Shown one piece after another: positions 1-64,000 of a stretch of 64,000 nucleotides of DNA. The notes under the pieces were generated by a model. It searched no databases. It had not been told where the DNA came from and was given only the letters and a program-made list of their open reading frames with translations. Source of the DNA: Isosphaera sp. Its GTDB lineage: Bacteria > Planctomycetota > Planctomycetia > Gemmatales > Gemmataceae. The stretch lies in contig PNKH01000006.1 in assembly GCA_013822345.1 (NCBI GenBank), positions 1 through 64,000 of the forward strand, written 5' to 3'. Positions within the stretch are counted from its first letter, which is position 1. Every line of letters starts with the position of its first letter. Both the position numbers and the translations under genes were made by a program.

Positions 1-1
1 G

Positions 2-3000
2 TACCTGGCGATGGAGTACGTCCCCGGGGTCGACCTCCGCCGCCTCGTCCGGGAGCGCGGCCCGGTCCCGGTGGCCGACGCGGTCGAGTACGCCCGGCAG
101 GCGGCCGAGGGGTTGCAGCACGCCCACGAGCAGGGCCTCGTCCACCGGGACGTGAAGCCGAGTAACCTGATGGTCACCCCCGCCCCCGGGGAGCCGGGGG
201 ACGCCCGCCCGCCCCGGGTCAAGATCCTCGACATGGGGCTGGCCCGGGTCGCGGCCGACCGCACCGGCGAGGACCGCGGGTTCCTCGGCACCCCCGACTA
301 CGTGGCCCCCGAGCAGGCCGCCGACGGCCGCCGGGCCGACGCCCGGTCCGACGTGTACAGCCTCGGCGGGGCCCTGTACTTCCTGCTCACCGGCGAGCTC
401 CCGTTCCCCGCCCGGACGCTCGGCCAGAAGCTCCGCGGCCAGGCCGCCGACAACCCCCCGGCCCCGTCCCGGCGGCGGCCGGAGGTCCCCCCGGAGCTGG
501 ACGCGGTCGTCCAGATGATGCTCGCCCCCGACCCGGCCAACCGGTTCCGCTCCGCCCGGGAGGTGGCGACCGCCCTGGCCCGCGTCCGCCCCGCGAACCC
601 GGGCGGCCGGTCCGGGCGTACCAACTCACGTCCCGCTGCCACCACCCGACACCACGGGGTGCCCATGTCCGAGAACTTCTTCGACCGGGGGCGGGCGGCG
701 GTGGTCCGGCTGAACGAGGCGGTCACCGCCCGGGTGGCCGCCGAGGCCGACCTGACCGGGGAGTACACCGCCGCCGCCGGGGCGGCCGACCGGGAGGTGG
801 GGCGCGTCCGGAAGGCGGTCGCCGCCGCCCGGGCGGCCGAGCTCGGCAGGGTGGACGAGGCCCGGGCCGCCGAGGCCGCCGCCACCGCCCGCCGGTACGA
901 CGAGGAGCAGGAGGCCGCCGACCGGGCCCGGGACGACCGCCGGCGGGTCACCGGGGAGAAGTACAAGGCGGCCAGCGACCGCGGGCGGGCCGAGTACAAC
1001 GACCGCGTCTGGCACGCCGACTCGATGATGGAGGCCGGGGAGAAGTCCGCCCGGGAGCAGCGGGAGGCGCTGCAGCGGAAGGCCGCCGCCGGGGCCGAGC
1101 GGGTCGAGGAGCTGTGGGCCGAGGCCGCCCCGGTCCTGGCCGGCGGGCGGGTCGCCCGGGCCGACATCGAGGCCCCCGCCGACGGCCCGGCCCCGCCGGA
1201 CGACGACGACCCGATCACCCGGATGAACAAGGCCCTCCAGGTGGCCGAGGCCGACCTCGCCGCCGCGACCGCCCTGCGGTCCCCGCGGCTGGCCAGCCCG
1301 GCCGGGCTCGGCCTGTTCCTGTGCGCCGCCGCCCTCCTCGGGGCGGCGTCCGCCGCCGTCCTCGACCTGGCCGCGGCCGCCGGGGTGGCCGCCGGGTCCG
1401 CGCTGCTGCTCGGCGGCGGGGGGTGGCTCCTCGCCCGCCGGCACGCCCACCTCGCCACCCTCCGGGCCGGGCACGTGCTCGGCCGGGGCCTGGCGAGCGC
1501 CGCCCGGTCCGCCCGCCTGCTGGCCGAGTTCGCCGACGCCGAGTTCGCCGCCGAGCGCGACCGGCTTTCCACCCAGCACGCCCGGAAGCGGAAGGAGACC
1601 GACGACCACTACCTCCCGCTGTTCGAGTCCCGGAAGAAGCAGTACGAGTCGGAACTCGCCCGGGTCGAGGGCGAGCACGCCGCTCTGACCGAGAAGGTCC
1701 GCCGCCGCCGGGCCGCCGAGACCCGGGCGGAGGAAGAAGTCTTCCGGGACCAGCGGTCGAAGATCGAGGCCCGGCACGACGCCGAGCTGCGGGCGGCCGA
1801 GGACGCGGCCGCGACGAAGGTCGCCGCCGCCGCCGCCGTCCGGGACGACGGGTGGGCCCGGCTCGCCGCCGACTGGGATGACGCCGCCGGCGGGGTGGCC
1901 GGGACGTTCGCCGCCCTGCGGGCGGAGGGCGCCGCCCTGTTCCCGCCGTGGGACGAAGTCGCCCGCGGGTCCCGCCCGCTCCCCGACGCCGTCCCGCACG
2001 GGGTCCGTGCCGGCGAGTGGCTGGTGAACCTCCGAGCCCTGCCGGACGGCATGCCGGCCGACCCCCGCCTCGCCCCGCCGCCGAACCTCGACGGCCCCGT
2101 CCCCGCGTTCCTGCCGTTCCCGGACCGGTGTTCGGTCCTGCTCCGGGCCCGGGACGACGGCCGGGCGGTGGCGGTGAACGCCCTGCAGGCGATGATGCTC
2201 CGGTTCCTGACCGGGCTGCCGCCGGGGAAGGTGCGGTTCACCATCATCGACCCGGTCGGGCTCGGGGACAACTTCGCCGCGTTCATGCACCTGGCCGACT
2301 ACGACGAGAAGCTGGTCACGTCGCGGATCTGGACCGAGCCGGCCCAGATCGAGCAGCGGCTGACCGACCTGACCGACCACATCGCCAGCGTGATCCAGAA
2401 GTACCTGCGGAACCAGTACCGGACGATCGAGGACTACAACCGGGCGGCCGGGGAGGTGGCCGAGCCGTACCGGGTGCTGGTGGTGGCGAACTTCCCGGCC
2501 GGGTTCAGCCCGGACGCGGCGAAGCGGCTGGTGAGCGTCGCCCAGAGCGGGCCGTCGTGCGGGGTGTGCACCCTGGTCAGCATGGACACCCGGGGGACGA
2601 TGCCGCGGGACTTCAACCCGGCCGACCTGGAGGCGGCGAGCTTCACCCTCGCCTGGAAGGACGGGGCGTTCGTGCCGAAGGACCCGACCCTCGCCGCCTT
2701 CCCGCTGGTGCTCGACCGCCCGCCGGACGTGGACGCGGTCGGCCGGATCGTCCAGCGGGTCGGGCTGGCGAGCAAGGCGGCGGCCCGGGTCGAGGTGCCG
2801 TTCGAGTACATCGCTCCGCCCCCCGGCGCGGAGTGGACCGGGGACGCGTCGAAGGGGTTCGACGTGCCGGTCGGCCGGGCCGGGGCGACCCGGAAGCAGT
2901 CGTTCGCCCTCGGCCGCGGCACCGCCCAGCACGCGCTCGTCGCCGGCAAGACCGGGTCCGGGAAGTCGACGCTCCTGCACGCGCTCATCACCAACCTCGC

Positions 3001-4546
3001 GCTGACGTACAGCCCGGACGAGGCCGAGCTGTACCTGATCGACTTCAAGGAGGGCGTCGAGTTCCAGTGGTACGCGACGTACCGGCTGCCGCACGCCCGG
3101 GTGGTGGCGATCCAGAGCGAGCGGGAGTTCGGGCTGAGCGTCCTGCAGCGGCTCGACGGCGTCCTCCGGGAGCGTGGCGAGCGGTTTCGCGACACCGGGG
3201 TGAACGACCTGGCCGGGTACCGGGCCGCCCGGCCGGACGAGAAGACGCCGCGGATCCTGCTGGTGGTCGACGAGTTCCAGGCGTTCTTCACCGAGGACGA
3301 CAAGCTCGCGCAGGAGGCGGCGCTCTTGCTCGACCGGCTGGTCCGGCAGGGGCGGGCGTTCGGGCTGCACGTCCTGCTCGGGTCGCAGACGCTCGGCGGG
3401 GCGTACTCGCTCGCCCGCAGCACCATCGACCAGATGGCCGTCCGGGTCGCGCTGCAGTGCTCGGACGCCGACGCCCAGTTGATCCTGAGCCGGGACAACA
3501 CGGCCGCCCGGCTGCTGTCGCGGCCCGGCGAGGCGATCTACAACGACCAGAACGGGCTGGTCGAGGGGAACGACCCGTTCCAGGTGGTGTGGCTGTCGGA
3601 GGAGAAGCGGGAGGAGTTGCTGTCGGAGCTGCGGGAGCGGGCCGGGGACCGCTACCCGCCGCCGCTGGTGTTCGCCGGGAACACGTCCGCCGACCTGGCC
3701 GACAACCGGGCGGTGGCCGGGCTCTTGGAGGCGCCGGCGGTGGCGAAGGCGCCGGCGGCATGGCTCGGCGACCCGGTGGCGATCAAGGACCCGACGGCGG
3801 CGGCGTTCCGGGCGGCCGGGGGGTCGAACCTGCTGGTGATCGGGCAGAACGAGGAGGCGGCCCGCGGGCTGTTCGCCGCCGCCGCGGTCGCCCTCGCCGC
3901 CCAGACCCGGCCGGACGGCGTCCCCACGGTCACCGTTCTCGACGGCACCCCGGACGACGCCGAGGGGGCCGACTACCTGCCGCGCCTCGCCGCCCGCCTG
4001 CCCGGGGGCGCGGCCCCGGCCCGGCCCGGTCTGGCCGCCGCGCTCGCCGACCTGGCCGCCGAGGTGGATCGCCGGCAGAAGGGCGCCGCGGGGCCGCCGC
4101 GGTTCCTGCTGGTGTTCGGGCTGCACCGCCTCCGCGAGCTGCGGAAGGCGGACGACGACTTCAGCTTCGGCCGCCGCGGGGCGGAGCGCGAGCCGTCGCC
4201 GGCGGAGCGGTTCGCCGCGATCATCCGCGACGGCCCGCCGGTCGGGGTGCACGTCCTCGCGTGGTGCGACTCGGTCGTCAACCTGAACCGGGCCGTGGAC
4301 CGGCCGCTGACGCGGGAGTTCGGGATGCGGGTGCTGTTCCAGATGAGCGCGGCCGACTCGAGCACCCTGATGGACACCCCGGCGGCGTCGCGGCTGGGGC
4401 GGAACCGGGCGCTGTTCCTGCAGGAGGACCAGGAGCGGCCGGAGAAGTTCCGGCCGTACGGGGTGCCGCCGGCCGACTGGCTGGAGCACGCCTGCGACCG
4501 GCTGCGGGCCGGGGTCGGGTTGAACCCGGAGCCGGCGGGGGTGTAA
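2..4546 (+). CDS. Ser/Thr protein kinase fused to FtsK/EccC-like ATPase (5' partial)
   Basis: The reading frame is already open at the window edge (Y-L-A-M-E-Y, a kinase hinge), so the kinase N-lobe lies upstream. Numbering from the Met at position 11: catalytic loop HRDVKPSN at 45-52, DMG in place of DFG at 74-76, APEQ near 99, then SDVYSLG, together a Hanks-type C-lobe. After a linker (about 200-218) the same frame continues through Met219 (ATG at 665) into coiled-coil segments, a hydrophobic pair at about 430-478, more coiled coil, and three FtsK/EccC-like modules. Only the middle module has a canonical Walker A, GKTGSGKST at 979-987, and Walker B, ILLVVDE at 1082-1088. The first and third look degenerate. 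The role is inferred to be a membrane-anchored, signal-regulated DNA or protein pump. Met219 could be the start of a separate ATPase gene, but no stop codon divides the two parts. Confidence 0.85.
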   Translation, partial: YLAMEYVPGVDLRRLVRERGPVPVADAVEYARQAAEGLQHAHEQGLVHRDVKPSNLMVTPAPGEPGDARPPRVKILDMGLARVAADRTGEDRGFLGTPDYVAPEQAADGRRADARSDVYSLGGALYFLLTGELPFPARTLGQKLRGQAADNPPAPSRRRPEVPPELDAVVQMMLAPDPANRFRSAREVATALARVRPANPGGRSGRTNSRPAATTRHHGVPMSENFFDRGRAAVVRLNEAVTARVAAEADLTGEYTAAAGAADREVGRVRKAVAAARAAELGRVDEARAAEAAATARRYDEEQEAADRARDDRRRVTGEKYKAASDRGRAEYNDRVWHADSMMEAGEKSAREQREALQRKAAAGAERVEELWAEAAPVLAGGRVARADIEAPADGPAPPDDDDPITRMNKALQVAEADLAAATALRSPRLASPAGLGLFLCAAALLGAASAAVLDLAAAAGVAAGSALLLGGGGWLLARRHAHLATLRAGHVLGRGLASAARSARLLAEFADAEFAAERDRLSTQHARKRKETDDHYLPLFESRKKQYESELARVEGEHAALTEKVRRRRAAETRAEEEVFRDQRSKIEARHDAELRAAEDAAATKVAAAAAVRDDGWARLAADWDDAAGGVAGTFAALRAEGAALFPPWDEVARGSRPLPDAVPHGVRAGEWLVNLRALPDGMPADPRLAPPPNLDGPVPAFLPFPDRCSVLLRARDDGRAVAVNALQAMMLRFLTGLPPGKVRFTIIDPVGLGDNFAAFMHLADYDEKLVTSRIWTEPAQIEQRLTDLTDHIASVIQKYLRNQYRTIEDYNRAAGEVAEPYRVLVVANFPAGFSPDAAKRLVSVAQSGPSCGVCTLVSMDTRGTMPRDFNPADLEAASFTLAWKDGAFVPKDPTLAAFPLVLDRPPDVDAVGRIVQRVGLASKAAARVEVPFEYIAPPPGAEWTGDASKGFDVPVGRAGATRKQSFALGRGTAQHALVAGKTGSGKSTLLHALITNLALTYSPDEAELYLIDFKEGVEFQWYATYRLPHARVVAIQSEREFGLSVLQRLDGVLRERGERFRDTGVNDLAGYRAARPDEKTPRILLVVDEFQAFFTEDDKLAQEAALLLDRLVRQGRAFGLHVLLGSQTLGGAYSLARSTIDQMAVRVALQCSDADAQLILSRDNTAARLLSRPGEAIYNDQNGLVEGNDPFQVVWLSEEKREELLSELRERAGDRYPPPLVFAGNTSADLADNRAVAGLLEAPAVAKAPAAWLGDPVAIKDPTAAAFRAAGGSNLLVIGQNEEAARGLFAAAAVALAAQTRPDGVPTVTVLDGTPDDAEGADYLPRLAARLPGGAAPARPGLAAALADLAAEVDRRQKGAAGPPRFLLVFGLHRLRELRKADDDFSFGRRGAEREPSPAERFAAIIRDGPPVGVHVLAWCDSVVNLNRAVDRPLTREFGMRVLFQMSAADSSTLMDTPAASRLGRNRALFLQEDQERPEKFRPYGVPPADWLEHACDRLRAGVGLNPEPAGV

Positions 4547-4552
4547 GTAGTC

Positions 4553-4599
4553 GTAGGGTGGGCCGAAGCCGGCGCTTCGCCGGCTTCGGCCCACCCTAC
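4553..4599. repeat. Perfect palindrome, family A copy 1
   Basis: An inverted repeat beginning GTAGGGTGGGCC and ending with its complement lies seven bases after the stop of the upstream gene. The long GC stem without a T-run suggests a terminator or a REP-like element. Related arms occur at 6722-6865 and 61026-61117. Confidence 0.85.
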
Positions 4600-4619
4600 C
4601 AGGTCCGCGAGGGGCACGG

Positions 4620-5717
4620 ATGCCGAAGGCGGGGCCGCGGGTGGCGGTGATCGGGGCCGGGCCGGTCGGGCTGGAGGCCGCCCTGTACGCCCGGGCGCTC
4701 GGCCTGCCGGTCGCGGTGTACGACCGCGGCGGGATCGCCGACCACGTCCGCCGGTGGGGCCACGCCCGGCTGTTCACCCCGTTCGGGCTGAACGTCACGC
4801 CCCTCGGGCTGGCCACCCTCCGCCGCGAGAAGCCGGCCCGCGACCTCCCCGCCGACGCCGACCCGGTCACCGGCCGGGAGTTCCGCGACGCCTACCTCGT
4901 CCCGCTCGGTGAGTCGGAAGCCCTGCTCGAAAGCCTCCACCTCGAACACGCCGTGACGCACGTCGGCCGGGCCGCCGACGGGAAGGCGTTCCGGCTGCTC
5001 GTCCGGGCGGCGAACGGCCGCGAGCGGCTCGACGCCGCCGACCTCGTGCTCGACTGCACCGGCACCTACGGCACCCCGAACTGGCTCGGCGACGGCGGCG
5101 TCCCGGCGGTCGGCGAACAGGCGGCCCGGCCGCACGTCGCCGCGGACCTGGAAGACGTGCTCGGGGAGCGGCGGCCGCACTACGCCGGCCGGAGCGTCGC
5201 GGTGGTCGGGGACGGGTACTCGGCGGCGGCGACCGTGTGCGGCCTGGCGGCGCTCGCCGAGGAGCACCCCGCGACGTGGGTGGTGTGGCTCACCCGCGGG
5301 CCGCGCGGGCAGCCGCTGCCGCGCGTCGCCAACGACCCGTTCCGGGAGCGCGACCGCCTCGCCGCCCGGGCCAACGCCCTCGCCACCCGGTGCGACGGGA
5401 ACCTCGAGTTCCACCCGCAGACCGTCCTCGACGAGGTCGTCTACCACGGCCCGGACGGCGGGTTCCGCCTGGCGGGCCGGTCGAACGGGAAGCCGGCGGC
5501 GTGGGAGGTCGAGCGGGTGGTCGCGGCGGTCGGGCACCGGCCGGACGGGGGCCTGGCGGCGGGGCTGCGGCCCGGCGACCCCGGGTACGTCGTGCTCGGG
5601 GCGAAGACCGGCGGGCCGGGGTTCCTCTTGCGCGACGGGTTCGACCAGGTCCGGCGGGCGTTCGCCGCGGTCACCGGCGACCCGCGGCTCGACCTGTACG
5701 CGAAGAAGGCGGCATGA
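4620..5717 (+). CDS. FAD/NAD(P)-binding oxidoreductase
   Basis: The 365-residue protein has an N-terminal Rossmann nucleotide-binding motif, VIGAGPVGLEA, at about residues 9-19. A second nucleotide-binding segment, VVGDGYSAAA, lies near residue 196, and the C-terminal VVAAVGHRPDGG resembles the ATG motif of flavin-dependent pyridine nucleotide oxidoreductases. The substrate cannot be read from sequence. The ATG start follows a palindrome by 20 bases. The stop overlaps the start of the epimerase gene (ATGA), so the two are probably translationally coupled and may act on one substrate. No redox-active CxxC is visible, which argues against a thioredoxin-reductase role. Confidence 0.85.
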   Translation: MPKAGPRVAVIGAGPVGLEAALYARALGLPVAVYDRGGIADHVRRWGHARLFTPFGLNVTPLGLATLRREKPARDLPADADPVTGREFRDAYLVPLGESEALLESLHLEHAVTHVGRAADGKAFRLLVRAANGRERLDAADLVLDCTGTYGTPNWLGDGGVPAVGEQAARPHVAADLEDVLGERRPHYAGRSVAVVGDGYSAAATVCGLAALAEEHPATWVVWLTRGPRGQPLPRVANDPFRERDRLAARANALATRCDGNLEFHPQTVLDEVVYHGPDGGFRLAGRSNGKPAAWEVERVVAAVGHRPDGGLAAGLRPGDPGYVVLGAKTGGPGFLLRDGFDQVRRAFAAVTGDPRLDLYAKKAA

Positions 5718-6697
5718 CGGTCGTCACCGGCGGGGCCGGGTTCATCGGGTCGCACCTGGTCCGGCTGCTGGCCGGCCGCGGCGACCGGGTGCGGGTCGTC
5801 GACCGGCCCGGGGCGCCGCTCGACCACCTCCCGCTCGACCGCATCGATGTCGCCCCGGCGGACATCCGCGACCCGGCCGCGGTGCGGCGGGCGCTGGACG
5901 GGGCGTCGGTCGTCTACCACCTCGCGGCCAACCCGCAGCTGTGGACGCGGCGGCTGGGCGACTTCCACCGGGTGAACTACCTCGGCACGGTGAACGTGCT
6001 CGGGGCGGCGCTGGCGGCCGGGGCGCGGCGGGTGGTGCACACCAGCACCGAGAGCATCCTGACCCGGGCCGGGCGGGCCGGGCCGGTCGGGGCGACCGGG
6101 GACGTGCCGGCCCGGGACGTGGTCGGGCCGTACTGCCGGTCGAAGTGGCGGGCGGAGCGGTACGCGTTCCACCTGGCCCGCGGCGGGGCGCCGGTGGTGG
6201 TCGTGAACCCGACCCTGCCGGTCGGCCCGGGCGACCGCGGGCGGTCCCCGCCGACGCAGATGATGCTCGACTTCTGCCTCGGCCGGCGGGCCGCGTACCT
6301 GGACGCGGACCTGAACCTGATCGACGTGCGGGACGTGGCGGCGGGGACGGCCGCGGCGGCGGAGCGGGGGCGGCCCGGCGTCCGCTACCTGCTCGGGGCG
6401 GAGAACTGGTCGGTCCGGTCGGTGTTCGGCCACCTGGCGGCGCTGACCGGGTTGCCCGAGCCGCGGTGGCGGGTGCCGTACCCGGTGGCGCTGGCGGCGG
6501 CGTACGTCAGCGAGTTCGTGGCGGACGTGTTCACCGGGGAGGTCCCGGCGGCGACGGTGACCGGGGTGAAGCTGACCCGCCGGCGGATGCACTTCGACGC
6601 GGCGGCGAGCCTGGCAGAGCTGGGGGTGGCGCCGCGGCCGGTGCGGGAGTCCGTCGCCGAGGCGGTGGCGTGGTTCCGCGAACAGGGCTGGGTGTAG
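5714..6697 (+). CDS. NAD-dependent epimerase/dehydratase (extended SDR)
   Basis: The 327-residue protein opens with the extended-SDR NAD motif GGAGFIG at residues 6-12. It has the catalytic YxxxK (YCRSK) near residue 139 and a T-S-T segment that supplies the catalytic hydroxyl. The fold is that of sugar-nucleotide epimerases and 3-beta-hydroxysteroid dehydrogenases. HpnA-type hopanoid-associated epimerases are in the same broad family, but the distance of 13 kb from the hopanoid genes gives no direct support for that role. The ATG overlaps the upstream stop by four bases, so it probably shares an operon with the flavoprotein. Confidence 0.85.
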   Translation: MTVVTGGAGFIGSHLVRLLAGRGDRVRVVDRPGAPLDHLPLDRIDVAPADIRDPAAVRRALDGASVVYHLAANPQLWTRRLGDFHRVNYLGTVNVLGAALAAGARRVVHTSTESILTRAGRAGPVGATGDVPARDVVGPYCRSKWRAERYAFHLARGGAPVVVVNPTLPVGPGDRGRSPPTQMMLDFCLGRRAAYLDADLNLIDVRDVAAGTAAAAERGRPGVRYLLGAENWSVRSVFGHLAALTGLPEPRWRVPYPVALAAAYVSEFVADVFTGEVPAATVTGVKLTRRRMHFDAAASLAELGVAPRPVRESVAEAVAWFREQGWV

Positions 6698-6721
6698 GGC
6701 GTCCCCCGTGGGCCGCGGTTG

Positions 6722-6865
6722 GTAGGGTGGGCCGAGCCGGCGCCTCGCCGGCGAGTCCCACCTGCTTCCTTCGCGGGGTGGTGGGGCTCGCCGGCGAGGC
6801 GCCGGCTCGGCCCACCACTACAAGTGGTGGGACTCGCCCGCAGAGCCGGGCTCGGCCCACCCTAC
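6722..6865. repeat. Compound palindrome, family A copy 2
   Basis: Outer arms GTAGGGTGGGCCGAGCC and complement enclose a second dyad around GCCGGCGAGGCGCCGGC. The element fills the space between the convergent epimerase gene and cinA. Its right edge contains the TAG stop codon of cinA (complement of 6862-6864), so the repeat abuts the coding sequence directly. Confidence 0.85.
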
Positions 6866-8100
6866 TTCAGCAGCCGCAGCCGGGCCATGTTCAGGGCGAG
6901 CTTCGCGGTCCGGCTCATCACCTCGTACCGGGTGCCGATCCAGCCGAACCGCGTCACCTCGGTCCCGCCGGCGCCGGCCAGCGCGACGTAGGCGGTGCCG
7001 ACCGGGTCCGCCTCGGTCCCGCCGGCCGGGCCGGCGAACCCGGTGGTCGCCACCCCGAGGTCGGTCCCGAACCGGGCCCGCACGCCCTCCGCCATCGCCC
7101 GCGCCACCGGCTCGCTCACCGCCCCGGCCGTCGCCAGCAGCTCCGCCGGCACCCCCAACTCCCGGGCCTTCACCTCGTCCGTGTACGCCACCACCCCGCC
7201 GCGGAACACGTCGCTCGCCCCGGGCACCAGGCAGACCCGGTGCGCCACCAGCCCGCCGGTCAGGCTCTCGGCCGCGGCCAGCGACCGCCCCTTGTCCCGC
7301 AGCAGCCGGACCACCACGTCCTGCAGCTCCTCGTCCTCGGCCCCGAACACCAACTCCCCGAGCCGCTCTCGGATCGTCGCCTCGACCGGGGCGATCTGGG
7401 CCTGCGCCTCGGCCAGCGACCCGGCCCGGGCGAGGATGCGGAGCGACACCACCGCGTCACCGACCGTGATGCCGACCTCCGGGACGTGGCCGCGGCGGGT
7501 CAGGTCGGCGACCTTCTCCTCGACCGCCGACTCGCCCCACCCGAACGTGTTCACCTTCCGCTGGATGAACACCCCGCCGCCGACCCCCATCGTCAGGAGC
7601 CGCGGTTGCACCTGCTCGGTGTACATCCGGTACATCTCGCTCGGGACGCCGGGCATGGCGACCACCGTCGCCCGGCCGACCGTCGCCCAGACGCCCGGGG
7701 CGGTGCCGGCGGCGTTCGGGATCGCCTCCGCCCCGCGCGGCAACAGCGCCTGGACGCGGTTCCGGTCCGGCATCACCCGCCGGCGGCGGGCGAACATCTC
7801 CCGGATGTGCTCCACGGACGGGCCGTGCTCCTCGAGCGGGACGCCCATGACTTCCGCGACCACCTCCCGGGTCAGGTCGTCGAGGGTCGGGCCGAGGCCG
7901 CCGGTCGCGACCACCAGGTCGGCCCGGTCGCACGCCACCCGGAACACCGCGAGGTTGTCGGCGAGGTCGTCGGCGACGGTGGTGTGGAAGGCGACCGGGA
8001 TGCCGATCTCGGCCAGCCGGCGGCTGAGCCACTGGGAGTTGGTGTCGAGGTTCTGCCCACTGGTGATCTCGCTCCCGACGGAGATGATCTCGGCCTTCAT
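6862..8100 (-). CDS. cinA: CinA family protein (nicotinamide-nucleotide amidase type)
   Basis: The 412-residue product starts with a MoCF-type domain (residues 1 to about 170), with the motifs [11 protein letters not shown] and MPGVPSEM. It ends in the CinA C-terminal domain, with AESLTGG and TGFAGPAGG. Full-length CinA proteins of this two-domain form are linked to NMN/ADP-ribose metabolism: the C-terminal part deamidates NMN and the N-terminal part hydrolyses ADP-ribose. Length matches the family. The stop codon TAG is the first three bases of a family A palindrome. The gene is divergent from the cytochrome-like gene. Confidence 0.92.
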
Positions 8101-8122
8101 GGCTGGCGCGGCGGGGTGGTGG

Positions 8123-8202
8123 GGTCGCGTCTCGGGTTCGCCGCTTGCGGCGTTGCGCTCAGGGTAGCGCAACGCCGCAAGCGGCGAACCCGAGACGCGA
8201 CC
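8123..8202. repeat. Long palindrome between divergent genes, family G copy 1
   Basis: Near-perfect arms of about 36 bases enclose a short loop. The core CGCCGCTTGCGGCGTTGCG recurs at 42577-42621. It lies upstream of both divergent genes, so a transcription terminator is unlikely. It could be a REP-like element or a shared control site. Confidence 0.85.
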
Positions 8203-8256
8203 GGTGTTGGGGCGGGGTTGACGCGTCGGCCGGCGGTCGGTATGGCCGGCGGCACT

Positions 8257-10014
8257 ATGAGAACATCCTATTGCCTGGTCACGGCCGCGGGCCTCGCCGC
8301 CGCCGCGGGGGTGGTGTACACCCAGTACCCGGGGCGGTCCGGGGCGCGGGAGCTCCCGCCCCCGGCGACCCACCCGCTGCCGGCCGCCCCGCCGCGGTTC
8401 GGGCCGGCGGAGGTCGACTTGCCGCCGCTCGTCATCCCGCCGGACGCCCCGCCGCTGGTCCCGGTGGCCGTCCGCCCGCTCCCGGCCCCGCCGGCCCCGG
8501 CCGTCCCGGTGCCGCCGGTCCTGCCGCCGCTTCCGCAGCTCCCGGCCTCCGCCCCGCCGGCGCTCCCGCCCGCGCTCCCGCCGGTGAAGGCCCCGGCCCC
8601 GCTCCCGGTCCTCCCGCCCGCGCCGAAGCTGCCGGTCCTCGACCCCGCCCCGCCGGCCGCGGTGGCGCAGGTCCCGCCGCCCGCCCCGGTCCTCCCGAAG
8701 CCGGCGCCGCCGCCGGTCCCCGCGGACCCGCCCCCCGCCCCGACCCTCCACCCGCCGCGGCCGGAGCCGCGGCCCGAGCCCCCGCCGCCCGCCCCGGCCT
8801 CGGCCGCGGCCGCACCGGAGTACAAGAAGTACGTCGTCCTGAAGGGGGACCGGCTGGTCGGCGGGGACGCGGTCGGCGCCGCCGGGGACAAGGTCGTCGT
8901 CCGCCAGGGGTCGATCGACCGGCCGTACCCGAAGGCGGACGTACTGTTCGTCGGCGACAGCCGGGACGAGGTGCACCGGTTCATGCTCGCCCGGGTGCCG
9001 GAGAACGACCCGGCGGCCCGCCTCCGGGTCGCCCGCTGGCTGATGTTCGCCGGCCTCCGGGAGCAGGCCCTGGCCGAGGCCCGGCAGGTCGCCCAGCTCC
9101 CGCCCGGCAGCGCCGCCGCGGCCGACCTGGTCCGGTCGCTGGAGGAGTCGCTCCGGCAGTTCCCGGCGGACGGGTCGGCCCCGGTGGTCGTGGCGGCGAA
9201 GCCGGCGGCCGGCGGGGCGCTGGAGCCGACCGGGCCGGAGGCGGACCTCTCCCCGGAGGGGGCGACGGCGTTCGCCGCCCGGGCCCAGCCGGTCCTCGCG
9301 AACCAGTGCATGGACTGCCACGCCCGGCCGGACTACGCCGGGCCGTTCAAGCTCGTCCGGGTGACCGGGTTCGAGGTCGGGCCGCAGTCGACGAAGGCGA
9401 ACCTGCGGGCGACCGCGGGGCAACTGCGGCGCGACGAGCCGCTCGCCAGCCCGCTGCTGGCGAAGGCGCTGTCCGCGCACGGCGGGATGAAGCAGCCGGC
9501 GTTCCCGAGCCGGCAGTCGGGCGGGTACAAGGTGCTGGAGGCGTGGGTGGCGGCGGCGGTGGTGCCGCTCCCGCCGCCGATGGGGGCGCCGGCCCTGCCG
9601 CCGATGTGGACCCCGGACGCCCCGCAGGTCGCCGCGACCCCGGCCCCGAAGGCCGCCCCGGTCCTGCCGCCGGTCGAGCCGGCCCCGGCGCTCGTGCCGC
9701 CCGCCCCGCCGGCGCCGGAGGTGCCGCCGATCCCGCCGGCCGCCGACCCGCCCGCGCTCCCGCTGGTGCCGCCCGTCGAGGTCCCGCCGGTGCCGGTCAT
9801 CCCGCCGGTGCCGGCCCCGGTGGAGGTGTTACCCGCCGTCCCGCCGGTCCTGCCGACGCCGCCGAGCCTGGCCCCGGCCCCGGCCGTCGCCCCCGCCCCG
9901 AAGCCGGCTGGCGCCGCCGGCCAGTTCGGCGCGGGCGCCCCGCCGAAGCCGGCCGCGACCGGGCGCGACGAGTTCGACCCGGACGCGTTCAACCGGGCGG
10001 CCCCACAGAAGTGA
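8257..10014 (+). CDS. Proline-rich anchored protein with c-type cytochrome CxxCH motif
   Basis: The ATG at 8257 gives [20 protein letters not shown], a signal peptide or membrane anchor. An in-frame ATG at 8242 would add five residues. Residues about 30-185 are Pro/Ala/Val-rich, followed by a compact segment ([15 protein letters not shown] onward) and an alpha-helical segment. A single haem-binding motif CMDCH sits at residues 351-355 within a cytochrome c-like stretch, and a second proline-rich region ends the protein (585 aa). Planctomycetes encode many such PSCyt-like domains. Where the redox partner sits is unknown. The proline-rich parts probably act as spacers outside the membrane. Confidence 0.75.
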
Positions 10015-10073
10015 CCGGTTGTGTTCGGGCGGCGAGTGAGGGGCGGACGCTGACGGACGACCGGGTACGTTCA

Positions 10074-10247
10074 CCCCTCACCCGGCCCCGACAAAGTCGG
10101 GGCCGACCTCTCCCCAGCGGGGAGAGGTGGGGGCGGTTGCCGCCTGTCTCGATGTGACCGACCCGGATAGCGGCCGGGGTGGCCGGTGTCCTCACCCCTC
10201 CCGCCGGGGTGAGTTCGGCCCGGCGCCCCGCCGGGCCGGGTGAGGGG
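10074..10247. repeat. Paired hairpins, family C copy 1 (gene-free 10015-10375)
   Basis: A CTCACCCGGCCCCGAC hairpin is followed by ACCTCTCCCCAGCGGGGAGAGGT, and a third dyad ends GGGCCGGGTGAGGGG, complementary to the left edge. The element occupies most of a 361-base stretch without a gene. The last 130 bases before the next gene show no recognisable promoter. Confidence 0.8.
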
Positions 10248-10375
10248 ACCAGCACCTCCGCGGACACCCCGTCACCGACCCCGATCCGGCGGGGCCTCTC
10301 TTCCTGCCCCCGCGGGCACGCCGGTTGCATCGACCCACAGCCGGGCGTCGGACGTGACGCCCGGAGGTGCCCCGC

Positions 10376-11458
10376 GTGACCGCCCCACCCCGCCCCGAAC
10401 CCGACTGGGCCCGTCTCGCCGCCCTCGCCGGGCTGACCGTCGTCGCCCTGTACGTCTGCTACCTGCTGCTCGCCCCGTTCCTCCCCGCCGTCGCCTGGGC
10501 GGTCGCCCTGGCCGCCATGGGGCTGCCGCTCCACCGCCGGTTGCGCCGGGCCGTCGGGAGCGAGAACCTGGCCGCGGCGGTCAGCACCGTGGCGGTGGTG
10601 CTGGTGATCGCGGTGCCGACCGTGCTGGTCGCCGTCCGGATCGGGCACGAGACCCGCGGGGCGGTCCGGACGGTCCAGGAGCAGGCGGCCGACGGGCGGC
10701 TGCGGGAGACCGTCGCCCGGCTGCCGGGGGTCGGGGGCCTGGCGGCCGAGCTCGACCCGGGCGAGGTGGAGCGGCAGGCGCGGGCGGCGCTGGCCGAACT
10801 CGGGCGGCGGTCGTTCGGGGTGATCGAGGGGGTGACCGGGGCGGCCCTCCAGGCGCTGACCGCGGTGTTCGTCCTGTTCTTCTGCTTCCGGGACCGGCAC
10901 CACCTGCTGGCCGCGGTGGGCCGGCTGCTGCCGCTCCCCCCGGCGGACGCCGAGCGGGTGATCGACCGGGCGGACGGGGCGATCCACGCGACCGTGTACG
11001 GGACGGTCCTCACCTCGGCCCTGCAGGCGACGACCGGCGGGCTGATGTTCTGGCTGCTCGGGCTGCCGGCCCCGGTCCTGTGGGGGGCGGTCATGTTCGT
11101 CCTCGGCGTCCTCCCGTTCGTCGGGGCGTTCCTGGTGTGGGTGCCGGCCGCGGCGTTCCTGGCCGCCGACGGGCGGTGGGGGGCGGCCGCGGCCCTGACC
11201 GGGTGGGGCCTGGTGATGGCCGGGGTGGTGACCAACGCCGTGTACGCCTGGGTGGCCGGGGACCGGATGAAGCTCCACCCGGCCCCGGCCCTGCTCGCGT
11301 TCATCGGCGGGCTGGCCGTGTTCGGCGTCTCCGGGATGGTCCTCGGGCCGTGCACCCTGGCCGTCACCGTCGCCCTGCTCGAGGTGTGGCGGCACCGCCT
11401 CCCCGGCGGCGCGCCGGTTGCAACCGTCGCACCCCCGTCCGCGGCCGCCGGGCGGTGA
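10376..11458 (+). CDS. AI-2E family transporter (PerM-like membrane protein)
   Basis: GTG at 10376 is chosen because GGAGG lies eight bases upstream; an in-frame GTG at 10367 overlaps that site. The 360-residue product has an N-terminal pair of hydrophobic helices (about 15-65), a central amphipathic region and a C-terminal block of helices typical of the AI-2E/PerM/TqsA family. That family exports or equilibrates small solutes, including autoinducer 2 in one studied member. The C-terminal P-G-G-x(4) cluster is proline- and alanine-rich and probably cytoplasmic. Substrate is unknown. Confidence 0.85.
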   Translation: MTAPPRPEPDWARLAALAGLTVVALYVCYLLLAPFLPAVAWAVALAAMGLPLHRRLRRAVGSENLAAAVSTVAVVLVIAVPTVLVAVRIGHETRGAVRTVQEQAADGRLRETVARLPGVGGLAAELDPGEVERQARAALAELGRRSFGVIEGVTGAALQALTAVFVLFFCFRDRHHLLAAVGRLLPLPPADAERVIDRADGAIHATVYGTVLTSALQATTGGLMFWLLGLPAPVLWGAVMFVLGVLPFVGAFLVWVPAAAFLAADGRWGAAAALTGWGLVMAGVVTNAVYAWVAGDRMKLHPAPALLAFIGGLAVFGVSGMVLGPCTLAVTVALLEVWRHRLPGGAPVATVAPPSAAAGR

Positions 11459-11520
11459 CCCCGCGCGGGGTTCCGCTTCTCCCGACGCGCCGCCCGACAC
11501 CCGAACCCCGGAGCCCCCGC

Positions 11521-12303
11521 ATGGCCGCCACCTTATTGTCCGTCGCCGCCAAGTCGGCCGCCGGCCGCGACTCCGCCGTCGCCCGGGCCGTGGACGCCCT
11601 GCCGCAGGTGCGCACGAACCTGAGCAGCCCTGAGCGGTGGGTTTCGCTCGCCGCCGGCGGCGCCCTGTTCGGCCTCGGGTTCGACGGCCGGGGGCCGGGC
11701 CTGCTGTCCTGCCTGGCCGGCACCTACCTGCTGTACCGGGCCGCGACCGGGAACTGCCTGGCGTACCAGGCCCTCGGGTTCAGCACGTCCGACGCGACCG
11801 CCCCGGCCTCGGTCATCGCCGCCGAGCACGGGACCCGGGTCGAGCACGTCGTCACGGTGATGAAGCCGGCCGACCAGGTGTACCGGTTCTGGCGCGACTT
11901 CGAGAACCTGCCGCGGTTCATGACCCACCTGGTCGACGTGGACACGACCACCGACGGCCGGTCCCGGTGGGTCGCCAAGGGGCCGCTCGGGCTGCAGGTC
12001 GAGTGGGAGGCGGAGCTCCTCACCGACACCCCGAACCGGGTGATCGCGTGGAAGTCGGTGGACGGGTCGGACGTGGACACCGCCGGGTCGGTGCGGTTCA
12101 CCGACCTGCCGCACGGCCAGGGGACGGAGGTCCGGGTGGAGCTAAAGTACGACCCCCCGGGCGGGAAGGTCGGGTCGGCGGTGGCCCGGCTGTTCGGGGA
12201 GAACCCGGACCGGCAGGTCCGCGAGGACCTGCGGCGGTTCAAGCAGATCCTGGAGACCGGCGAGACCCCGACCACCGAAGGGCAGCCGCACGGGCGGCGC
12301 TGA
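11521..12303 (+). CDS. SRPBCC-domain protein with N-terminal membrane segment
   Basis: The 260-residue protein has a hydrophobic DUF2892/YgaP-like region at about residues 40-90 (LSSPERWVSLAAGG, GTYLLYRAATG). It is followed by an SRPBCC/START-like domain (VEHVVTVMKPADQVYRFWRD to the C-terminus), the fold of cyclase/dehydrase and ligand-binding proteins. In other bacteria such proteins are found near alcohol dehydrogenases and stress genes. Here the next gene is a zinc alcohol dehydrogenase. The palindrome at 12316-12397 lies between them. Confidence 0.8.
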   Translation: MAATLLSVAAKSAAGRDSAVARAVDALPQVRTNLSSPERWVSLAAGGALFGLGFDGRGPGLLSCLAGTYLLYRAATGNCLAYQALGFSTSDATAPASVIAAEHGTRVEHVVTVMKPADQVYRFWRDFENLPRFMTHLVDVDTTTDGRSRWVAKGPLGLQVEWEAELLTDTPNRVIAWKSVDGSDVDTAGSVRFTDLPHGQGTEVRVELKYDPPGGKVGSAVARLFGENPDRQVREDLRRFKQILETGETPTTEGQPHGRR

Positions 12304-12315
12304 ACCCCACCCCCG

Positions 12316-12397
12316 TTTAGCCGCGACGCGGAGTCCTCGGAGCGGAGCGCGGGGACGCGCCCGCGCTCCGCTCCGAGGACTCCGCGTCGCGGCTAAA
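12316..12397. repeat. Palindrome, family B copy 1
   Basis: Arms of about 37 bases open with TTTAGCCGCGACGCGGAGTC and close with the complement. The core AGCCGCGACGCGGAGTCCTC is shared with copies at 23960-24037 and 59044-59122. The element lies between two genes on the same strand. Confidence 0.9.
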
Positions 12398-12417
12398 CTT
12401 CACCCGGAGACACCCCG

Positions 12418-13587
12418 ATGCGAGCCCTGTGCTGGCGCGGTCAGAAGAACGTGGCGGTCGAGCGGGTGCCCGACCCGAAGATCCTGAACCCCCGCGACGC
12501 GATCGTCCGGATCACCACCACCGCGATCTGCGGGTCCGACCTCCACCTGTACGACGGGTACATCCCGACGATGAAGGCCGGGGACATCCTCGGGCACGAG
12601 TTCATGGGGGTGGTGGAGGAGACCGGGCGGGGCGTGACCCACGTCCGGAAGGGCGACCGGGTGGTGGTCCCGTTCACCATCGCCTGCGGCGGGTGCTTCT
12701 TCTGCAAGCGCGAGCTGTACTCGGCGTGCGACAACTCGAACCCCAACGCGGAGGTCGCCGACACCGCCTACGGGTACGGGGGCAGCTCCCTGTTCGGGTA
12801 CTCGCACATGTTCGGCGGGTACGCCGGCGGGCAGGCCGAGTTCGCCCGGGTGCCGTTCGCCGACGTCGGCCTGTTCAAGGTGCCGGCCCACCTGCCGGAC
12901 GAGAAGGTGCTGTTCCTGACCGACATCTTCCCGACCGGGTACATGGCGGCGGAGAACTGCAACATCCACCCCGGGGACACGGTGGCGGTGTGGGGGTGCG
13001 GGCCGGTCGGGCTGTTCGCGATCAAGAGCGCGTTCCTGCTCGGGGCACACCGGGTGATCGGCATCGACTACGTCGAGGGCCGGCTCCGGATGGCCCGGGA
13101 CCTGTGCGGGGCGGAGGTGGTGAACTTCGAGAAGGTCGACCTGTACGGGTGGCTGGACGACAAGACCGGGGGCCGCGGCCCGGACGCGTGCATCGACGCG
13201 GTCGGGATGGAGGCGCACGGGACGAACCTGGCCGCCGTGCTCGACCGGGTGAAGGCGTTCGCCCACCTGGCGACCGACCGCCCGCAGGCGCTGCGGCAGG
13301 CGATCATGGCTTGCCGGAAGGGCGGGACGGTGTCGATCCCGGGCGTCTACGGCGGCCTGCTCGACAAGCTCCCGATGGGGGCGGCGTTCGGCAAGGGGCT
13401 GACGTTCAAGATGGGCCAGACTCACGTCCACAAGTACGTCCCGAAGCTGCTGGCGCGGATCGAGAAGGGGGAGATCGACCCGTCGTTCCTGATCACCCAC
13501 CGGTACAACCTGTCGGACGCCGCGGAGGCGTACCACCGGTTCGCGACGCAACAGGACGAGTACGTCAAGGTGGTGCTGAAGCCGTGA
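12418..13587 (+). CDS. Zinc-dependent alcohol dehydrogenase, formaldehyde dehydrogenase-like
   Basis: The 389-residue MDR-family enzyme shows the catalytic-zinc ligands in TAICGSDLH and GHEFMG, and the structural-zinc cluster [15 protein letters not shown]. The NAD-binding motif is GCGPVG. The long insertion and the [11 protein letters not shown] segment resemble glutathione-independent formaldehyde dehydrogenases and related zinc dehydrogenases. It probably oxidises an alcohol or aldehyde in the cytoplasm. The exact substrate is inferred from family resemblance only. Confidence 0.87.
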
Positions 13588-13636
13588 CGGGGCGGGCGGG
13601 GGCGGGCCAGGTGGCCGGGGATCTCGGCAGGTAGTG

Positions 13637-13933
13637 CCCCTCACCCGCCGGCGGCGAAGCGCCGCCGCCGACCTCTCCCCAGCGGGGAGAGGTGGGGGCC
13701 GCCGTACCCCTCCCCACGCGTCCGAACCCGGGAGCTTCCGAGAAGGCCCGAGGCCCCCACCTCTCCCCGCTGGGGGGCTTTGCACAACGGTTCCGGACCG
13801 GGCAATCTGGGTCGAGTTTGCGGGACGCCGTTTAACGACTTACGGCGCCCTCCGACCCAAAACCGGCCACCGTTGTGCAAAGCCCCGCTGGGGAGAGGTC
13901 GGCGGCGGCGCTTCGCCGCCGGCGGGTGAGGGG
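13637..13933. repeat. Large compound inverted repeat, family C copy 2 (gene-free 13588-13980)
   Basis: The left half CCCCTCACCCGCCGGCGG with ACCTCTCCCCAGCGGGGAGA is mirrored on the right by GCTTCGCCGCCGGCGGGTGA. The centre (13701-13752) contains no open frame of note. The right half is split by the MITE-like element at 13776-13884. Confidence 0.85.
13776..13884. mobile_element. MITE-like element with 9-bp target-site duplication
   Basis: The 109-base element has terminal inverted repeats GGCTTTGCACAACGG and CCGTTGTGCAAAGCC. It is flanked by identical 9-base sequences CCGCTGGGG (13767-13775 and 13885-13893). Removing the element and one flank restores an uninterrupted CCTCTCCCCGCTGGGGAGAGG dyad, which shows that the element moved into an older palindrome. 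It has no coding capacity and a visibly higher A+T content than its surroundings. A parent insertion sequence with these ends must supply the transposase. Confidence 0.85.
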
Positions 13934-13980
13934 GAACCACCTGACGAGGCGCCAGGGGCGTTCCCCGGCGGGAGGTCGGG

Positions 13981-14613
13981 GTGAAGGCGTTCGAGGCCCC
14001 CGAGTGGGCGCAGGTGTTCGTCCCCGACGCCTCCCTGGTGGAGACGTTCCTGCGGGCGTCCGTCGTCTACCTGTCCCTGCTCGTCCTGTTCCGGGTCATC
14101 CTGAAGCGGCAGAGCGGGACGATCGGGCTGCCGGACGTGATGCTGGTGGTGCTGGTGTCGGAGTGCGTGTCCCCGGCCCTGACGGCCCAGGCGAATTCCG
14201 TCCCGAACGGGCTGGCCGCCGTCCTCGCCCTGCTGTTCTGGAACTTCGCCCTCGACCGGGCGGCCGCCCGCTGGGCCTGGCTCCGCCGGCTCCTGGAGCC
14301 GCGACCGGTGCAGCTCGTCCGGGACGGGGAGCCGCTCCGGGAGAACATGGCGGCCGAGGGGATCACCGACGACGAGCTGGAGGCCCAACTCCGCGGGCAG
14401 GGGATCGACGACGTCGGGAAGGTGAAGGCCGCGTTCATCGAGTCCGAGGGGACGGTGAGCGTGATCCCGAAGGCCGACCCGCCGCCGGCCGAGCTGTCCG
14501 CCGCGATCGCCCGGCTGGTGGCCGCCGCCGAACAGGCGTGGGCGGCGGCCGAGGCGGCGCGGAAGCTGCTCTCCCGTCTCCCGCCGCCCGCACCCCCGGG
14601 GTCCCCGCGATGA
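13981..14613 (+). CDS. DUF421 (YetF/YcaP-type) membrane protein
   Basis: GTG at 13981 is preceded by GGGAGGTCGGGG. The 210-residue protein has three hydrophobic helices in the first 90 residues (YLSLLVLFRVILKRQSG and following). A soluble domain comes next, with PVQLVRDGEPLRENM and an IEGTVSVIPK-like strand, as in the DUF421 family. The role in the family is poorly defined; some members affect the envelope and sporulation. The C-terminus is helical and Pro-rich. The stop overlaps the next start (ATGA), so it is co-translated with the SDR gene. Confidence 0.85.
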   Translation: MKAFEAPEWAQVFVPDASLVETFLRASVVYLSLLVLFRVILKRQSGTIGLPDVMLVVLVSECVSPALTAQANSVPNGLAAVLALLFWNFALDRAAARWAWLRRLLEPRPVQLVRDGEPLRENMAAEGITDDELEAQLRGQGIDDVGKVKAAFIESEGTVSVIPKADPPPAELSAAIARLVAAAEQAWAAAEAARKLLSRLPPPAPPGSPR

Positions 14614-15482
14614 GCCAGCAGAAGGAGCCGAAGGGTCCGCTCCCCGCCCAGAGCCAGCCGAAGCCCGGCCTCGACTCGGCGATGGACCCGAAGCCGCGGT
14701 TCATGGCCCCGATGTACAAGGGCGCCGACAAGCTGAAGGGGAAGGCGGCGCTGATCACCGGCGGGGACTCGGGCATCGGCAAGGCGGTCGCGGTGCTGTA
14801 CGCTCGGGAGGGGGCGGACGTGGCGATCGTGTACCTACCCGCCGAGCAGTCGGACGCGGAGGAGACGAAGCGGGCGGTCGAGGCCGAGGGGCGGAGGTGC
14901 GAGCTGATCCCGGGCGACGTGAAGGACCCGAAGTTCTGCCGGGACGCGGTCGAGAAGACGGTGGCGGCGTTCGGCCGGCTCGACGTGCTGGTGAACAACG
15001 CCGCCTTCCAGGAGACGAAGGAGAAGCTGGAGGACATAACGGACGAGCAGTTCGACACCACGTTCCGGACGAACATCTACGGGTACTTCTACCTGGCGAG
15101 GGCGGCGGTGCGGTACCTGCCGAAGGGCGGGGCGATCGTGAACTGCGGGTCGATCACCGGGCTGGAGGGGAACAAGACGCTGATCGACTACGCGAGCACC
15201 AAGGGGGCGATCCACGCGTTCACCAAGTCGCTCGCCCAGAACCTGATCGACCGCGGGATCCGGGTGAACTGCGTCTCCCCGGGGCCGATCTGGACGCCGC
15301 TGCAGCCGGTGTCGAAGCCGGCGGAGAAGGTCGCCGAGCACGGGGCGAAGACCCCGCTCGGCCGGCCGGGGCAGCCGGAGGAGGTGGCCCCGGCGTTCGT
15401 GTTCTTCGCGTCGGAGGCGGACTCGAGTTACATCAACGGCGAGATCCTGACGCTGCTCGGCGGCGAGGTCCGGGCCGGGTGA
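14610..15482 (+). CDS. SDR-family oxidoreductase, YhdF/GsiB-associated type
   Basis: The 290-residue protein has an N-terminal extension (about 45 residues, with MDPKPRFMAPMYKG), then TGGDSGIGKA for NAD(P) binding, NNAA, the catalytic serine in CGSITG and the YxxxK pair in YASTKG. This long-N-terminus SDR subgroup is often linked to general stress and includes glucose/ribitol-type dehydrogenases. It overlaps the DUF421 gene by four bases and is followed by a small gene, so the three probably form one transcript. Confidence 0.88.
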   Translation: MSQQKEPKGPLPAQSQPKPGLDSAMDPKPRFMAPMYKGADKLKGKAALITGGDSGIGKAVAVLYAREGADVAIVYLPAEQSDAEETKRAVEAEGRRCELIPGDVKDPKFCRDAVEKTVAAFGRLDVLVNNAAFQETKEKLEDITDEQFDTTFRTNIYGYFYLARAAVRYLPKGGAIVNCGSITGLEGNKTLIDYASTKGAIHAFTKSLAQNLIDRGIRVNCVSPGPIWTPLQPVSKPAEKVAEHGAKTPLGRPGQPEEVAPAFVFFASEADSSYINGEILTLLGGEVRAG

Positions 15483-15495
15483 GGGAGGTGGCGGG

Positions 15496-15720
15496 ATGAG
15501 GGCGAAGGCCGACCAGACGGACCCCGGGGAGTCGCACTGGACGCACGCCGACCCGGCGGGTCAACCGCCGCGGGACCAGGTGATCAGCCTGAAGCGGATG
15601 GTGACGGAGGCCCGGACGCGGCTCGGGGCGGGGGTGACACCGGAGCAGGTGGCGGCGGAGCTGCGGGCCCGCGGCATCGACACCACCGCGGACGCCGTCC
15701 GCGGGGTGTGGGACGGATGA
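15496..15720 (+). CDS. Small conserved-looking protein of unknown function
   Basis: This is a 74-residue frame with a GGAGGTGGCGGG ribosome site just before its ATG. It contains a helical stretch (ISLKRMVTEARTRLGAGV) and a second (TPEQVAAELRARGI) that reads like a helix-turn-helix. It ends exactly where a palindrome begins. No family is recognised. The close spacing (13 bases) suggests it is the third gene of the DUF421-SDR operon. Confidence 0.6.
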   Translation: MRAKADQTDPGESHWTHADPAGQPPRDQVISLKRMVTEARTRLGAGVTPEQVAAELRARGIDTTADAVRGVWDG

Positions 15721-15721
15721 T

Positions 15722-15781
15722 ACGAGCCCGCGGCGCGAGCAAGGGCTTTGGCCCCTGCCCTTGCTCGCGCCGCGGGCTCGT
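15722..15781. terminator. Palindrome filling a convergent gene gap
   Basis: Near-perfect arms (ACGAGCCCGCGGCGCGAGCA and complement) with a short loop fill exactly the 60 bases between the stop of the small plus-strand gene and the stop of the macrodomain gene. The position fits a bidirectional terminator. Confidence 0.7.
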
Positions 15782-16248
15782 CACCCTTCGGGTTGGAACT
15801 CCTCGTAGACGTACACCGTCCCGGCCCAGTCCGCGAAGGCCGCCTCGATCAGCCCCTTCACCCTGTTCCACGACAGCCCGCCGTACCCGGCCGCGATCCG
15901 CGGCATCGCCACCGACGCGAGTCCGGCCGCGTCGGCCGCCGCGCGGGCGGCCCGCAGCGCGGCCTCGACCGCCGGGTACGTCGCCCCGCGGCCGGGCCGC
16001 GGCTGGGTGCCGAGGTTCAGCACCGCCGGCTTCCCGGCCTCGCGCCACAGGAATGCGTCCCCCAATCCGAACTCCGGCGGGTCGGCTTTGCACCGCCGCC
16101 GGTACTCGGCGAACATCTCGGGGTAGCGCTCGCGGAACCCGACGGCGATCCCCGCCCCCATCGACCCGGCGCAGTTGCACCCGTGGGCGAGGGCGTCGGC
16201 CCCGAACCGGTTGGCGAACAGGTCACCGGCGACGTACTCGATCGGCAC
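15781..16248 (-). CDS. Macrodomain protein (ADP-ribose binding or hydrolysis)
   Basis: GTG at 16248 is chosen because GGAGG lies seven bases upstream; a longer frame from 16368 would read across the promoter of the divergent gene. The 155-residue product is a single macrodomain. VAGDLF opens the fold, CNCAGSMGAGIAVGFRERYP is the adenosine/diphosphate loop, and NLGTQPRPGRGATY and AGYGGLSWNRV follow. Such proteins bind or remove ADP-ribose or hydrolyse ADP-ribose phosphates. The residues expected for ligand contact are present, so it is likely active. Confidence 0.88.
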   Translation of the reverse strand: MPIEYVAGDLFANRFGADALAHGCNCAGSMGAGIAVGFRERYPEMFAEYRRRCKADPPEFGLGDAFLWREAGKPAVLNLGTQPRPGRGATYPAVEAALRAARAAADAAGLASVAMPRIAAGYGGLSWNRVKGLIEAAFADWAGTVYVYEEFQPEG

Positions 16249-16346
16249 GCGAGAACCTCCGCGGGGGGTTGGGTCTCCTTCCCACATCGACCAACAGTCG
16301 CCGCCGACATCGGGCGGCACCATGTCGGTTGCCGCGGAGGTACGAG

Positions 16347-17132
16347 ATGTCCGATCGACCGGTCGCACTCATCGGGTTGGATCGCGCCGAGGTGGACGAG
16401 CTGAAGGCGCGGGTGGGCCGGCCGGTGGTGTCGTTCCCGATGCTGCCGAAGGTGCAACTGCGGGCGGGCGAACTGTACCTCGCCCGGGTCGGGACGTGGG
16501 ATTGGACCGGGCCGGTCGGGAAGGTCGTGTTCCACGGCATCTTCGAGGACGACCTGCCGGCGATCACCGCCCTGGCCCTGTGGGGCGGGCCGTGCCTGCC
16601 GAGCGGCCGCGGGCTGCTCGACACCCGCCCGCGGATCGCCAACCTCGCCCGGGTGCGGCGGGTGTCGCGGTTCGCCGCCCTGCCCCGCGGGTTCGCCGAC
16701 GGCACCGTGTTCCCGGCCGACGTTGGGACGGTGGCGAAGTGGGGCGAGTGGCACTGCGGCGAGGGGAAGGAGCGGTGCGACGGCGACCGGCCGACGACCG
16801 AACCGACGCTGTTCGAGCCGTTCGTGGACGGCGAGGCGGTGCGGGTGACGGCGGTCGGCGACGCGCTGTTCCAGGTGCGGCTCGGCGGGGACGGCTGGAA
16901 GAAGTCGATCCACCACCCGTCGGCCGGCCCGATGCCGCTGAATCCCGTGCTGGCCGACGACGTGCGGCGGATGCGCGACCACTTCGACCTGGCGGTGTGC
17001 GCCGCGGACTACATCGTGGCGGCGGACGGGACGCCGCACCTGCTGGAGCTGAACCACGTCCCGAACGTGACCGAGTTCCCGGAGGTGCGGGCGGCGTACC
17101 TGGACCACACGGCGACGTGGGTCGAGGGATAG
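16347..17132 (+). CDS. ATP-grasp domain protein
   Basis: The ATG follows GCGGAGGTACGAG. The 261-residue protein has a weakly conserved N-terminal half. Its C-terminal half shows ATP-grasp features: LFEPFVDGEAVRV, a glycine-rich strand, DLAVCAADYIV, and the metal-binding LLELNHVPN, in which the E and N residues match the Mg-ATP ligands of RimK-like enzymes. It probably ligates a carboxylate to an amine or thiol; the substrate is unknown. It is divergent from the macrodomain gene with only 98 bases between, so the two may share a control region. Confidence 0.75.
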   Translation: MSDRPVALIGLDRAEVDELKARVGRPVVSFPMLPKVQLRAGELYLARVGTWDWTGPVGKVVFHGIFEDDLPAITALALWGGPCLPSGRGLLDTRPRIANLARVRRVSRFAALPRGFADGTVFPADVGTVAKWGEWHCGEGKERCDGDRPTTEPTLFEPFVDGEAVRVTAVGDALFQVRLGGDGWKKSIHHPSAGPMPLNPVLADDVRRMRDHFDLAVCAADYIVAADGTPHLLELNHVPNVTEFPEVRAAYLDHTATWVEG

Positions 17133-17148
17133 GATTCGCGCCAACAGC

Positions 17149-17209
17149 GTCCGAGCCCGAGCGCGAGCGAGGGGCCGCGCTCGACCCTCGCTCGCGCTCG
17201 GGCTCGGAC
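17149..17209. repeat. Palindrome between ATP-grasp and GT87-like genes
   Basis: Arms open GTCCGAGCCCGAGCGCGAGC and close with the complement around a GC loop. It starts 17 bases after the upstream stop, so it could end that transcript. The GTCCGAGCC edge is also seen at 47131-47193. Confidence 0.8.
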
Positions 17210-17241
17210 CCGCCTGCCCCGAACGCGCTCTATGCTGCGGC

Positions 17242-18474
17242 ATGAGCCCCCGCCGCGCCGTCACCCTGCTCGCGCTCGCGGCCGCCGCCATCGTGATCGC
17301 CGGGCAGGTCCGCGCGCTGCTCGCCGACCCGACCGTCTGGCCGCCCGACGACGTGATCGAGTACTGGGCCGCCGCGAAGCTCACCCTCGCCGGCGAGAAC
17401 CCCTACGACCCCGCCAGGCTCCTCCCCCTCCAGCAGGCCAACGGCCGCGACACCGCCGACGCGGTGATGATGTGGAACCCGCCGTGGGCGCTCGCCGTCG
17501 TCCTGCCGCTCGGCCTGTTCCCGGCCCGCGAGGCACAGCTCCTGTGGCTCGCCGTCAACCTCGCGGCCGCCGGGTTCTGCGGCGACCGGCTGTGGCGGCT
17601 GTGCGGCGGTAACCCGGACCGGCGATGGGTCGGGTGGGCGGTGGTGCTCGCGGCGCTGCCGACCGCGTTCGCCCTGCAGGCCGGTCAGATCGGGCCGCTG
17701 CTCCTGCTCGGTGCGGTCCTGTTCCTCGACTTCGAGCGTCGGGGATTCTACTTCGCCGCCGGCGCCGCCACGGTGCTGCTCGCGGTCAAGCCGCACCTCG
17801 CGTACCTCGTGTGGGCAGCGATCCTGTGCCGGGCCGTCGCCACCGGGAATTGGCGGACGGTCGTCGGCGGGGCGGTCGCCGGCCTGGTCTGCTCCGCGGT
17901 CCCGGTGCTGTTCGACCCGCACGTCTGGCGCCAGTACCTCGACGCCCTCGGCAACCGGCCGCCGGCCCAGTGGCTGTCCCCAACGCTCGGGACGGTGCTG
18001 CGGCTCGGGCTCGGCGAGGGCCGGTTCGGGCTGCAGTTCCTGCCGGTCGCGGCCGGGTTGGCGTGGTTCGCGTGGCACTGGTCCCGGCACCGCCGTGACT
18101 GGGACTGGGGCGAACAACTCCCGCTGCTGCTGCTCGTGTCGTTCGTCACCGCCCCGTACGGGGCCTGGCCGTTCGACATGGTCCTGCTCCTCCCGGCGGC
18201 GGTCCGGTTGGTCGCGGGACTGGAGCGCGGCCGTCCCGGCCGCGCCACCGACGGAACTCCTTCCGCCCCGGATGACCCAGGTTCGCGACGGCCCCCGGTA
18301 CGTGGTGCGGCCGGGACGGCCGCGCTCCAGGGGCTCGTCGCGGTGAACGCCGGGTGCCTCGCCCTGAACCTGCTGAAGGTCAGCTCGTTCTGGTTCCTGT
18401 GGGTGTCGCCGGCCGTCCTCCTCCTGTACGCCGCCGGCACCCGCGAGCCCCAACCCCGCCCGGAGGCGGCATGA
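17242..18474 (+). CDS. GT87-like (DUF2029) mannosyltransferase-type membrane protein
   Basis: The 410-residue polytopic protein has the DUF2029/GT87 signature early: PPDDVIEYWAAAKLTLAGEN and PYDPARL, after an N-terminal helix. Eight to ten hydrophobic helices follow. Family members transfer mannose or arabinose from polyprenyl-phosphate sugars on the outer face of the membrane. Residues about 327-363 are encoded by an in-frame palindromic insertion (18220-18330) that adds a polar Gly/Arg/Pro loop between membrane helices. The stop overlaps the next start by four bases. Confidence 0.82.
   Translation: MSPRRAVTLLALAAAAIVIAGQVRALLADPTVWPPDDVIEYWAAAKLTLAGENPYDPARLLPLQQANGRDTADAVMMWNPPWALAVVLPLGLFPAREAQLLWLAVNLAAAGFCGDRLWRLCGGNPDRRWVGWAVVLAALPTAFALQAGQIGPLLLLGAVLFLDFERRGFYFAAGAATVLLAVKPHLAYLVWAAILCRAVATGNWRTVVGGAVAGLVCSAVPVLFDPHVWRQYLDALGNRPPAQWLSPTLGTVLRLGLGEGRFGLQFLPVAAGLAWFAWHWSRHRRDWDWGEQLPLLLLVSFVTAPYGAWPFDMVLLLPAAVRLVAGLERGRPGRATDGTPSAPDDPGSRRPPVRGAAGTAALQGLVAVNAGCLALNLLKVSSFWFLWVSPAVLLLYAAGTREPQPRPEAA
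18220..18330. repeat. Palindromic element inside a reading frame (37 codons)
   Basis: Perfect 24-base arms (CTGGAGCGCGGCCGTCCCGG and onward, with complement at 18307-18330) bound a 111-base unit, a multiple of three. The host frame is kept, adding a low-complexity Arg/Gly/Pro-rich segment to the membrane protein. The structure matches the intergenic palindromes, but this copy lies inside a gene. Confidence 0.85.
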
Positions 18475-19991
18475 CGCTCCCGCGGTGGGTCGGGCCGGGG
18501 GCGGTGGCGTTCCTGGCGGTGTGGGTGGCGCTGCTGGCCGGCGGGCGGTCCGGCATGCTCCGCGACCCCGGCACGTTCTGGCACACCTCGACCGGCGAGC
18601 TCATCCTCGCCGACGGGTTCCTCCGCCACGACCCGTTCACCTTCACCTTCGCCGGGACGAAGTGGGTGCCGTCGCAGTGGCTCGGCGAGGTCGGGATGGC
18701 CCTGGCCCACCGCGCCGCCGGGTTCGACGCCCAACTGCTCGGCGCCGCCACCCTGCTCGCCGCGGTGTTCGCGTGGCTGGCCGTGCGGCTCCTCCGCACC
18801 GGGCTCCACCCGGCGGCGGTCGGGGCGGTGGTGGTGCTGGCGGTCGCCGCCGCCGGGTCGCACTTCCACGTCCGCCCGCACCTGTTCACCATCGCCGCCC
18901 TCGCCGCCACCGCCGCCCTCCTCACGGACTTCGACGGCGGACGGGCGTCGCCGCGCCGGCTGCTGTGGCTGGTCCCGCTGTTCGCGGTCTGGGCGAACGT
19001 CCACGGCGGGTGGCTCGGCGGGTTCGCGACCGCCGTGATCGCGGCCGCCGGGTGGGTCGCGTTCCGGGTCGTCGGCCTGCCGTCGCCGGTCGGGTCGTGG
19101 CGCGGGGCCGTCGGCCTCGGGGTGCTGCTCGCCGTCCTCGCCTCGACCGCCCTCGCCACCCCGTACGGCACGGACATGCTGTGGGTGTGGGGGCGGATCA
19201 TGAACGACGGGGTGCTGAAGCGGATCATCAAGGAGCACCGCCCGCTCGACCTCGCCGAGCCGTACGCCTGGCCGGTCGTCGGGTTCGCCGCCGTGTACGT
19301 GGTCGTGCTCGCCGGGGTGCGGGTGCGGGAGTTGCGGGCGTCGTGGCTCTTGCCGCTCCCGTGGCTGGTGCTGGCGGCCGACCGCTGCCGGCACGCCCCG
19401 CTGTTCGTGGTCACGGCCCTGGTGGCGGTCGCCGCCATCTGGCCGCACACCCGGTGGGCCGCGTGGCTCGCCCGCTCCCGCCCAGACTTCTACCAGCCCG
19501 ACATCCCGCCGCCGGCCCGGCCGTGGTGGGCGAACGTGTGGCTGCCGGCGGCCGCGGTCCTCCTGGCGCTCGGGCTGAAGGCCGGCGGGGTGGGGGTGCC
19601 GGTGGTCGGGGCCGGGTGGGCGCGGCTCGACCCGCGGCACTGGCCGGTCGAGGTGCTGGACGTGCTGAAGGAGCACGAGCCCGGGCCGGGCGAGCCGAAC
19701 CGGATGTTCAACGGGTACGTGGCCGGCGGGTTCGTGATCCACCACGCCCCGGGGTACAAGGTGTTCGTGGACGACCGGTGCGAGGTGTTCGGCGGCGAGT
19801 GGCTGCTGGAGTTCGTCGAGGCCCAGGACGCGGGGACGGCGGCGGCGGTCGCTCGGTGGGAGGCCGCGTACGGCCCGTTCGCGTTCGCCCTGACCCGCCC
19901 CGGGACCGGGTTCGACGACTACTTCCGGTCGGCCCCGGGGTGGGCGTGCGTGAAGCGGACCGGGACCGCCGCGTTCTACCGGCGGGGGTAA
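18471..19991 (+). CDS. Polytopic membrane protein, GT-C-like
   Basis: The 506-residue protein has about ten hydrophobic helices and an early loop, FWHTSTGELILADGFLRHDP, resembling the first periplasmic loop of GT-C glycosyltransferase-like proteins found in planctomycetes. A soluble C-terminal domain (from about 390) contains GYVAGGFVIHH and KVFVDDRCEVFGGEW. No catalytic assignment is safe. It is coupled to the GT87-like gene through an ATGA overlap, so the two probably serve the same glycolipid or glycan step. The last 26 bases of the gene are repeated downstream at 20137-20162. Confidence 0.75.
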   Translation: MTLPRWVGPGAVAFLAVWVALLAGGRSGMLRDPGTFWHTSTGELILADGFLRHDPFTFTFAGTKWVPSQWLGEVGMALAHRAAGFDAQLLGAATLLAAVFAWLAVRLLRTGLHPAAVGAVVVLAVAAAGSHFHVRPHLFTIAALAATAALLTDFDGGRASPRRLLWLVPLFAVWANVHGGWLGGFATAVIAAAGWVAFRVVGLPSPVGSWRGAVGLGVLLAVLASTALATPYGTDMLWVWGRIMNDGVLKRIIKEHRPLDLAEPYAWPVVGFAAVYVVVLAGVRVRELRASWLLPLPWLVLAADRCRHAPLFVVTALVAVAAIWPHTRWAAWLARSRPDFYQPDIPPPARPWWANVWLPAAAVLLALGLKAGGVGVPVVGAGWARLDPRHWPVEVLDVLKEHEPGPGEPNRMFNGYVAGGFVIHHAPGYKVFVDDRCEVFGGEWLLEFVEAQDAGTAAAVARWEAAYGPFAFALTRPGTGFDDYFRSAPGWACVKRTGTAAFYRRG

Positions 19992-20162
19992 CCCGTCCAA
20001 CCGCCCCCCGTGCCGCCGCCGGCCGCCCGGGCCCAGGCCAACGGCCTGGGCCCGGGCGGCCGGGCCTTCGGCCCTGAGGCCCTCTGAGCACCGAAGGTGC
20101 GCCCTTCCTCAGCCCAGGCCAACGGCCTGGGCCCGGCCGCCGCGTTCTACCGGCGGGGGTAA
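19966..20162. repeat. 26-bp direct repeat bracketing a double palindrome
   Basis: The 3' end of the membrane-protein gene including its TAA (19966-19991) recurs exactly at 20137-20162. Between the copies lie two copies of GCCCAGGCCAACGGCCTGGG within larger GC dyads. The arrangement looks like a palindrome insertion accompanied by duplication of the adjacent gene end. Confidence 0.85.
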
Positions 20163-20247
20163 TCGCCCGGGGTTCCCCTTGCCGCCGTCGGACGCGGGCG
20201 GGTAGACTCTCCCGCACCCTTCCCGCCCACGGAAAGGACTCCGGCCC

Positions 20248-22278
20248 GTGCCCCGACCCGCACCCGCCCCGCCGCGCGACCTCGACTGGGCCGAGGAGGT
20301 CGCCGCCACCGCCGCCCGCGGCCGGGCCGCCCTGCTCGCCCGCCGCGAGCCGGACGGCCACTGGTGCGGGGAGCTGGAAGGCGACACCATCCTCGAGTCG
20401 GAGTTCGTCCTCCTCCTCGCCTTCCTCGGCCGCCGCGACGACCCGCGGGTCCCCCGCCTGGCGAACTACCTGCGGGCGAAGCAACTGCCGGCCGGCGGGT
20501 GGCCGAACTACCCCGGCGGGCCGGCCGAGGTGAGCGTCTCGGTCAAGGCGTACCTCGCCCTGAAGATCGCCGGCGACCCGGCCGACGCCCCGCACATGAA
20601 GCGGGCGGCGGCGGTGGTCCGCGGCCTCGGCGGGGCCGAGGCGACCAACTCGTTCACCCGCTTCTACCTCGCCCTCCTCGGCCAGGTCCCGTACGCCGCC
20701 TGCCCGTCCGTCCCGGCGGAACTGATCCTTCTACCGAGATGGTTCTTCTTCAACCTCTACGCCCTGTCGGCGTGGAGCCGGACCATCTTCGTCCCGCTCT
20801 CGGTGGTGGACGCGCTGAAGCCGGTGACCCCGCTCCCAGACGAACTCGGGGCGCGCGAGCTGTTCCTCGAACCGCCGGAGACGCCGCGGTGGCCGGCGAA
20901 GCCGACCGCGAAATGGTTCTCGTGGACCAACTTCTTCCTCGGCGTCGACTGGATGCTGAAGAAGGCGGAGCGGTGGCGGCTGACGCCGCTGCGGCGGTGG
21001 GCGGTGCGGAAGGCACTGCGGTGGATGCGCGAGCGGGCGAACCCGGAGGAGAGTGACGGGATCGGGGCGATCTTCCCGCCGGTCGTGTACCACGCCGTGG
21101 TGCTCCACGCCCTCGGGGTGCCGGCCGACGACCCGGAGATGGTCGGGGTGATGGGGCAACTCGACGGCCTGGCGATCGCGGAGGACGACGCCCTCCGGCT
21201 CCAGCCGTGCAAGTCCCCGGTCTGGGACACCGCGCTGTCACTAATCGCGGCGGCGGACGCCGGGCAGCCGACCGACTCGGACGAAGTCACGGCCGCCGTC
21301 GACTGGCTGCTGGCCCGGGAGGTGCGGCGCGACGGCGACTGGGCGAGGACGGTCCGCGGGGTCGAGCCGGGCGGGTGGTTCTTCGAGTACCGGAACGCGT
21401 TTTACCCGGACGTGGACGACACGGCGATGGTGCTGATCGCGCTGGCCCGGACGGGGCACCGCACCCGCGCTGCGGCGCTGCCGGCGGTCCACCGGGCGCT
21501 GAATTGGCTGGCCGCGATGCAGAACCGGAACGGCGGGTGGGGGGCGTTCGACCGGAACATCGAGAACGAGATCCTGACCAAGGTGCCGTTCGCCGACCAC
21601 AACGCGATGCTCGACCCGGCCTGTCCGGACATCACCGCCCGCGTGCTGGAGGCCCTCGGGCACTACGGCTACCGGGTCGGCCAGGCCCCCGTCGACCGGG
21701 CGGTGGCGTTCGTCCTGTCGCGGCAGGAGGAGACCGGGGCGTGGTTCGGTCGGTGGGGCGTGAACTACGTGTACGGGACGTGGCAGGTGCTGGCCGGCTT
21801 GGCGGGCGTCGGGTACGACATGGCGTCGCCGCCGGTGCGGCGGGCGGTGCGGTGGCTGCGGGACGTGCAGAACGCGGACGGCGGGTGGGGCGAGAGCCCG
21901 CGCAGTTACGATGACCCGTCGGCCGCCGGCGTCGGCGAGTCGACCGCGTCGCAGACGGCGTGGGCGCTGCTCGGGCTGCTGGCGGCCGGCGAGGGCGAGT
22001 CGCCGGAGGCGCGGGCCGGGTTCGAGTACCTGGCCGGGACGCAGCGGGCCGACGGCACCTGGGCCGAGGAGGCGTTCACCGGCACCGGGTTCCCGCGCGT
22101 CTTTTACCTGAAGTATCACCTGTACCCGCTGTACTTCCCGCTGATGGCGCTGGGCCGCTACCTCGGAGTGGTCGGTGGTCAGTGGTCGGTGGTCAGTCGG
22201 TCTGGATACCGGTCCGACCCCGGTCACGGCACCCCGGCGCCGGTCGGCATCACGGGTACGATCTCAACTGGCAACTGA
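20248..22278 (+). CDS. shc: Squalene-hopene cyclase
   Basis: The GTG start follows GGAAAGGA. The 676-residue protein has the catalytic acid motif DVDDTA at residues 388-393 and several QW-type repeats (QNRNGGWGAF, QNADGGWGES, QRADGTW). It also has the paired alpha-barrel pattern of class II triterpene cyclases. It converts squalene to hopene at the inner membrane. The family normally ends just after ALGRYL; here about 30 extra residues (GGQWSVVSRSG onward) are encoded by an imperfect repeat at 22167-22292, so the tail is probably not functional. It leads the hpnH-hpnG cluster. Confidence 0.96.
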   Translation: MPRPAPAPPRDLDWAEEVAATAARGRAALLARREPDGHWCGELEGDTILESEFVLLLAFLGRRDDPRVPRLANYLRAKQLPAGGWPNYPGGPAEVSVSVKAYLALKIAGDPADAPHMKRAAAVVRGLGGAEATNSFTRFYLALLGQVPYAACPSVPAELILLPRWFFFNLYALSAWSRTIFVPLSVVDALKPVTPLPDELGARELFLEPPETPRWPAKPTAKWFSWTNFFLGVDWMLKKAERWRLTPLRRWAVRKALRWMRERANPEESDGIGAIFPPVVYHAVVLHALGVPADDPEMVGVMGQLDGLAIAEDDALRLQPCKSPVWDTALSLIAAADAGQPTDSDEVTAAVDWLLAREVRRDGDWARTVRGVEPGGWFFEYRNAFYPDVDDTAMVLIALARTGHRTRAAALPAVHRALNWLAAMQNRNGGWGAFDRNIENEILTKVPFADHNAMLDPACPDITARVLEALGHYGYRVGQAPVDRAVAFVLSRQEETGAWFGRWGVNYVYGTWQVLAGLAGVGYDMASPPVRRAVRWLRDVQNADGGWGESPRSYDDPSAAGVGESTASQTAWALLGLLAAGEGESPEARAGFEYLAGTQRADGTWAEEAFTGTGFPRVFYLKYHLYPLYFPLMALGRYLGVVGGQWSVVSRSGYRSDPGHGTPAPVGITGTISTGN

Positions 22279-22292
22279 CCACTGGCCACTGG
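22167..22292. repeat. Imperfect inverted repeat spanning the shc stop
   Basis: GTGGTCGGTGGTCAGTGGTC on the left is answered by ACTGACCACTGGCCACTGG on the right. The element includes the shc stop codon and supplies its C-terminal codons. Confidence 0.6.
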
Positions 22293-22302
22293 CAGGACAC
22301 CG

Positions 22303-23322
22303 ATGCGCTTCCCCCTGAGCCTGACCACCGACATGGCGGGCTACATGATCCGGAAGAAGCTGCGGCGCGAGCGGCGGTTCCCGCTCGTGCTGATGCTGGA
22401 GCCGCTGCACGCCTGTAACCTCACCTGTACGGGGTGCGGCCGGATCCGCGAGTACGAGAGCACCATCAAGCAGAAGCTCAGTGTGGAAGAGTGCCTGGCG
22501 TCGGTGGACGAGGCCGGGGCGCCGATCGTGAGCATCTGCGGCGGCGAGCCGCTCATCTACCCGCAGATCGGCGAGTTGGTCCGCGGCATCCTCAAGAGGC
22601 GGAAGCACATCTACCTCTGCACCAACGGCATGTTCGTGCGCAAGAAGTTGCACCTCTTCAAGCCGACCTCGCGGTTCTTCTTCAACGTCCACCTGGACGG
22701 GCTGGAGAAGACGCACGACGTCGCGGTGGAACGGGACGGGGTGTTCCGGGAGGCGGTGGAGGGGATCAAGGCAGCGAAGAAGTCCGGGTTCCTGGTGTGT
22801 ACCAACACGACGGTCTACAAGGAGACCGACATGGCCGAGATCGACGCCCTGTACGGGTACCTCACACAGTTGGGCGTCGACGGCTTCATGTTGTCTCCGG
22901 CCTACGGGTACGCGGCGGTGTGCAGCACGAACCCGGACGGGGCGGCCGAGATCTTCCTGACGCGGGACGAGATCAAGAAGAAGTTCAACGAGGCGACGGG
23001 GCTGTTCCGGAAGTACAAGATGAACACGTCGCCGATCTACAAGGAGTTCCTGCAGGGGAAGCGGGAGCTGTCGTGCGCGGCGTGGGCCAGCCCGACGCGG
23101 AACGTGAAGGGGTGGAAGGGGCCGTGCTACCTCATCACGGACGAGCACCACGAGACGTTCGGCGCGTTGATGCGGGACACCGAGTGGGAGAACTACGGGT
23201 ACGGCAAAGACCCGCGGTGCGAGCACTGCATGATGCACTCCGGGTACGAGGTGGCGGCCGCGCTGGGGGTGAACGCCCGGCTCGGCGACAGCCTGAAGAT
23301 GCTGCGGTGGCAACTGACGTGA
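22303..23322 (+). CDS. hpnH: Adenosyl-hopene transferase, radical SAM
   Basis: The 339-residue enzyme has the radical-SAM cluster motif CNLTCTGC near residue 37 and the GGEPLIYP motif. SPASM-like C-terminal cysteines (CEHCMMH) are also present. The family joins the 5'-deoxyadenosyl radical to diploptene to give adenosylhopane, the first step of extended hopanoid side chains. It begins 24 bases after the shc stop and is followed by hpnG, which acts on its product. Length and motifs match HpnH closely. Confidence 0.95.
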   Translation: MRFPLSLTTDMAGYMIRKKLRRERRFPLVLMLEPLHACNLTCTGCGRIREYESTIKQKLSVEECLASVDEAGAPIVSICGGEPLIYPQIGELVRGILKRRKHIYLCTNGMFVRKKLHLFKPTSRFFFNVHLDGLEKTHDVAVERDGVFREAVEGIKAAKKSGFLVCTNTTVYKETDMAEIDALYGYLTQLGVDGFMLSPAYGYAAVCSTNPDGAAEIFLTRDEIKKKFNEATGLFRKYKMNTSPIYKEFLQGKRELSCAAWASPTRNVKGWKGPCYLITDEHHETFGALMRDTEWENYGYGKDPRCEHCMMHSGYEVAAALGVNARLGDSLKMLRWQLT

Positions 23323-23329
23323 CGGGCGG

Positions 23330-23404
23330 CGAGCGGGAGGGCGAGGCTCCCGCCGAGCCGCGGGGGGCCGTGGCGGCTCGGCGGGAGCCTCGCCCTCCCG
23401 CTCG
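23330..23404. repeat. Palindrome at the hpnH/hpnG junction
   Basis: Long arms CGAGCGGGAGGGCGAGGCTC and complement close a short loop. The element starts eight bases after hpnH and ends two bases before the best GTG of hpnG. A longer hpnG frame would have to read through it. Confidence 0.85.
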
Positions 23405-23405
23405 G

Positions 23406-24038
23406 GTGCTGTTCGCCCTCGAACGCGAGGCCGCCCCGTTCCATCGCGCGGCCCGCGACCTGCCCCACGTCTCCGTTCACGTCACCGGGGTCGGCCGTGC
23501 CCGCGCCCGGGCCGCCGCCGAACACCTCCTCCACACCTCGTCCCCTGGCCTCGTCGTCGCGGCCGGGTTCTGCGGGGCGCTCGTCCCGGACCTCCGCGTC
23601 GGCGACGTGGTCACGTCACCGCGAATCGTGACCGTCGACTACCTGGTCGGCGACCCGGCGGAGAAGCGGCGGCTGGCGGCCGAGACCGGGGCCGCCGCGG
23701 TGGACATGGAGTCGGCGGCGGTGGCGGAGGCGTGCGCGGCCCGCGGGGTGCCGTTCCTCGCGGTCCGGGCGGTGTCGGACGCCGTTGACACCGCGTTGTC
23801 ACCGGAACTGGTGCGGTTGCTGTCCGGCGGGCGGGTGTCGGTGTGGCGGGCGGTGCGGGCGCTGGCGCGGCGGCCGGCGCTGCTCGGCGAGTTCCGGCGG
23901 CTCGCCCGGGACACCAAGGTCGCGGCGCGGAACCTGGCGGCCGCGCTGATCGAACTGTGTAGCCGCGACGCGGAGTCCTCGGAGCGGAGCGCGGGGCACA
24001 GCTCGCGCTCCGCTCCGAGGACTCCGCGTCGCGGCTAA
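23406..24038 (+). CDS. hpnG: Adenosyl-hopane nucleosidase/phosphorylase
   Basis: The GTG at 23406 is preferred. The longer in-frame GTG at 23319 would translate the palindrome (GGEREGEAPAEPRGAVAARR), which is unlike any family N-terminus. The 210-residue product shows PNP/UDP-family features: VTGVGRARA, VVAAGFCGALVPDLRVGD and DMESAAVAEACA. It removes adenine from adenosylhopane to give ribosylhopane. The last 26 or so residues, after ALIELC, are encoded by family B palindrome copy 2, whose first TAG is out of frame and whose TAA ends the gene. Confidence 0.85.
   Translation: MLFALEREAAPFHRAARDLPHVSVHVTGVGRARARAAAEHLLHTSSPGLVVAAGFCGALVPDLRVGDVVTSPRIVTVDYLVGDPAEKRRLAAETGAAAVDMESAAVAEACAARGVPFLAVRAVSDAVDTALSPELVRLLSGGRVSVWRAVRALARRPALLGEFRRLARDTKVAARNLAAALIELCSRDAESSERSAGHSSRSAPRTPRRG
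23960..24037. repeat. Palindrome, family B copy 2, overlapping hpnG
   Basis: This shares AGCCGCGACGCGGAGTCCTC with copies 1 and 3. It lies between the convergent hpnG and leuS genes, and hpnG reads through it. Confidence 0.9.
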
Positions 24039-24052
24039 ACGGGGGTGCCGGG

Positions 24053-26824
24053 TCACCCCGCGACCACCACGTTGACGAGCTTCCGCGGCACCACCTTCAC
24101 CATCTTCACCGGCTTCCCGCCGACCGCCGCCATCACCGCCTCGTCGGCCAGCGCCGCCGCCTCCAACGCCTGGTCGTCGATCTCGGCCGGCACCTTCAGC
24201 CGGGCCTTCAGCTTCCCGTTCACCTGCACCGGCACCTCGATCTCGTCGTCCCTGGCCAGGGCCGGGTCAAACGCCGGCCACGGCTCATACGCCAGCGTGT
24301 CCCGGTGGCCGAGCGCCCGCCACAGCTCCTCCGCGGCGTGCGGGGCGTAGGGGGCCAACAGCAGCACGAACGGCTCCAGCACCGCCCGCGGCCGGGCCTC
24401 CAGCTTCGTGACGTGGTTGACGAACTCCATCATCGCCGCGATCGCGGTGTTGAACCGCAGGTGGTCGGTGTCCTCGCCGACCTTCCGGATCGTCTTGTGC
24501 AGCACCCGCAAGGTGTCGCGGTCCGGCACCGCGTCCGTCATCGCCGGGTGCGGCTTCAGCTCCTCGCCGTCGTCAACGATCAGCCGCCACGCCCGGCCGA
24601 GGAACCGGTACACGCCCTCGACGCTCTTGGTGCTCCAGGGCTTCACCGCCTCCAGCGGCCCCATGAACATCTCGTACAGCCGCAGGCTGTCGGCCCCGTA
24701 CTCCGTGATGATGTCGTCCGGGTTGACCACGTTCCCCCGGCTCTTCGACATCTTGTGCGCCCGCGCCTCGACCCGGACGGCGGGGTCCTCCTTCAGGACG
24801 AACGCCTGGCCCTTCTTCTCGACCTGCTCCTCGGACACCCGCACCGCCCGGAGCGCCGACTGCCCCTCCGACGCCAGCTCCTTGTCCGCTTCCTTCACCT
24901 CGCCCGCCGACACCCACTTCCCGTCCTTCTGGTAGGCGGTCAGTTCCGTCTCGCCCAGGATCATCCCCTGGTTCACCAGCCGCTGGAACGGCTCGGGGCA
25001 AGGCAGGTAGCCGCGGTCGAACAGCACCTTGTGCCAGAACCGGGCGTACAAGAGGTGCAGCACCGCGTGCTCCGCCCCGCCGACGTACAGGTCCACCGGC
25101 AGCCAGTGCCGCAGCTTCGCCGGGTCGGCGAACGCCGCGTCGTTCCGCGGGTCGATGTACCGCAGGAAGTACCAGCACGACCCCGCCCACTGCGGCATCG
25201 TGTTCGTCTCCCGGCGGTACGGCTGCCCGCCGCGGGTGGTGTTCACCCAGTCCGTCGCCTTCGACAGCGGCCCCTCCGGCGTGCCGGTCGGCTTGAAGTC
25301 CTCCAGGTCCGGCGGGACCAGCGGCAACTCGGCCGGCGGCAGCGGCACCACCTCGCCGCCCGGGCCGTGCAGCACGGGGAACGGCTCGCCCCAGTACCGC
25401 TGCCGGCTGAACAGCCAGTCCCGCAGCTTGTAGTTCACCCGCCGGTGGCCCAGCCCGCGCGACTCCAACAGGACCGTGATCTCCCGCCTCGCGTCGGCGG
25501 TCGGCAGGCCGGAGAGCGGGCCGGAGTTGACGGACACGCCGTCGTCGCAGAACGGGCCGGGGCGGGCGTCCGGGTCCCACGGCCCGTCCCCCGCCGGCCG
25601 CACCACCGTCTCGATCGGCAGGCCGTACTCGTGGGCGAACGCGTAGTCCCGCTCGTCGTGCCCCGGCACCGCCATGATGGCCCCGGTCCCGTAGCTGGCC
25701 AGCACGTAGTCGGCGGTCCAGATCGGGATCCGCGCCTCGTTCATCGGGTTGACCGCGTACGCCCCGGTGAACACGCCGGTCTTCGTCTTGGCGACCTCGG
25801 TCCGCTCGAAGTCGCTCTTGCGGGCCGCCGCCGCCTGGTACGCCCTCACCGCGTCCCGGTGCTCGGCGGTCGTGATCCGGTCCACCAGCGGGTGCTCCGG
25901 CGACAGCACCATGTACGTCGCCCCGTACAGGGTGTCGGGGCGGGTGGTGAACACCGTGATGGTGTGCGAGACGGTGTGGTCCTCGGTCTCGTGGGCCACC
26001 GGGAAGTGGACCTCGGCCCCCTCGCTCTTACCGATCCAGTTCCGCTGCATCAGCTTGATCGACTCGGGCCAGTCGAGCGGGTCCAGGTCGTCGAGCAGCC
26101 GGTCGGCGTACGCGGTGATCCGCATCAGCCACTGCCGCAGCGGCCGGCGCTCGACCGGGAACCCACCGACCTCCGACCGGCCGTCGATCACCTCCTCGTT
26201 CGCCAGCACCGTCCCCATCTCCGGGCACCAGTTCACCGGCACTTCCGCCTGGTACGCCAGCCGGTGCGCGTCCCGGTACCGCCGCACCGCGTCCTCACCC
26301 TGACCCCGCACGTCGTCCGGGATCGGTAGTTCGCTGATCGGCCGGCCCTTCCCCGCGACCGGGTCGTACCAGGTGTCGTAGATGGTCAGGAAGATCCACT
26401 GGGTCCACTTGAAGTACCCGGGGTCGGTGGTGTCGACCTCGCGGTCCCAGTCGTAGGAGAAGCCGAGCGCCTTGATCTGACGGCGGAAGGTGGTGATGTT
26501 CTGCTGGGTCGTGATTCGCGGGTGGGTGTTCGTCTTGACCGCGTACTGCTCGGCCGGCAGGCCGTACGCGTCCCACCCCATCGGGTGCAGGACGTGGAAC
26601 CCCCTCATCCGCTTGAACCGGGCCAGGATGTCGGTGGCCGTGTACCCCTCCGGGTGGCCGACGTGCAGCCCCGCCCCGCTCGGGTACGGGAACATGTCCA
26701 GGACGTAGTACTTCGGCTTGCCTGCGGTGCCGGGGTCGCCCGGGTCCGGGGTGCGGAAGGTCTTGTTCGTCTCCCAGAACTGCTGCCACCGCCGCTCGAC
26801 GTCCGCGGGGTTGTAACTCGGCAT
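24053..26824 (-). CDS. leuS: Leucyl-tRNA synthetase
   Basis: The 923-residue class I synthetase has the HIGH-type motif [10 protein letters not shown] near residue 55 and the KMSKS loop in [10 protein letters not shown] in the C-terminal half. The family-typical [17 protein letters not shown] segment, the editing (CP1) domain with TTRPDTLYG, and the [12 protein letters not shown] stretch are also present. It charges tRNA-Leu in the cytoplasm. An insertion around [20 protein letters not shown] is typical of bacterial LeuRS. The ATG is well placed. It converges on hpnG with family B palindrome copy 2 between. Confidence 0.97.
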
Positions 26825-26866
26825 GGGAAGGCGGCCCCGGGGCGGTGGGTGTCGGATCGGGTTGGC

Positions 26867-28480
26867 TTACGGCGGGCCGGAACCCCCGTCCACCGGGACA
26901 CCCGGGCCGGGCTCGCGGTTCGGGTCGGCGGCCACGGACGCGCGCCGCGTGTCCTCGTCCAGGTGCCGCGCCCCGAGCACCCACAACAGCCCGCCGGCCG
27001 GGATCGCCAGCGACACCACCAGGAAGGCCGTCCCCAGGTCCGAGAACCCCTCGATCAGCCCGATCAGCGGGGGCGAGATCACGTCTCCGAGCAGGTGGAT
27101 GATCAGGATGTTCACCGCGAACGCCGTCGCCCGGATCTCCGACCGGGTGACGTTCGCGATGATCGTGTTCGCCGGCCCGGTGTTGAAGAACAGCAGGAAC
27201 ACCGCCGCGAACAGCGGCACCCACGCCAGCGGGAACGGGACGAACAGCATCGCGACGAAGAACGGCCAGGCCAGGAGCGTCGACCACCCGGCGGCGTGGA
27301 AGTACGCCCCACGGACGCCCCGGTCGCGCAGCTTATCGCCGGCGATCCCGCCGAGCAGCGTCGCCCCCAGCCCGGACAGCACCACGATCATCCCGAACCG
27401 GAAGTTCACCCCCCCGAGGCTGACCGAGTCGGCCGCGGTCGCCGCCGCGTACAGCCGCTCCCCGTACTGCCGCAGGTGGTCGGCCCCGAGCCGCTCCAGA
27501 AGCTCCGCCTTGAACCCCGCGAACGTCTTCCCCCCGGTGCCGGCCATCGGCGCCACCTTCGCCGTCACCTCGGGCGGGACGAGCAGTTCGTCCCTCGTGT
27601 TCTTCTCGGTGCGGAGCTTCTCCAGCGTGGCGTCGGTCACCTCGAACCGGGCCTCGCGCTGGAAGATGTACCGCGGGGTCCAGGCCGCCACCCCGCCGAG
27701 CATGAACGTGGTGCAGGTCATCCCGGCGCAGCACAGCACGAACGACCGGACCGTCCGCAGCTCGCGGACCACCGCCAGGTAGCCGGGGCCGGCCGGGGCC
27801 GCCGGCGGGGTGCCGACCGGCTCGGGGGCGGCCGGCACCACCGGGGCGGCGTGCGGCCGCGGCGGCTCCCGCATGAAGAAGCACAGCGTGGCCGGGATCA
27901 GCCCGACCAGCGTGACCAGGAACGCCCACCGCCACCCGAAGTGCTCGGCCACCTGCCCGCCGATCACGAACCCGAGGGCGCTACCGACCGGGATGGCGAG
28001 GTAGAAGTACGACATCACCCGGCCGCGGACCTTCTCCGGGTACATGTCGGAGAGCATCGACGGGGCGACCGGGCCGTAGGCTGCTTCACCGATCCCGACC
28101 AAACAGCGGGTCAGGAGCAGGACGGCGAACCCGGTCGCCAGCCCGCTCCCGCCGCTCGCCAGGCTCCAGATCGTCACCCCGACGCCGACTACGGCCCACC
28201 GCCGGGTGCGGTCCCCGAACCACCCGAACACCGGCGACAGGATCGTGTACGAGACCAGGAACGCGCTGGTGAGCAACCCGAGCTTGAACCCGAGGAGCGG
28301 GTCGGTGGGGTCGAACAGGTCGGCGTCCACCTCCAGCAGCGGGAGGACGGCCGACAGGACCTGCCGGTCGATGTAGTTGAACAGGTTGATGACCAGCAGC
28401 AGGGCGAGGGCGGACCGCGCCCCCGGCACCGCCCGGTCCGGCCCGGCCCCCGCCCCCGCCCCTGCCGCCCCGATCGGCAT
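26867..28480 (-). CDS. MFS transporter, spinster-like
   Basis: The 537-residue protein has twelve predicted helices and the MFS loop motifs GWFGDRTRRW (after helix 2) and LVGIGEAAYGPVAPSMLSD. The MFS signature NYIDRQVLSAVLP lies near the N-terminus. Spinster-type members carry lipids or sugar-like solutes; the substrate here is unknown. A long soluble insertion (about 245-365) between the two halves is unusual. The ATG at 28480 is used because the longer frame upstream reads antisense into the next gene. Confidence 0.85.
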   Translation of the reverse strand: MPIGAAGAGAGAGPDRAVPGARSALALLLVINLFNYIDRQVLSAVLPLLEVDADLFDPTDPLLGFKLGLLTSAFLVSYTILSPVFGWFGDRTRRWAVVGVGVTIWSLASGGSGLATGFAVLLLTRCLVGIGEAAYGPVAPSMLSDMYPEKVRGRVMSYFYLAIPVGSALGFVIGGQVAEHFGWRWAFLVTLVGLIPATLCFFMREPPRPHAAPVVPAAPEPVGTPPAAPAGPGYLAVVRELRTVRSFVLCCAGMTCTTFMLGGVAAWTPRYIFQREARFEVTDATLEKLRTEKNTRDELLVPPEVTAKVAPMAGTGGKTFAGFKAELLERLGADHLRQYGERLYAAATAADSVSLGGVNFRFGMIVVLSGLGATLLGGIAGDKLRDRGVRGAYFHAAGWSTLLAWPFFVAMLFVPFPLAWVPLFAAVFLLFFNTGPANTIIANVTRSEIRATAFAVNILIIHLLGDVISPPLIGLIEGFSDLGTAFLVVSLAIPAGGLLWVLGARHLDEDTRRASVAADPNREPGPGVPVDGGSGPP

Positions 28481-28648
28481 GACCCGCCCTCCCCGCCCGA
28501 CTAACCGGTTGATCGGCCGGTACGGTACGGTAAAATCGGGTCCGCGTCGATAAAGAACTCGTCCGGGATGCCGAAGAACCCCCAGACGGGCGCCGCCGCC
28601 CGCCGAACCGGGTCGCATCCCAGTCCCACCGCCGCGAGGGGAGACGCC

Positions 28649-29080
28649 ATGTCGATCGACGAGATCAAGAAGCGGTTCGTGTCGGAGATCAAGCTGCGGG
28701 CGTACGACGACAAGTACATCGACAAGGGGGAGGAGCGGGAGATCCTCCAGATCGCGATCCAGCTCGGGGTCGGGATCGACAGCGCCCGCGGGGCGCTGGC
28801 CCAGGTGTGCGACGACCACGGGTACGTGCTCGAGAGCCAGGTGCTGAAGCAGGCCAAGGACCAGATCGACGCGGCCGCCGGGAACGACGGGCGGATCGAC
28901 GAGAAGGAGTTCCAGATGATCTTCTCGACCGTCCGCCGGGCGGTGTCGGGGAAGAAGAACGACCGGGAGGTGAAGAAGATGATCGTCCAACTGATGGAGG
29001 AGAGCGGGAACAACAAGGTCAAGACCGGGTGGTTCAGCGACTGGTACAGCACCCTGAAGAAGGACCTCGGGATGGCGTGA
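28649..29080 (+). CDS. Small helical protein of unknown function (TerB-like pattern)
   Basis: The ATG follows GAGGGGAGACGCC. The 143-residue protein is mostly charged helices: EEREILQIAIQLGVGIDSAR, DDHGYVLESQVLKQA and DGRIDEKEFQMIF. The last has an EF-hand-like D-x-D-x-R-I pattern. The overall helix pattern is reminiscent of TerB-like proteins, but no motif proves it. No signal peptide is present, so it is likely cytoplasmic. It is divergent from the MFS gene with 168 bases between. Confidence 0.7.
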   Translation: MSIDEIKKRFVSEIKLRAYDDKYIDKGEEREILQIAIQLGVGIDSARGALAQVCDDHGYVLESQVLKQAKDQIDAAAGNDGRIDEKEFQMIFSTVRRAVSGKKNDREVKKMIVQLMEESGNNKVKTGWFSDWYSTLKKDLGMA

Positions 29081-29105
29081 GTGCCGGGGCGTCCGTCCCG
29101 TTCTG

Positions 29106-29284
29106 CACCCCGAAGGGGTGGGACATCGTAGCCCGGGGCAACGCCCCGGGTCGGTGGTGCCGGAGGTCTTGCAGCCTGAAGGGCTGCGACACCGCCTTGT
29201 CCCAGCCCTTCAGGCTGGGAGGTGGCCGGCCCCCGCCGACCCAGGGCTTCGCCCCGGGCTATGTTGTCCCACCCCTTCGGGGTG
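29106..29284. repeat. Nested compound palindrome (gene-free 29081-29380)
   Basis: Outer arms CACCCCGAAGGGGTGGGACA with TAGCCCGGGG are answered by CCCCGGGCTA and GTCCCACCCCTTCGGGGTG. Inner arms GCAGCCTGAAGGGCTG and CAGCCCTTCAGGCTG are present. No open frame is credible here. Confidence 0.85.
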
Positions 29285-29380
29285 AAGAGCTGCCGCCCGT
29301 TGACACCCCCGGTGCGGCCGCGTAACCTATCCCTTTCCGAATCTTCGGAGCGACCCGCACGACCAGACGGCGAGGGCCCC

Positions 29381-29635
29381 GTGGCAGAGACGATGCGGCG
29401 GAAGAAGCTGGGCAAGACGCGGCAGAACCGGTGCCGGTTCTGCTCGAAGGAGGGGTGCCCCCGCCCGGCGTTCGTGGACTACAAGGACGTGACCAACCTG
29501 AAGAAGCTGATCACCAGCCAGGGGAAGCTGTTCAGCCGGAAGCGGAGCGGCCTGTGCGCGACGTTCCAGCGGGCGGCGAGCGACGCGGTCAAGCGGGCCC
29601 GGTTCATGGGCCTGCTCCCGTACGTCGGCGAGTGA
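29381..29635 (+). CDS. rpsR: 30S ribosomal protein S18
   Basis: The 84-residue product (GTG at 29381; an in-frame ATG at 29393 would give 80) carries the S18 core FVDYKDVTNLKKLIT and the conserved KRARFMGLLPYV end. Four cysteines, CRFC, C-P and SGLC, mark the metal-binding form of S18. The gene stands alone rather than beside rpsF and ssb. Its last 32 bases overlap the end of the convergent membrane-protein gene. Confidence 0.93.
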   Translation: MAETMRRKKLGKTRQNRCRFCSKEGCPRPAFVDYKDVTNLKKLITSQGKLFSRKRSGLCATFQRAASDAVKRARFMGLLPYVGE

Positions 29636-30152
29636 CGGCCCACCCCGCCAGGCACCCGAGCGCGGCGGCGTACCACACCCGCCGCCCGGCCGGCCCGAAC
29701 ACGACGGTCGCGTTCAGCACGACGAACGCCAGGAACCCGTGGACCGCCCACCCGACCCACCGCGGCCGGCGGGCGCGGCCCGCCGGGTCCGCCCACCACC
29801 AGACCACATCGACCGCCCAGACCGCCGCGAACAGGTAGTTCACGGCGATCCCTTCTCCGTAACCCCCGACCTCCCGGACGTGCTCGACGGCCGCCGCGTG
29901 CGACCACCCGTGCCCGACGCCGAAGGCGATCGCGATGTGTGCGAGGAGGGTGAGGAACCCGAGCGTCCACGCGAGCCGGGCGAAGCGGGTTGCGGCGGGC
30001 ATCCCGGCCCACGCGAGGAGCATCCACCCGACGGTCGCGGCGGCGCTGCCGGCGACGGCGGGGTGTCGCAGGTCCGGGCCGGGGTCGCGGACGACGGCCG
30101 CCAGGCACGCCGCGAGTACTGCGGCCCACACGGCGATGAAGAAGGCGGCCAC
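29604..30152 (-). CDS. Membrane protein of unknown function, four to five helices
   Basis: The GTG at 30152 overlaps the TAG of the upstream small gene. The 182-residue protein shows hydrophobic helices AFFIAVWAAVLAACLAAVV, LTLLAHIAIAFGVGHGWSHA, VNYLFAAVWAVDVVWWW and WVGWAVHGFLAFVVLNATVV. A histidine/glycine cluster follows the second helix. No family is recognised. The stop lies inside the antisense end of rpsR, which is unusual. Confidence 0.75.
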   Translation of the reverse strand: MAAFFIAVWAAVLAACLAAVVRDPGPDLRHPAVAGSAAATVGWMLLAWAGMPAATRFARLAWTLGFLTLLAHIAIAFGVGHGWSHAAAVEHVREVGGYGEGIAVNYLFAAVWAVDVVWWWADPAGRARRPRWVGWAVHGFLAFVVLNATVVFGPAGRRVWYAAALGCLAGWAVTRRRTGAGP

Positions 30153-30286
30153 TACTCGTAGATCCCGTCGCTGGTCAGGGCCTCGGGCGGCGGGGACACC
30201 CCGCAATCGGTGGCCACCCCGAGCAGCCGACGCTCCCACTCGTCCCGAGGAACGATCGGCGGTTCTGGCTCGCGCATGGGTTCCAT
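30152..30286 (-). CDS. Very small protein of unknown function
   Basis: The 44-residue frame starts at ATG 30286 after a strong TGAGGAG site. Sequence is Pro- and Glu-rich (EPMREPEPPIVPRDEW), then a short helix. The TAG overlaps the start of the membrane-protein gene, suggesting translational coupling. Too short to assign. Confidence 0.55.
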   Translation of the reverse strand: MEPMREPEPPIVPRDEWERRLLGVATDCGVSPPPEALTSDGIYE

Positions 30287-30306
30287 TTCCGGACTCCTCA
30301 CAACCG

Positions 30307-30573
30307 TTACGACTTCCACTCGATCCAGGACTCTACCACCTCGCCGGACCGCACGATTGCCAGGCCCCACGTCATCGCGAAGGCACGGTCGCCGTACTCG
30401 AACTCCCACAGCTCGTCGCCGGGCCGCATCTTGGCGGCGACCTCGGCTTCCCGCTCCTCGAACCGCTTCCGGAACCGCTCAAGGATCTGACCGTTCTCGT
30501 CGGCGAGCCACTGGGCGGTGAACTCCCGGTACGTCGTCCGCCGCTTCAGCTTGTCTTTCGGGACGATCAACAC
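30307..30573 (-). CDS. Small soluble protein of unknown function
   Basis: GTG at 30573 follows GGGAGG by four bases. The 88-residue product is helical with a charged central helix (RFRKRFEEREAEVAA) and a beta-strand end (DELWEFEYGDRAFAM, GLAIVRSGEVVESW). The end resembles small single-domain proteins, but no family is recognised. It lies 20 bases upstream of the 44-residue gene on the same strand, so they may be co-transcribed. Confidence 0.6.
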   Translation of the reverse strand: MLIVPKDKLKRRTTYREFTAQWLADENGQILERFRKRFEEREAEVAAKMRPGDELWEFEYGDRAFAMTWGLAIVRSGEVVESWIEWKS

Positions 30574-30675
30574 AAACCCTCCCGCGACCCGCCCCCGACA
30601 CGATAACCGATCCCGCACCCGCTTCAATCGGACGCTACACTATCCCGGCCCCACCCGCCACCCCGAGGCCACCGC

Positions 30676-32118
30676 ATGCCCCGGCGCACCAAGATCGTCG
30701 CCACCCTCGGGCCGGCGACCGACACCCCCGACCGCATGGAAGCCGTCCTCCGCGCCGGGGTCGACGTCGCCCGGGTCAACTTCTCCCACGGGTCGGCCGA
30801 CGACCACCTCGCCCGGGTCAAGCGGTTCCGCGACGCCGCCGCCCGGGTCGGCAAGCCGGCCGCCGTCCTCGCCGACCTCCCCGGCCCGAAGCTCCGCGTC
30901 CTCCTCTCCGCGCCCCGCGACCTCGCCCCCGGCGACACCGTTACCTTCTCGCTGTCCGCCGAACCGGGCCACGCCGGCGACCTCACCCTCACCGAGCCCG
31001 AAGTCCTCGCCGACGTCCGCATCCGCCAGCGGATGCTCCTCGACGACGGCCGGCTGCAACTCGAAGCCACCGCCATCGACGCCGGCCGGCTCACCGCCCG
31101 GGTCCTCGTCGGCGGGACGCTGAAGCCGAACAAGGGGCTCAACCTCCCCGACACCCCGCTCACCATCCCGGCCGTCACCCCCCGCGACCGCGAGGCGCTG
31201 GCGGTCGCCGCCCGGGCCGGGGTCGACTGGGTCGCCGCGTCGTTCGTCCGCGGGCCGGAGGCGGCCGGCGAGGTGCGGGCCGCGTGCGCCGCAGTCGGCC
31301 TGGCCGTGCCGGTCCTCGCCAAGATCGAGCGGCCGGAGGCGGTCGGGCGGGCGGCCGCGATCGTCGCCGCGTTCGACGCCGTCATGGTGGCCCGCGGCGA
31401 CCTCGGGGTCGAGCTGCCGCTGGAGCGGGTGCCGACGGTGCAGAAGATGCTGATCGCCGAGGCCCGGGCGGCCGGCAAGCCGGTCGTCACCGCCACCGAC
31501 ATGCTCGACTCGATGCGCGAGAACCCGCGGCCGACCCGGGCCGAGGCGAGCGACGTGGCCAACGCGATCTTCGACGGGACGGACGCGGTGATGCTGTCCG
31601 GGGAGACGGCGGTCGGCAAGTACCCGGTCGAGGCGGTCGGGTGCATGCACCGGATCGCGGTCGAGACCGAGTCCCACCTGCGCGACTCCGGGACCCGGGC
31701 GGCCGCCGGCGGGTACGCCGGGCTCGACGGCGGGATCGACGGCGCCCTGTCCCTGGCCGCGTGCGGCCTGGCCGACGAGGTCGGGGCGGCCGCCATCGTC
31801 ACCCCGACCATCTCCGGCCGGACCGCCCGGCTGGTCGCCCGGCACCGGCCGTGGGCCCGGGTCGTGGCGGTCGCGCCGGCGGACGCGGTGGTGCGCGGGC
31901 TGGCGCTCGTCTGGGGCGTCGCGGCGGTGCGGCTGGCGCCGGCGGCGGCGGGCGCCGACCGGGTCGCGGCCGCGGTCACCGATGCGTTCCGGGCCGGGGC
32001 GGTGGCCGAGGGCGAGCGGGTGGTGGTGCTCGCCGGGCACCCGATCGAGGGCGGCCCGCTGTTCCCGACCCTGCGGGTCGTGCGGGTCGGCCCGGGCGGC
32101 GCCCCCGGCGAGCCGTGA
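30676..32118 (+). CDS. pyk: Pyruvate kinase
   Basis: The 480-residue enzyme has the N-terminal KIVATLGPA, the phosphate/K-binding NFSHGSAD, LADLPGPKLR, the active-site MVARGDLGVELP near residue 240, and the LSGETAVGKYP motif. The B domain is present (residues about 70-170). The C-terminal effector domain is complete and ends with the Rossmann-like VVVLAGHPIEGG. It converts phosphoenolpyruvate and ADP to pyruvate and ATP in glycolysis. Upstream is divergent from the small-gene cluster. Confidence 0.96.
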   Translation: MPRRTKIVATLGPATDTPDRMEAVLRAGVDVARVNFSHGSADDHLARVKRFRDAAARVGKPAAVLADLPGPKLRVLLSAPRDLAPGDTVTFSLSAEPGHAGDLTLTEPEVLADVRIRQRMLLDDGRLQLEATAIDAGRLTARVLVGGTLKPNKGLNLPDTPLTIPAVTPRDREALAVAARAGVDWVAASFVRGPEAAGEVRAACAAVGLAVPVLAKIERPEAVGRAAAIVAAFDAVMVARGDLGVELPLERVPTVQKMLIAEARAAGKPVVTATDMLDSMRENPRPTRAEASDVANAIFDGTDAVMLSGETAVGKYPVEAVGCMHRIAVETESHLRDSGTRAAAGGYAGLDGGIDGALSLAACGLADEVGAAAIVTPTISGRTARLVARHRPWARVVAVAPADAVVRGLALVWGVAAVRLAPAAAGADRVAAAVTDAFRAGAVAEGERVVVLAGHPIEGGPLFPTLRVVRVGPGGAPGEP

Positions 32119-32130
32119 CCTCTTGGTCCG

Positions 32131-32189
32131 GTGGGGCAGGCATTCCTGCCTGCCGGGTTTGCAGTGGCAGGCAGGAATGCCTGCCCCAC
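32131..32189. repeat. Palindrome after pyk
   Basis: Perfect 24-base arms (GTGGGGCAGGCATTCCTGCC and complement) close a small loop 13 bases after the pyk stop. The position fits a terminator for pyk. Confidence 0.85.
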
Positions 32190-32353
32190 TGAGCCGGCGC
32201 AAGTCGGCCCGTCGCAGGCGTCGCGCCCGTTCTCGGGGTGCTGACACCGGGGTGTCACCCCCGCCCCGCCCGCCGCCGCGCAATTCGTCGGCCCGCCCGT
32301 CCCCGCCGGCCGATCCTCCGACAACTCGCTCGCCACACCCCGAGGAAGGACCC

Positions 32354-35110
32354 ATGACCCGTCCCGCCCGCCCGCGGCTGTGCGCCGAGTCGCTCGAGGC
32401 GCGGGACGTGCCGTCGGCGGTCGCCGAATCGTTCGACACGACGGCCCCCGGGGCGGCGCCGGTCGGGTGGCAGGCGTGGGCCGGCGGCGCCCCGGGCGGG
32501 TTCGCGGCCGCCCCCGCCCGCGCCCTCAGCCCGGGGAACGGGTTCGCCGCGTCCGGCGGGTCGACCACCGCCGCCCGCGCCTGGTCCGCCGTCGACCAAC
32601 CCGCCGACGTGACCGCCGCCGCCGCCGTCTACCTCGACTCCCTCATCCCGGCCCGGGTGTTCGTCCGCGGCACCGGCCTCGACGGCACCTCGCCGAGCTA
32701 CCTCGCCGCGAGCATCACCCGCGGGGCGACGGTGCAGGTCGTGCGGGTGGTGAACGGGGCCGAGACCGTCCTCGGGTCGGTCACGTCGGCCCAGTACGTC
32801 AGCAACCGGTGGGTGCGGGTGCGGGTGACGGCCGACGGCGACCGGGTGCGGGCGGCCGTCTCCCGGGTCGACACCAACCAGTGGCTGACCCCGGACGGGA
32901 CGTGGTCCGACGTGCCGGACGTGGCGGTCGACGTGCGGGACGGGACGATCCGCGGGGCCGGGAAGGCCGGGCTCGCCCGCCCGGCCGGGTACGCCGGGGC
33001 GGTCGCGTTCGACGACTTCGAGGCCCGCCCGGCCGGGGCCGGCACCGCCCCGGCGGTGACCGTCGCCCCGCTCGCCGGCGGGACCACCCTGACCGGCGAG
33101 GTCACCTTCCGGGCGACCGCCACCGGCAACCCGGTTCGCGTCGAGTTCCGCCTCGACGGCGTCCTCCGGTCCGTGTCCGCGGCCGCCCCGGCGGCGTGGG
33201 CGGTCGACACCGCCACCCTGACGAACGGGCCGCACACCCTCACCGTCCGGGCGTTCGACGCGGCCGGGAACGTCGGGACGGGCGAGTACCGGTTCACCAC
33301 CGCGAACGCCGGGGCCGGCCCGATCCCGGCCCCCGACATCCCCCGCCGCTACCCGCACATCCGCATCGCCCAGCTCGCCTACAGCGGCAACCCGTTCGGG
33401 GCGTTCGAGCAGAACCTCCTCCGCACGTCCGTCGACCTGGTCGTCCCGAACCCGCGCTACCTCGGCACCATCCAGGCCGCGTCGCCGAACACCCCGCAGC
33501 TGATCTACAGCAACGTCTCGAACCTGTACGGCGGGCTCCTCACCGACTGGCTCGCCCACGCCGACCGGACCGGGGTGTCGCGGGAGTCGGCGTTCTACCA
33601 CGTCACCCGGGCGACCGCGTTCACCGGCGCCAGCTCCGAGTCGCAGCCGGTGAACTGGTTCTGGCGCGTCCACCAGGCATCACCCGCCGGTACGACGACG
33701 GACGTGACGGCGGCGGCCCGCGGCGGGCGGACGACGAACGTGAACTTCGGCGCGACCGGCACGACCACCGCCGTCGGCTACACCGACCGGTTCCGCGAGC
33801 TGAACGTCAGCCTGGTCCGCGGCGCCGCGGCGGGGTGGTCCGGCACCTGGGAGTACGTCACCGCGACCGACGCCGCCGGGAATCCGACCGCGTGGCGGAC
33901 GCTCTCCCTGCTCCGCGACGGGACGATGGGGCTGCGGCAGTCCGGCCAGGCAGTTTTTGACCCGCCTACCGACTGGGTGACGGCGTCGGTCGCCGGCGGC
34001 CCGCGGCTCTTCACCGTCCGGTTCCGGGTGACGGCCGGGACGGCCGCGCAGGGCCCGGAGCTGCGGACGCTCTTCGGCCGGGACTACGTCGGGGCGAGCG
34101 GGGCCGCGGCCGGCACCATCCCGGCGTTCGACGCGGCCGCCGACCGGGACGGCGACGGCTACCTGAACGACGCCGAGTACGCCGGCCGGCGGGCCGGGAT
34201 GGACGCGCGGTTCGTCTACGAGTCGCGGCTGTTCTACCCCTTCTACGGGCAGATGCGGTTCGTCACCAACCCGTCCGGCACCGCCGTCCGCCGGTGGGCG
34301 GCCGAGTACCACAACCGTCTGCTCGACGCCCAGCCGCTGGCCGACGGCCTGTTCCTCGACAACGCCCACGGCCGGCTGCCGTTCCCCGGCGTGTCGGTGC
34401 TCGAGCCGACGGCCGGGTACGCGGCCGACTCCGGGGCGCTGGTCGCGGCGCTGAGCCGCGGGATCGGCAGCCGGTGGGTGCTGGCGAACACGGCCGGCGG
34501 CGGGACCACGACCGGGAACGCGGTCGCGGCCGGGGCCGGCGGGGCGTTCGAGGAGTTCGCCGTCCGCCCGCTGCAGGCGAACTGGGCCGAGGTCGGGGAC
34601 CTGGCGAACCTCGTCGCCGGCCGGCTCGCGTCCGGCACCCGGTACCTGGTGCTCGACAGCTCACCGGCCGGCGGGTCGCCGACCGACCCGCGGACCCAGG
34701 TCTCCGCCCTCGCCTACTACTACCTCCTGGCCGACCCGGACCGCACCTTCCTGATGTTCTTCGGCGGGTCGAACCCGTCGTCGTCGTGGACCGAACACTG
34801 GTCGCCGGCGGCGGCGGTGGACGTCGGCCGGCCGACCGGGGCGATGACCGTGTTCGCCACCGGCACCGACCCGGCGAACTCCGCGCTGACGTACCGGGTG
34901 CTGGCCCGGGAGTACGGGAACGCCCGGGTGCTGTACAAGCCGCTGTCGTACGCCACCGGCCGGCCGGAGGGGACGACGGCGGGCAACACGGCGACGACGC
35001 ACGCCCTCGGCGGGTCGTACCGGGCGGTGAACGCGAACGGCACCCTCGGCCCGGTGGTCACCGCGGTGACCCTGCGGAACGGCGAGGGGGCGGTGTTGGT
35101 GCGGGCGTAG
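32354..35110 (+). CDS. Large secreted protein with Ig-like domain and glycosidase-like region
   Basis: ATG at 32354 follows GAGGAAGGA. The 918-residue product begins RPRLCAESLEARDVPS, close to the LEPRxxLS-type N-terminus of planctomycete surface proteins. Residues about 30-225 form a jelly-roll-like domain. An Ig-like beta domain follows at about 230-320 (VEFRLDGVLRS, TLTNGPHTLTVRAFDAAGN). The C-terminal half contains a possible TIM-barrel glycosidase fold with DGLFLDNAHGRLP and an EF-hand-like DRDGDGYLNDAE. The glycosidase idea is inference; the DGLFLDN pattern resembles sugar hydrolases with a catalytic aspartate. Secreted or surface-bound. Confidence 0.65.
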   Translation: MTRPARPRLCAESLEARDVPSAVAESFDTTAPGAAPVGWQAWAGGAPGGFAAAPARALSPGNGFAASGGSTTAARAWSAVDQPADVTAAAAVYLDSLIPARVFVRGTGLDGTSPSYLAASITRGATVQVVRVVNGAETVLGSVTSAQYVSNRWVRVRVTADGDRVRAAVSRVDTNQWLTPDGTWSDVPDVAVDVRDGTIRGAGKAGLARPAGYAGAVAFDDFEARPAGAGTAPAVTVAPLAGGTTLTGEVTFRATATGNPVRVEFRLDGVLRSVSAAAPAAWAVDTATLTNGPHTLTVRAFDAAGNVGTGEYRFTTANAGAGPIPAPDIPRRYPHIRIAQLAYSGNPFGAFEQNLLRTSVDLVVPNPRYLGTIQAASPNTPQLIYSNVSNLYGGLLTDWLAHADRTGVSRESAFYHVTRATAFTGASSESQPVNWFWRVHQASPAGTTTDVTAAARGGRTTNVNFGATGTTTAVGYTDRFRELNVSLVRGAAAGWSGTWEYVTATDAAGNPTAWRTLSLLRDGTMGLRQSGQAVFDPPTDWVTASVAGGPRLFTVRFRVTAGTAAQGPELRTLFGRDYVGASGAAAGTIPAFDAAADRDGDGYLNDAEYAGRRAGMDARFVYESRLFYPFYGQMRFVTNPSGTAVRRWAAEYHNRLLDAQPLADGLFLDNAHGRLPFPGVSVLEPTAGYAADSGALVAALSRGIGSRWVLANTAGGGTTTGNAVAAGAGGAFEEFAVRPLQANWAEVGDLANLVAGRLASGTRYLVLDSSPAGGSPTDPRTQVSALAYYYLLADPDRTFLMFFGGSNPSSSWTEHWSPAAAVDVGRPTGAMTVFATGTDPANSALTYRVLAREYGNARVLYKPLSYATGRPEGTTAGNTATTHALGGSYRAVNANGTLGPVVTAVTLRNGEGAVLVRA

Positions 35111-35167
35111 GGGGGGGCGCGGCGCCGGGGCTTGTCTCGGTACGCCCGCCGGGGGTTGCGCTGCGCT

Positions 35168-35249
35168 CCACCCCCGGCTACCGTCGGCCGCCGCTCCGCG
35201 GCTCCGGTGCTGGAGTCCCGGAGGGACGGCGGAGGGTAGCCGGGGGTGG
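35168..35249. repeat. Palindrome after the large secreted gene
   Basis: Arms CCACCCCCGGCTACC and GGTAGCCGGGGGTGG enclose a GC-rich middle with smaller dyads. It sits in the gap between convergent genes, so it may end both transcripts. Confidence 0.75.
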
Positions 35250-35311
35250 AGGCACCGCCCGCCCCGGGCGGGGCCGGAACCCCTGGCGGCCGACGGCGGA
35301 GGGCCACCGCA

Positions 35312-36463
35312 TCAGCCCCCGTTCGCCTTCATCAACTCCTCGATCACGCCGTCCGCGACACACAGCCCGCGCCGCGTCAGCCGCACCGACCCGCCGTCGT
35401 CCGCCAACAACCCCTCGCGAACCAGCCCCGCCAACCGGTCGCCGGCCAGGTCGTCCAGCCCGAACCCGGTCTGCTCGTGGAACCGGCCACGGGCGATCCC
35501 CTCGGTCCGCCGGAGCTGCGTCCCGACCGTCTCGAACGCCCGGTCGCGCGGCCCGAGTCGCTCGCTCTGGAACGTCGGCGACTCGCCCGACAGCACCTTG
35601 CGGATGTACCCCTTCGTGTCGCGGGTGTTCAGCTCGCGCACCCCGCCGACGTACCGCGCCGCCCCGACCCCGAACCCGTGGTACGCCTCGTTCGCCCAGT
35701 ACCGCTCGTTGTGCCGGCACCGGCGCCCGGGCCGGGCGAAGTTCGACACCTCGTAGTGCTCGAACCCGGCCGCGGTCAGGGCGTCGATCGCCAGCTCGTA
35801 CATCGCCAGCTCGTCGTCCTCGCCGACGACCGGCACCCCGCCGGCCCGCCGCCGCTTCCACAGCGGCGTCCCGGTCTCGTAGGTCAGCCCGTAGGTCGAG
35901 ACATGGTCCGGTCCGAGGGCGACAGCCGCGGCCAGGTCGGCGGCCCACGATTCGACCGTCGACCCCGGGGCGGCGAAGATCAGGTCGAGCGACAGCCCCA
36001 TGCGGTGCCGCCGCACCGCCTCGACCGCCCGCGGGATGTCGGCGGCGGTGTGCCGGCGGTCGAGGGCGGCCAGCGACTCGGGGCGGAACGACTGCACCCC
36101 GAGGCTGACCCGCGTCACCCCGAACTCGGCCAGCAGCGCCGCCTTCTCGTCGGTCAGGCTGTCCGGGGTCGACTCGACGGAGAACTCGCCGCCCGGGAGG
36201 AGCGGCAGCCACCAGTCGAGGGCGGCCAGCAGGCGGCGGAGCTGGCCCACCCCCGGGTACGTCGGGGTGCCGCCGCCGACGAACCGGGTCTCGACCGGGA
36301 ACGGCCCCCCGAGCCCCTCCAGTTCGGCGGCGACGGCGTCGAGGTAGTGGTCGATCAGGTGGTCGGCGCCGGCGGTCACCGCGAAGTCGCAGTACCCGCA
36401 GTGGTGGGCGCAGAACGGGACGTGGACGTACGCCGCGCGGGGGACCAGCCAGGGGGGCGCCAT
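35312..36463 (-). CDS. hemW: Haem chaperone HemW (radical SAM)
   Basis: The 383-residue protein begins YVHVPFC and carries CAHHCGYCDF, the radical-SAM cluster. GGGTPTYPG, ESTPDSL, SLGVQSF and RHNERYW are the HemW-type motifs. The C-terminal domain is complete. HemW family members bind haem and insert it into respiratory proteins. They are often annotated as coproporphyrinogen dehydrogenase, but the HNxxYW signature and length favour HemW. The ATG at 36463 is well placed. Confidence 0.93.
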   Translation of the reverse strand: MAPPWLVPRAAYVHVPFCAHHCGYCDFAVTAGADHLIDHYLDAVAAELEGLGGPFPVETRFVGGGTPTYPGVGQLRRLLAALDWWLPLLPGGEFSVESTPDSLTDEKAALLAEFGVTRVSLGVQSFRPESLAALDRRHTAADIPRAVEAVRRHRMGLSLDLIFAAPGSTVESWAADLAAAVALGPDHVSTYGLTYETGTPLWKRRRAGGVPVVGEDDELAMYELAIDALTAAGFEHYEVSNFARPGRRCRHNERYWANEAYHGFGVGAARYVGGVRELNTRDTKGYIRKVLSGESPTFQSERLGPRDRAFETVGTQLRRTEGIARGRFHEQTGFGLDDLAGDRLAGLVREGLLADDGGSVRLTRRGLCVADGVIEELMKANGG

Positions 36464-36499
36464 GCCGGCATTCTACCGGCCCGGCGCGCCCGCCGGCGG

Positions 36500-37330
36500 T
36501 CACGGGAAGGCGAACGACAGGCCGGTGATCACGACCCCCTCGGCGGCCGTACCGGTGATCGTCAGCCCGGGCGGGTAGAACAGGTACGGGGTCGGGCTCC
36601 CCGGCAGGCACTTCCCGGCGTTCGTGTCCCAGAACCCGTAGGCGAGCCCGGACGCCAGGCTGTTCGGCAGCAGGAGCACGTCCCGGTAGAAGTACAGGGT
36701 GGACACCAGCGGCTGGATGAACCCCAGGTCCCACCCGTACCGCTCGGCGTTCTTCTCCTCGAAGTGGAGCCGCCGGTGGACCACGTACCGGGCCTCGAAC
36801 CGGGCCTCGGCCGGCGGGTAGTTGACCGTCTTCGGGACGTACGCCCCCCCCGCCCCGGCCAGCTCGATCGCCGGGAACTGCAGGTCCCGCGGGTACCGCT
36901 GGAGGGACTGGGCCGTCGGGTCGAGCGGGACCAACAGCTTCGGCGGGACCTCCATCCCCTTGGCCCGCAGGTCGGCCACCTCCTTGACCCGCTTCTGCTC
37001 CTCCAGCGCCACCCGCTCGAACTCCGCCCGCCGCAGCGACTCGACCGCGTACCGGGCCGTCTGGGCGTCGTCCCGGAGGACGAAGATCTGGCTCGGGTCC
37101 GGGAGTACGGTGAACTGCCGGGGGTCGGTGTCGGACGTCTTCCCGCCCTTCGGGTTGCCCGGCGGGACCTGGCCCGGGGGCACCGGCCCGGGCACCGCCG
37201 GCGGCCGCGGCGGCTGGGAGAACGCCGGCCCGGCGGCCAGGGCCGCCAGGCACGCGAGGCTACAGGCCGTCCCCGCCGCCCGCGTCCGCCGGGCTGTAGT
37301 TCGGGGCTTCCTGGGTGATCGCGATGTCAT
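36500..37330 (-). CDS. Secreted protein of unknown function overlapping guaB
   Basis: ATG at 37330 gives an Arg-rich n-region, a hydrophobic core ([13 protein letters not shown]) and a cleavage-like PAFSQ, a good signal peptide. The first 71 bases overlap the guaB 3' end in another frame. Only a longer ATG at 37351 extends it further, so the overlap is real. The mature protein (about 240 residues) is Pro-rich at first, then has a helical segment (YAVESLRRAEFERVALEEQK) and a compact beta end (AEGVVITGLSFAFP). No family is recognised. Confidence 0.7.
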   Translation of the reverse strand: MTSRSPRKPRTTARRTRAAGTACSLACLAALAAGPAFSQPPRPPAVPGPVPPGQVPPGNPKGGKTSDTDPRQFTVLPDPSQIFVLRDDAQTARYAVESLRRAEFERVALEEQKRVKEVADLRAKGMEVPPKLLVPLDPTAQSLQRYPRDLQFPAIELAGAGGAYVPKTVNYPPAEARFEARYVVHRRLHFEEKNAERYGWDLGFIQPLVSTLYFYRDVLLLPNSLASGLAYGFWDTNAGKCLPGSPTPYLFYPPGLTITGTAAEGVVITGLSFAFP

Positions 37331-39881
37331 GCGGGTGGCTCTCCTGGACACTCGCCGCCGTCACCTGGATGAACCGGGCCCTGGCCCGCAGCTCCTCCAG
37401 CGTCCGGCAGCCGCAGTAACCCATCCCGGCCCGGAGGCCGCCGACCAGCTGGTACACGAACGGGGCCAGCGGGCCCTTGTACGGGACCCGCCCCTCCACC
37501 CCCTCCGGGACCAGCTTCCCGTTCCCGGCCGGGCCGCCGCCCCCGGCCTGCTGATACCGGTCGGCGCTCCCGGCCACCATCGCCCCGAGCGACCCCATCC
37601 CGCGGTACTGCTTGAACGACCGGCCGCGGTACAGGATGGTCTGCCCCGGGCTCTCGGCCAGCCCGGCGAACAGCCCCCCGATCATGACCGAGTACGCCCC
37701 GGCCGCCAGCGCCTTGGTGATGTCGCCGGAATACCGGATGCCGCCGTCGGCGATCAAGGGCACCCCGGTCCCGCGCAAGCCCCGGGCGACGTTCGCGATC
37801 GCCGACATCTGCGGCACGCCCACGCCCGACACGATCCGCGTCGTGCAGATCGAGTTATGGACGACCGCGTTGTCGGCGACGAAGCTGTGCGTCGGGCAGT
37901 CCACCTCGATGTCGTACACCGGGACCGACAGCCCGGTCTCCCGCCGGCGGAGGAACTTCACCACCTGGAACGCCCCGGCGTGCCGCTTCCGGTGGCTCAC
38001 GTTCAGCCGGGCCTTGTAGCTCTCCCGGCAGGCCGCCGCGTCCACCCCGGCCAGCCCGCCGGCCGTCGGCCGCTCGGCCTCCGCGTTCGGGAAGCTGCCG
38101 TGCACCAGGAAGCACAGCAGCCCGAACAGCTCGACCAGCTCGGCGGACGTGTTCTTGAACCCGACCCGCCCGTCCGCGGCCACGTACCCGTCGCTGTCCA
38201 CCAGCCCGTCGAGCAGCCCGCGCAGGTACCCCGGGTCCCCGCACAGGTACTTCTTCGGCAACCGCTTCCCGTGGCGCTTACCGAATTCCCCGAACAACCG
38301 CGCCCACTGGAGCGAGTACAGGTGGACGGTGGTGACCTTCGGGCCGGGCACCACCTTCGGGGCGACGCCCGTCACCGCCTCGACGCAGCGGACCAGCTTC
38401 GCGGTCACCTCGGGCTCGGCGTTGCCGAAGTACCACGAGACCCGCCCGATGTCGGAGTTGCGGGCCCGGTTCAGGAAGGCGTGGCCGTCGCCCAGGAAGG
38501 TGCCGAACAGATACCCGAGGTCGTAACTCTCCGCCACCTCGGTCTTGTACCGGTCGAGTTTCGCCTCACGGACGGCGTAGCCCCGGAGGTCGATCCGCAG
38601 GCCGGCCGGGAGGTCGAACGCGACCCGGCGGGGGAGCAGCATCGCGTCCCGGTCGAGGGTGCCGACTTCCTTCCACCGGAGCTTCGACGCCCCGAGCCGG
38701 GTCGGCTTCAGGAGGAGGGCGGCGTAGCCCTTGGAGGCGATGCTCGCCCGGGAACTGGTGTTCAGGTCGCCGACGTGGTACCGGTGGTCCGGGGTGACCA
38801 GGGTCTCGCGGAAGCTGGCGGTGTGCCGGACGGCCACCACCTCCCGCACCCCGGTGCACCACGCCTTCACGACGGTCACCGGATCGCCGTTCATGTTGAC
38901 GACCCGGTCCCCGGCCCGCACGTCCTCGATGTTCCGGTACGTCGCGTCGGCCATCAGCACCCGGGTGCCGGCGGCGAAGCAGCCCGGGCCGATCCCGCAC
39001 TTCACCCCGTCCGCCCCGGCGCCGACCAGGGCCTCCGCCCCCTCGGCCGTCGCCACGTTCCCGGCGATCACGTCGATCCCGTGCCGCCGCTTCACCTCCC
39101 GCACCGTCTCCACCACGTTCCGGCTGTGCCCGTGGGCCGAGTCGACCACCAGCACGTCCACCCCGGCCCCGATCAGCGACGCCGCCCGCTCCAGGTCGTG
39201 CACCCCGACCGCCGCCCCCACCTTCAGCCGGCCCCGGGCGTCCTTGCAGGCGTGCGGGAACTTCAGCGTCTTGTCGATGTCCTTGATCGTGATCAGCCCC
39301 TTCAGTCGGTACTGATCGTCCACCAGGAGGAGTTTCTCCACCTTATTCCGCGTCAGGATCGCCTGGGCCGCGTCCAGGGTGGTGTGCTCCGGGGCGGTCA
39401 CCAGGTTCCGGCTGGTCATCACCTCGCTGATCCGCTGCCCGTCGTCCTCCAGGAACTTCAGGTCCCGCCGGGTCAGGATCCCCTTCAGGAGCTTGTCCGG
39501 GCCGACGGTGATCGGCACCCCGCTGACGTGGTGCTCCTCCATCACCCGCCGGGCGTGCCCGACGGTGTCGTCCGGCGGCAGGGTGATCGGGTCGGTGATG
39601 ATCCCGTTCTCGCTCCGCTTGACCTTGTCCACCTCCCGGGTCTGGGCCGCCACCGACAGGTTCTTGTGGATGATCCCGATCCCGCCCTCCTGGGCCAGGG
39701 CGATCGCCAGCTCGCTCTCGGTCACCGTGTCCATCGGGCTGGACACGATCGGCACGTTCACCCGGACGTTCCGGGTCAGCTGGGTCCGCACGTCCGTGTC
39801 CTTCGGCACCAGGTCGCTGTACCCGGGCTCCAGCAGCACGTCGTCGAACGTGATCCCCGTATAGGCGATGCGGTCCTGCAC
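37260..39881 (-). CDS. guaB: IMP dehydrogenase interrupted by an intein
   Basis: The GTG at 39881 follows GGAGG by five bases. The translated frame is 873 residues. Residues 1-300 and 677-873 together form a normal IMPDH of 497 residues. The N-part includes CBS domains (about 95-215, [16 protein letters not shown]) and the barrel strand [12 protein letters not shown]. The C-part includes [14 protein letters not shown] and [10 protein letters not shown]. Residues 301-676 are an intein. The catalytic-loop Cys is residue 679 (SICTTR), Cys303 after splicing. The enzyme oxidises IMP to XMP, the first committed step of GTP synthesis, and would be inactive without splicing. Confidence 0.95.
37854..38981 (-). 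other. Intein with LAGLIDADG endonuclease, within guaB
   Basis: The 376-residue intein begins with Cys1 (CFAAGTRVL, block A) and has the block B TPDHRYH. It has two dodecapeptide endonuclease motifs, [12 protein letters not shown] and [13 protein letters not shown], both with their acidic residues. It ends with [15 protein letters not shown] (block F) and NAVVHN (block G). The +1 residue is Ser. The insertion lies between Gly300 and Ser677 of the active-site loop, two residues from the catalytic cysteine. All splicing residues are present, so both splicing and homing activity are plausible. Confidence 0.95.
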
Positions 39882-39970
39882 GGCGGCCTCCGGGTGCGGC
39901 GGTGGGAATGCGGGATTATAGAAACCCGGGCCGAGCCGCGTCGACGGGAACTGGCCGGCCGGAAACGGCC

Positions 39971-40000
39971 GCGGCCCGTGACCGGGTGGTCACGGGCCGC
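39971..40000. terminator. Hairpin 3' of the glycine-rich gene
   Basis: GCGGCCCGTGACC and its complement form a perfect stem around a short loop, 25 bases beyond the stop of the glycine-rich gene and upstream of guaB. It lacks a T-run, so a Rho-independent role is not certain. Confidence 0.55.
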
Positions 40001-40024
40001 AGAAAGGTCGTTACCGCGGGTCCG

Positions 40025-40627
40025 TCAGTTCCCGTACTCGCCACTGAACCCGATCCCCTTGTTCCCGAACCCGCCGCCCTGGAACCCGAACCCGCCGCCC
40101 TGGAAACCGCCGCCCTGGAAACCGCCGCCCTGGAAACCGAACCCGCCCTGGAAACCGCCCTGGAACCCGCCCTGGAAACCGCCCTGGAAACCGCCCTGGA
40201 AACCGCCGCCGATGTTGAACCCGCCGCCCCCGAACCCGCCCTGGAACCCGCCGAACTGGCCGCCGCCGAACTGGCCGCCGAACCCGCCGAACTGACCGCC
40301 GCCGAACCCGCCCTGGAACCCGCCCTGGAACCCGCCCTGGAACCCGCCCTGGAACCCGCCCTGGAACCCCTGGATGTTGCCACCCTGGAACCCCTGGATA
40401 TTCCCCCCCTGGTTGCCGCCCTGGTTGCCGCCCATGATCCCGCCCTGGTTCCCGAGGCCTCCGCCCAACTGCGGGCGGAGCTGGCCGGGGGCGATGTACC
40501 CGGGGAGGTTCTGGCGGAACCGGGCGTTCGGGGCCTGCGCCTGGACCGCGCCGGTCAGCGGGAGGGCGGTCAGGGCGGCGAGCCCCAGCGCCGTGAGGCC
40601 GAGCACCCGGCAGAGAGGACGGAACAT
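40025..40627 (-). CDS. Secreted glycine-rich repeat protein
   Basis: The 200-residue protein has a clear signal peptide (LGLTALGLAALTALPLTGAV, then QAQA). After a short Pro/Gly segment it is almost entirely G-G-F-Q and related G-Q-F repeats, with N and I interruptions. There is no enzyme motif. Such low-complexity proteins often form extracellular fibres or matrices. The repeat units at DNA level are uneven, which suggests expansion by slippage or unequal exchange. Translation of the opposite strand gives an equally repetitive but false frame. Confidence 0.8.
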   Translation of the reverse strand: MFRPLCRVLGLTALGLAALTALPLTGAVQAQAPNARFRQNLPGYIAPGQLRPQLGGGLGNQGGIMGGNQGGNQGGNIQGFQGGNIQGFQGGFQGGFQGGFQGGFQGGFGGGQFGGFGGQFGGGQFGGFQGGFGGGGFNIGGGFQGGFQGGFQGGFQGGFQGGFGFQGGGFQGGGFQGGGFGFQGGGFGNKGIGFSGEYGN

Positions 40628-40912
40628 GGAAGGCCCTCGACGGTGGTGTCTGTGTCTCGCGAGCCCGGCCGGCCGGCGCGGGTGCCCGGGAGGGGTCATC
40701 CGGGACGGTAGGAGTACAATCCAGATTACCCGGTAGAGGAACGGATGCAACCGGACCCCCGGACTTGCGCCGGGGGCCGCCGGATTTTCCCGACCGGCCG
40801 CGCGACGCTGACGGTTAGTCCGGCGCGCGGCGGGTGAAACCGGCGGGCCGGCGGACCGTCTCTCTCCTTGAACGTAAACCCCCGCCGCGGGGTTTGCGGC
40901 GGCCCGGGAAAA

Positions 40913-40928
40913 TCGTCCGACCGGACGA
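40913..40928. promoter_or_regulatory. Possible operator dyad upstream of the DUF1559 array (gene-free 40628-40973)
   Basis: TCGTCCG and CGGACGA are separated by two bases, 45 bases before the first DUF1559 ATG. A second, wider dyad, GATTTTCCCG (40783-40792) and CGGGAAAATC (40905-40914), frames this 346-base stretch. No coding signal is seen in it. No clear -10/-35 pair is visible. Confidence 0.25.
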
Positions 40929-40973
40929 CCTCCCGACCGGCCGACACGTCTTAACCTCAGTCCGGGGAACGTC

Positions 40974-42572
40974 ATGAGTCACCCCGTCCGTGCCCGGCGG
41001 TGGGTCGCCCTCGCCGCCCTCGCCCTGGCGACCGCCCTGCCGGTCGGCCCGAACCCCCGACCCGCCGACGCCAGGCCCCCGGCCGGCGAACTCCCGGACG
41101 GGCTCCGGTTCGTCCCGCCGGACGCCGCCCTGTTCCTCTACGCCGACGCCGCCAAGGTGTGGGACAGCCCCGTCCTCCGGAGCTTCCGGAAGGCCGACCC
41201 CGACACCTTCGACTTCCTCACCCGGGAGGCGAAGAAGGAGCTCGGGGTCGTGCCGGAGGCCCTGAAGTCGGTGGTGCTGTTCGCCCCGCGGCTGAAGGGC
41301 CCCGGCGACGAGGAGCGGCTCGGCGTCGTCCTCACCTTCACCAGGCCGTTCGACGCGGACCTCCTGCAGAAGGGGGCGAAGGCCCTGCTGCCCAAGGGCG
41401 CCAGGCCGAAGGTTGTCGCGGCCGACGCCCGGACGGCGGTCGTCCTGATGAACCTCGGCGACGAGTACGCGAAGCCGCGGCCGGCGGCCGACGGCCCGCT
41501 CGCCCCGGCGCTGAAGGCGGCGGCCGAGGGGCGGCACGCGGCCGTGCTCGGGATGAACCCGGCGAACCTGCCGGACGAGGTCCGCGGGGACGACGTGCCG
41601 GGTCCGATCCGGCCGGTCCAGCCGCTGTTCCACGCCCTGGCGGTGACCGCCACCCTCGACCTGGACAAGGACCCGACGCTGGACGTGCGGGTGAAGGCGG
41701 CGACCGCCGGGAAGGCGGTCGAGTGCGAGAAGGCCCTCGGGGCGCTGCTCGGGCTGGTGCAGGAGGAGGTTGTCGCCGGCGGGCTGAAGGAGTTCGGCAA
41801 GGACCCGGCGCTGAAGGACCTGGCGGCCGTCCTGAAGGCCGCGGGGGCGGCCGCCGAGAAGGCGACGTTCTCGACCCTCGGGACGGAGACCCGGGTGACC
41901 GTCCGCCTGCCGGCCGACCTGCCGTACGGGTCGGCGTTCGCGGCCGCCCGGAAGGAGGCCCAGACGGCCGCCGCCGTCAACCGGTCGGCGAACAACCTGA
42001 GGCAGATCGCCCTGGCGTACCACAACTACCACGACGTGCACGGGGCCGGCCCGCCGGCCGCGGTGTGCGACAAGGACGGCAAGCCGATCCTGTCGTGGCG
42101 GGTGCTGATCCTGCCGTACATCGAGCAGGAGGAGCTGTACAAGGAGTTCAAGCTCGACGAGCCGTGGGACTCGGACCACAACAAGAAGCTGCTCGGGAAG
42201 ATGCCGCCGGTGTACGCCATCCCGGGGCAGACGAAGCCGGGCGGGACCGACACCCACTACCGGGTGTTCGTCGGGAACGGGGCCGGGTGGGACTGGGTGA
42301 AGGGGCAGCAGCTGCAGCAGATCCGGGACGGCACCTCGAACACCTGGATGTGCGTGACCGCGGCCGACGCGGTCCCGTGGACGAAGCCGGACGAGCTGGC
42401 GTTCGACCCGGACAAGGACATGGCGAAGCTGGTCGGGGCGGTGGTGAACGGGCGGGCCCAGGTGGCGATGTTCGACGGGTCCGTCCGGTCGCTGAAGAAG
42501 GTGCCGGCGAAGGACGTGGTGAAGGCCCTGGTGACCCGGGACGGCGGCGAGGTGATCGCGGACGACGACTGA
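40974..42572 (+). CDS. DUF1559-domain secreted protein, paralogue 1
   Basis: The 532-residue product has a signal peptide (RWVALAALALATALPVG) and an N-terminal domain, with FVPPDAALFLYADAAKVWDS. The C-terminal DUF1559 domain follows, with NNLRQIALAYHNYHDVHG, LSWRVLILPYIEQEELY and DGTSNTW. The usual pilin-like N-methylation segment found on most DUF1559 proteins is absent and is replaced by a plain signal peptide. The function of the family is unknown; it is greatly expanded in planctomycetes. First of four in tandem. Confidence 0.85.
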   Translation: MSHPVRARRWVALAALALATALPVGPNPRPADARPPAGELPDGLRFVPPDAALFLYADAAKVWDSPVLRSFRKADPDTFDFLTREAKKELGVVPEALKSVVLFAPRLKGPGDEERLGVVLTFTRPFDADLLQKGAKALLPKGARPKVVAADARTAVVLMNLGDEYAKPRPAADGPLAPALKAAAEGRHAAVLGMNPANLPDEVRGDDVPGPIRPVQPLFHALAVTATLDLDKDPTLDVRVKAATAGKAVECEKALGALLGLVQEEVVAGGLKEFGKDPALKDLAAVLKAAGAAAEKATFSTLGTETRVTVRLPADLPYGSAFAAARKEAQTAAAVNRSANNLRQIALAYHNYHDVHGAGPPAAVCDKDGKPILSWRVLILPYIEQEELYKEFKLDEPWDSDHNKKLLGKMPPVYAIPGQTKPGGTDTHYRVFVGNGAGWDWVKGQQLQQIRDGTSNTWMCVTAADAVPWTKPDELAFDPDKDMAKLVGAVVNGRAQVAMFDGSVRSLKKVPAKDVVKALVTRDGGEVIADDD

Positions 42573-42576
42573 CCCC

Positions 42577-42621
42577 CCGCCGCTTGCGGCGTTGCGGGGC
42601 CCGCAACGCCGCAAGCGGCGG
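42577..42621. repeat. Palindrome, family G copy 2
   Basis: CGCCGCTTGCGGCGTTGCG and complement form a near-perfect stem just after the stop of DUF1559 paralogue 1. The core is the same as in the element at 8123-8202. Confidence 0.85.
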
Positions 42622-42665
42622 ACCCGCGCCACGGTGATGAATCCACCTCGAACCGGAGGCCCCGC

Positions 42666-44219
42666 ATGCGACCTCTGATCCCCGCCGTCGCCGCCCTGGC
42701 GGCGGCCGTCGCCCTGGCCCGGCCCGACCCCCCGCCGGCCGAGTTGCCGCCCGACCTGGCCCTGGTCCCGGCCGACGCCGTCGGGTTCGTCCACGTCCGG
42801 GCCGCCGACCTGTGGAAGACCGACTTCCCGCGGTTCGCCCCGAAGATCCCCGGGCTGGACCGGGCGACCGGGTTCGTCCTCGCCGACCCGGTGCGGAAAG
42901 AACCGGTCCCGTTCCTGGCGGTGCGGACCGCCGCCCCGCTCGACCGGGACGCGGTCGTCACGGCCCACCTCCCCGGGGCCCGGAAGGTGACCGCCGGCGG
43001 GCGGGTCGCGTTCGTCAGCGACGAGGCCGGGCTGGGGGTGCTGTTCCCGGACGACCGGCACCTGGTGCTCGGCCCGGCCCGCGGGTTCGAGGTGTACCTG
43101 AAGCACCCGGCGGCGAAGGCCGGGCCGCTGGCCCACGGGCTGAGGCTCGCCGCGGCCGGCAGGCCGGTGGTGGTCGGGCTGAACCCGTCCGCCCTCCCCC
43201 CGGCGGCGCTCGGCGGGCTGGCCGGGCTGAAGGCCGAGCACCTGACCGCGGCCCTCGACCTCGGCGCCGAACCCCGGCTCGAGTTCGCCGCCGGGTACCG
43301 GTCGGCGGACGACGCCAAGGCCGCGGAGGCGGCAGTGACGGGGGCGGCCGAGTTCGTCCGCAAGGAGCTGGCCCGGCGGAAGGACGGCCCGGCGGTGCCG
43401 GCGGACGACCCGGCCGCCGACCTGGTCGGGGCGCTGACGGCGGTCCTCGCGACCGCCGGCCCGGACCCGGGGAAGCACGTCCGCCGGGACGGGGCCACCC
43501 TCGCCGCCCGGGTCCCGCTGCCGAAGGAGCCGGCCGCGGCCGACGCCCCGGCGGCGGTCGGGACGGAGCTGTTGTTCCCGGCGTCCCGGTGGATGGGGGC
43601 GGCCGCCCGGGCGAAGTCTCTGAACAACCTGAAGCAGATCGCCCTGGCGGTCCACAACTACCACGACACGCACAACAAGTTCCCGCAGGACGTGGTCACC
43701 AAGGACGGCAAGCCGCTCCTGTCGTGGCGGGTGCAGATCCTGCCGTACATCGAGCAGGAGAACGTGTTCCGCCAGTTCAAGCTGGACGAGCCGTGGAACA
43801 GCGAGAACAACAAGAAGGCGGCGGCGGCGGTGGTCCCGGTGTTCACGTCGCCGAACGTCACGGGCAGGCTGGTGGACGCGGACGGATTCGCCCTGACGCA
43901 CTACCAGGGGGTGGCCGGCCCCGGGACGGTGTTCGAGCGCGGCAAGGGGCCTCAGAGCCTCGCCCACTTCACCGACGGGACGTCGAACACGATCATGGTG
44001 GTGGAGACGGCGGAGGCGGTGCCGTGGGCGAAGCCGGCCGACCTGCCGTACGACCCGAAGGGACCGCTGCCGAAGTGGGGCGTCCCGGGGAGCGACGTGC
44101 TGCTCGTGGTCCTGGGCGACGGGACGACGCGGGGGCTGAACCTGCGGAAGGTGAGCGACCGGACCATGCGGTCGGCGCTGACCCACAGCGGCGGCGAGGT
44201 CCTCGGCAGCGACTGGTGA
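42666..44219 (+). CDS. DUF1559-domain secreted protein, paralogue 2
   Basis: The 517-residue product has a signal peptide (PAVAALAAAVALARP) and an N-terminal domain opening ALVPADAVGFVHVRAADLW, a start shared with paralogue 4. The C-terminal DUF1559 domain has NNLKQIALAVHNYHDTHNKF, LPYIEQENVFRQFKLDEPW and DGTSNTIMVVETAEAVPW. The repeated N-terminal domain plus DUF1559 shows duplication. No enzyme motif is seen. Confidence 0.87.
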   Translation: MRPLIPAVAALAAAVALARPDPPPAELPPDLALVPADAVGFVHVRAADLWKTDFPRFAPKIPGLDRATGFVLADPVRKEPVPFLAVRTAAPLDRDAVVTAHLPGARKVTAGGRVAFVSDEAGLGVLFPDDRHLVLGPARGFEVYLKHPAAKAGPLAHGLRLAAAGRPVVVGLNPSALPPAALGGLAGLKAEHLTAALDLGAEPRLEFAAGYRSADDAKAAEAAVTGAAEFVRKELARRKDGPAVPADDPAADLVGALTAVLATAGPDPGKHVRRDGATLAARVPLPKEPAAADAPAAVGTELLFPASRWMGAAARAKSLNNLKQIALAVHNYHDTHNKFPQDVVTKDGKPLLSWRVQILPYIEQENVFRQFKLDEPWNSENNKKAAAAVVPVFTSPNVTGRLVDADGFALTHYQGVAGPGTVFERGKGPQSLAHFTDGTSNTIMVVETAEAVPWAKPADLPYDPKGPLPKWGVPGSDVLLVVLGDGTTRGLNLRKVSDRTMRSALTHSGGEVLGSDW

Positions 44220-44254
44220 CCGCCGCCCCGGCGAGCATCGGGGTCGGCTCGGTC

Positions 44255-44399
44255 TTCACCTCTCCCCGCTGGGGAGAGGTCGGCCCCGACTCGGTCGGGG
44301 CCGGGTGAGGGGTGGACATCCGCGTTCGTCCGTCGAGCCTGACCCCTCACCCGCCGCCGCGGGGCGCGGCGGCGACCTCTCCCCAACGGGGAGAGGTGG
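44255..44399. repeat. Two hairpin sets, family C copies 3 and 4
   Basis: ACCTCTCCCCGCTGGGGAGAGGT with GGCCCCGACTCGGTCGGGGCC is followed by CTCACCCGCCGCCG with ACCTCTCCCCAACGGGGAGAGGT. They lie head to head between paralogues 2 and 3. Confidence 0.85.
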
Positions 44400-44443
44400 A
44401 AGACAACGCCGCCCGGACCATCCCGTTTCCCCCGAGGCCCCTT

Positions 44444-45172
44444 ATGCGACTCCCGACCCGCGCGGCCGGCTTGGCGGCCGTCTGCGGCCTCGCCCTCGTC
44501 CCGGCCCCGGCGAACGGCGGGCCGGCGTTCCGGGCCGCCCGCGACGCCGCCGCCCGGGCGCACTCGCTGGACCACCTGAAGCAGGTCGCCCTGGCGATGC
44601 ACGACTACCACGATATCCGCATGCAATTCCCGGTAGACGTGCTGGACAAGACCGGGAAGCCGCTCCTCTCCTGGCGGGTGCTGATCCTCCCGTACATCGG
44701 GCAGGAGAACGTGTACAAGATGTTCAAGCTGGACGAGCCGTGGGACAGCCCGGCCAACATCAAGGCGTCGCGGACGGTGATCCCGACGTTCCTGTCCCCG
44801 AACGCCCCGCCCCCGGCCGGCGGCCCGGGCGCCCCGGGGATGACCCACTACCAGGGGGTCGCCGGCCCCGGGACCGCGTTCGAGCCGGGGAACCCGATCA
44901 CCTTCACCAACCTCCGCACCATCCCGGACGGGACCTCGAACACGATCCTCCTGGTCGAGCACGGGGAGGCGGTGCCGTGGGCGAAGCCGGGGGACATCCC
45001 GTACGACCCGAAGAAGCCGCTCCCGAGGTTCGGGATCCCGGGGAACGACATCCTCCTGGTCGCCCTGGCCGACGCCACCGCCCGGACGATCGACCTGAAG
45101 AAGACGAGCGAGAAGACGCTCCGCGGGGCGCTGACCCCGGCCGGGGGCGAGGTCCTCGGCAACGACTGGTGA
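44444..45172 (+). CDS. DUF1559-domain secreted protein, paralogue 3 (short)
   Basis: The ATG at 44444 gives a 242-residue protein. A signal peptide (GLAAVCGLALVPAPANG) leads almost directly into the DUF1559 domain: LKQVALAMHDYHDIRMQFPV, LILPYIGQENVYKMFKLDEP and DGTSNTILLVEHGEAVPW. The N-terminal domain of its neighbours is missing, so it is either the ancestral form or a deletion product. A longer frame would run into the palindromes upstream and is not used. Confidence 0.85.
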   Translation: MRLPTRAAGLAAVCGLALVPAPANGGPAFRAARDAAARAHSLDHLKQVALAMHDYHDIRMQFPVDVLDKTGKPLLSWRVLILPYIGQENVYKMFKLDEPWDSPANIKASRTVIPTFLSPNAPPPAGGPGAPGMTHYQGVAGPGTAFEPGNPITFTNLRTIPDGTSNTILLVEHGEAVPWAKPGDIPYDPKKPLPRFGIPGNDILLVALADATARTIDLKKTSEKTLRGALTPAGGEVLGNDW

Positions 45173-45251
45173 CCGCGGCCCGGCCGCCGGGTACACTGAC
45201 GCGAACACCCGGGCGGCCCCCGGGGGTTCTTGCCATCCCGGAGACTCTCCC

Positions 45252-47114
45252 ATGCGGCTCACGGCACACCGGCGGCGCGGCGGGCGGGCGGTGGTCTGGC
45301 TGATCGCCGGCCTGGCCCTCGGCGGGGCGGCCGGGGCCGGCACCATGTACCTCCTGGACCGCGGCAAGGCCGGCATCCCCGGCGGCCCGCGGCTGGGCGA
45401 GGCGAAGGAGCTGGCCCTGGTCCCGGCCGACGCCGCCGGGTTCGTCCACGTCCGAGCCCGGGACATCTGGAAGTCGCCGCACCTGGCCGAGTTCCGCAAG
45501 GCCGTCGACCGGGCCGGGCCGGACGCCCTCAAGTCCCTCGACGCCGGGTTCGTCCCGGCCCCGTCCACCCTCGACCGGCTCACCGTCGTCTTCTTCGGCG
45601 GGGAGCGGCGGCCGCCCGCCGGCCCGCCCGGCGGCGGGCTCCTCCCCCCGGGGTTCGACCTCCCGTTCGACGCCCCCGACATCGGGGACGCGGTCGCCGT
45701 CCTGGCGTTCGACGCCCCGTACAGCGCCGACGCGGTCCGGAGGACCTACCTGCCCGGGGTGGACGAGCCGACCGCGGTCGACGGCAAGAAGGTGTGGGTG
45801 GACCGGGCCGCCGACCTCGGGCTGTACTTCCCGTCCGACACGGTCCTGGTCCTCGGGCCGGCCGGCGGGGTGCAGCGGTTCGCCCGGGGGTCGCGGGACG
45901 GCGGGGCCGACGGGCCCCTGACCCCGGCCCTGAAGGCCGCCGCGGCCGGCGGCCGGCACCTCGTCGGCGGGCTGAACGTGAAGGCGCTCAACATCCCGGA
46001 GCCGAAGTTCGGCCCCGGGGCGGACCCGGACATCCAGTCCCTGGAGAAGGAGATCAAGGCGCTGTTGAAGGCCGAGTCGGTGGCGGTCGGGGTGGCGTTC
46101 GGCGACGAGGCGACGAAGCTGGACATCCGGGCCGGGTACAAGACGGCGGGGGAGGCGGCCGAGGCGACGGCGGCCGTCCGCGGGATCGCGGCGGTGCTGC
46201 GGAAGAAGCTGGACGGGCCGCGGGCGCAGGTGCGGGCGATGATCGACGGGCGGCCGGGGGCCCCGAGGCCGCGGCCGATCCGGGACCTGCCGGAGGCGGT
46301 GATGGGGCTGATGGGGACCGGGGCGCTGAACATCCTGGACGACTACCTGGCCGACCCGCCGGTGAAGGCCGAGGGGAACGAGCTGGTGGCGACGTTCGAG
46401 CAGACCGGCGCCGGCGGGGCGGTGGTCGGGACGGCGGCGGTCGGGGTCGGGCTGCTGCTGCCGGCGGTGCAGAAGGTGCGGGAGGCGGCCGGCCGGGTGC
46501 AGGGGAGCAACAACCTGAAGCAGATGGCCCTGGGGGTCCACAACTACCACGACACGTACATGCGGCTGCCGATCGCCGGCTACGCCGTCCTGCCCAAGCC
46601 GGTGCCCGTGCGGACGGAGGGGCCCGGCCTGAGCTGGCGGGTCCACATCCTGCCGTTCGTCGAGCAGGAGAACCTGTACCGGCAGTTCAAGCTGAACGAG
46701 CCGTGGGACAGCCCGCACAACGCCAAGCTGATCCCGCAAATGCCCAAGCTGTACGTCTGCCCGACCGCCCCGGCCGAGCCGGGGAAGACGTACTACAAGA
46801 CGTTCGTCGGGGGGAACACCCCGCTCACCCCCGGCAGCCCGTTCACCATGCTGCACACGATCCAGGACGGGACGTCGAACACGATCATGATCGTGGAGGG
46901 CGGGGCGCCGGTGGTCTGGACGAAGCCGGACGACATCCCGTTCACCCCGGGGAAGCTCGACCCCCAGGCGCTGTACCTGAACGGGAACCCGCGGGTCAAC
47001 GTGGCGCTGTTCGACGCCACCACCCGGCAGCTCGACCTGACCCGGCTCAGCCGGGAGACGCTGAACCGGGCGGTCACCCCGGCCGCCGGCGACATCCTCG
47101 GCAACGACTGGTAG
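45252..47114 (+). CDS. DUF1559-domain membrane-anchored protein, paralogue 4
   Basis: The 620-residue protein starts with a single N-terminal transmembrane helix (AVVWLIAGLALGGAAGAGTM) rather than a cleavable signal. The N-terminal domain opens ALVPADAAGFVHVRARDIW, as in paralogue 2. The C-terminal DUF1559 domain has NNLKQMALGVHNYHDTYMRL, LPFVEQENLYRQFKLNEPW and DGTSNTIMIVEGG. The anchor suggests a role at the inner membrane or crateriform surface. It is the longest of the four. Confidence 0.87.
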   Translation: MRLTAHRRRGGRAVVWLIAGLALGGAAGAGTMYLLDRGKAGIPGGPRLGEAKELALVPADAAGFVHVRARDIWKSPHLAEFRKAVDRAGPDALKSLDAGFVPAPSTLDRLTVVFFGGERRPPAGPPGGGLLPPGFDLPFDAPDIGDAVAVLAFDAPYSADAVRRTYLPGVDEPTAVDGKKVWVDRAADLGLYFPSDTVLVLGPAGGVQRFARGSRDGGADGPLTPALKAAAAGGRHLVGGLNVKALNIPEPKFGPGADPDIQSLEKEIKALLKAESVAVGVAFGDEATKLDIRAGYKTAGEAAEATAAVRGIAAVLRKKLDGPRAQVRAMIDGRPGAPRPRPIRDLPEAVMGLMGTGALNILDDYLADPPVKAEGNELVATFEQTGAGGAVVGTAAVGVGLLLPAVQKVREAAGRVQGSNNLKQMALGVHNYHDTYMRLPIAGYAVLPKPVPVRTEGPGLSWRVHILPFVEQENLYRQFKLNEPWDSPHNAKLIPQMPKLYVCPTAPAEPGKTYYKTFVGGNTPLTPGSPFTMLHTIQDGTSNTIMIVEGGAPVVWTKPDDIPFTPGKLDPQALYLNGNPRVNVALFDATTRQLDLTRLSRETLNRAVTPAAGDILGNDW

Positions 47115-47130
47115 GGCCCGTGACCCGGCC

Positions 47131-47193
47131 GTCCGAGCCGGAAGCGTGAGCGACGGCCCCCGCCGGACCGTCGCTCACGCTTCCGGCTCGGAC
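47131..47193. repeat. Palindrome between paralogue 4 and the DUF1501 gene
   Basis: Perfect 26-base arms (GTCCGAGCCGGAAGCGTGAG and complement) close a short loop. The left edge GTCCGAGCC is also found at 17149. Confidence 0.85.
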
Positions 47194-47231
47194 GGACCGT
47201 CCAATACCCACCCCGCCCCCGAGCCGCCCCC

Positions 47232-48641
47232 ATGTTCCGCCCGCTTTCCCGCCGCGAGATGCTCGCCCGCTCGGCCAACGGGTTCGGGGCGGCCGCCCTC
47301 GCCGCCCTGCTCGCCGACGACGGCCGGGCGGTCGCCCACGCCCCGCCGGCCGACCCGTTCGCCCCGAAGAAGCCGCACTTCCCGCCCACCGCCACGTCGG
47401 TCATCTTCCTCTACATGGACGGCGGGCCGAGCCAGGTCGACACGTTCGACCCGAAGCCCGCCCTCGAGAAGTGGCACGGCAAGCCGTTCCCGGCGAAGGT
47501 CGAGCCGACCCAGTTCAACAACGTCGGCACCACCCTCGCCAGCCCGTGGAAGTTCAAGCAGTACGGCCGGAGCGGGCTGCCGGTCAGCGACCTGTTCCCG
47601 CACGTCGGGGCGTGCGCCGACGACCTGGCCGTCGTCCGGTCGGTGGTGAGCAACTTCTCCGAGCACACCAACGCCAACTACTTCTTCCACAGCGGGCACG
47701 GCGCACAGGGCCGGCCGAGCATGGGGTCGTGGGCCACCTACGGCCTCGGCAGCGAGTGCCGCGACCTGCCGGGGTTCGTCGTCCTCGGCACCGGCATGGT
47801 CCCGCCCGGCGGGGTCGACTGCTTCGGCAACGGGTTCCTCCCGGCCGCGTACCAGGGGTCGGTGTTCAAGAACGGCCCCCGCCCGGTCGCCGACCTGACC
47901 CCGCCCGGCGGGGAAACGGCGAAGACCCGGGCCGCCAAGCGCGACCTGCTCCGCGCCCTCGACGCCCAGGCCCGCGAGCGGCTCGGGGCCAACGACGCCC
48001 TGGAGGCCGCGATCGCCAACTACGAGCTGTCGTTCCGGATGCAGGCGGCCGTCCCGGACCTGGCCGACCTGTCGAAGGAGAGCGAGCGGACCCGGGTGAT
48101 GTACGGCCTGGACGACCCGAAGACCGAGGTGTACGGCCGGCAGTGCCTGATCGCCCGGCGGCTGGTCGAGCGCGGGGTGCGGTTCGTCGAACTGCTCTGC
48201 CAGAACCTCGGGCACGACCGGTGGGACCAGCACCAGAACCTGAGGAAGGGGCACGACGACAACGCCCGGGCGGTCGACAAGCCGATCGCCGGGCTGCTCC
48301 AGGACCTGAAGCAGCGCGGCCTGCTCGACCGCACGCTGGTGTTCTGGGGCGGGGAGTTCGGCCGCACCCCGGTGGCCCAGGGGTCGGACGGCCGCGACCA
48401 CAACCCGTTCGGGTTCACCGTCTGGTTCGCCGGCGGCGGGGTGAAGGGCGGCACCGCCTACGGCGAGACGGACGAGTTCGGGTACCACGCGATCAAGGAC
48501 AAGGTCGAGGTGCACGACCTGCACGCGACGGTGCTCCACCTGCTCGGGTTCGACCACACCAGGCTGACGTTCCGGTTCGGCGGCCGCGACATGCGGCTGA
48601 CCGACGTGCACGGCGAGGTGGTGAAGGGCATCGTGGCGTGA
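47232..48641 (+). CDS. DUF1501 protein with Tat signal
   Basis: The 469-residue protein starts with a twin-arginine signal (SRREMLARSANGFGAAALAA). The DUF1501 core follows: VIFLYMDGGPSQVDTFDPKP, YFFHSGHGAQGRPSMGSW, RCLIARRLVERGVRFVEL-like strands, VFWGGEFGRTPVAQGSDGRD and DLHATVLHLLGFDHTRLTFR. The fold is related to sulfatases and alkaline phosphatases. In planctomycetes these genes are usually next to a PSCyt/DUF1549/DUF1553 partner, which is absent here. It is probably exported folded across the inner membrane. Confidence 0.9.
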   Translation: MFRPLSRREMLARSANGFGAAALAALLADDGRAVAHAPPADPFAPKKPHFPPTATSVIFLYMDGGPSQVDTFDPKPALEKWHGKPFPAKVEPTQFNNVGTTLASPWKFKQYGRSGLPVSDLFPHVGACADDLAVVRSVVSNFSEHTNANYFFHSGHGAQGRPSMGSWATYGLGSECRDLPGFVVLGTGMVPPGGVDCFGNGFLPAAYQGSVFKNGPRPVADLTPPGGETAKTRAAKRDLLRALDAQARERLGANDALEAAIANYELSFRMQAAVPDLADLSKESERTRVMYGLDDPKTEVYGRQCLIARRLVERGVRFVELLCQNLGHDRWDQHQNLRKGHDDNARAVDKPIAGLLQDLKQRGLLDRTLVFWGGEFGRTPVAQGSDGRDHNPFGFTVWFAGGGVKGGTAYGETDEFGYHAIKDKVEVHDLHATVLHLLGFDHTRLTFRFGGRDMRLTDVHGEVVKGIVA

Positions 48642-48642
48642 C

Positions 48643-48720
48643 CCCCCGGTTAGCGACGCGTCGCCGACGCGTTCCGCGCCGCATCGCGGACGCGTCTGCG
48701 ACGCGTCGCTAACCGGGGGT
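48643..48720. terminator. Palindrome between convergent genes
   Basis: CCCCGGTTAGCGACGCGTCG and complement form a long stem that fills the space between the DUF1501 stop and the stop of the TIGR03000 gene, touching both. This is a bidirectional terminator by position. Confidence 0.7.
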
Positions 48721-49529
48721 CACTTCCCCGCCGCCACCTCCGGCGCGGTGAAGTCGACCCGCACCACCTCCCCGGGGGTGCCGGTCGCCCACCGCCGCGC
48801 CTCCCGCACCGCCCCGCCCTCCACCCACCGGGCCGTCACCTCGTACCGGAACTCCTTCCCCGCCTCCAGCACCGGCGACTCGAACACCCGGTCCGTCCCG
48901 GTCTGGGCCGTCCGCACCCCGTCCACGAACACCTCCGCGGCCGGCTGCGGCACCCGCACCGACAGCACCAGGCACCCGCCCGGGGCCGCCGGCGCCGCGG
49001 CCGCCGGGAACGGCGGCCGGCCCACCCCCTCCGGGGTCGGCCAGACGTTCACGGTCAGCGGCCGCGGCCGCGGGGACGCGGCGTAGATCCCGACCCACCC
49101 GAACGGCAGGCCCGGGGCCGGGAAGTCGTAGTACCGCCGGACCAGGTCGGAGTTCCCGAACACCCCGGGGACCGGGCCGTACGTCGGCACCGGCGGGCCG
49201 TACAGGCTCAGCCCGTTCGACCAGAACTGCCCGACCCGACCGCCGAACCCGAACAGGAACGGGTACCCGAGCGGATACCCGACGTACGGCCCGCCGGCCA
49301 GCCCGTAGTACCCCCACGGGGCGGCCACCCGCGGCCCGTACGGCCACCCGGAGTGGTAGAACCCCGGGCCGTAGGCCGGGCCTGCGAACGCCCCGACCTC
49401 GGCCCGCGGCCCGGTCAGCACGGTCCCGCCGCCGAACGGGCTGGGGTACGGCGGGTAGTCCTGGGCGGACCCGGCGGAAGGGAGGAGCAGGGCGGCGGAC
49501 AGGGCGAGCGACCGGACACGGTGCGGCAC
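48720..49529 (-). CDS. TIGR03000-domain secreted protein
   Basis: GTG at 49529 gives a 269-residue protein with a signal peptide (VRSLALSAALLLPSAGSAQ). A Gly/Tyr/Pro-rich segment follows, with GYYGLAGGPYVGYPLGYP. A C-terminal beta domain of TIGR03000 type closes the protein: VPQPAAEVFVDGVRTAQTGT, RVFESPVLEAGKEFRYEVTA. This domain is nearly restricted to planctomycetes and is thought to be an extracellular module. The start has only a weak GGGG ribosome site. Confidence 0.8.
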   Translation of the reverse strand: MPHRVRSLALSAALLLPSAGSAQDYPPYPSPFGGGTVLTGPRAEVGAFAGPAYGPGFYHSGWPYGPRVAAPWGYYGLAGGPYVGYPLGYPFLFGFGGRVGQFWSNGLSLYGPPVPTYGPVPGVFGNSDLVRRYYDFPAPGLPFGWVGIYAASPRPRPLTVNVWPTPEGVGRPPFPAAAAPAAPGGCLVLSVRVPQPAAEVFVDGVRTAQTGTDRVFESPVLEAGKEFRYEVTARWVEGGAVREARRWATGTPGEVVRVDFTAPEVAAGK

Positions 49530-49635
49530 GGCGACCCCGCGGCGACGGGTGAGGGTGGTCCCGTCAATGAGTCGGCCCGCCGGGCGGGTCGACTCGCCGG
49601 GCGGGCCGCGGGTTCGGGCGGGGAGAAGGCCGGGG

Positions 49636-52600
49636 TCACGGCGCCGGCGACACAACCGGGATCACCCCGCGGACCGCCCCGACCCGGCCGTCGAGGGTGT
49701 GCCCGGCGACGATCACCTGGTACCCGCCGGGGGCGTTGCCGAGGTGGAACCGGAGCGTCGCCTTGCCGTCGGCCGGGAGGACGACCACCGGCTGCCACAG
49801 GACGGTGTCGCCGGGGTCGGCCGCCCGGCCGTCGGCCCCGGGCCGCGGGGCGGCGTACTCGCGGACGACCAGCGGCGGCACCTCGGGGACGGCGTTCTGG
49901 ACGCGGAAGAAGGCCGCCGCCTCGGGCGACGGGCGGTCGAACGGGGCCGGGGGCGGCGCCGCGGCGGCCACCCCGCCCCGCGCCAGCGCGGTCGCCATCT
50001 GGCTGCGGACCACGTTCGCCTTGTCGGCCGCGTAGCTCTTCGCCTGGTCCATCGCCCGCAGCAGCTCGACGGCCTTGGACTCCGCCCGGGCGTCGCCCCG
50101 GGCCAGGAGGGCTTCCGGCCCCTTCCGGTCGCCCGCCGCCCGGTCCGTCTCGGGCCGGGCCAGCAGGTCGGTCGGGATCTCCGACCGGCGGTGCGGCTCC
50201 CACCCGTACCCGCCGGGGAACTTCCCCCCGAACCCGGCGTCACCACCCTTTTTCCCGAGCCCGGGTGCGCCCGGGGGCCACGGCGGCGGCCGGACCTCCT
50301 TCTTCTCGCCCCGGCCCGGGACGATGTCCGGCGGGCCGCCGAAGTTGTTGTCCCGCCCCTTGCCGGTGGCGAGGGCCATTTCGACCGCGCCCGCCGGCGG
50401 CGGGACGACCGGCGCGGCGCGGCCGATCCGCGGCTCGGGGGCGACCGCGGCCCCGGCGGCCGGGGCCGCCTCCGGCGCCGCCACCCGGGCCGTGTCGCCG
50501 TCCGGGCGGGCGGCCTGGAGCCGGTCGGCCGTCCCCAGGGCGGCGACCAGGAAGGCGGCGAGCCCGGCCGCCCCGACGGTGCCGGCCCCGAGCGGGAACC
50601 GGGCGACCGGCCGGGCCACGGCCAGCCCGGCGAGCAGCCCGGCGAGCCCGGCCAGCCCGCCGACCGCGTACCACCCGGACGCCCGGAACCGGGCCACCGG
50701 CTCCGCCGCCGCGGCGGCCTCGACCGCCGCCGCGGCCGCGGCCGCGGCCGCCCGGTCCGCCGCCGCCCGCGGGGCGGACACGTCCCCGGGGCCGGCCGCC
50801 TTGGCGAGGTCGGCCTCGGCCTTCGCCGCCTGGTACGCCGCCGCCGCCGCGAGGTACTTCGGCAGGTGCTCGCCCCGCAGCCGCTCCTGCTCCCGCGCCC
50901 ACCCCGGCTCCGCCCACGCCAGCCGCTGGCCGTTCTCCAGCGCGAGGTTCGCCCGCTCCGGCGTGGCGACCACCGGGTTCCGGGCGAACCCCTCCGGGGT
51001 CTGCTCCGCGAACCGCCGCCACCCCTGGGTGGCCAGCACCAGGTCGAGCGCCTCCGCCGCCTTCGGGTGGTCGGTCAGGAGGAAGTCGGCGTGCTCCAGC
51101 GCGTCCGGGGTGCTCACCTCCCCGGCCAGCAGGAAGTGGGTGGTCGGCAGCCGGTCGGTGCCCCCGGGGGCGTCCGCCGTGTTCACCACCCCGGCGTACA
51201 CCACCGCCGGGGTCGGGCTCCCCTTCTCGTCGGCCGCGGCGATGCCGAGCTCGACGGCCGCCCCCGGGGCGAACCCCGCCCCGGACTTCGCCCCGGTCGC
51301 GGTGTAGCTCAGGTTCAGCGTCTCGCCCGGCTTCCGGAACACCAGCCGCTCGGCGACCGGCTTCAGGTCCGCCGCCGGCTTCCCCGCACCCTCCTCCGGC
51401 TCCTCGAACACGGTCACCCGGACGACCCCGCCGCGCGGGTCGGTCCCGGCCATCAGCCGGACCTCGGTCAGCTGCCCGGCCGCGGCCGCCACCCGCCGGG
51501 TGTCGGACAGCCGGCCGCGGGTGTACGCCCCGACGACCAGGTTGCGGTCCTGCCCGACCGACCGGAGGTGGACCCGGACCGGCTGCCCCGGGGCGGTGAC
51601 CGGGTCCGGCACGGTGATCACCACCCCGTCGATCTTCACCTCCGGGAGCGGATACCCGGTCCGAACGGCGGCGGCCGCGGCCCCGGCGGCGGCCGCCGGG
51701 GCGGACGGGAACCGGCCGTCGGCGGACGCCAGCTTCAGCCACGCCGGGGCGCCGAGTTCCGGGGTGAAGGTGAAGGCCGCGATCCCCCGGTTCGCCCCGG
51801 GCGCCGCCGGGTCGGTCGGGGACTCGACCCGGGCCAACTCCCGCCGCCCGTCGGTCACCACCCCGCGGACGTCGACCGGGTGCCCGGCCGGGGTGGTGGC
51901 CCGGACGTACACCCGGCACGGCACCCCGGCCACCAGGTCCCCGCCCTCGGGGAAGAACTCGACCACGACGCTCCGGCCGACGACCGGGACCGGGGCCGCC
52001 ACCGCCTCCTCGACCACCCGCTTGCCGCTCGCCGCCCGGAACGTGGCCATCACCCGGACGTCCGCCTTGTCCAGGTCGGCCGGCAGGGTGAACCGGAACA
52101 CCGCCTTCCCGTCCGCCCCGGTGACCGGATCGCCGACCGGGGACACGGCGAGGACCCGGCCGTCGGCCACGGCCACCGCCGCCACCTCGGCCCCGGCGAC
52201 CGGGTCGTCCCCGAGCCGGAGCCGGGCCCGGGCCTCGACCGTGTCCCCGGGGGCGTACGACGCGGCCCCGTACACCAACTCCTTGCGGAACGCCTCGGCC
52301 GCCCCGGACCGGACCTTCACCGTCCGGGTGACCGGGACCGGGACGGCCGGCTGGGCCCCGGGCCGCGGCTGCTCCCGGAGGACGAGGGTGTAGTCCCCGT
52401 CGGGGGCGTCGGGCGGCAGGGCGAACGCCCCGCACCCGACCCCGCGGACCGGGCCCCCGCCCGGCCCGGGGACCGGCTCGACCCCCCCGCCGCCGACCCG
52501 CACCAGGTCGGTCGACCCGGCGACGGCCGGGACCGCCCGGACCGGGTGCCCGCCGGGGCCGCGGAGCTCGAACTGGAGCACCTGCTCCCGGGCCGGCGGG

Positions 52601-53634
52601 GTGAGGGTGACCCGGTCCAGGGTGAGGGACCGGAAGTACACCGTCTCGCCGGGCCGGTAGGCCGCCTTGTCGGTGGTCAGGGCGGTGGCGTACACCGGGC
52701 CGAGGAGCCGGACCCGGTCCGGCAGGTCGAACTTCTCCCCGGTCACCCGGTCCTCCCGGGTGACGACCAGGTACAGCTCCGACTCCGGGGTGAGCTTGCC
52801 CCACGCGGCCGCCGGCAGGCGGACGGTGTGCTCCCGGGCCCGGCCCGGGTCGATCGGCTGGGAGTGGACGACGGCGTCGGTCTGGTCCCGGACCTCGGCC
52901 AGCAGCCGGCCGGGCGGGGCCGCCCCGGGGTCGCGGACGACCAGCAGGAACTCGTTCGGGGCCCCGGGCTGGACGGCGGCCGGCTTCCGCACCTCCCAGG
53001 TCACCCGCCGGGCCTCGAGGGCCTGGAGGGCGGCCTTCTCCTCGTCCACCCACCGGGCGAGGACCCCGTCGTGCTGCTGCTGGGCGGCGAGGAGCTTGAA
53101 CTGGGCGTCGGCCAGCGGGCGACCGGCCTCGGCGGTGGCGGAGTCGAGGGCGAGGCGGGCCTGGTCCGACCGGGCGGCGGTGTCGGCGGCGGCGGCCCGC
53201 GCGGCCTCGGCCCGGCTCAGCAGGTCGCGGACCGGGAGGACGGTGCCGGGGACGGCGACGAGGACGGCGGCGGCGACGGCCCACGGGAGCCACCGGGCGA
53301 CGGCGGCCGACCGGCCGCCCGGCGCGGGGCGGCGGGCGGGCTCGGCGGCCCGGTCGCCGGGCGCCGGGAACGGGACGACGGCCGCCCGGCGGGCCGGGGC
53401 GGCGGGGGCGGGGGCGGTCTTGGGCCGGGCGGCCGGGGCCTCGAACCGGACGGCCGGGAAGGTGCCGCGGGCGGCGGCGGCGATCAGCCCCTGGACGCGG
53501 GCGGCCTCGTCCCGGGCGGCGGCGCACGCCGGGCAACCGGCGAGGTGCGCGGCGACGGCGGCCTCTTCGGGGGCGTCGAGCAGCCCGTAGAGGTGGTCGG
53601 GGATCAGGGGCCGGCAGGCGTCGCACGACGGCAT
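49636..53634 (-). CDS. Anti-sigma zinc finger fused to MG2/alpha-2-macroglobulin-like protein
   Basis: The ATG at 53634 gives 1332 residues. The N-terminus is an anti-sigma zinc finger with H30-x3-C34-x2-C37. A single membrane helix follows (about 114-135, LPWAVAAAVLVAVPGTVLPV). The large exterior has MG2-type domains (DKAAYRPGETVYFRSLTLD, SYAPGDTVEARARLRLGDDP, VVVEFFPEGGDLVAGVPCRV) and a conserved DLVLATQGWRRF. Two more hydrophobic stretches lie around residues 980-1035. It follows the ECF sigma gene by 53 bases, so it is its probable membrane regulator. A fused sensor of envelope state is inferred. Confidence 0.82.
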   Translation of the reverse strand: MPSCDACRPLIPDHLYGLLDAPEEAAVAAHLAGCPACAAARDEAARVQGLIAAAARGTFPAVRFEAPAARPKTAPAPAAPARRAAVVPFPAPGDRAAEPARRPAPGGRSAAVARWLPWAVAAAVLVAVPGTVLPVRDLLSRAEAARAAAADTAARSDQARLALDSATAEAGRPLADAQFKLLAAQQQHDGVLARWVDEEKAALQALEARRVTWEVRKPAAVQPGAPNEFLLVVRDPGAAPPGRLLAEVRDQTDAVVHSQPIDPGRAREHTVRLPAAAWGKLTPESELYLVVTREDRVTGEKFDLPDRVRLLGPVYATALTTDKAAYRPGETVYFRSLTLDRVTLTPPAREQVLQFELRGPGGHPVRAVPAVAGSTDLVRVGGGGVEPVPGPGGGPVRGVGCGAFALPPDAPDGDYTLVLREQPRPGAQPAVPVPVTRTVKVRSGAAEAFRKELVYGAASYAPGDTVEARARLRLGDDPVAGAEVAAVAVADGRVLAVSPVGDPVTGADGKAVFRFTLPADLDKADVRVMATFRAASGKRVVEEAVAAPVPVVGRSVVVEFFPEGGDLVAGVPCRVYVRATTPAGHPVDVRGVVTDGRRELARVESPTDPAAPGANRGIAAFTFTPELGAPAWLKLASADGRFPSAPAAAAGAAAAAVRTGYPLPEVKIDGVVITVPDPVTAPGQPVRVHLRSVGQDRNLVVGAYTRGRLSDTRRVAAAAGQLTEVRLMAGTDPRGGVVRVTVFEEPEEGAGKPAADLKPVAERLVFRKPGETLNLSYTATGAKSGAGFAPGAAVELGIAAADEKGSPTPAVVYAGVVNTADAPGGTDRLPTTHFLLAGEVSTPDALEHADFLLTDHPKAAEALDLVLATQGWRRFAEQTPEGFARNPVVATPERANLALENGQRLAWAEPGWAREQERLRGEHLPKYLAAAAAYQAAKAEADLAKAAGPGDVSAPRAAADRAAAAAAAAAVEAAAAAEPVARFRASGWYAVGGLAGLAGLLAGLAVARPVARFPLGAGTVGAAGLAAFLVAALGTADRLQAARPDGDTARVAAPEAAPAAGAAVAPEPRIGRAAPVVPPPAGAVEMALATGKGRDNNFGGPPDIVPGRGEKKEVRPPPWPPGAPGLGKKGGDAGFGGKFPGGYGWEPHRRSEIPTDLLARPETDRAAGDRKGPEALLARGDARAESKAVELLRAMDQAKSYAADKANVVRSQMATALARGGVAAAAPPPAPFDRPSPEAAAFFRVQNAVPEVPPLVVREYAAPRPGADGRAADPGDTVLWQPVVVLPADGKATLRFHLGNAPGGYQVIVAGHTLDGRVGAVRGVIPVVSPAP

Positions 53635-53687
53635 GGCACTTCTCTCCCCGGCGGCCGGGGTTCGCACGGCGGCACGCGGTGCGTGCC

Positions 53688-54278
53688 CTACGACTCGTCA
53701 CCCCCGCCCGGGTTCAGCACCTTCCGGAGCTTGATCAGGGCGGTCCGCATCTGGGTCTTCACGGTCCCGACCGGGGCGCTGCGGATCTCGGCGATCTGCT
53801 CGTACGTCAGCTCGCCATTCTGGCGGAGGAGGAACACCTCCTTCTCCTCCTGGCGGAGGCCGCCGATCGCGACCCGGAGCCGGTCGAGGACTTCCTGGTC
53901 CTCGACCGCCCGCCCCGCCGCGTCGTCCCGGCACGGCACCATCACGTCGTCCTCCGGGAGCGGCCGGGCCTTCCGGTGCCACGCGCTCCGCTGGAAGTCC
54001 TTGGCGGCGTTCAGCCCGACCCGGAAGATCCAGGCCCGCAGGTTCTGCACCTCGCCGATGGTGGCCCGGGCCCGCCAGCACTTCAGGAACGCCTCCTGGG
54101 CCGCGTCCTGGGCGTCGTCCGGGTTGCCGAGGAGGTACAGCAGGGTGCTGACCAGCTCGTCCCGGACCTGGTTGAACAGGGCGACCAGGGCGTCGTCCGC
54201 GGGGCAACGGCGGTCCAGGGCGCCGGGTTCGGGGGTCGGGGGCGGCCGCTCGGTCGGGGTCGCGCCGGGCTTCGCCAT
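53688..54278 (-). CDS. ECF-family RNA polymerase sigma factor
   Basis: The 196-residue protein has region 2 (LYLLGNPDDAQDAAQEAFLK, with AWIFRVGLNAAKDF) and region 4 (LRQEEKEVFLLRQNGELTYE, with APVGTVKTQMRTALIKLRK). That is the complete ECF layout, without region 3. It recruits RNA polymerase to promoters that cannot be named here. The next gene downstream encodes a zinc-finger anti-sigma fused to an extracytoplasmic domain, so the pair is a sigma/anti-sigma unit. Confidence 0.93.
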   Translation of the reverse strand: MAKPGATPTERPPPTPEPGALDRRCPADDALVALFNQVRDELVSTLLYLLGNPDDAQDAAQEAFLKCWRARATIGEVQNLRAWIFRVGLNAAKDFQRSAWHRKARPLPEDDVMVPCRDDAAGRAVEDQEVLDRLRVAIGGLRQEEKEVFLLRQNGELTYEQIAEIRSAPVGTVKTQMRTALIKLRKVLNPGGGDES

Positions 54279-54489
54279 AGCGTCCTACCTGCACGACGGC
54301 GGACGGGCCGGGGCGGATTGGGGAAATCCGCGCCGGCCGCGGGTCAGGCGATCAGGCCGCACAACCCTGCCATGCTACCCGCGGCCCGGCGCGCGGGGCA
54401 AGGGGACAAACGAACCGGGCCGCGGGTCACCCCGCGGCCCGGCCACTTCGGAATGTCCACTTCTCGACCTGGCACGCGGAGGGCTCGCG

Positions 54490-54590
54490 GCACCGCCGCG
54501 GCAATTGGCCCAGCGCTTTGGGCAGGACCGCGGCGGGCGAGGTTGTCCCAGTCGGCCCAAAGCGCTGGGCCAATTGCCGCGACCGCGGTG
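54490..54590. repeat. Palindrome upstream of the sigma gene (gene-free 54279-54819)
   Basis: CGCGGCAATTGGCCCAGCGC and complement form 27-base inner arms, with GCACCGC/GCGGTGC outside. This 541-base stretch holds this element, the palindrome at 54727-54804 and no credible gene. The part next to the sigma gene may hold its promoter. Confidence 0.8.
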
Positions 54591-54726
54591 CTGGAACAGC
54601 CCTCCCCGGGATGCTTGGAGCGGAGTGCTCTCGGGTGACGCAACATCACCCTGCTGCAGGGCAGCGAGCTGGACGCCCGAAGGTTGTGGAGAGGTTACCC
54701 CCGGCGGCGGGGGAGTCAAGCAGGGT

Positions 54727-54804
54727 CCGGGCGAACCGCGACCGTCAGGGAGCGGGTGCCGCACTCCATCGGCACCCGCTCCCTGACGGTCGCGGTTCGC
54801 CCGG
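54727..54804. repeat. Palindrome, family E copy 1
   Basis: GCGAACCGCGACCGTCAGGG and complement close a short loop 15 bases beyond the stop of the aldolase gene. Copy 2 is at 57536-57605. Likely a terminator for the aldolase transcript. Confidence 0.85.
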
Positions 54805-54819
54805 CACACAACCCGCCGG

Positions 54820-55611
54820 TCAGTACTTCGCCACGTCGGCGGCGGACCGGCCGAGGGCGTCGACCACCCCCTTCGCCCCGTCGGTCATGAACCGCAGCTC
54901 GCTCCCGACGGCGACGAACTGCCACCCGTCGGCGATCCGCCGCTTCGCCTCCTCGACGCTGAACGTGTGGATCCCGGCCGGCACCCCGATCCGCTTGCAC
55001 CCGGCCAGGATGTCGGCCAGGGCCTGGTCGAACACGTCCTTCGCCGGCGGCTTCCCGGACGGGTCGCGCATCGTCGCCATCAGGTCGTTCGGGCCGACGA
55101 ACACCGCGTCCGCCCCGGGGACGGAGTACACCTCGTCGAAGTTCCGGACGGCGTCGATGTGCTCGCACTGGAGGACGCAGAGGACCTCGTCGTCGACCTT
55201 GGCGTAGTAGTCGGCCGGGGTGGCGTTGAAGTTCAGGGCGTGGACGCTCCCGCCGACGCTCCGGTTGCCGCGCGGCGGGTACAGGCAGGCGGCGACAGCG
55301 TCCTCCGACTCCTTGCGGGTGCAGACCATCGGGACGACGACGCCGTACCCGCCGTTGTCGAGGACGCGCTTGATGTGGTCGTGGCGGTTGCCGGGGACGC
55401 GGGCGAGCGGGACGCACCCGGCGTCGGCGACCGCCCCCATGATGTGGGTGGTGGTCTCGACGTTGACGAGGGAGTGTTCCACGTCGACGGTGAGCCAGTC
55501 GAAGCCCATGCGGGCGAGGAACCGGGCGGCGGTGATGCTGCCGAGGGACAGCCAGGTGCCGACCGCCGGCTTGCCGGCGCGGAGGAGCTGCTTGACACGG
55601 TTCGGGCGCAT
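54820..55611 (-). CDS. HpcH/HpaI family aldolase
   Basis: The 263-residue protein has the class II aldolase fold features AVGTWLSLGS, FDWLTVDVEHSLVN (metal-binding), GYGVVVPMV, LCVLQCEHIDAV and ADAVFVGPNDLMATM. The expected active-site acids and histidine are present. Members cleave 2-oxo acids such as 4-hydroxy-2-oxovalerate-type compounds to pyruvate and an aldehyde. Substrate unknown. It is the last gene of a run glpX, HEPN, small gene, aldolase on one strand. Confidence 0.9.
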   Translation of the reverse strand: MRPNRVKQLLRAGKPAVGTWLSLGSITAARFLARMGFDWLTVDVEHSLVNVETTTHIMGAVADAGCVPLARVPGNRHDHIKRVLDNGGYGVVVPMVCTRKESEDAVAACLYPPRGNRSVGGSVHALNFNATPADYYAKVDDEVLCVLQCEHIDAVRNFDEVYSVPGADAVFVGPNDLMATMRDPSGKPPAKDVFDQALADILAGCKRIGVPAGIHTFSVEEAKRRIADGWQFVAVGSELRFMTDGAKGVVDALGRSAADVAKY

Positions 55612-55640
55612 GGGCGTCTCGCTCGGGTGGTGGGGCGGGG

Positions 55641-55913
55641 TCAGCCGGTCCAGTGCTCCCACTCCTCCGGCGGCCGAGGGACGGGTTGGTGTTCCGGCGG
55701 GTCGGACGGCTGGAGGCGGGACTCGCGTCGATGGAACTCGTGGACCTCGCCCCAGTCGTACACCTCGCGGAGGCGGTAGAGCATTTCCCCGCCGACCCCG
55801 ATCGGGCCAATGACCTCGATCACCTTCGCGTGACCCGGCGTGGGGTGGAATGGGTAGGTGACCCAGTCCCCCACCTTGAACTTCGCCGGCTCGGGCTTCT
55901 TCCGCTTCGCCAC
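55641..55913 (-). CDS. Small protein of unknown function
   Basis: GTG at 55913 follows GGAGGGGGGC. The 90-residue protein starts with a Lys-rich tail and a short SH3-like beta segment (KFKVGDWVTYPFHPTPGHAK, VIEVIGPIGVGGEMLYRL). The end is Pro/Glu-rich. The beta pattern resembles small KOW- or SH3-type domains, but no family is recognised. It lies 29 bases upstream of the aldolase and 12 bases after the HEPN gene, so it is probably co-transcribed. Confidence 0.65.
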   Translation of the reverse strand: MAKRKKPEPAKFKVGDWVTYPFHPTPGHAKVIEVIGPIGVGGEMLYRLREVYDWGEVHEFHRRESRLQPSDPPEHQPVPRPPEEWEHWTG

Positions 55914-55925
55914 GCCCCCCTCCCG

Positions 55926-56501
55926 CTACCAGGGCCGCCGGCCGGTCAGGCGCTCGAGATGGTCTGCCAGGACCACATCGAATGCCCGGGCGAGCCGGTC
56001 ACACGTCCGCCGCCACCCGCGAACCCGCGCGAGCATCAACCGGATTGTACCACCCAGGTCGTCCGGGTCGAAGTCGCTGTGCGCGATCGCGTTCCGCCAA
56101 GCGTTCAGGTCGTCCAGGCTGCGCCTCAGCGCGGGGCCCTCGGTCTCGACCCGATCGACCTCGGACCACCACTTCAACCCGAGCCGGCCGAAGTCCGAGC
56201 CGAGGGTCGAAGGGTTCGCGTTCCCGCGTCCGAGTTGCCGGTTGAGAACGAGGGCCGCCGCCACGATGTCCCGCTGCGCGACGGGTAGGTCCGCGGCGAA
56301 GACTTCCGCCGCCTCCGCGTGCAGGTCCCGGCAGTAGCCCTGGAATTCGGCCGCCAGCAGGACCGTGTACCCGTGGTTGATCTGCCGCGTCGCCTCCCGC
56401 CGCCCCCGGCCGGTCCCGTGGACCGCGGCGTGCGCCGCCTCCACCCGGTCCAGGTTCGCCCGGCACTCCGTCCGCCACCGGGTGTAGGAGTTCGACGGCA
56501 C
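55926..56501 (-). CDS. HEPN-like domain protein
   Basis: GTG at 56501 lies five bases after the glpX stop. The 191-residue protein is all alpha-helical. It has R136-N-A-I-A-H141, the R-x4-H motif of HEPN ribonucleases, in the context LDDLNAWRNAIAHSDF. A conserved-looking QGYCRDLHAEAAEVFA helix precedes it. HEPN domains often cleave RNA in toxin-antitoxin or defence settings. No adjacent antitoxin is recognised; the 90-residue gene next to it is a candidate partner. The gene neighbourhood is metabolic, so a housekeeping role is also possible. Confidence 0.65.
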   Translation of the reverse strand: MPSNSYTRWRTECRANLDRVEAAHAAVHGTGRGRREATRQINHGYTVLLAAEFQGYCRDLHAEAAEVFAADLPVAQRDIVAAALVLNRQLGRGNANPSTLGSDFGRLGLKWWSEVDRVETEGPALRRSLDDLNAWRNAIAHSDFDPDDLGGTIRLMLARVRGWRRTCDRLARAFDVVLADHLERLTGRRPW

Positions 56502-56506
56502 CGGCG

Positions 56507-57439
56507 TCAGTTCCCGTGCTCGGTGGTGATCCACCGGACCGTACCGCTGCTCGACCGCATCGCCACCGACCGGGTCACGATCTTGTCCCCGAACTCCACC
56601 CCGCGCAACAGCGACCCGGGGGTGATCCCGGTCGCGCTGAACATCACGTCCCCGGCCGCCAGGTCGTCCACCCCCAGCAGCCGGTCGTCCGCCAGCTCCA
56701 CCCCGTCCCCCACCTTGTCGTACAGCTGGCACTGCAGGAACCCGCCCATGCACTTCACCGCCGCCGCCGTGATCACCCCCTCCGGGGCTCCCCCGATCCC
56801 GAAGTACACGTCGATCCCGCTCGCCGGCCGGCACACCGCCACCCCGGCCGACACGTCGCAGTCGGTGATCAGCTTGATCCGGCACCCGGTCGCCCGCAGG
56901 TCGGCCACCAGCCCGGCGTGCCGCGGCCGGTCCAGCAGGCACGCGGTCAGCCGGCTGACCGGCCGGCCGAGGGCCTCCGACACCGTCCGCAGGGTCTCCC
57001 CGACCGGGGCGGTGACCGACAGCCGGCGGCCGGTCTTCCCGACGTACCGGGTGACCGCCGGCCCGACCGCCAGCTTGCTCATGTAGTAGCACTCGGTCTC
57101 GAAGAACTGCCCGGCCCCGGCCAGGGCGATCACCGACATCGCCTCGTACCCGCCCTTGGCCGTCGGCGTCGTCCCCTCGATCGGGTCGACCGCGATGCTG
57201 TACCCGACCGGCCCGGCCCCGGACCCGACCCGCTCCCCCTTGTACAGCCCGAACGACCCGTCCTTCTTCCCCTCCCCGATCGCGATCTCGGCGGCGAACC
57301 CGATCCGCCCGAGCCGGTCCCGCATCGCCTCCGTCGCCGCCCGGTCGGCCCGCTCCTTGTCCCCGCGGCCGACCCACTCCGCCGCCGAGATCGCCCCCGC
57401 CTCCGTCACCCGCACCAGGTCGAGGTGGTAGTTGTACAC
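56507..57439 (-). CDS. glpX: Fructose-1,6-bisphosphatase class II
   Basis: GTG at 57439 is chosen because it places the start nine residues before LVRVTEAGAISAAEWVGRGD, as in family members; a longer frame from 57541 adds a His-rich segment without precedent. The 310-residue enzyme has AIGEGKKDGSFGLY, AVDPIEGTTPTAKG and GIGGAPEGVITAAA, the metal and phosphate sites of GlpX. It hydrolyses fructose-1,6-bisphosphate in gluconeogenesis. It leads the run with the HEPN gene. Confidence 0.95.
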   Translation of the reverse strand: MYNYHLDLVRVTEAGAISAAEWVGRGDKERADRAATEAMRDRLGRIGFAAEIAIGEGKKDGSFGLYKGERVGSGAGPVGYSIAVDPIEGTTPTAKGGYEAMSVIALAGAGQFFETECYYMSKLAVGPAVTRYVGKTGRRLSVTAPVGETLRTVSEALGRPVSRLTACLLDRPRHAGLVADLRATGCRIKLITDCDVSAGVAVCRPASGIDVYFGIGGAPEGVITAAAVKCMGGFLQCQLYDKVGDGVELADDRLLGVDDLAAGDVMFSATGITPGSLLRGVEFGDKIVTRSVAMRSSSGTVRWITTEHGN

Positions 57440-57535
57440 CGCGTTCCCCCGCAGTAGGTGGCCGGCGTCGTGCCCGTGGTTGTCCGTGATGGGAGGCAAG
57501 TATACTCCGCGGGGGTCGGGGTCGGCTTGGCAACA

Positions 57536-57605
57536 CGACACCCGCTCCCTGATGGTCGCGGTTCGCCCGGCACGGCGAACCGCGACCGTCAGGGAGCGGG
57601 TGTCG
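57536..57605. repeat. Palindrome, family E copy 2
   Basis: The arms share GCGAACCGCGACCGTCAGGG with copy 1, and one mismatch (GAT against GAC) is present in the left arm. It lies between the old-yellow-enzyme gene and glpX, 18 bases beyond the former's stop. Confidence 0.85.
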
Positions 57606-57622
57606 GCCGGGGGCGCCGCCGG

Positions 57623-59026
57623 TCAGCTCTTCTTCCCCAGCTGCTGGACCTCCTTCCACACCCCGCCGTACGCCTCCTTGTCGAACGGCGGGCACCCGGT
57701 CTCGAACTGCCCGAGCGGGTGGTCCTTCGCCCGCATCAGCGCCGTGCAGTAGCTGAACGTCCGGCACACCCGCTTCCGGTCGAGCCGACCGTGCTCCCGC
57801 AGCTGCCGCACCCAGTCCGGCTGGGCCAGCGACGCCCGCCCCACCCCGACCAGCGCGATCCGCCCGTCGCGGACGTTCGCCGCCCCCGCCTGCGGCAGGA
57901 ACTCCTGCAGGTAGCTGTACCCGGTCCCGACGACCGCCAGGCCCGGGTTCGCCGCCTGGATCGCCCCGGCGATCTTGAAGTGCCGGTCGACCCCGATCAG
58001 CGGGTGCTCCGGCGATTCGTACCCGTCCGGCGGCGGGTACTCGAACGGCCGGCCGAAGTGCGGCTGGGCGTACGGGTTCCCCAGGGCGATGTTCACCAGC
58101 GCCACCCCGAGGCCCGCCATCTCGCGCACCCACCGGATCGGCTCGGCCAGGTCCGGGGTCAGCGGGTCGGCGTCGCTCAGCCCCCAGCCGTTGACCACCG
58201 GGGCCGTGTACGCGTCCGGCTCCCCGTCGCCGTTCGCCGCCTTGTGGAACGGGATGCCGTCGAACCCGTTCATCCGGGTCGCCAGGATCACCCCCGGCAC
58301 CGCCGCCTTGATCGCCTGGAAGATCTCGCGGGCCAGCCGGGTGCGGTTCTCGAAGCTCCCGCCGTACGGCCCCGGCCGGTTCTTCGCCCCGAGCAACTCG
58401 CTCAGCAGGTACTTGTGGCACTGCTTCACGTCGACGAAGTCGAACCCGACATCGGCGGCCAGCTTCGCCGCGGTGACGTAGTGCTCGACCAGGCCCTTCA
58501 GCTCGTCGTCGGAGGCGAGCGGGGTGTCGGCGGTGATCTTGTACCGGCCGACCAAGAGCGGGTCGTTCGACGGGACCAGCGGGGCGCGGTAACTGTACCG
58601 CCCGGAGTGCGTCAGTTGTAGCCCGATCAGCAGGTCGCCGTCGTCGCCGTTCGCGGCCCGGTGGGCGGCCCGGCAGTCGGCGACCAGTTTCGCGAACGCC
58701 GGCTTCGTCGCCCCGTTCAGGACGATCTGCCGCGGGTTCATCCGGCCGCCGTCGGTGACGGCGCACGCCTCCCCCCAGATCACCTTCGCCCCGCCGTCGC
58801 CGAACCGGACGTACCGGCGGAAGGTGAGCGGCCCGGGGGTGCCGTCCGGCTCGCCATCGCACCCCTCCATCGGGTGGATGCACCACCGGTTCCCGGCCGT
58901 CCGCCCGCCGATCGCGATCGGCCGGTCGAGCGGGGCCAGGTCGTCGGTGAAGCGCAGGTCGATCCCGAGCCGGGCGTTCTCGGCCTCCAGGTCGGCGACG
59001 GTCTTGTACTTGAAGAAGGTGGCCAT
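57623..59026 (-). CDS. NADH:flavin oxidoreductase / old yellow enzyme family
   Basis: The 467-residue FMN protein has the barrel features CIHPMEGCDGEPDG, LLIGLQLTHSGRYSYR, FDFVDVKQCHKYLLSELLG and AVVGTGYSYLQEF. It also has ALVGVGRASLAQPDW, the family phosphate/FMN strand. The C-terminal cysteines (VCRTFSYC, TGC) may bind metal. Members reduce activated double bonds with NAD(P)H. Substrate unknown. Length (467) is longer than most OYEs but shorter than the two-domain dienoyl-CoA reductase type. Confidence 0.9.
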   Translation of the reverse strand: MATFFKYKTVADLEAENARLGIDLRFTDDLAPLDRPIAIGGRTAGNRWCIHPMEGCDGEPDGTPGPLTFRRYVRFGDGGAKVIWGEACAVTDGGRMNPRQIVLNGATKPAFAKLVADCRAAHRAANGDDGDLLIGLQLTHSGRYSYRAPLVPSNDPLLVGRYKITADTPLASDDELKGLVEHYVTAAKLAADVGFDFVDVKQCHKYLLSELLGAKNRPGPYGGSFENRTRLAREIFQAIKAAVPGVILATRMNGFDGIPFHKAANGDGEPDAYTAPVVNGWGLSDADPLTPDLAEPIRWVREMAGLGVALVNIALGNPYAQPHFGRPFEYPPPDGYESPEHPLIGVDRHFKIAGAIQAANPGLAVVGTGYSYLQEFLPQAGAANVRDGRIALVGVGRASLAQPDWVRQLREHGRLDRKRVCRTFSYCTALMRAKDHPLGQFETGCPPFDKEAYGGVWKEVQQLGKKS

Positions 59027-59043
59027 CGGTCTCCTCCCCCGTT

Positions 59044-59122
59044 GAGCCGCGACGCGGAGTCCTCGGAGCGGAGCGCGGGGGGAGCCTTCGCGCTCCGCTC
59101 CGAGGACTCCGCGTCGCGGCTA
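59044..59122. repeat. Palindrome, family B copy 3, containing the MFS stop codon
   Basis: AGCCGCGACGCGGAGTCCTC and complement match copies 1 and 2. The right edge CTA is the stop (TAG) of the nucleoside-type MFS gene. The element lies between that stop and the old-yellow-enzyme ATG. Confidence 0.9.
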
Positions 59123-60379
59123 CGCCGGACCTTTGGCGGGCGGCTCGCGGAACAGCAGCACGAACGCGACGAACCCGGCGGCGTACCCGACGAGCGGGAC
59201 GACCCAGACCGCCCCCCAGTCGGTCGCCGTGCCGACCCGGTGGGCGGTCACCACCTGCCCGGCGAGGTAGTTCCCGGCGAGCACCGCCGGGCCGCTGGCG
59301 ACGAACGTCACCAGGGCCTGGGTGCCGGCCCGCAGGTGGTCCGGGGCCTTCCGGTCCACCACCACCGACCCGAGCATGGCGAAGAACGCGTAGCTCAGCC
59401 CGTGCATCGGGATGCCGACGGCCACCAGCAGCGGCACGTCCCCGAGGTACAGCAGCCCGTTCCGCAGGACCCACCCGGCCAGCCCGACGGCCATCAGCCG
59501 CTTCACCCCGAGCCGCCGGACCAGGTACGGGGTGGCGGCCATGCACCCGATCTCGCACCACTGGGCCAGGGTCATCACCACCTCGGGGCCGTTCCCCCCG
59601 AGCACCCCGCCGGTCGCCCGCACCCCCAGGTCCTGCAGGTACGGGGCGGCGAACAGGGTGTAGAACTGGTTCATCAGGTTGCCGAGGAACAGGACGGCCG
59701 CGAACACCACCACCGACCGGTCCGCCAGCATCCGCACCGCCGGCAGCCCGACCACCTCCCGGACCGGCCGGCCGTACCCCTTCGGCGGGGTGTGCGGGAG
59801 GAACAGCGAGAACCCGGCCATCACCACCGACGCGGCCGACGCCAGGAACAGCGGGTCGGCGGACAGCGGCACCAGGGCCCACCCGACGACCAGCCCGCCG
59901 ACCACCCACCCGAACGTCCCGACCAGCCGGACGTACCCGAACGACCCCTCGGAGTCGTGCAGGTTGCGGAAGCTGATGACGGTGGTCAGGGTCAGGGTGA
60001 TCTGGCACCCGACGGAGTAGACGAGCATCAGCCCGACCAGGGGGCCGGCGGCCGCGGCCGGGTCGGCGGCCGGGCCGGCGTGGTCCCGGCACCACCACCC
60101 GGCGGCGGCCAGGGCCGCGGCCATCACCGCGTGCGCCCCGGCCACCACCTTCTCGGCCGCGAACCACCGGTCGGCCAGGAGCCCGACCACGAACGGGGCG
60201 ACCAGCCCGCCGACCGCCAGGGTCATGAACACCAGCCCGACGTCGGCCGGGGCGAACGCCAGTCCGCCCAGCTCCGGGCCGGCCGGCAGGTACCGGGTGA
60301 GCGGGACGATCCACGCCCCGAGCCCGAAGTACTGCAGGAACATCATCACCGCCAGCCGCCCCGGCACCGACCGCAGCAT
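59120..60379 (-). CDS. MFS permease, nucleoside:H+ symporter-like
   Basis: The 419-residue protein has twelve helices and NupG/XapB-like features: MFLQYFGLGAWIVPLTRYL at the N-terminus, VSFRNL-type loop ISFRNLHDSEGSFGYVRLVG, and a QWCEIG motif in helix 8. The family imports nucleosides with a proton. The stop codon is the edge of family B palindrome copy 3. It is the first gene of a minus-strand run leading to the old-yellow-enzyme family protein. Confidence 0.82.
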   Translation of the reverse strand: MLRSVPGRLAVMMFLQYFGLGAWIVPLTRYLPAGPELGGLAFAPADVGLVFMTLAVGGLVAPFVVGLLADRWFAAEKVVAGAHAVMAAALAAAGWWCRDHAGPAADPAAAAGPLVGLMLVYSVGCQITLTLTTVISFRNLHDSEGSFGYVRLVGTFGWVVGGLVVGWALVPLSADPLFLASAASVVMAGFSLFLPHTPPKGYGRPVREVVGLPAVRMLADRSVVVFAAVLFLGNLMNQFYTLFAAPYLQDLGVRATGGVLGGNGPEVVMTLAQWCEIGCMAATPYLVRRLGVKRLMAVGLAGWVLRNGLLYLGDVPLLVAVGIPMHGLSYAFFAMLGSVVVDRKAPDHLRAGTQALVTFVASGPAVLAGNYLAGQVVTAHRVGTATDWGAVWVVPLVGYAAGFVAFVLLFREPPAKGPA

Positions 60380-60493
60380 CCGCCCTCCCGGCCCGAGCCC
60401 GCGTCCCGCCCCGCCGCTGTTGTATCAACCCGGGGCGGTTCGCCGCCGGCCGCGGCCGGGGCTATCATGGCGCGGGTCCCCGGGGGGCGGCGG

Positions 60494-60991
60494 ATGGGCG
60501 TCGGGATCCTGTTCTACCTGGTGATCTGGGTCGCCGGGGTGCTGCTCGCCCTGCTGGTCGGGGCGGCGCTGTTCCGGGCGGCGGTCGCCCTGGCGAACCG
60601 GTCGCTCGGCCCGGTGCGGCGGGGCGAGCCGATCGGGTGGGACTGGGACGCGGACGAGGACGACGACCCCGCCCCGGCGGCCGCGGCGATCCCGGAGCCG
60701 AGCCTCGGCCGGGGGATGAGCGTCCTGTTCCTGACCGCCCTGGTGGTGCTGGCAGTGCTGGTCGCGGTCGAGTCCAACTTCCTCCGCGAGTTCGGGCTGC
60801 GGCGGCGGACGGCCGAGCAGGTCGGGCTGGTCGCCCTGCTGGCGGCCGGGTTCCTCGCCCTGGCCAGTTTCTCCGCCCTCTCCCTCCCGACGACGTTCCG
60901 CCGGGCCGCCCTGGCCGCCCTGTTCTTCTACCTGATCCTGGCCGCCGTGGTGCTGGTGGCCGCCGGCCTGCTGTTCGCCGTGTTCGGCTGA
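60494..60991 (+). CDS. Small membrane protein of unknown function
   Basis: ATG at 60494 is used; an in-frame ATG at 60467 would add nine residues before the first helix. The 165-residue protein has an N-terminal helix (ILFYLVIWVAGVLLALLVG), an acidic segment (WDWDADEDDD) and two or three more helices (FLTALVVLAVLVAVE, VGLVALLAAGFLALASFSAL, FFYLILAAVVLVAAG). No family is recognised. It is divergent from the nucleoside-type permease. Confidence 0.7.
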   Translation: MGVGILFYLVIWVAGVLLALLVGAALFRAAVALANRSLGPVRRGEPIGWDWDADEDDDPAPAAAAIPEPSLGRGMSVLFLTALVVLAVLVAVESNFLREFGLRRRTAEQVGLVALLAAGFLALASFSALSLPTTFRRAALAALFFYLILAAVVLVAAGLLFAVFG

Positions 60992-61025
60992 CCCCGAATC
61001 TGTCGAGCACGTCGGTCCGAGTACC

Positions 61026-61117
61026 GTAGGGTGGGCCGGGGTCCGCTCCGGACCGAGTCCCACCACCGGTGAGAAGAGGTGGGACTCGCCCGCAAAGCCC
61101 GGCTCGGCCCGCCCTAC
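61026..61117. repeat. Compound palindrome, family A copy 3
   Basis: GTAGGGTGGGCC opens and GGCCCGCCCTAC closes the element, with inner dyads around GGTCCGCTCCGGACC. It shares the segment GTGGGACTCGCCCGCA with copy 2. Confidence 0.8.
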
Positions 61118-61127
61118 CCCTCTGACC

Positions 61128-61500
61128 TCACCCGTCGCTGCGGACGAACACCGGCGGGTCGGCCACCCCGCCGCCGGTGTCGATCCGGACCCGCACGGGT
61201 TTGCGCCCGGTGCGGCGGCCCGCACGTGCCCGGCGAGGTACCGGACCACCGGCTGGGCCCCGCCGGCGGCCGCCGGGTGCCCACCTTGAGCGGGTCGAGG
61301 ACCGCGTCCCGGGTGGCGGCCGCATGGGTCAGCACCTGGTCCGGCGGGACCCGGCCCGGGGCCGGGTCGCGGAGGGCGGTGGCCGCGTCCGCAGACGGGT
61401 AGCGCGGGGGCGAGACCTTCGGGTCGGGTAGTCCCCGACCCCGACGACGAGTGCCGCCCCCAGTCTCCCCCTGCCGTCGGCCACGTGTGACACCCGCCGG
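61128..61500 (-). pseudogene. Decayed caspase-like (peptidase C14) gene remnant
   Basis: Fragments lie in different minus-strand frames in order. GAALVVGVGDYP resembles a caspase-fold opening. DPKVSPPRYPSADAATALRD with AATRDAVLDPLK continues that domain in another frame. QPVVRYLAGHVRAAAPG and KPVRVRIDTGGGVADPPVFV form a C-terminal piece ending in TGA at 61128. At least two frameshifts are needed to join them. Catalytic His and Cys motifs are not visible, so part of the gene is lost. Bases 61501-61617 hold no feature I can support. Confidence 0.5.
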
Positions 61501-61617
61501 CCAGGATGTCGTCCCGTGGGATGCCATCCAGCCCCTGAGCCCGGACGGCGTAATGAAGATGACCCCGGCACCGCCTTCGCTCGCGTAACGATCCCAGGGC
61601 CGTGGGTGCCGGCCGGG

Positions 61618-62862
61618 TCAGGTGGTCGGTCCCGCCCAGGGGTGGGCGGCCGCCGCCGGCTCGCCCCCGGGCACCCCGGCGAGTTTCCGGTACACGTCCA
61701 GGAGCACCGGGAGCACGGCCGCGGGCGAGAACAGCCGCTCGTACCGCAGCCGGGCCGCCCGGCCCATCCGGGCCCGCAACCCGGGGTCGGCGGCGAGCCG
61801 CTCCAGGCCGTCGGCCAGGGCGGACACGTTCCCCGGCGGGACCAGCACCCCGACGTCCTCGGACACCACGTCCGCCACCCCGCCCACGTCGGTCGCCACG
61901 ACCGGCAGCCCGTGGGCCATCGCCTCGATGATGCTCATCGGGGTGCCCTCGGTCAGCGACGCCAGCACGAACACGTCCAGCCCCTTGAAGAACGAACTCT
62001 TCGCCCCCGCCCCCTCCCCGAACGGCACCACGCGCACCGGCGGGTCCGCCCCGATGATCAGCGGGTGCCGGGCCAACACGTCCTCCTCGTCCCCGGGGCT
62101 GCCGGCCAGCCGGAGCAGGGCCCCCGGCCGCCGCCGGACCAACTCCCCGAACGCGTCGACCAGCACCAGCGTCCCCTTCAGCCGCTCCCGCCGGGCCGCG
62201 AACCCGAACGTCACCCCATCCCCGAGCCGCTCGGGCGGGGCTGACGCCACCACCGGGTCCTCGACCAGGGGGGGGATGACGAACGTCGGGCCGCGATACC
62301 CGACCTGCTCGCGGAACCGCCGCACCAGCCGCGGGGACAGGGCGGTCACCGCGGCGCAGTCCGGGAGCTGGCCGGCCAGCCGCTCGTACCAGGCGGCCAG
62401 GTCGGCGTTGTGCAGGTCCGACCCCTTGATCTCGCCCCGCGGGGCCCGGATGTCCTGGTACAGGACAGGGACCCCGCGGGCCCGGGCGGCCGGGATCACG
62501 TCCAGGTTCTGCCACAGGTCCACGACGTGGACCACCGCCGGCCGCCGCCACAGGGCGTGCCCGTACCCGAACCGCAGGATCCGGGTCCGCTCGTGCTCCG
62601 GGGTGGTGCGGCGGACGTACCCGGCCAGCTTCCGGGCCGCCCGGTACGCCCCGACCACCGGGGACGCCCGGGACACCTGGGCCACCGACACCCCGGCCGC
62701 CCGGAGCAGCTCCCGGTACGGGTTCGGGTACTCGTCCGGCCGCCCGACCAGGACGGAGGGCTCCCACCCGGCCGCCCGCAGGTGCTTGGCGTAGTTGAAC
62801 AGCAGCTCGTCACCCCCGCTGGCCCGACCCCAGAAGTTGCGGCGGCAGAACGTCACCCTCAT
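61618..62862 (-). CDS. Glycosyltransferase family 4 protein
   Basis: ATG at 62862 is used. The 414-residue GT-B protein has the N-terminal RRNFWGRASGGDELLFNYAK acceptor-side start and a nucleotide-sugar domain: GFAARRERLKGTLVLVDAF, PVRVVPFGEG, and the E-x7-E motif in EGTPMSIIEAMAHGLPVVAT. It transfers a sugar from a nucleotide donor in a surface glycan pathway. It follows the aminotransferase gene by 260 bases on the same strand. Confidence 0.93.
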   Translation of the reverse strand: MRVTFCRRNFWGRASGGDELLFNYAKHLRAAGWEPSVLVGRPDEYPNPYRELLRAAGVSVAQVSRASPVVGAYRAARKLAGYVRRTTPEHERTRILRFGYGHALWRRPAVVHVVDLWQNLDVIPAARARGVPVLYQDIRAPRGEIKGSDLHNADLAAWYERLAGQLPDCAAVTALSPRLVRRFREQVGYRGPTFVIPPLVEDPVVASAPPERLGDGVTFGFAARRERLKGTLVLVDAFGELVRRRPGALLRLAGSPGDEEDVLARHPLIIGADPPVRVVPFGEGAGAKSSFFKGLDVFVLASLTEGTPMSIIEAMAHGLPVVATDVGGVADVVSEDVGVLVPPGNVSALADGLERLAADPGLRARMGRAARLRYERLFSPAAVLPVLLDVYRKLAGVPGGEPAAAAHPWAGPTT

Positions 62863-63122
62863 CGCTGGCTCCTCGGGACGGCCCCGGGCGGCGGCGGATG
62901 AACCGGTCCAGGGTGAACGGCTCGGCCCGGCCGCCGGGACCGGGCCGCGCTCGGCCGCGCCGGGCAGGAGCTGACCCCCACCCACGACACCGCCGCCGGC
63001 GAGGTCCCGGCCGCCTCGACCAACTCGGCGGCCGGCCGGATGGCCACGTCGTTCGGGACCGCCCGGTCGGGCTGCCGGACGACGCGCCCGAACGTCCCAC
63101 ACCCCATCCGGGGGCGCCCGCC

Positions 63123-64000
63123 TCAGGCGGCGGACACGGGGGCGGCCTGGGCCCGGACGACCCGGCACACGTCCTCGACCTGCGCCTCGGTCAACCCGGG
63201 GAACAGCGGGAGGGTGATGACCCGAGTGGCGAACGCCCGGCTCCGGTCGATCCCGGCCGCCGGGACGGCCCGGAACGCCTCGAAGTCGGCCACGCACGGG
63301 TAGTGCAGGCTGGTCTGGATGCCGGCCTCCTTCAGGGCGGCGGCGGTCCGGGCCCGGGCGTCCGGGTCGGGGGCGACCGCCACCATCAGGTGGTGGGCGC
63401 TGCCCGCCGCGTGCCCGTCGAACGGGAGCACCCACCCGGGCAGCCCGGCCAGCCCGCGGCGGTACGCCGCCGCCAGCTCCGCCCGGCGCCGGTTGTTCCG
63501 CCCCAGCTTCGCCAGCTGACACGCCCCGAGGGCCGCCCGCAGCTCGTCGAACCGGTAGTTGTACCCGTGACACACCACGTCGTAGCTGCTGGCGTGCCCG
63601 CGGTCCCGGTCCCAGGTCAGGGTCGTCATCCCGTGCGACCGCAGCCGCCTCAGCCGGTCCGCCAGGTCGTCCCGGTCGGTCGTCACCACCCCGCCCTCGC
63701 CGGTCACCAGGTTCTTGTTGCTGAAGAACGAGAAGCAGGCGACGTCCCCGAGGGCGCCGACCGCCCGGCCGTGCGGCGCCCGCCCCCGCGGGTCGGCGTA
63801 CCGCGCCCCCACGGCGTGGCAGGCGTCCTCGATCAGCGCCACCCCGCGGGCCCGGCACAGGTCGACCAGTTCCGGCATGCGGCACAGGTAGCCGCCGTAG
63901 TGCATCACCACCACCGCCCTCGTCCGCGGGGTGAGCCGGCGCTCGACCTCGGCCGGGTCGATCGTCGGCTCGTCGAGCGAGACGATGTCGGCGAGCACCG
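63123..64000 (-). CDS. DegT/DnrJ/EryC1/StrS aminotransferase (5' partial)
   Basis: The frame is open at the window edge, so its N-terminus lies beyond 64000. About 291 residues are visible. They include VVVMHYGGYLCRMPEL, IEDACHAVGARY, and the PLP-lysine segment CFSFFSNKNLVTGEGGVV, in which the K is the Schiff-base lysine. GYNYRFDELRAALG follows. The family makes amino-sugars by transferring an amine to keto-sugar nucleotides. Next to a family-4 glycosyltransferase, this looks like part of a polysaccharide cluster. Confidence 0.93.
   Translation of the reverse strand, partial: VLADIVSLDEPTIDPAEVERRLTPRTRAVVVMHYGGYLCRMPELVDLCRARGVALIEDACHAVGARYADPRGRAPHGRAVGALGDVACFSFFSNKNLVTGEGGVVTTDRDDLADRLRRLRSHGMTTLTWDRDRGHASSYDVVCHGYNYRFDELRAALGACQLAKLGRNNRRRAELAAAYRRGLAGLPGWVLPFDGHAAGSAHHLMVAVAPDPDARARTAAALKEAGIQTSLHYPCVADFEAFRAVPAAGIDRSRAFATRVITLPLFPGLTEAQVEDVCRVVRAQAAPVSAA

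What the first reader, a model, noticed from the sequence alone, without database searches (positions are those of the whole stretch)
49636..53634. Anti-sigma zinc finger fused to a giant MG2 exterior
The N-terminal H-x3-C-x2-C finger, one membrane helix and about 1200 residues of MG2-like domains lie right after an ECF sigma gene. Anti-sigma factors usually have small exteriors. Macroglobulin-like domains trap proteases or sense envelope damage, so the fusion suggests a direct sensor that would free the sigma factor.
Basis: partly seen in the sequence, partly recalled or inferred. Interest (0 to 1): 0.66.

Follow-up and report, generated by a model that had tools for sequence, protein, structure and literature searches.

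The report
Anti-sigma factor with macroglobulin sensor domain
A planctomycete bacterium carries a membrane protein whose inner end looks like a lock on a gene-switch protein (a sigma factor) and whose large outer part is built like the protease-trapping alpha-2-macroglobulin and complement proteins of animals; the pair is conserved in nearly every sampled genome of its family and appears to control a small set of exported proteins, which suggests a new way for bacteria to sense attack or damage at their surface.

Summary
The fusion is real. Window 49636-53634 (-) encodes 1332 aa: zinc anti-sigma domain (aa 1-58), a membrane helix, then a macroglobulin exterior, 53 nt downstream of an ECF sigma gene. 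Three corrections: (1) The exterior is the first six domains (MG1-MG6) of an alpha-2-macroglobulin (A2M)/complement-C3 ring, not a row of MG2 domains. (2) Three membrane helices are predicted: a hairpin plus a disordered stretch sits inside MG6, where A2M has its protease bait. (3) Most relatives are complete A2Ms with the thioester domain (GCFEQ); the window's clade lost it at the MG6/MG7 boundary. The architecture occurs in 60 of 61 sampled genomes of the family; all 57 distinct anti-sigma-bearing proteins have an ECF sigma gene immediately upstream. In one branch the anti-sigma domain was replaced by another, and the sigma type changed with it. A promoter CAATC-N17-CGTC precedes the sigma gene in 38 of 50 loci (shuffles: at most 5) and also genes for exported proteins here and in relatives. 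Best reading: an A2M-derived extracytoplasmic sensor controlling an ECF sigma; cleavage or disturbance of the bait insert as trigger is inferred. No paper in the held library describes it.

The parts
54295..54320 (-). predicted ECF promoter of the sigma/anti-sigma operon: -35 CAATC (54316-54320), 17 nt, -10 CGTC (54295-54298)
   Evidence: exact match; same motif in 38/50 homologous loci, shuffles at most 5
53688..54278 (-). ECF sigma factor gene, 196 aa
   Evidence: Pfam Sigma70_r2 E 9e-13, Sigma70_r4_2 E 3e-10; TIGR02937
49636..53634 (-). anti-sigma / macroglobulin fusion gene, 1332 aa plus stop
   Evidence: ORF, zf-HC2 and MG2, homologues
53461..53634 (-). cytoplasmic anti-sigma domain aa 1-58, zinc motif C4, C7, H30-x3-C34-x2-C37
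   Evidence: zf-HC2; AlphaFold helices 4-15, 21-33, 35-58 with pLDDT 89-98; nearest PDB chains are anti-sigma domains but with weak E-values
53236..53292 (-). transmembrane helix 1, aa ~115-133
   Evidence: hydropathy; helix 110-127
50971..53013 (-). MG1 to first half of MG6 (aa ~208-888); Pfam MG2 at 52510-52680
   Evidence: AlphaFold model, VIA-align Z 19.7 to A2ML1, human A2M and C5b
49888..50970 (-). insert at the A2M bait / C3 beta-alpha' junction position (aa ~889-1249): helical stalk, membrane hairpin, disordered stretch
   Evidence: C3/C5 beta-chain matches stop at model 723 (aa 887) while MG6b resumes near model 1090; insert length compared
50536..50670 (-). transmembrane helices 2 and 3 (aa ~989-1007 and ~1015-1033)
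   Evidence: hydropathy, conserved across the clade
49639..49887 (-). second half of MG6, aa 1250-1332; homologous to the start of PF00207; protein ends at the MG6/MG7 boundary
   Evidence: family A2M profile 65 bits; structural match ends at A2M residue ~791
48720..49529 (-). downstream exported protein with TIGR03000 domain (start inferred, GTG about 49529), possible third gene of the operon
   Evidence: TIGR03000 E 3e-14; homologue found beside the fusion gene in the window's clade

Best explanation
The gene pair is a transmembrane signalling unit. The ECF sigma factor is held inactive at the membrane by the N-terminal anti-sigma domain of the fusion protein. The exterior is an A2M-derived ring (MG1-MG6) anchored at three places: one helix before MG1 and a helical hairpin inserted in MG6 at the bait position. 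Proteolysis, or another disturbance, of the long disordered bait insert changes or detaches the MG6 arm, much as bait cleavage rearranges A2M and convertase cleavage rearranges C3; this moves or exposes the membrane-proximal stalk, so that the anti-sigma domain is degraded (for example by regulated intramembrane proteolysis) or lets go. Freed sigma then transcribes its own operon and a small set of exported proteins from CAATC-N17-CGTC promoters. Supported here by sequence, model and comparison: architecture, pairing with sigma, promoter, part of the regulon. Inferred: inhibition of sigma, membrane topology, trigger, and release step.
For: zf-HC2 and MG2 above cut-off. 57/57 anti-sigma-bearing homologues have a sigma gene directly upstream. 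In clade B the zinc-type domain is replaced by another anti-sigma-like domain and the sigma is a different subfamily (TIGR02989 in the three tested by NCBIfam, same profile in 6/6); complete homologues that lost the domain (L055, L056, L059) have no recognised sigma gene upstream. Autoregulatory promoter in 38/50, including zinc-less members, and absent from the six clade-B sigma genes, an internal negative control. 17 sites in the genome against 3 for the reversed pattern; near-start sites precede genes for exported proteins; DUF3160, PSCyt1 and ~200-aa exported families carry the motif in both this genome and G043, and the last also in G016, G056 and G012. MG1-6 fold and bait-position insert. 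TED lost several times while anti-sigma domain and sigma were kept, so signalling does not need covalent trapping. M50 site-2-type protease genes in the genome (such genes are near universal). E. coli A2M changes shape on bait cleavage (PMC4498604).
Against: No binding, expression or cleavage data. The bait function of the insert is inferred from position and disorder only; the modelled stretch aa ~1042-1181 has pLDDT under 50. Membrane helices rest on hydropathy alone. Promoter sites found by a 9-base pattern include false ones, and in G043 many sites have no credible gene start. Most predicted targets have no known protective role. Foldseek support for the anti-sigma fold is weak (best E 0.58).
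Confidence: 0.6

Rival explanations
1. Same anti-sigma unit, but the MG ring senses without being cut: it binds an envelope ligand (misfolded exported protein, peptidoglycan or another cell-surface component) or reports mechanical strain, and the signal passes by conformational change. The bait insert is only a membrane anchor.
For: All proteins of this clade that reach the region keep a membrane hairpin at the bait position, which looks like an anchor; TED lost repeatedly; a Bacteroidota relative has another domain at that place (CarboxypepD_reg), so the site tolerates different inserts; targets are exported proteins without recognised protease inhibitors.
Against: The long disordered stretch after the hairpin is kept in the short forms and gives an obvious cleavage site; known activations of this fold family are mostly proteolytic at this position (general knowledge; PMC4498604 for E. 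coli A2M).
Confidence: 0.25
2. The macroglobulin is the effector and the anti-sigma domain is a gauge of its own consumption: when proteases spend the trap, sigma is freed and the operon makes more trap (self-replenishing suicide inhibitor).
For: Sigma and trap appear to share one autoregulated operon; most relatives keep a TED with GCFEQ thioester.
Against: Does not fit the window protein, which lacks the TED, nor the other short forms; the predicted targets include other exported proteins.
Confidence: 0.08
3. The N-terminal domain no longer inhibits sigma (vestigial, or a co-activator/localisation factor).
For: Zinc ligands lost in 8 of 51 type-A proteins; sequence of the domain diverges (29% mean column identity).
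Against: Core helix motif conserved (L18 invariant, L12/Y16/L19 over 90%); sigma gene always adjacent; zinc is dispensable in many class I anti-sigma factors (PMC7406223).
Confidence: 0.05

Closest known systems
Class I anti-sigma factors of the zinc type (ChrR, RsiW, RslA; zf-HC2 domain)
   Same: N-terminal helical domain with C..H-x3-C-x2-C, next gene to an ECF sigma, membrane helix behind it; zinc motif present or lost within one group, as reported in PMC7406223
   Different: exterior of ~1200 aa built as an A2M ring with an extra membrane hairpin
Bacterial alpha-2-macroglobulins (E. coli ECAM/YfhM, Salmonella SaA2M)
   Same: MG ring, bait position inside an MG domain; relatives of the window protein also have TED with CxEQ thioester
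   Different: ECAM and SaA2M have no anti-sigma domain and no hairpin in the bait position; window protein lacks MG7, CUB, TED and the C-terminal MG domain
Complement C3/C5 and human A2M/A2ML1/CD109
   Same: six-domain MG array; best structural matches, Z ~18-20
   Different: animal proteins without a cytoplasmic signalling part
RsgI-type anti-sigma factors of Clostridium thermocellum
   Same: anti-sigma factor with a large outer sensor domain; signal by regulated proteolysis (PMC12203970, abstract)
   Different: sense polysaccharide substrates; no macroglobulin part
Bacteroidota MG2/TED proteins (L087-L099)
   Same: homologous MG core (aa 319-876 of the window protein) and TED with GCFEQ
   Different: no anti-sigma domain, no membrane hairpin; CarboxypepD_reg domain in the member tested (L087)

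Membership tests
class I zinc anti-sigma factor | zinc-type anti-sigma domain (zf-HC2) at the N-terminus before a membrane helix | tested here: met
   Pfam PF13490 E 8e-8, above cut-off; C, H, C, C all present; hydrophobic helix aa 115-133
class I zinc anti-sigma factor | anti-sigma helical fold | tested here: inconclusive
   three confident helices; top Foldseek hits 4nqw, 3hug, 2q1z are anti-sigma domains but E 0.58-3.6
class I zinc anti-sigma factor | encoded next to its ECF sigma | tested here: met
   53 nt apart; 57/57 homologues
class I zinc anti-sigma factor | binds and inhibits the sigma factor | not testable with these tools
   needs an interaction and reporter experiment
alpha-2-macroglobulin family | MG domain ring MG1-MG6 | tested here: met
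   PF01835; model aligned to A2M, A2ML1, C5b at Z 19.7
alpha-2-macroglobulin family | bait region within MG6, cut by proteases | tested here: inconclusive
   insert at the right position and partly disordered; cleavage not testable
alpha-2-macroglobulin family | TED with CxEQ thioester | tested here: not met
   absent from the window protein and its clade; present in most long relatives. The protein is A2M-derived, not a thioester A2M
RsgI-type anti-sigma factor | RsgI N-terminal domain and carbohydrate-sensing exterior | tested here: not met
   Pfam and NCBIfam show zf-HC2 and MG2 only

The most novel reading that the evidence does not exclude
Bacterial protease sensor made from the complement/A2M machine: cutting the bait segment between the membrane hairpin and MG6b is the signal that frees an ECF sigma factor, so the fold used by animals to trap proteases or label targets is here a direct transcriptional switch, with trapping secondarily lost in some lineages.
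Probability: 0.4. Interest if true: 0.92.

Novelty: new variant of a known kind. Interest (0 to 1): 0.78.

Why it matters
What bacterial alpha-2-macroglobulins do outside enterobacteria is open, and what signals planctomycete ECF sigma factors is largely unknown. This links the two: a family-wide anti-sigma factor whose sensor is an A2M ring, with a defined promoter and candidate targets that make both questions directly testable. It also suggests that the bait-cleavage switch can be wired to transcription, and that trapping can be discarded while the sensor is kept.

Tried and rejected
Rejected: chance gene neighbourhood (57/57); unrelated string of MG2 repeats (one MG2 match, A2M-ring model); window protein truncated by a sequencing error (nine other closed short forms in the same clade end in the same domain, and the downstream frame holds a different conserved gene). 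Considered and not supported: that zinc is essential (8 of 51 lost it). Led nowhere: Pfam and PDB sequence search for the ~200-aa target family; promoter motif at the six clade-B sigma genes (none, which serves as control) and at most sigma genes outside the family (only L153 and L155 near-matches). Two genome searches failed by tool error. Hits labelled Bacteroidales (L100) and Kuenenia (L080) group inside Gemmataceae in the tree and are probably mis-binned contigs. Papers: no held paper combines macroglobulin, anti-sigma factor and planctomycetes; Jogler 2012 and Wiegand 2020 could not be read, so prior mention there is not excluded.

Full report
WHAT IS THERE. The ORF lies at 49636-53634 (-), 1332 aa from an ATG with an upstream GGGGAGAG ribosome-binding-like stretch. 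Pfam gives zf-HC2 at aa 4-38 and MG2 at aa 319-375, both above cut-off. The gene 53 nt upstream, 53688-54278 (-), is an ECF sigma factor. Hydropathy predicts three membrane helices, at aa ~115, ~989 and ~1015. The window is part of contig 6 of a 7.47-Mb, 95% complete genome whose relatives are Gemmataceae.

THE EXTERIOR IS AN ALPHA-2-MACROGLOBULIN RING. AlphaFold2 on aa 165-1332 with 52 aligned sequences gave mean pLDDT 78.8. Foldseek's best matches are complement C3/C5, CD109, TEP1 and A2M. VIA-align places model residues 54-1167 on A2ML1 32-790, human A2M 41-791 and C5b 31-824 with Z ~19.7, and parts of it on E. coli and Salmonella A2M with Z ~19. C3/C5 beta-chain fragments, which end in the first half of MG6, align to model 54-723 only; the second half of MG6 is at model ~1090-1161. 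The ~360 residues between (aa ~889-1249) therefore sit where A2M has its bait region and C3/C5 their activating junction. They contain a long helical stalk, the membrane hairpin, a stretch with pLDDT under 50 (aa ~1042-1181) and a further helix. The exact boundaries come from the model and are approximate.

THE WINDOW PROTEIN IS A SHORT FORM OF A LONGER FAMILY. Most homologues are ~1750-2100 aa and continue with PF00207 and a TED carrying GCFEQ. The window protein stops just before MG7. A maximum-likelihood tree of the MG core (79 rows) places it in a fully supported clade of 11 short forms nested among long forms; a second short clade (L113-L120) and two single rows (L074, L112) mean several separate losses, four label changes in the tree (the place of single long branches is uncertain).

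THE ANTI-SIGMA CONNECTION IS CONSERVED AND MODULAR. A homologue is present in 60 of 61 sampled genomes of the family, but only in 15 of 118 other genomes drawn from the phylum. Among distinct homologues with an anti-sigma domain, 57 of 57 have an ECF sigma gene directly upstream. H-x3-C-x2-C is kept in 43 of 51 type-A proteins; the others keep the LLDHLYGLL-like core. Within the zinc-less branch lies clade B, where the N-terminus is a different anti-sigma-like domain (assigned by resemblance; the only NCBIfam match is weak) and the upstream sigma is of the TIGR02989 type, in all six cases with zero gap. Close relatives with only a membrane helix (L055, L056, L059) have no recognised sigma gene upstream. 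Anti-sigma domain and sigma type thus change together. Outside the family, seven loci have the same layout with hairpin. In L162 a different zinc-finger-like N-terminus (H-x3-C-x2-C by eye; Pfam zf-HC2 weak in the similar L158, not significant in L162), a single membrane helix and a TED-bearing A2M follow a sigma gene by 18 nt, probably an independent fusion.

PROMOTER AND TARGETS. In 50 regions upstream of type-A sigma genes the gapped pattern CAATC-N17-CGTC occurs in 38, five more with one mismatch; the best pattern in shuffled sets reaches 4-5. In the window it is 54295-54320 (-), 16 nt before the sigma ATG. Clade-B sigma genes lack it. The genome has 17 matches against 3 for the reversed pattern; seven besides the sigma site lie 35-56 nt before starts of ORFs with a signal-peptide-like N-terminus: PSCyt1-WD40, DUF3160, WD40, VWA, two ~200-aa paralogues and one more. 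Orthologues of three of these carry the motif in G043. For the ~200-aa family, homologues in G016, G056 and G012 were found by protein similarity, not through the motif, and still have exact sites; of 30 loci 7 have zero and 7 one mismatch against 0.01 and 0.7 expected (tandem genes share some sites). For DUF3160 the motif is limited to this genome and G043, with one near-match in G039. Signal peptides were judged by eye. The gene after the fusion gene, a TIGR03000 exported protein, also has homologues beside the fusion gene in the window's clade.

MECHANISM. The evidence supports an anti-sigma unit whose sensor is an A2M ring. For the trigger I favour cleavage of the disordered bait insert, because known activations of this fold happen at this position and because E. 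coli A2M changes shape on bait cleavage (PMC4498604). The TED-less forms show that covalent capture is not needed. Release could go through intramembrane proteolysis; M50 protease genes exist but these are near universal, so this is weak. Ligand binding or mechanical sensing is the main rival.

NOVELTY. Zinc anti-sigma factors and bacterial A2Ms are known separately; zinc being dispensable is known (PMC7406223). No paper in the held library connects the two, though two key planctomycete papers were not held. I rate it a new variant of a known kind: a known class of regulator with a sensor not reported for it in the literature I could search, probably arising more than once.

Noticed in passing
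L167:1403-4336 (G000:C23): Another giant zf-HC2 protein in the same genome: 978 aa with DUF4349 and two hydrophobic segments; several other zf-HC2 proteins of the genome look like serine/threonine kinases.
   Followed up: partly
L162:2334-7613 (other planctomycete family): Sigma factor gene followed by a ZAS-like N-terminus fused to a complete thioester A2M without membrane hairpin: probably an independent origin of the same idea; L154 and L158 are similar.
   Followed up: partly
L196:251-883, L197:256-843, L212:348-1604: Family of ~200-aa exported proteins without Pfam or PDB match, preceded by the CAATC-N17-CGTC promoter in several genomes; a candidate effector of this pathway.
   Followed up: partly
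window 48650-48720: Strong inverted repeat (GGTTAGCGACGCGTCG ... CGACGCGTCGCTAACC) between the TIGR03000 gene and the convergent DUF1501 gene; looks like a bidirectional terminator or a small mobile repeat.
   Followed up: no
L055, L056, L059: Relatives that lost the anti-sigma domain yet keep the membrane hairpin and thioester domain: free-standing membrane A2Ms that appear derived from anti-sigma factors.
   Followed up: partly
L129 (G000:C65:43690-43950): A second, more distant MG2-containing frame (1736 aa) in the same genome, near a contig end.
   Followed up: no
L125 and (G024:C13): In one genome the anti-sigma part and the macroglobulin part lie in separate reading frames; natural split or frameshift not settled.
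   Followed up: no
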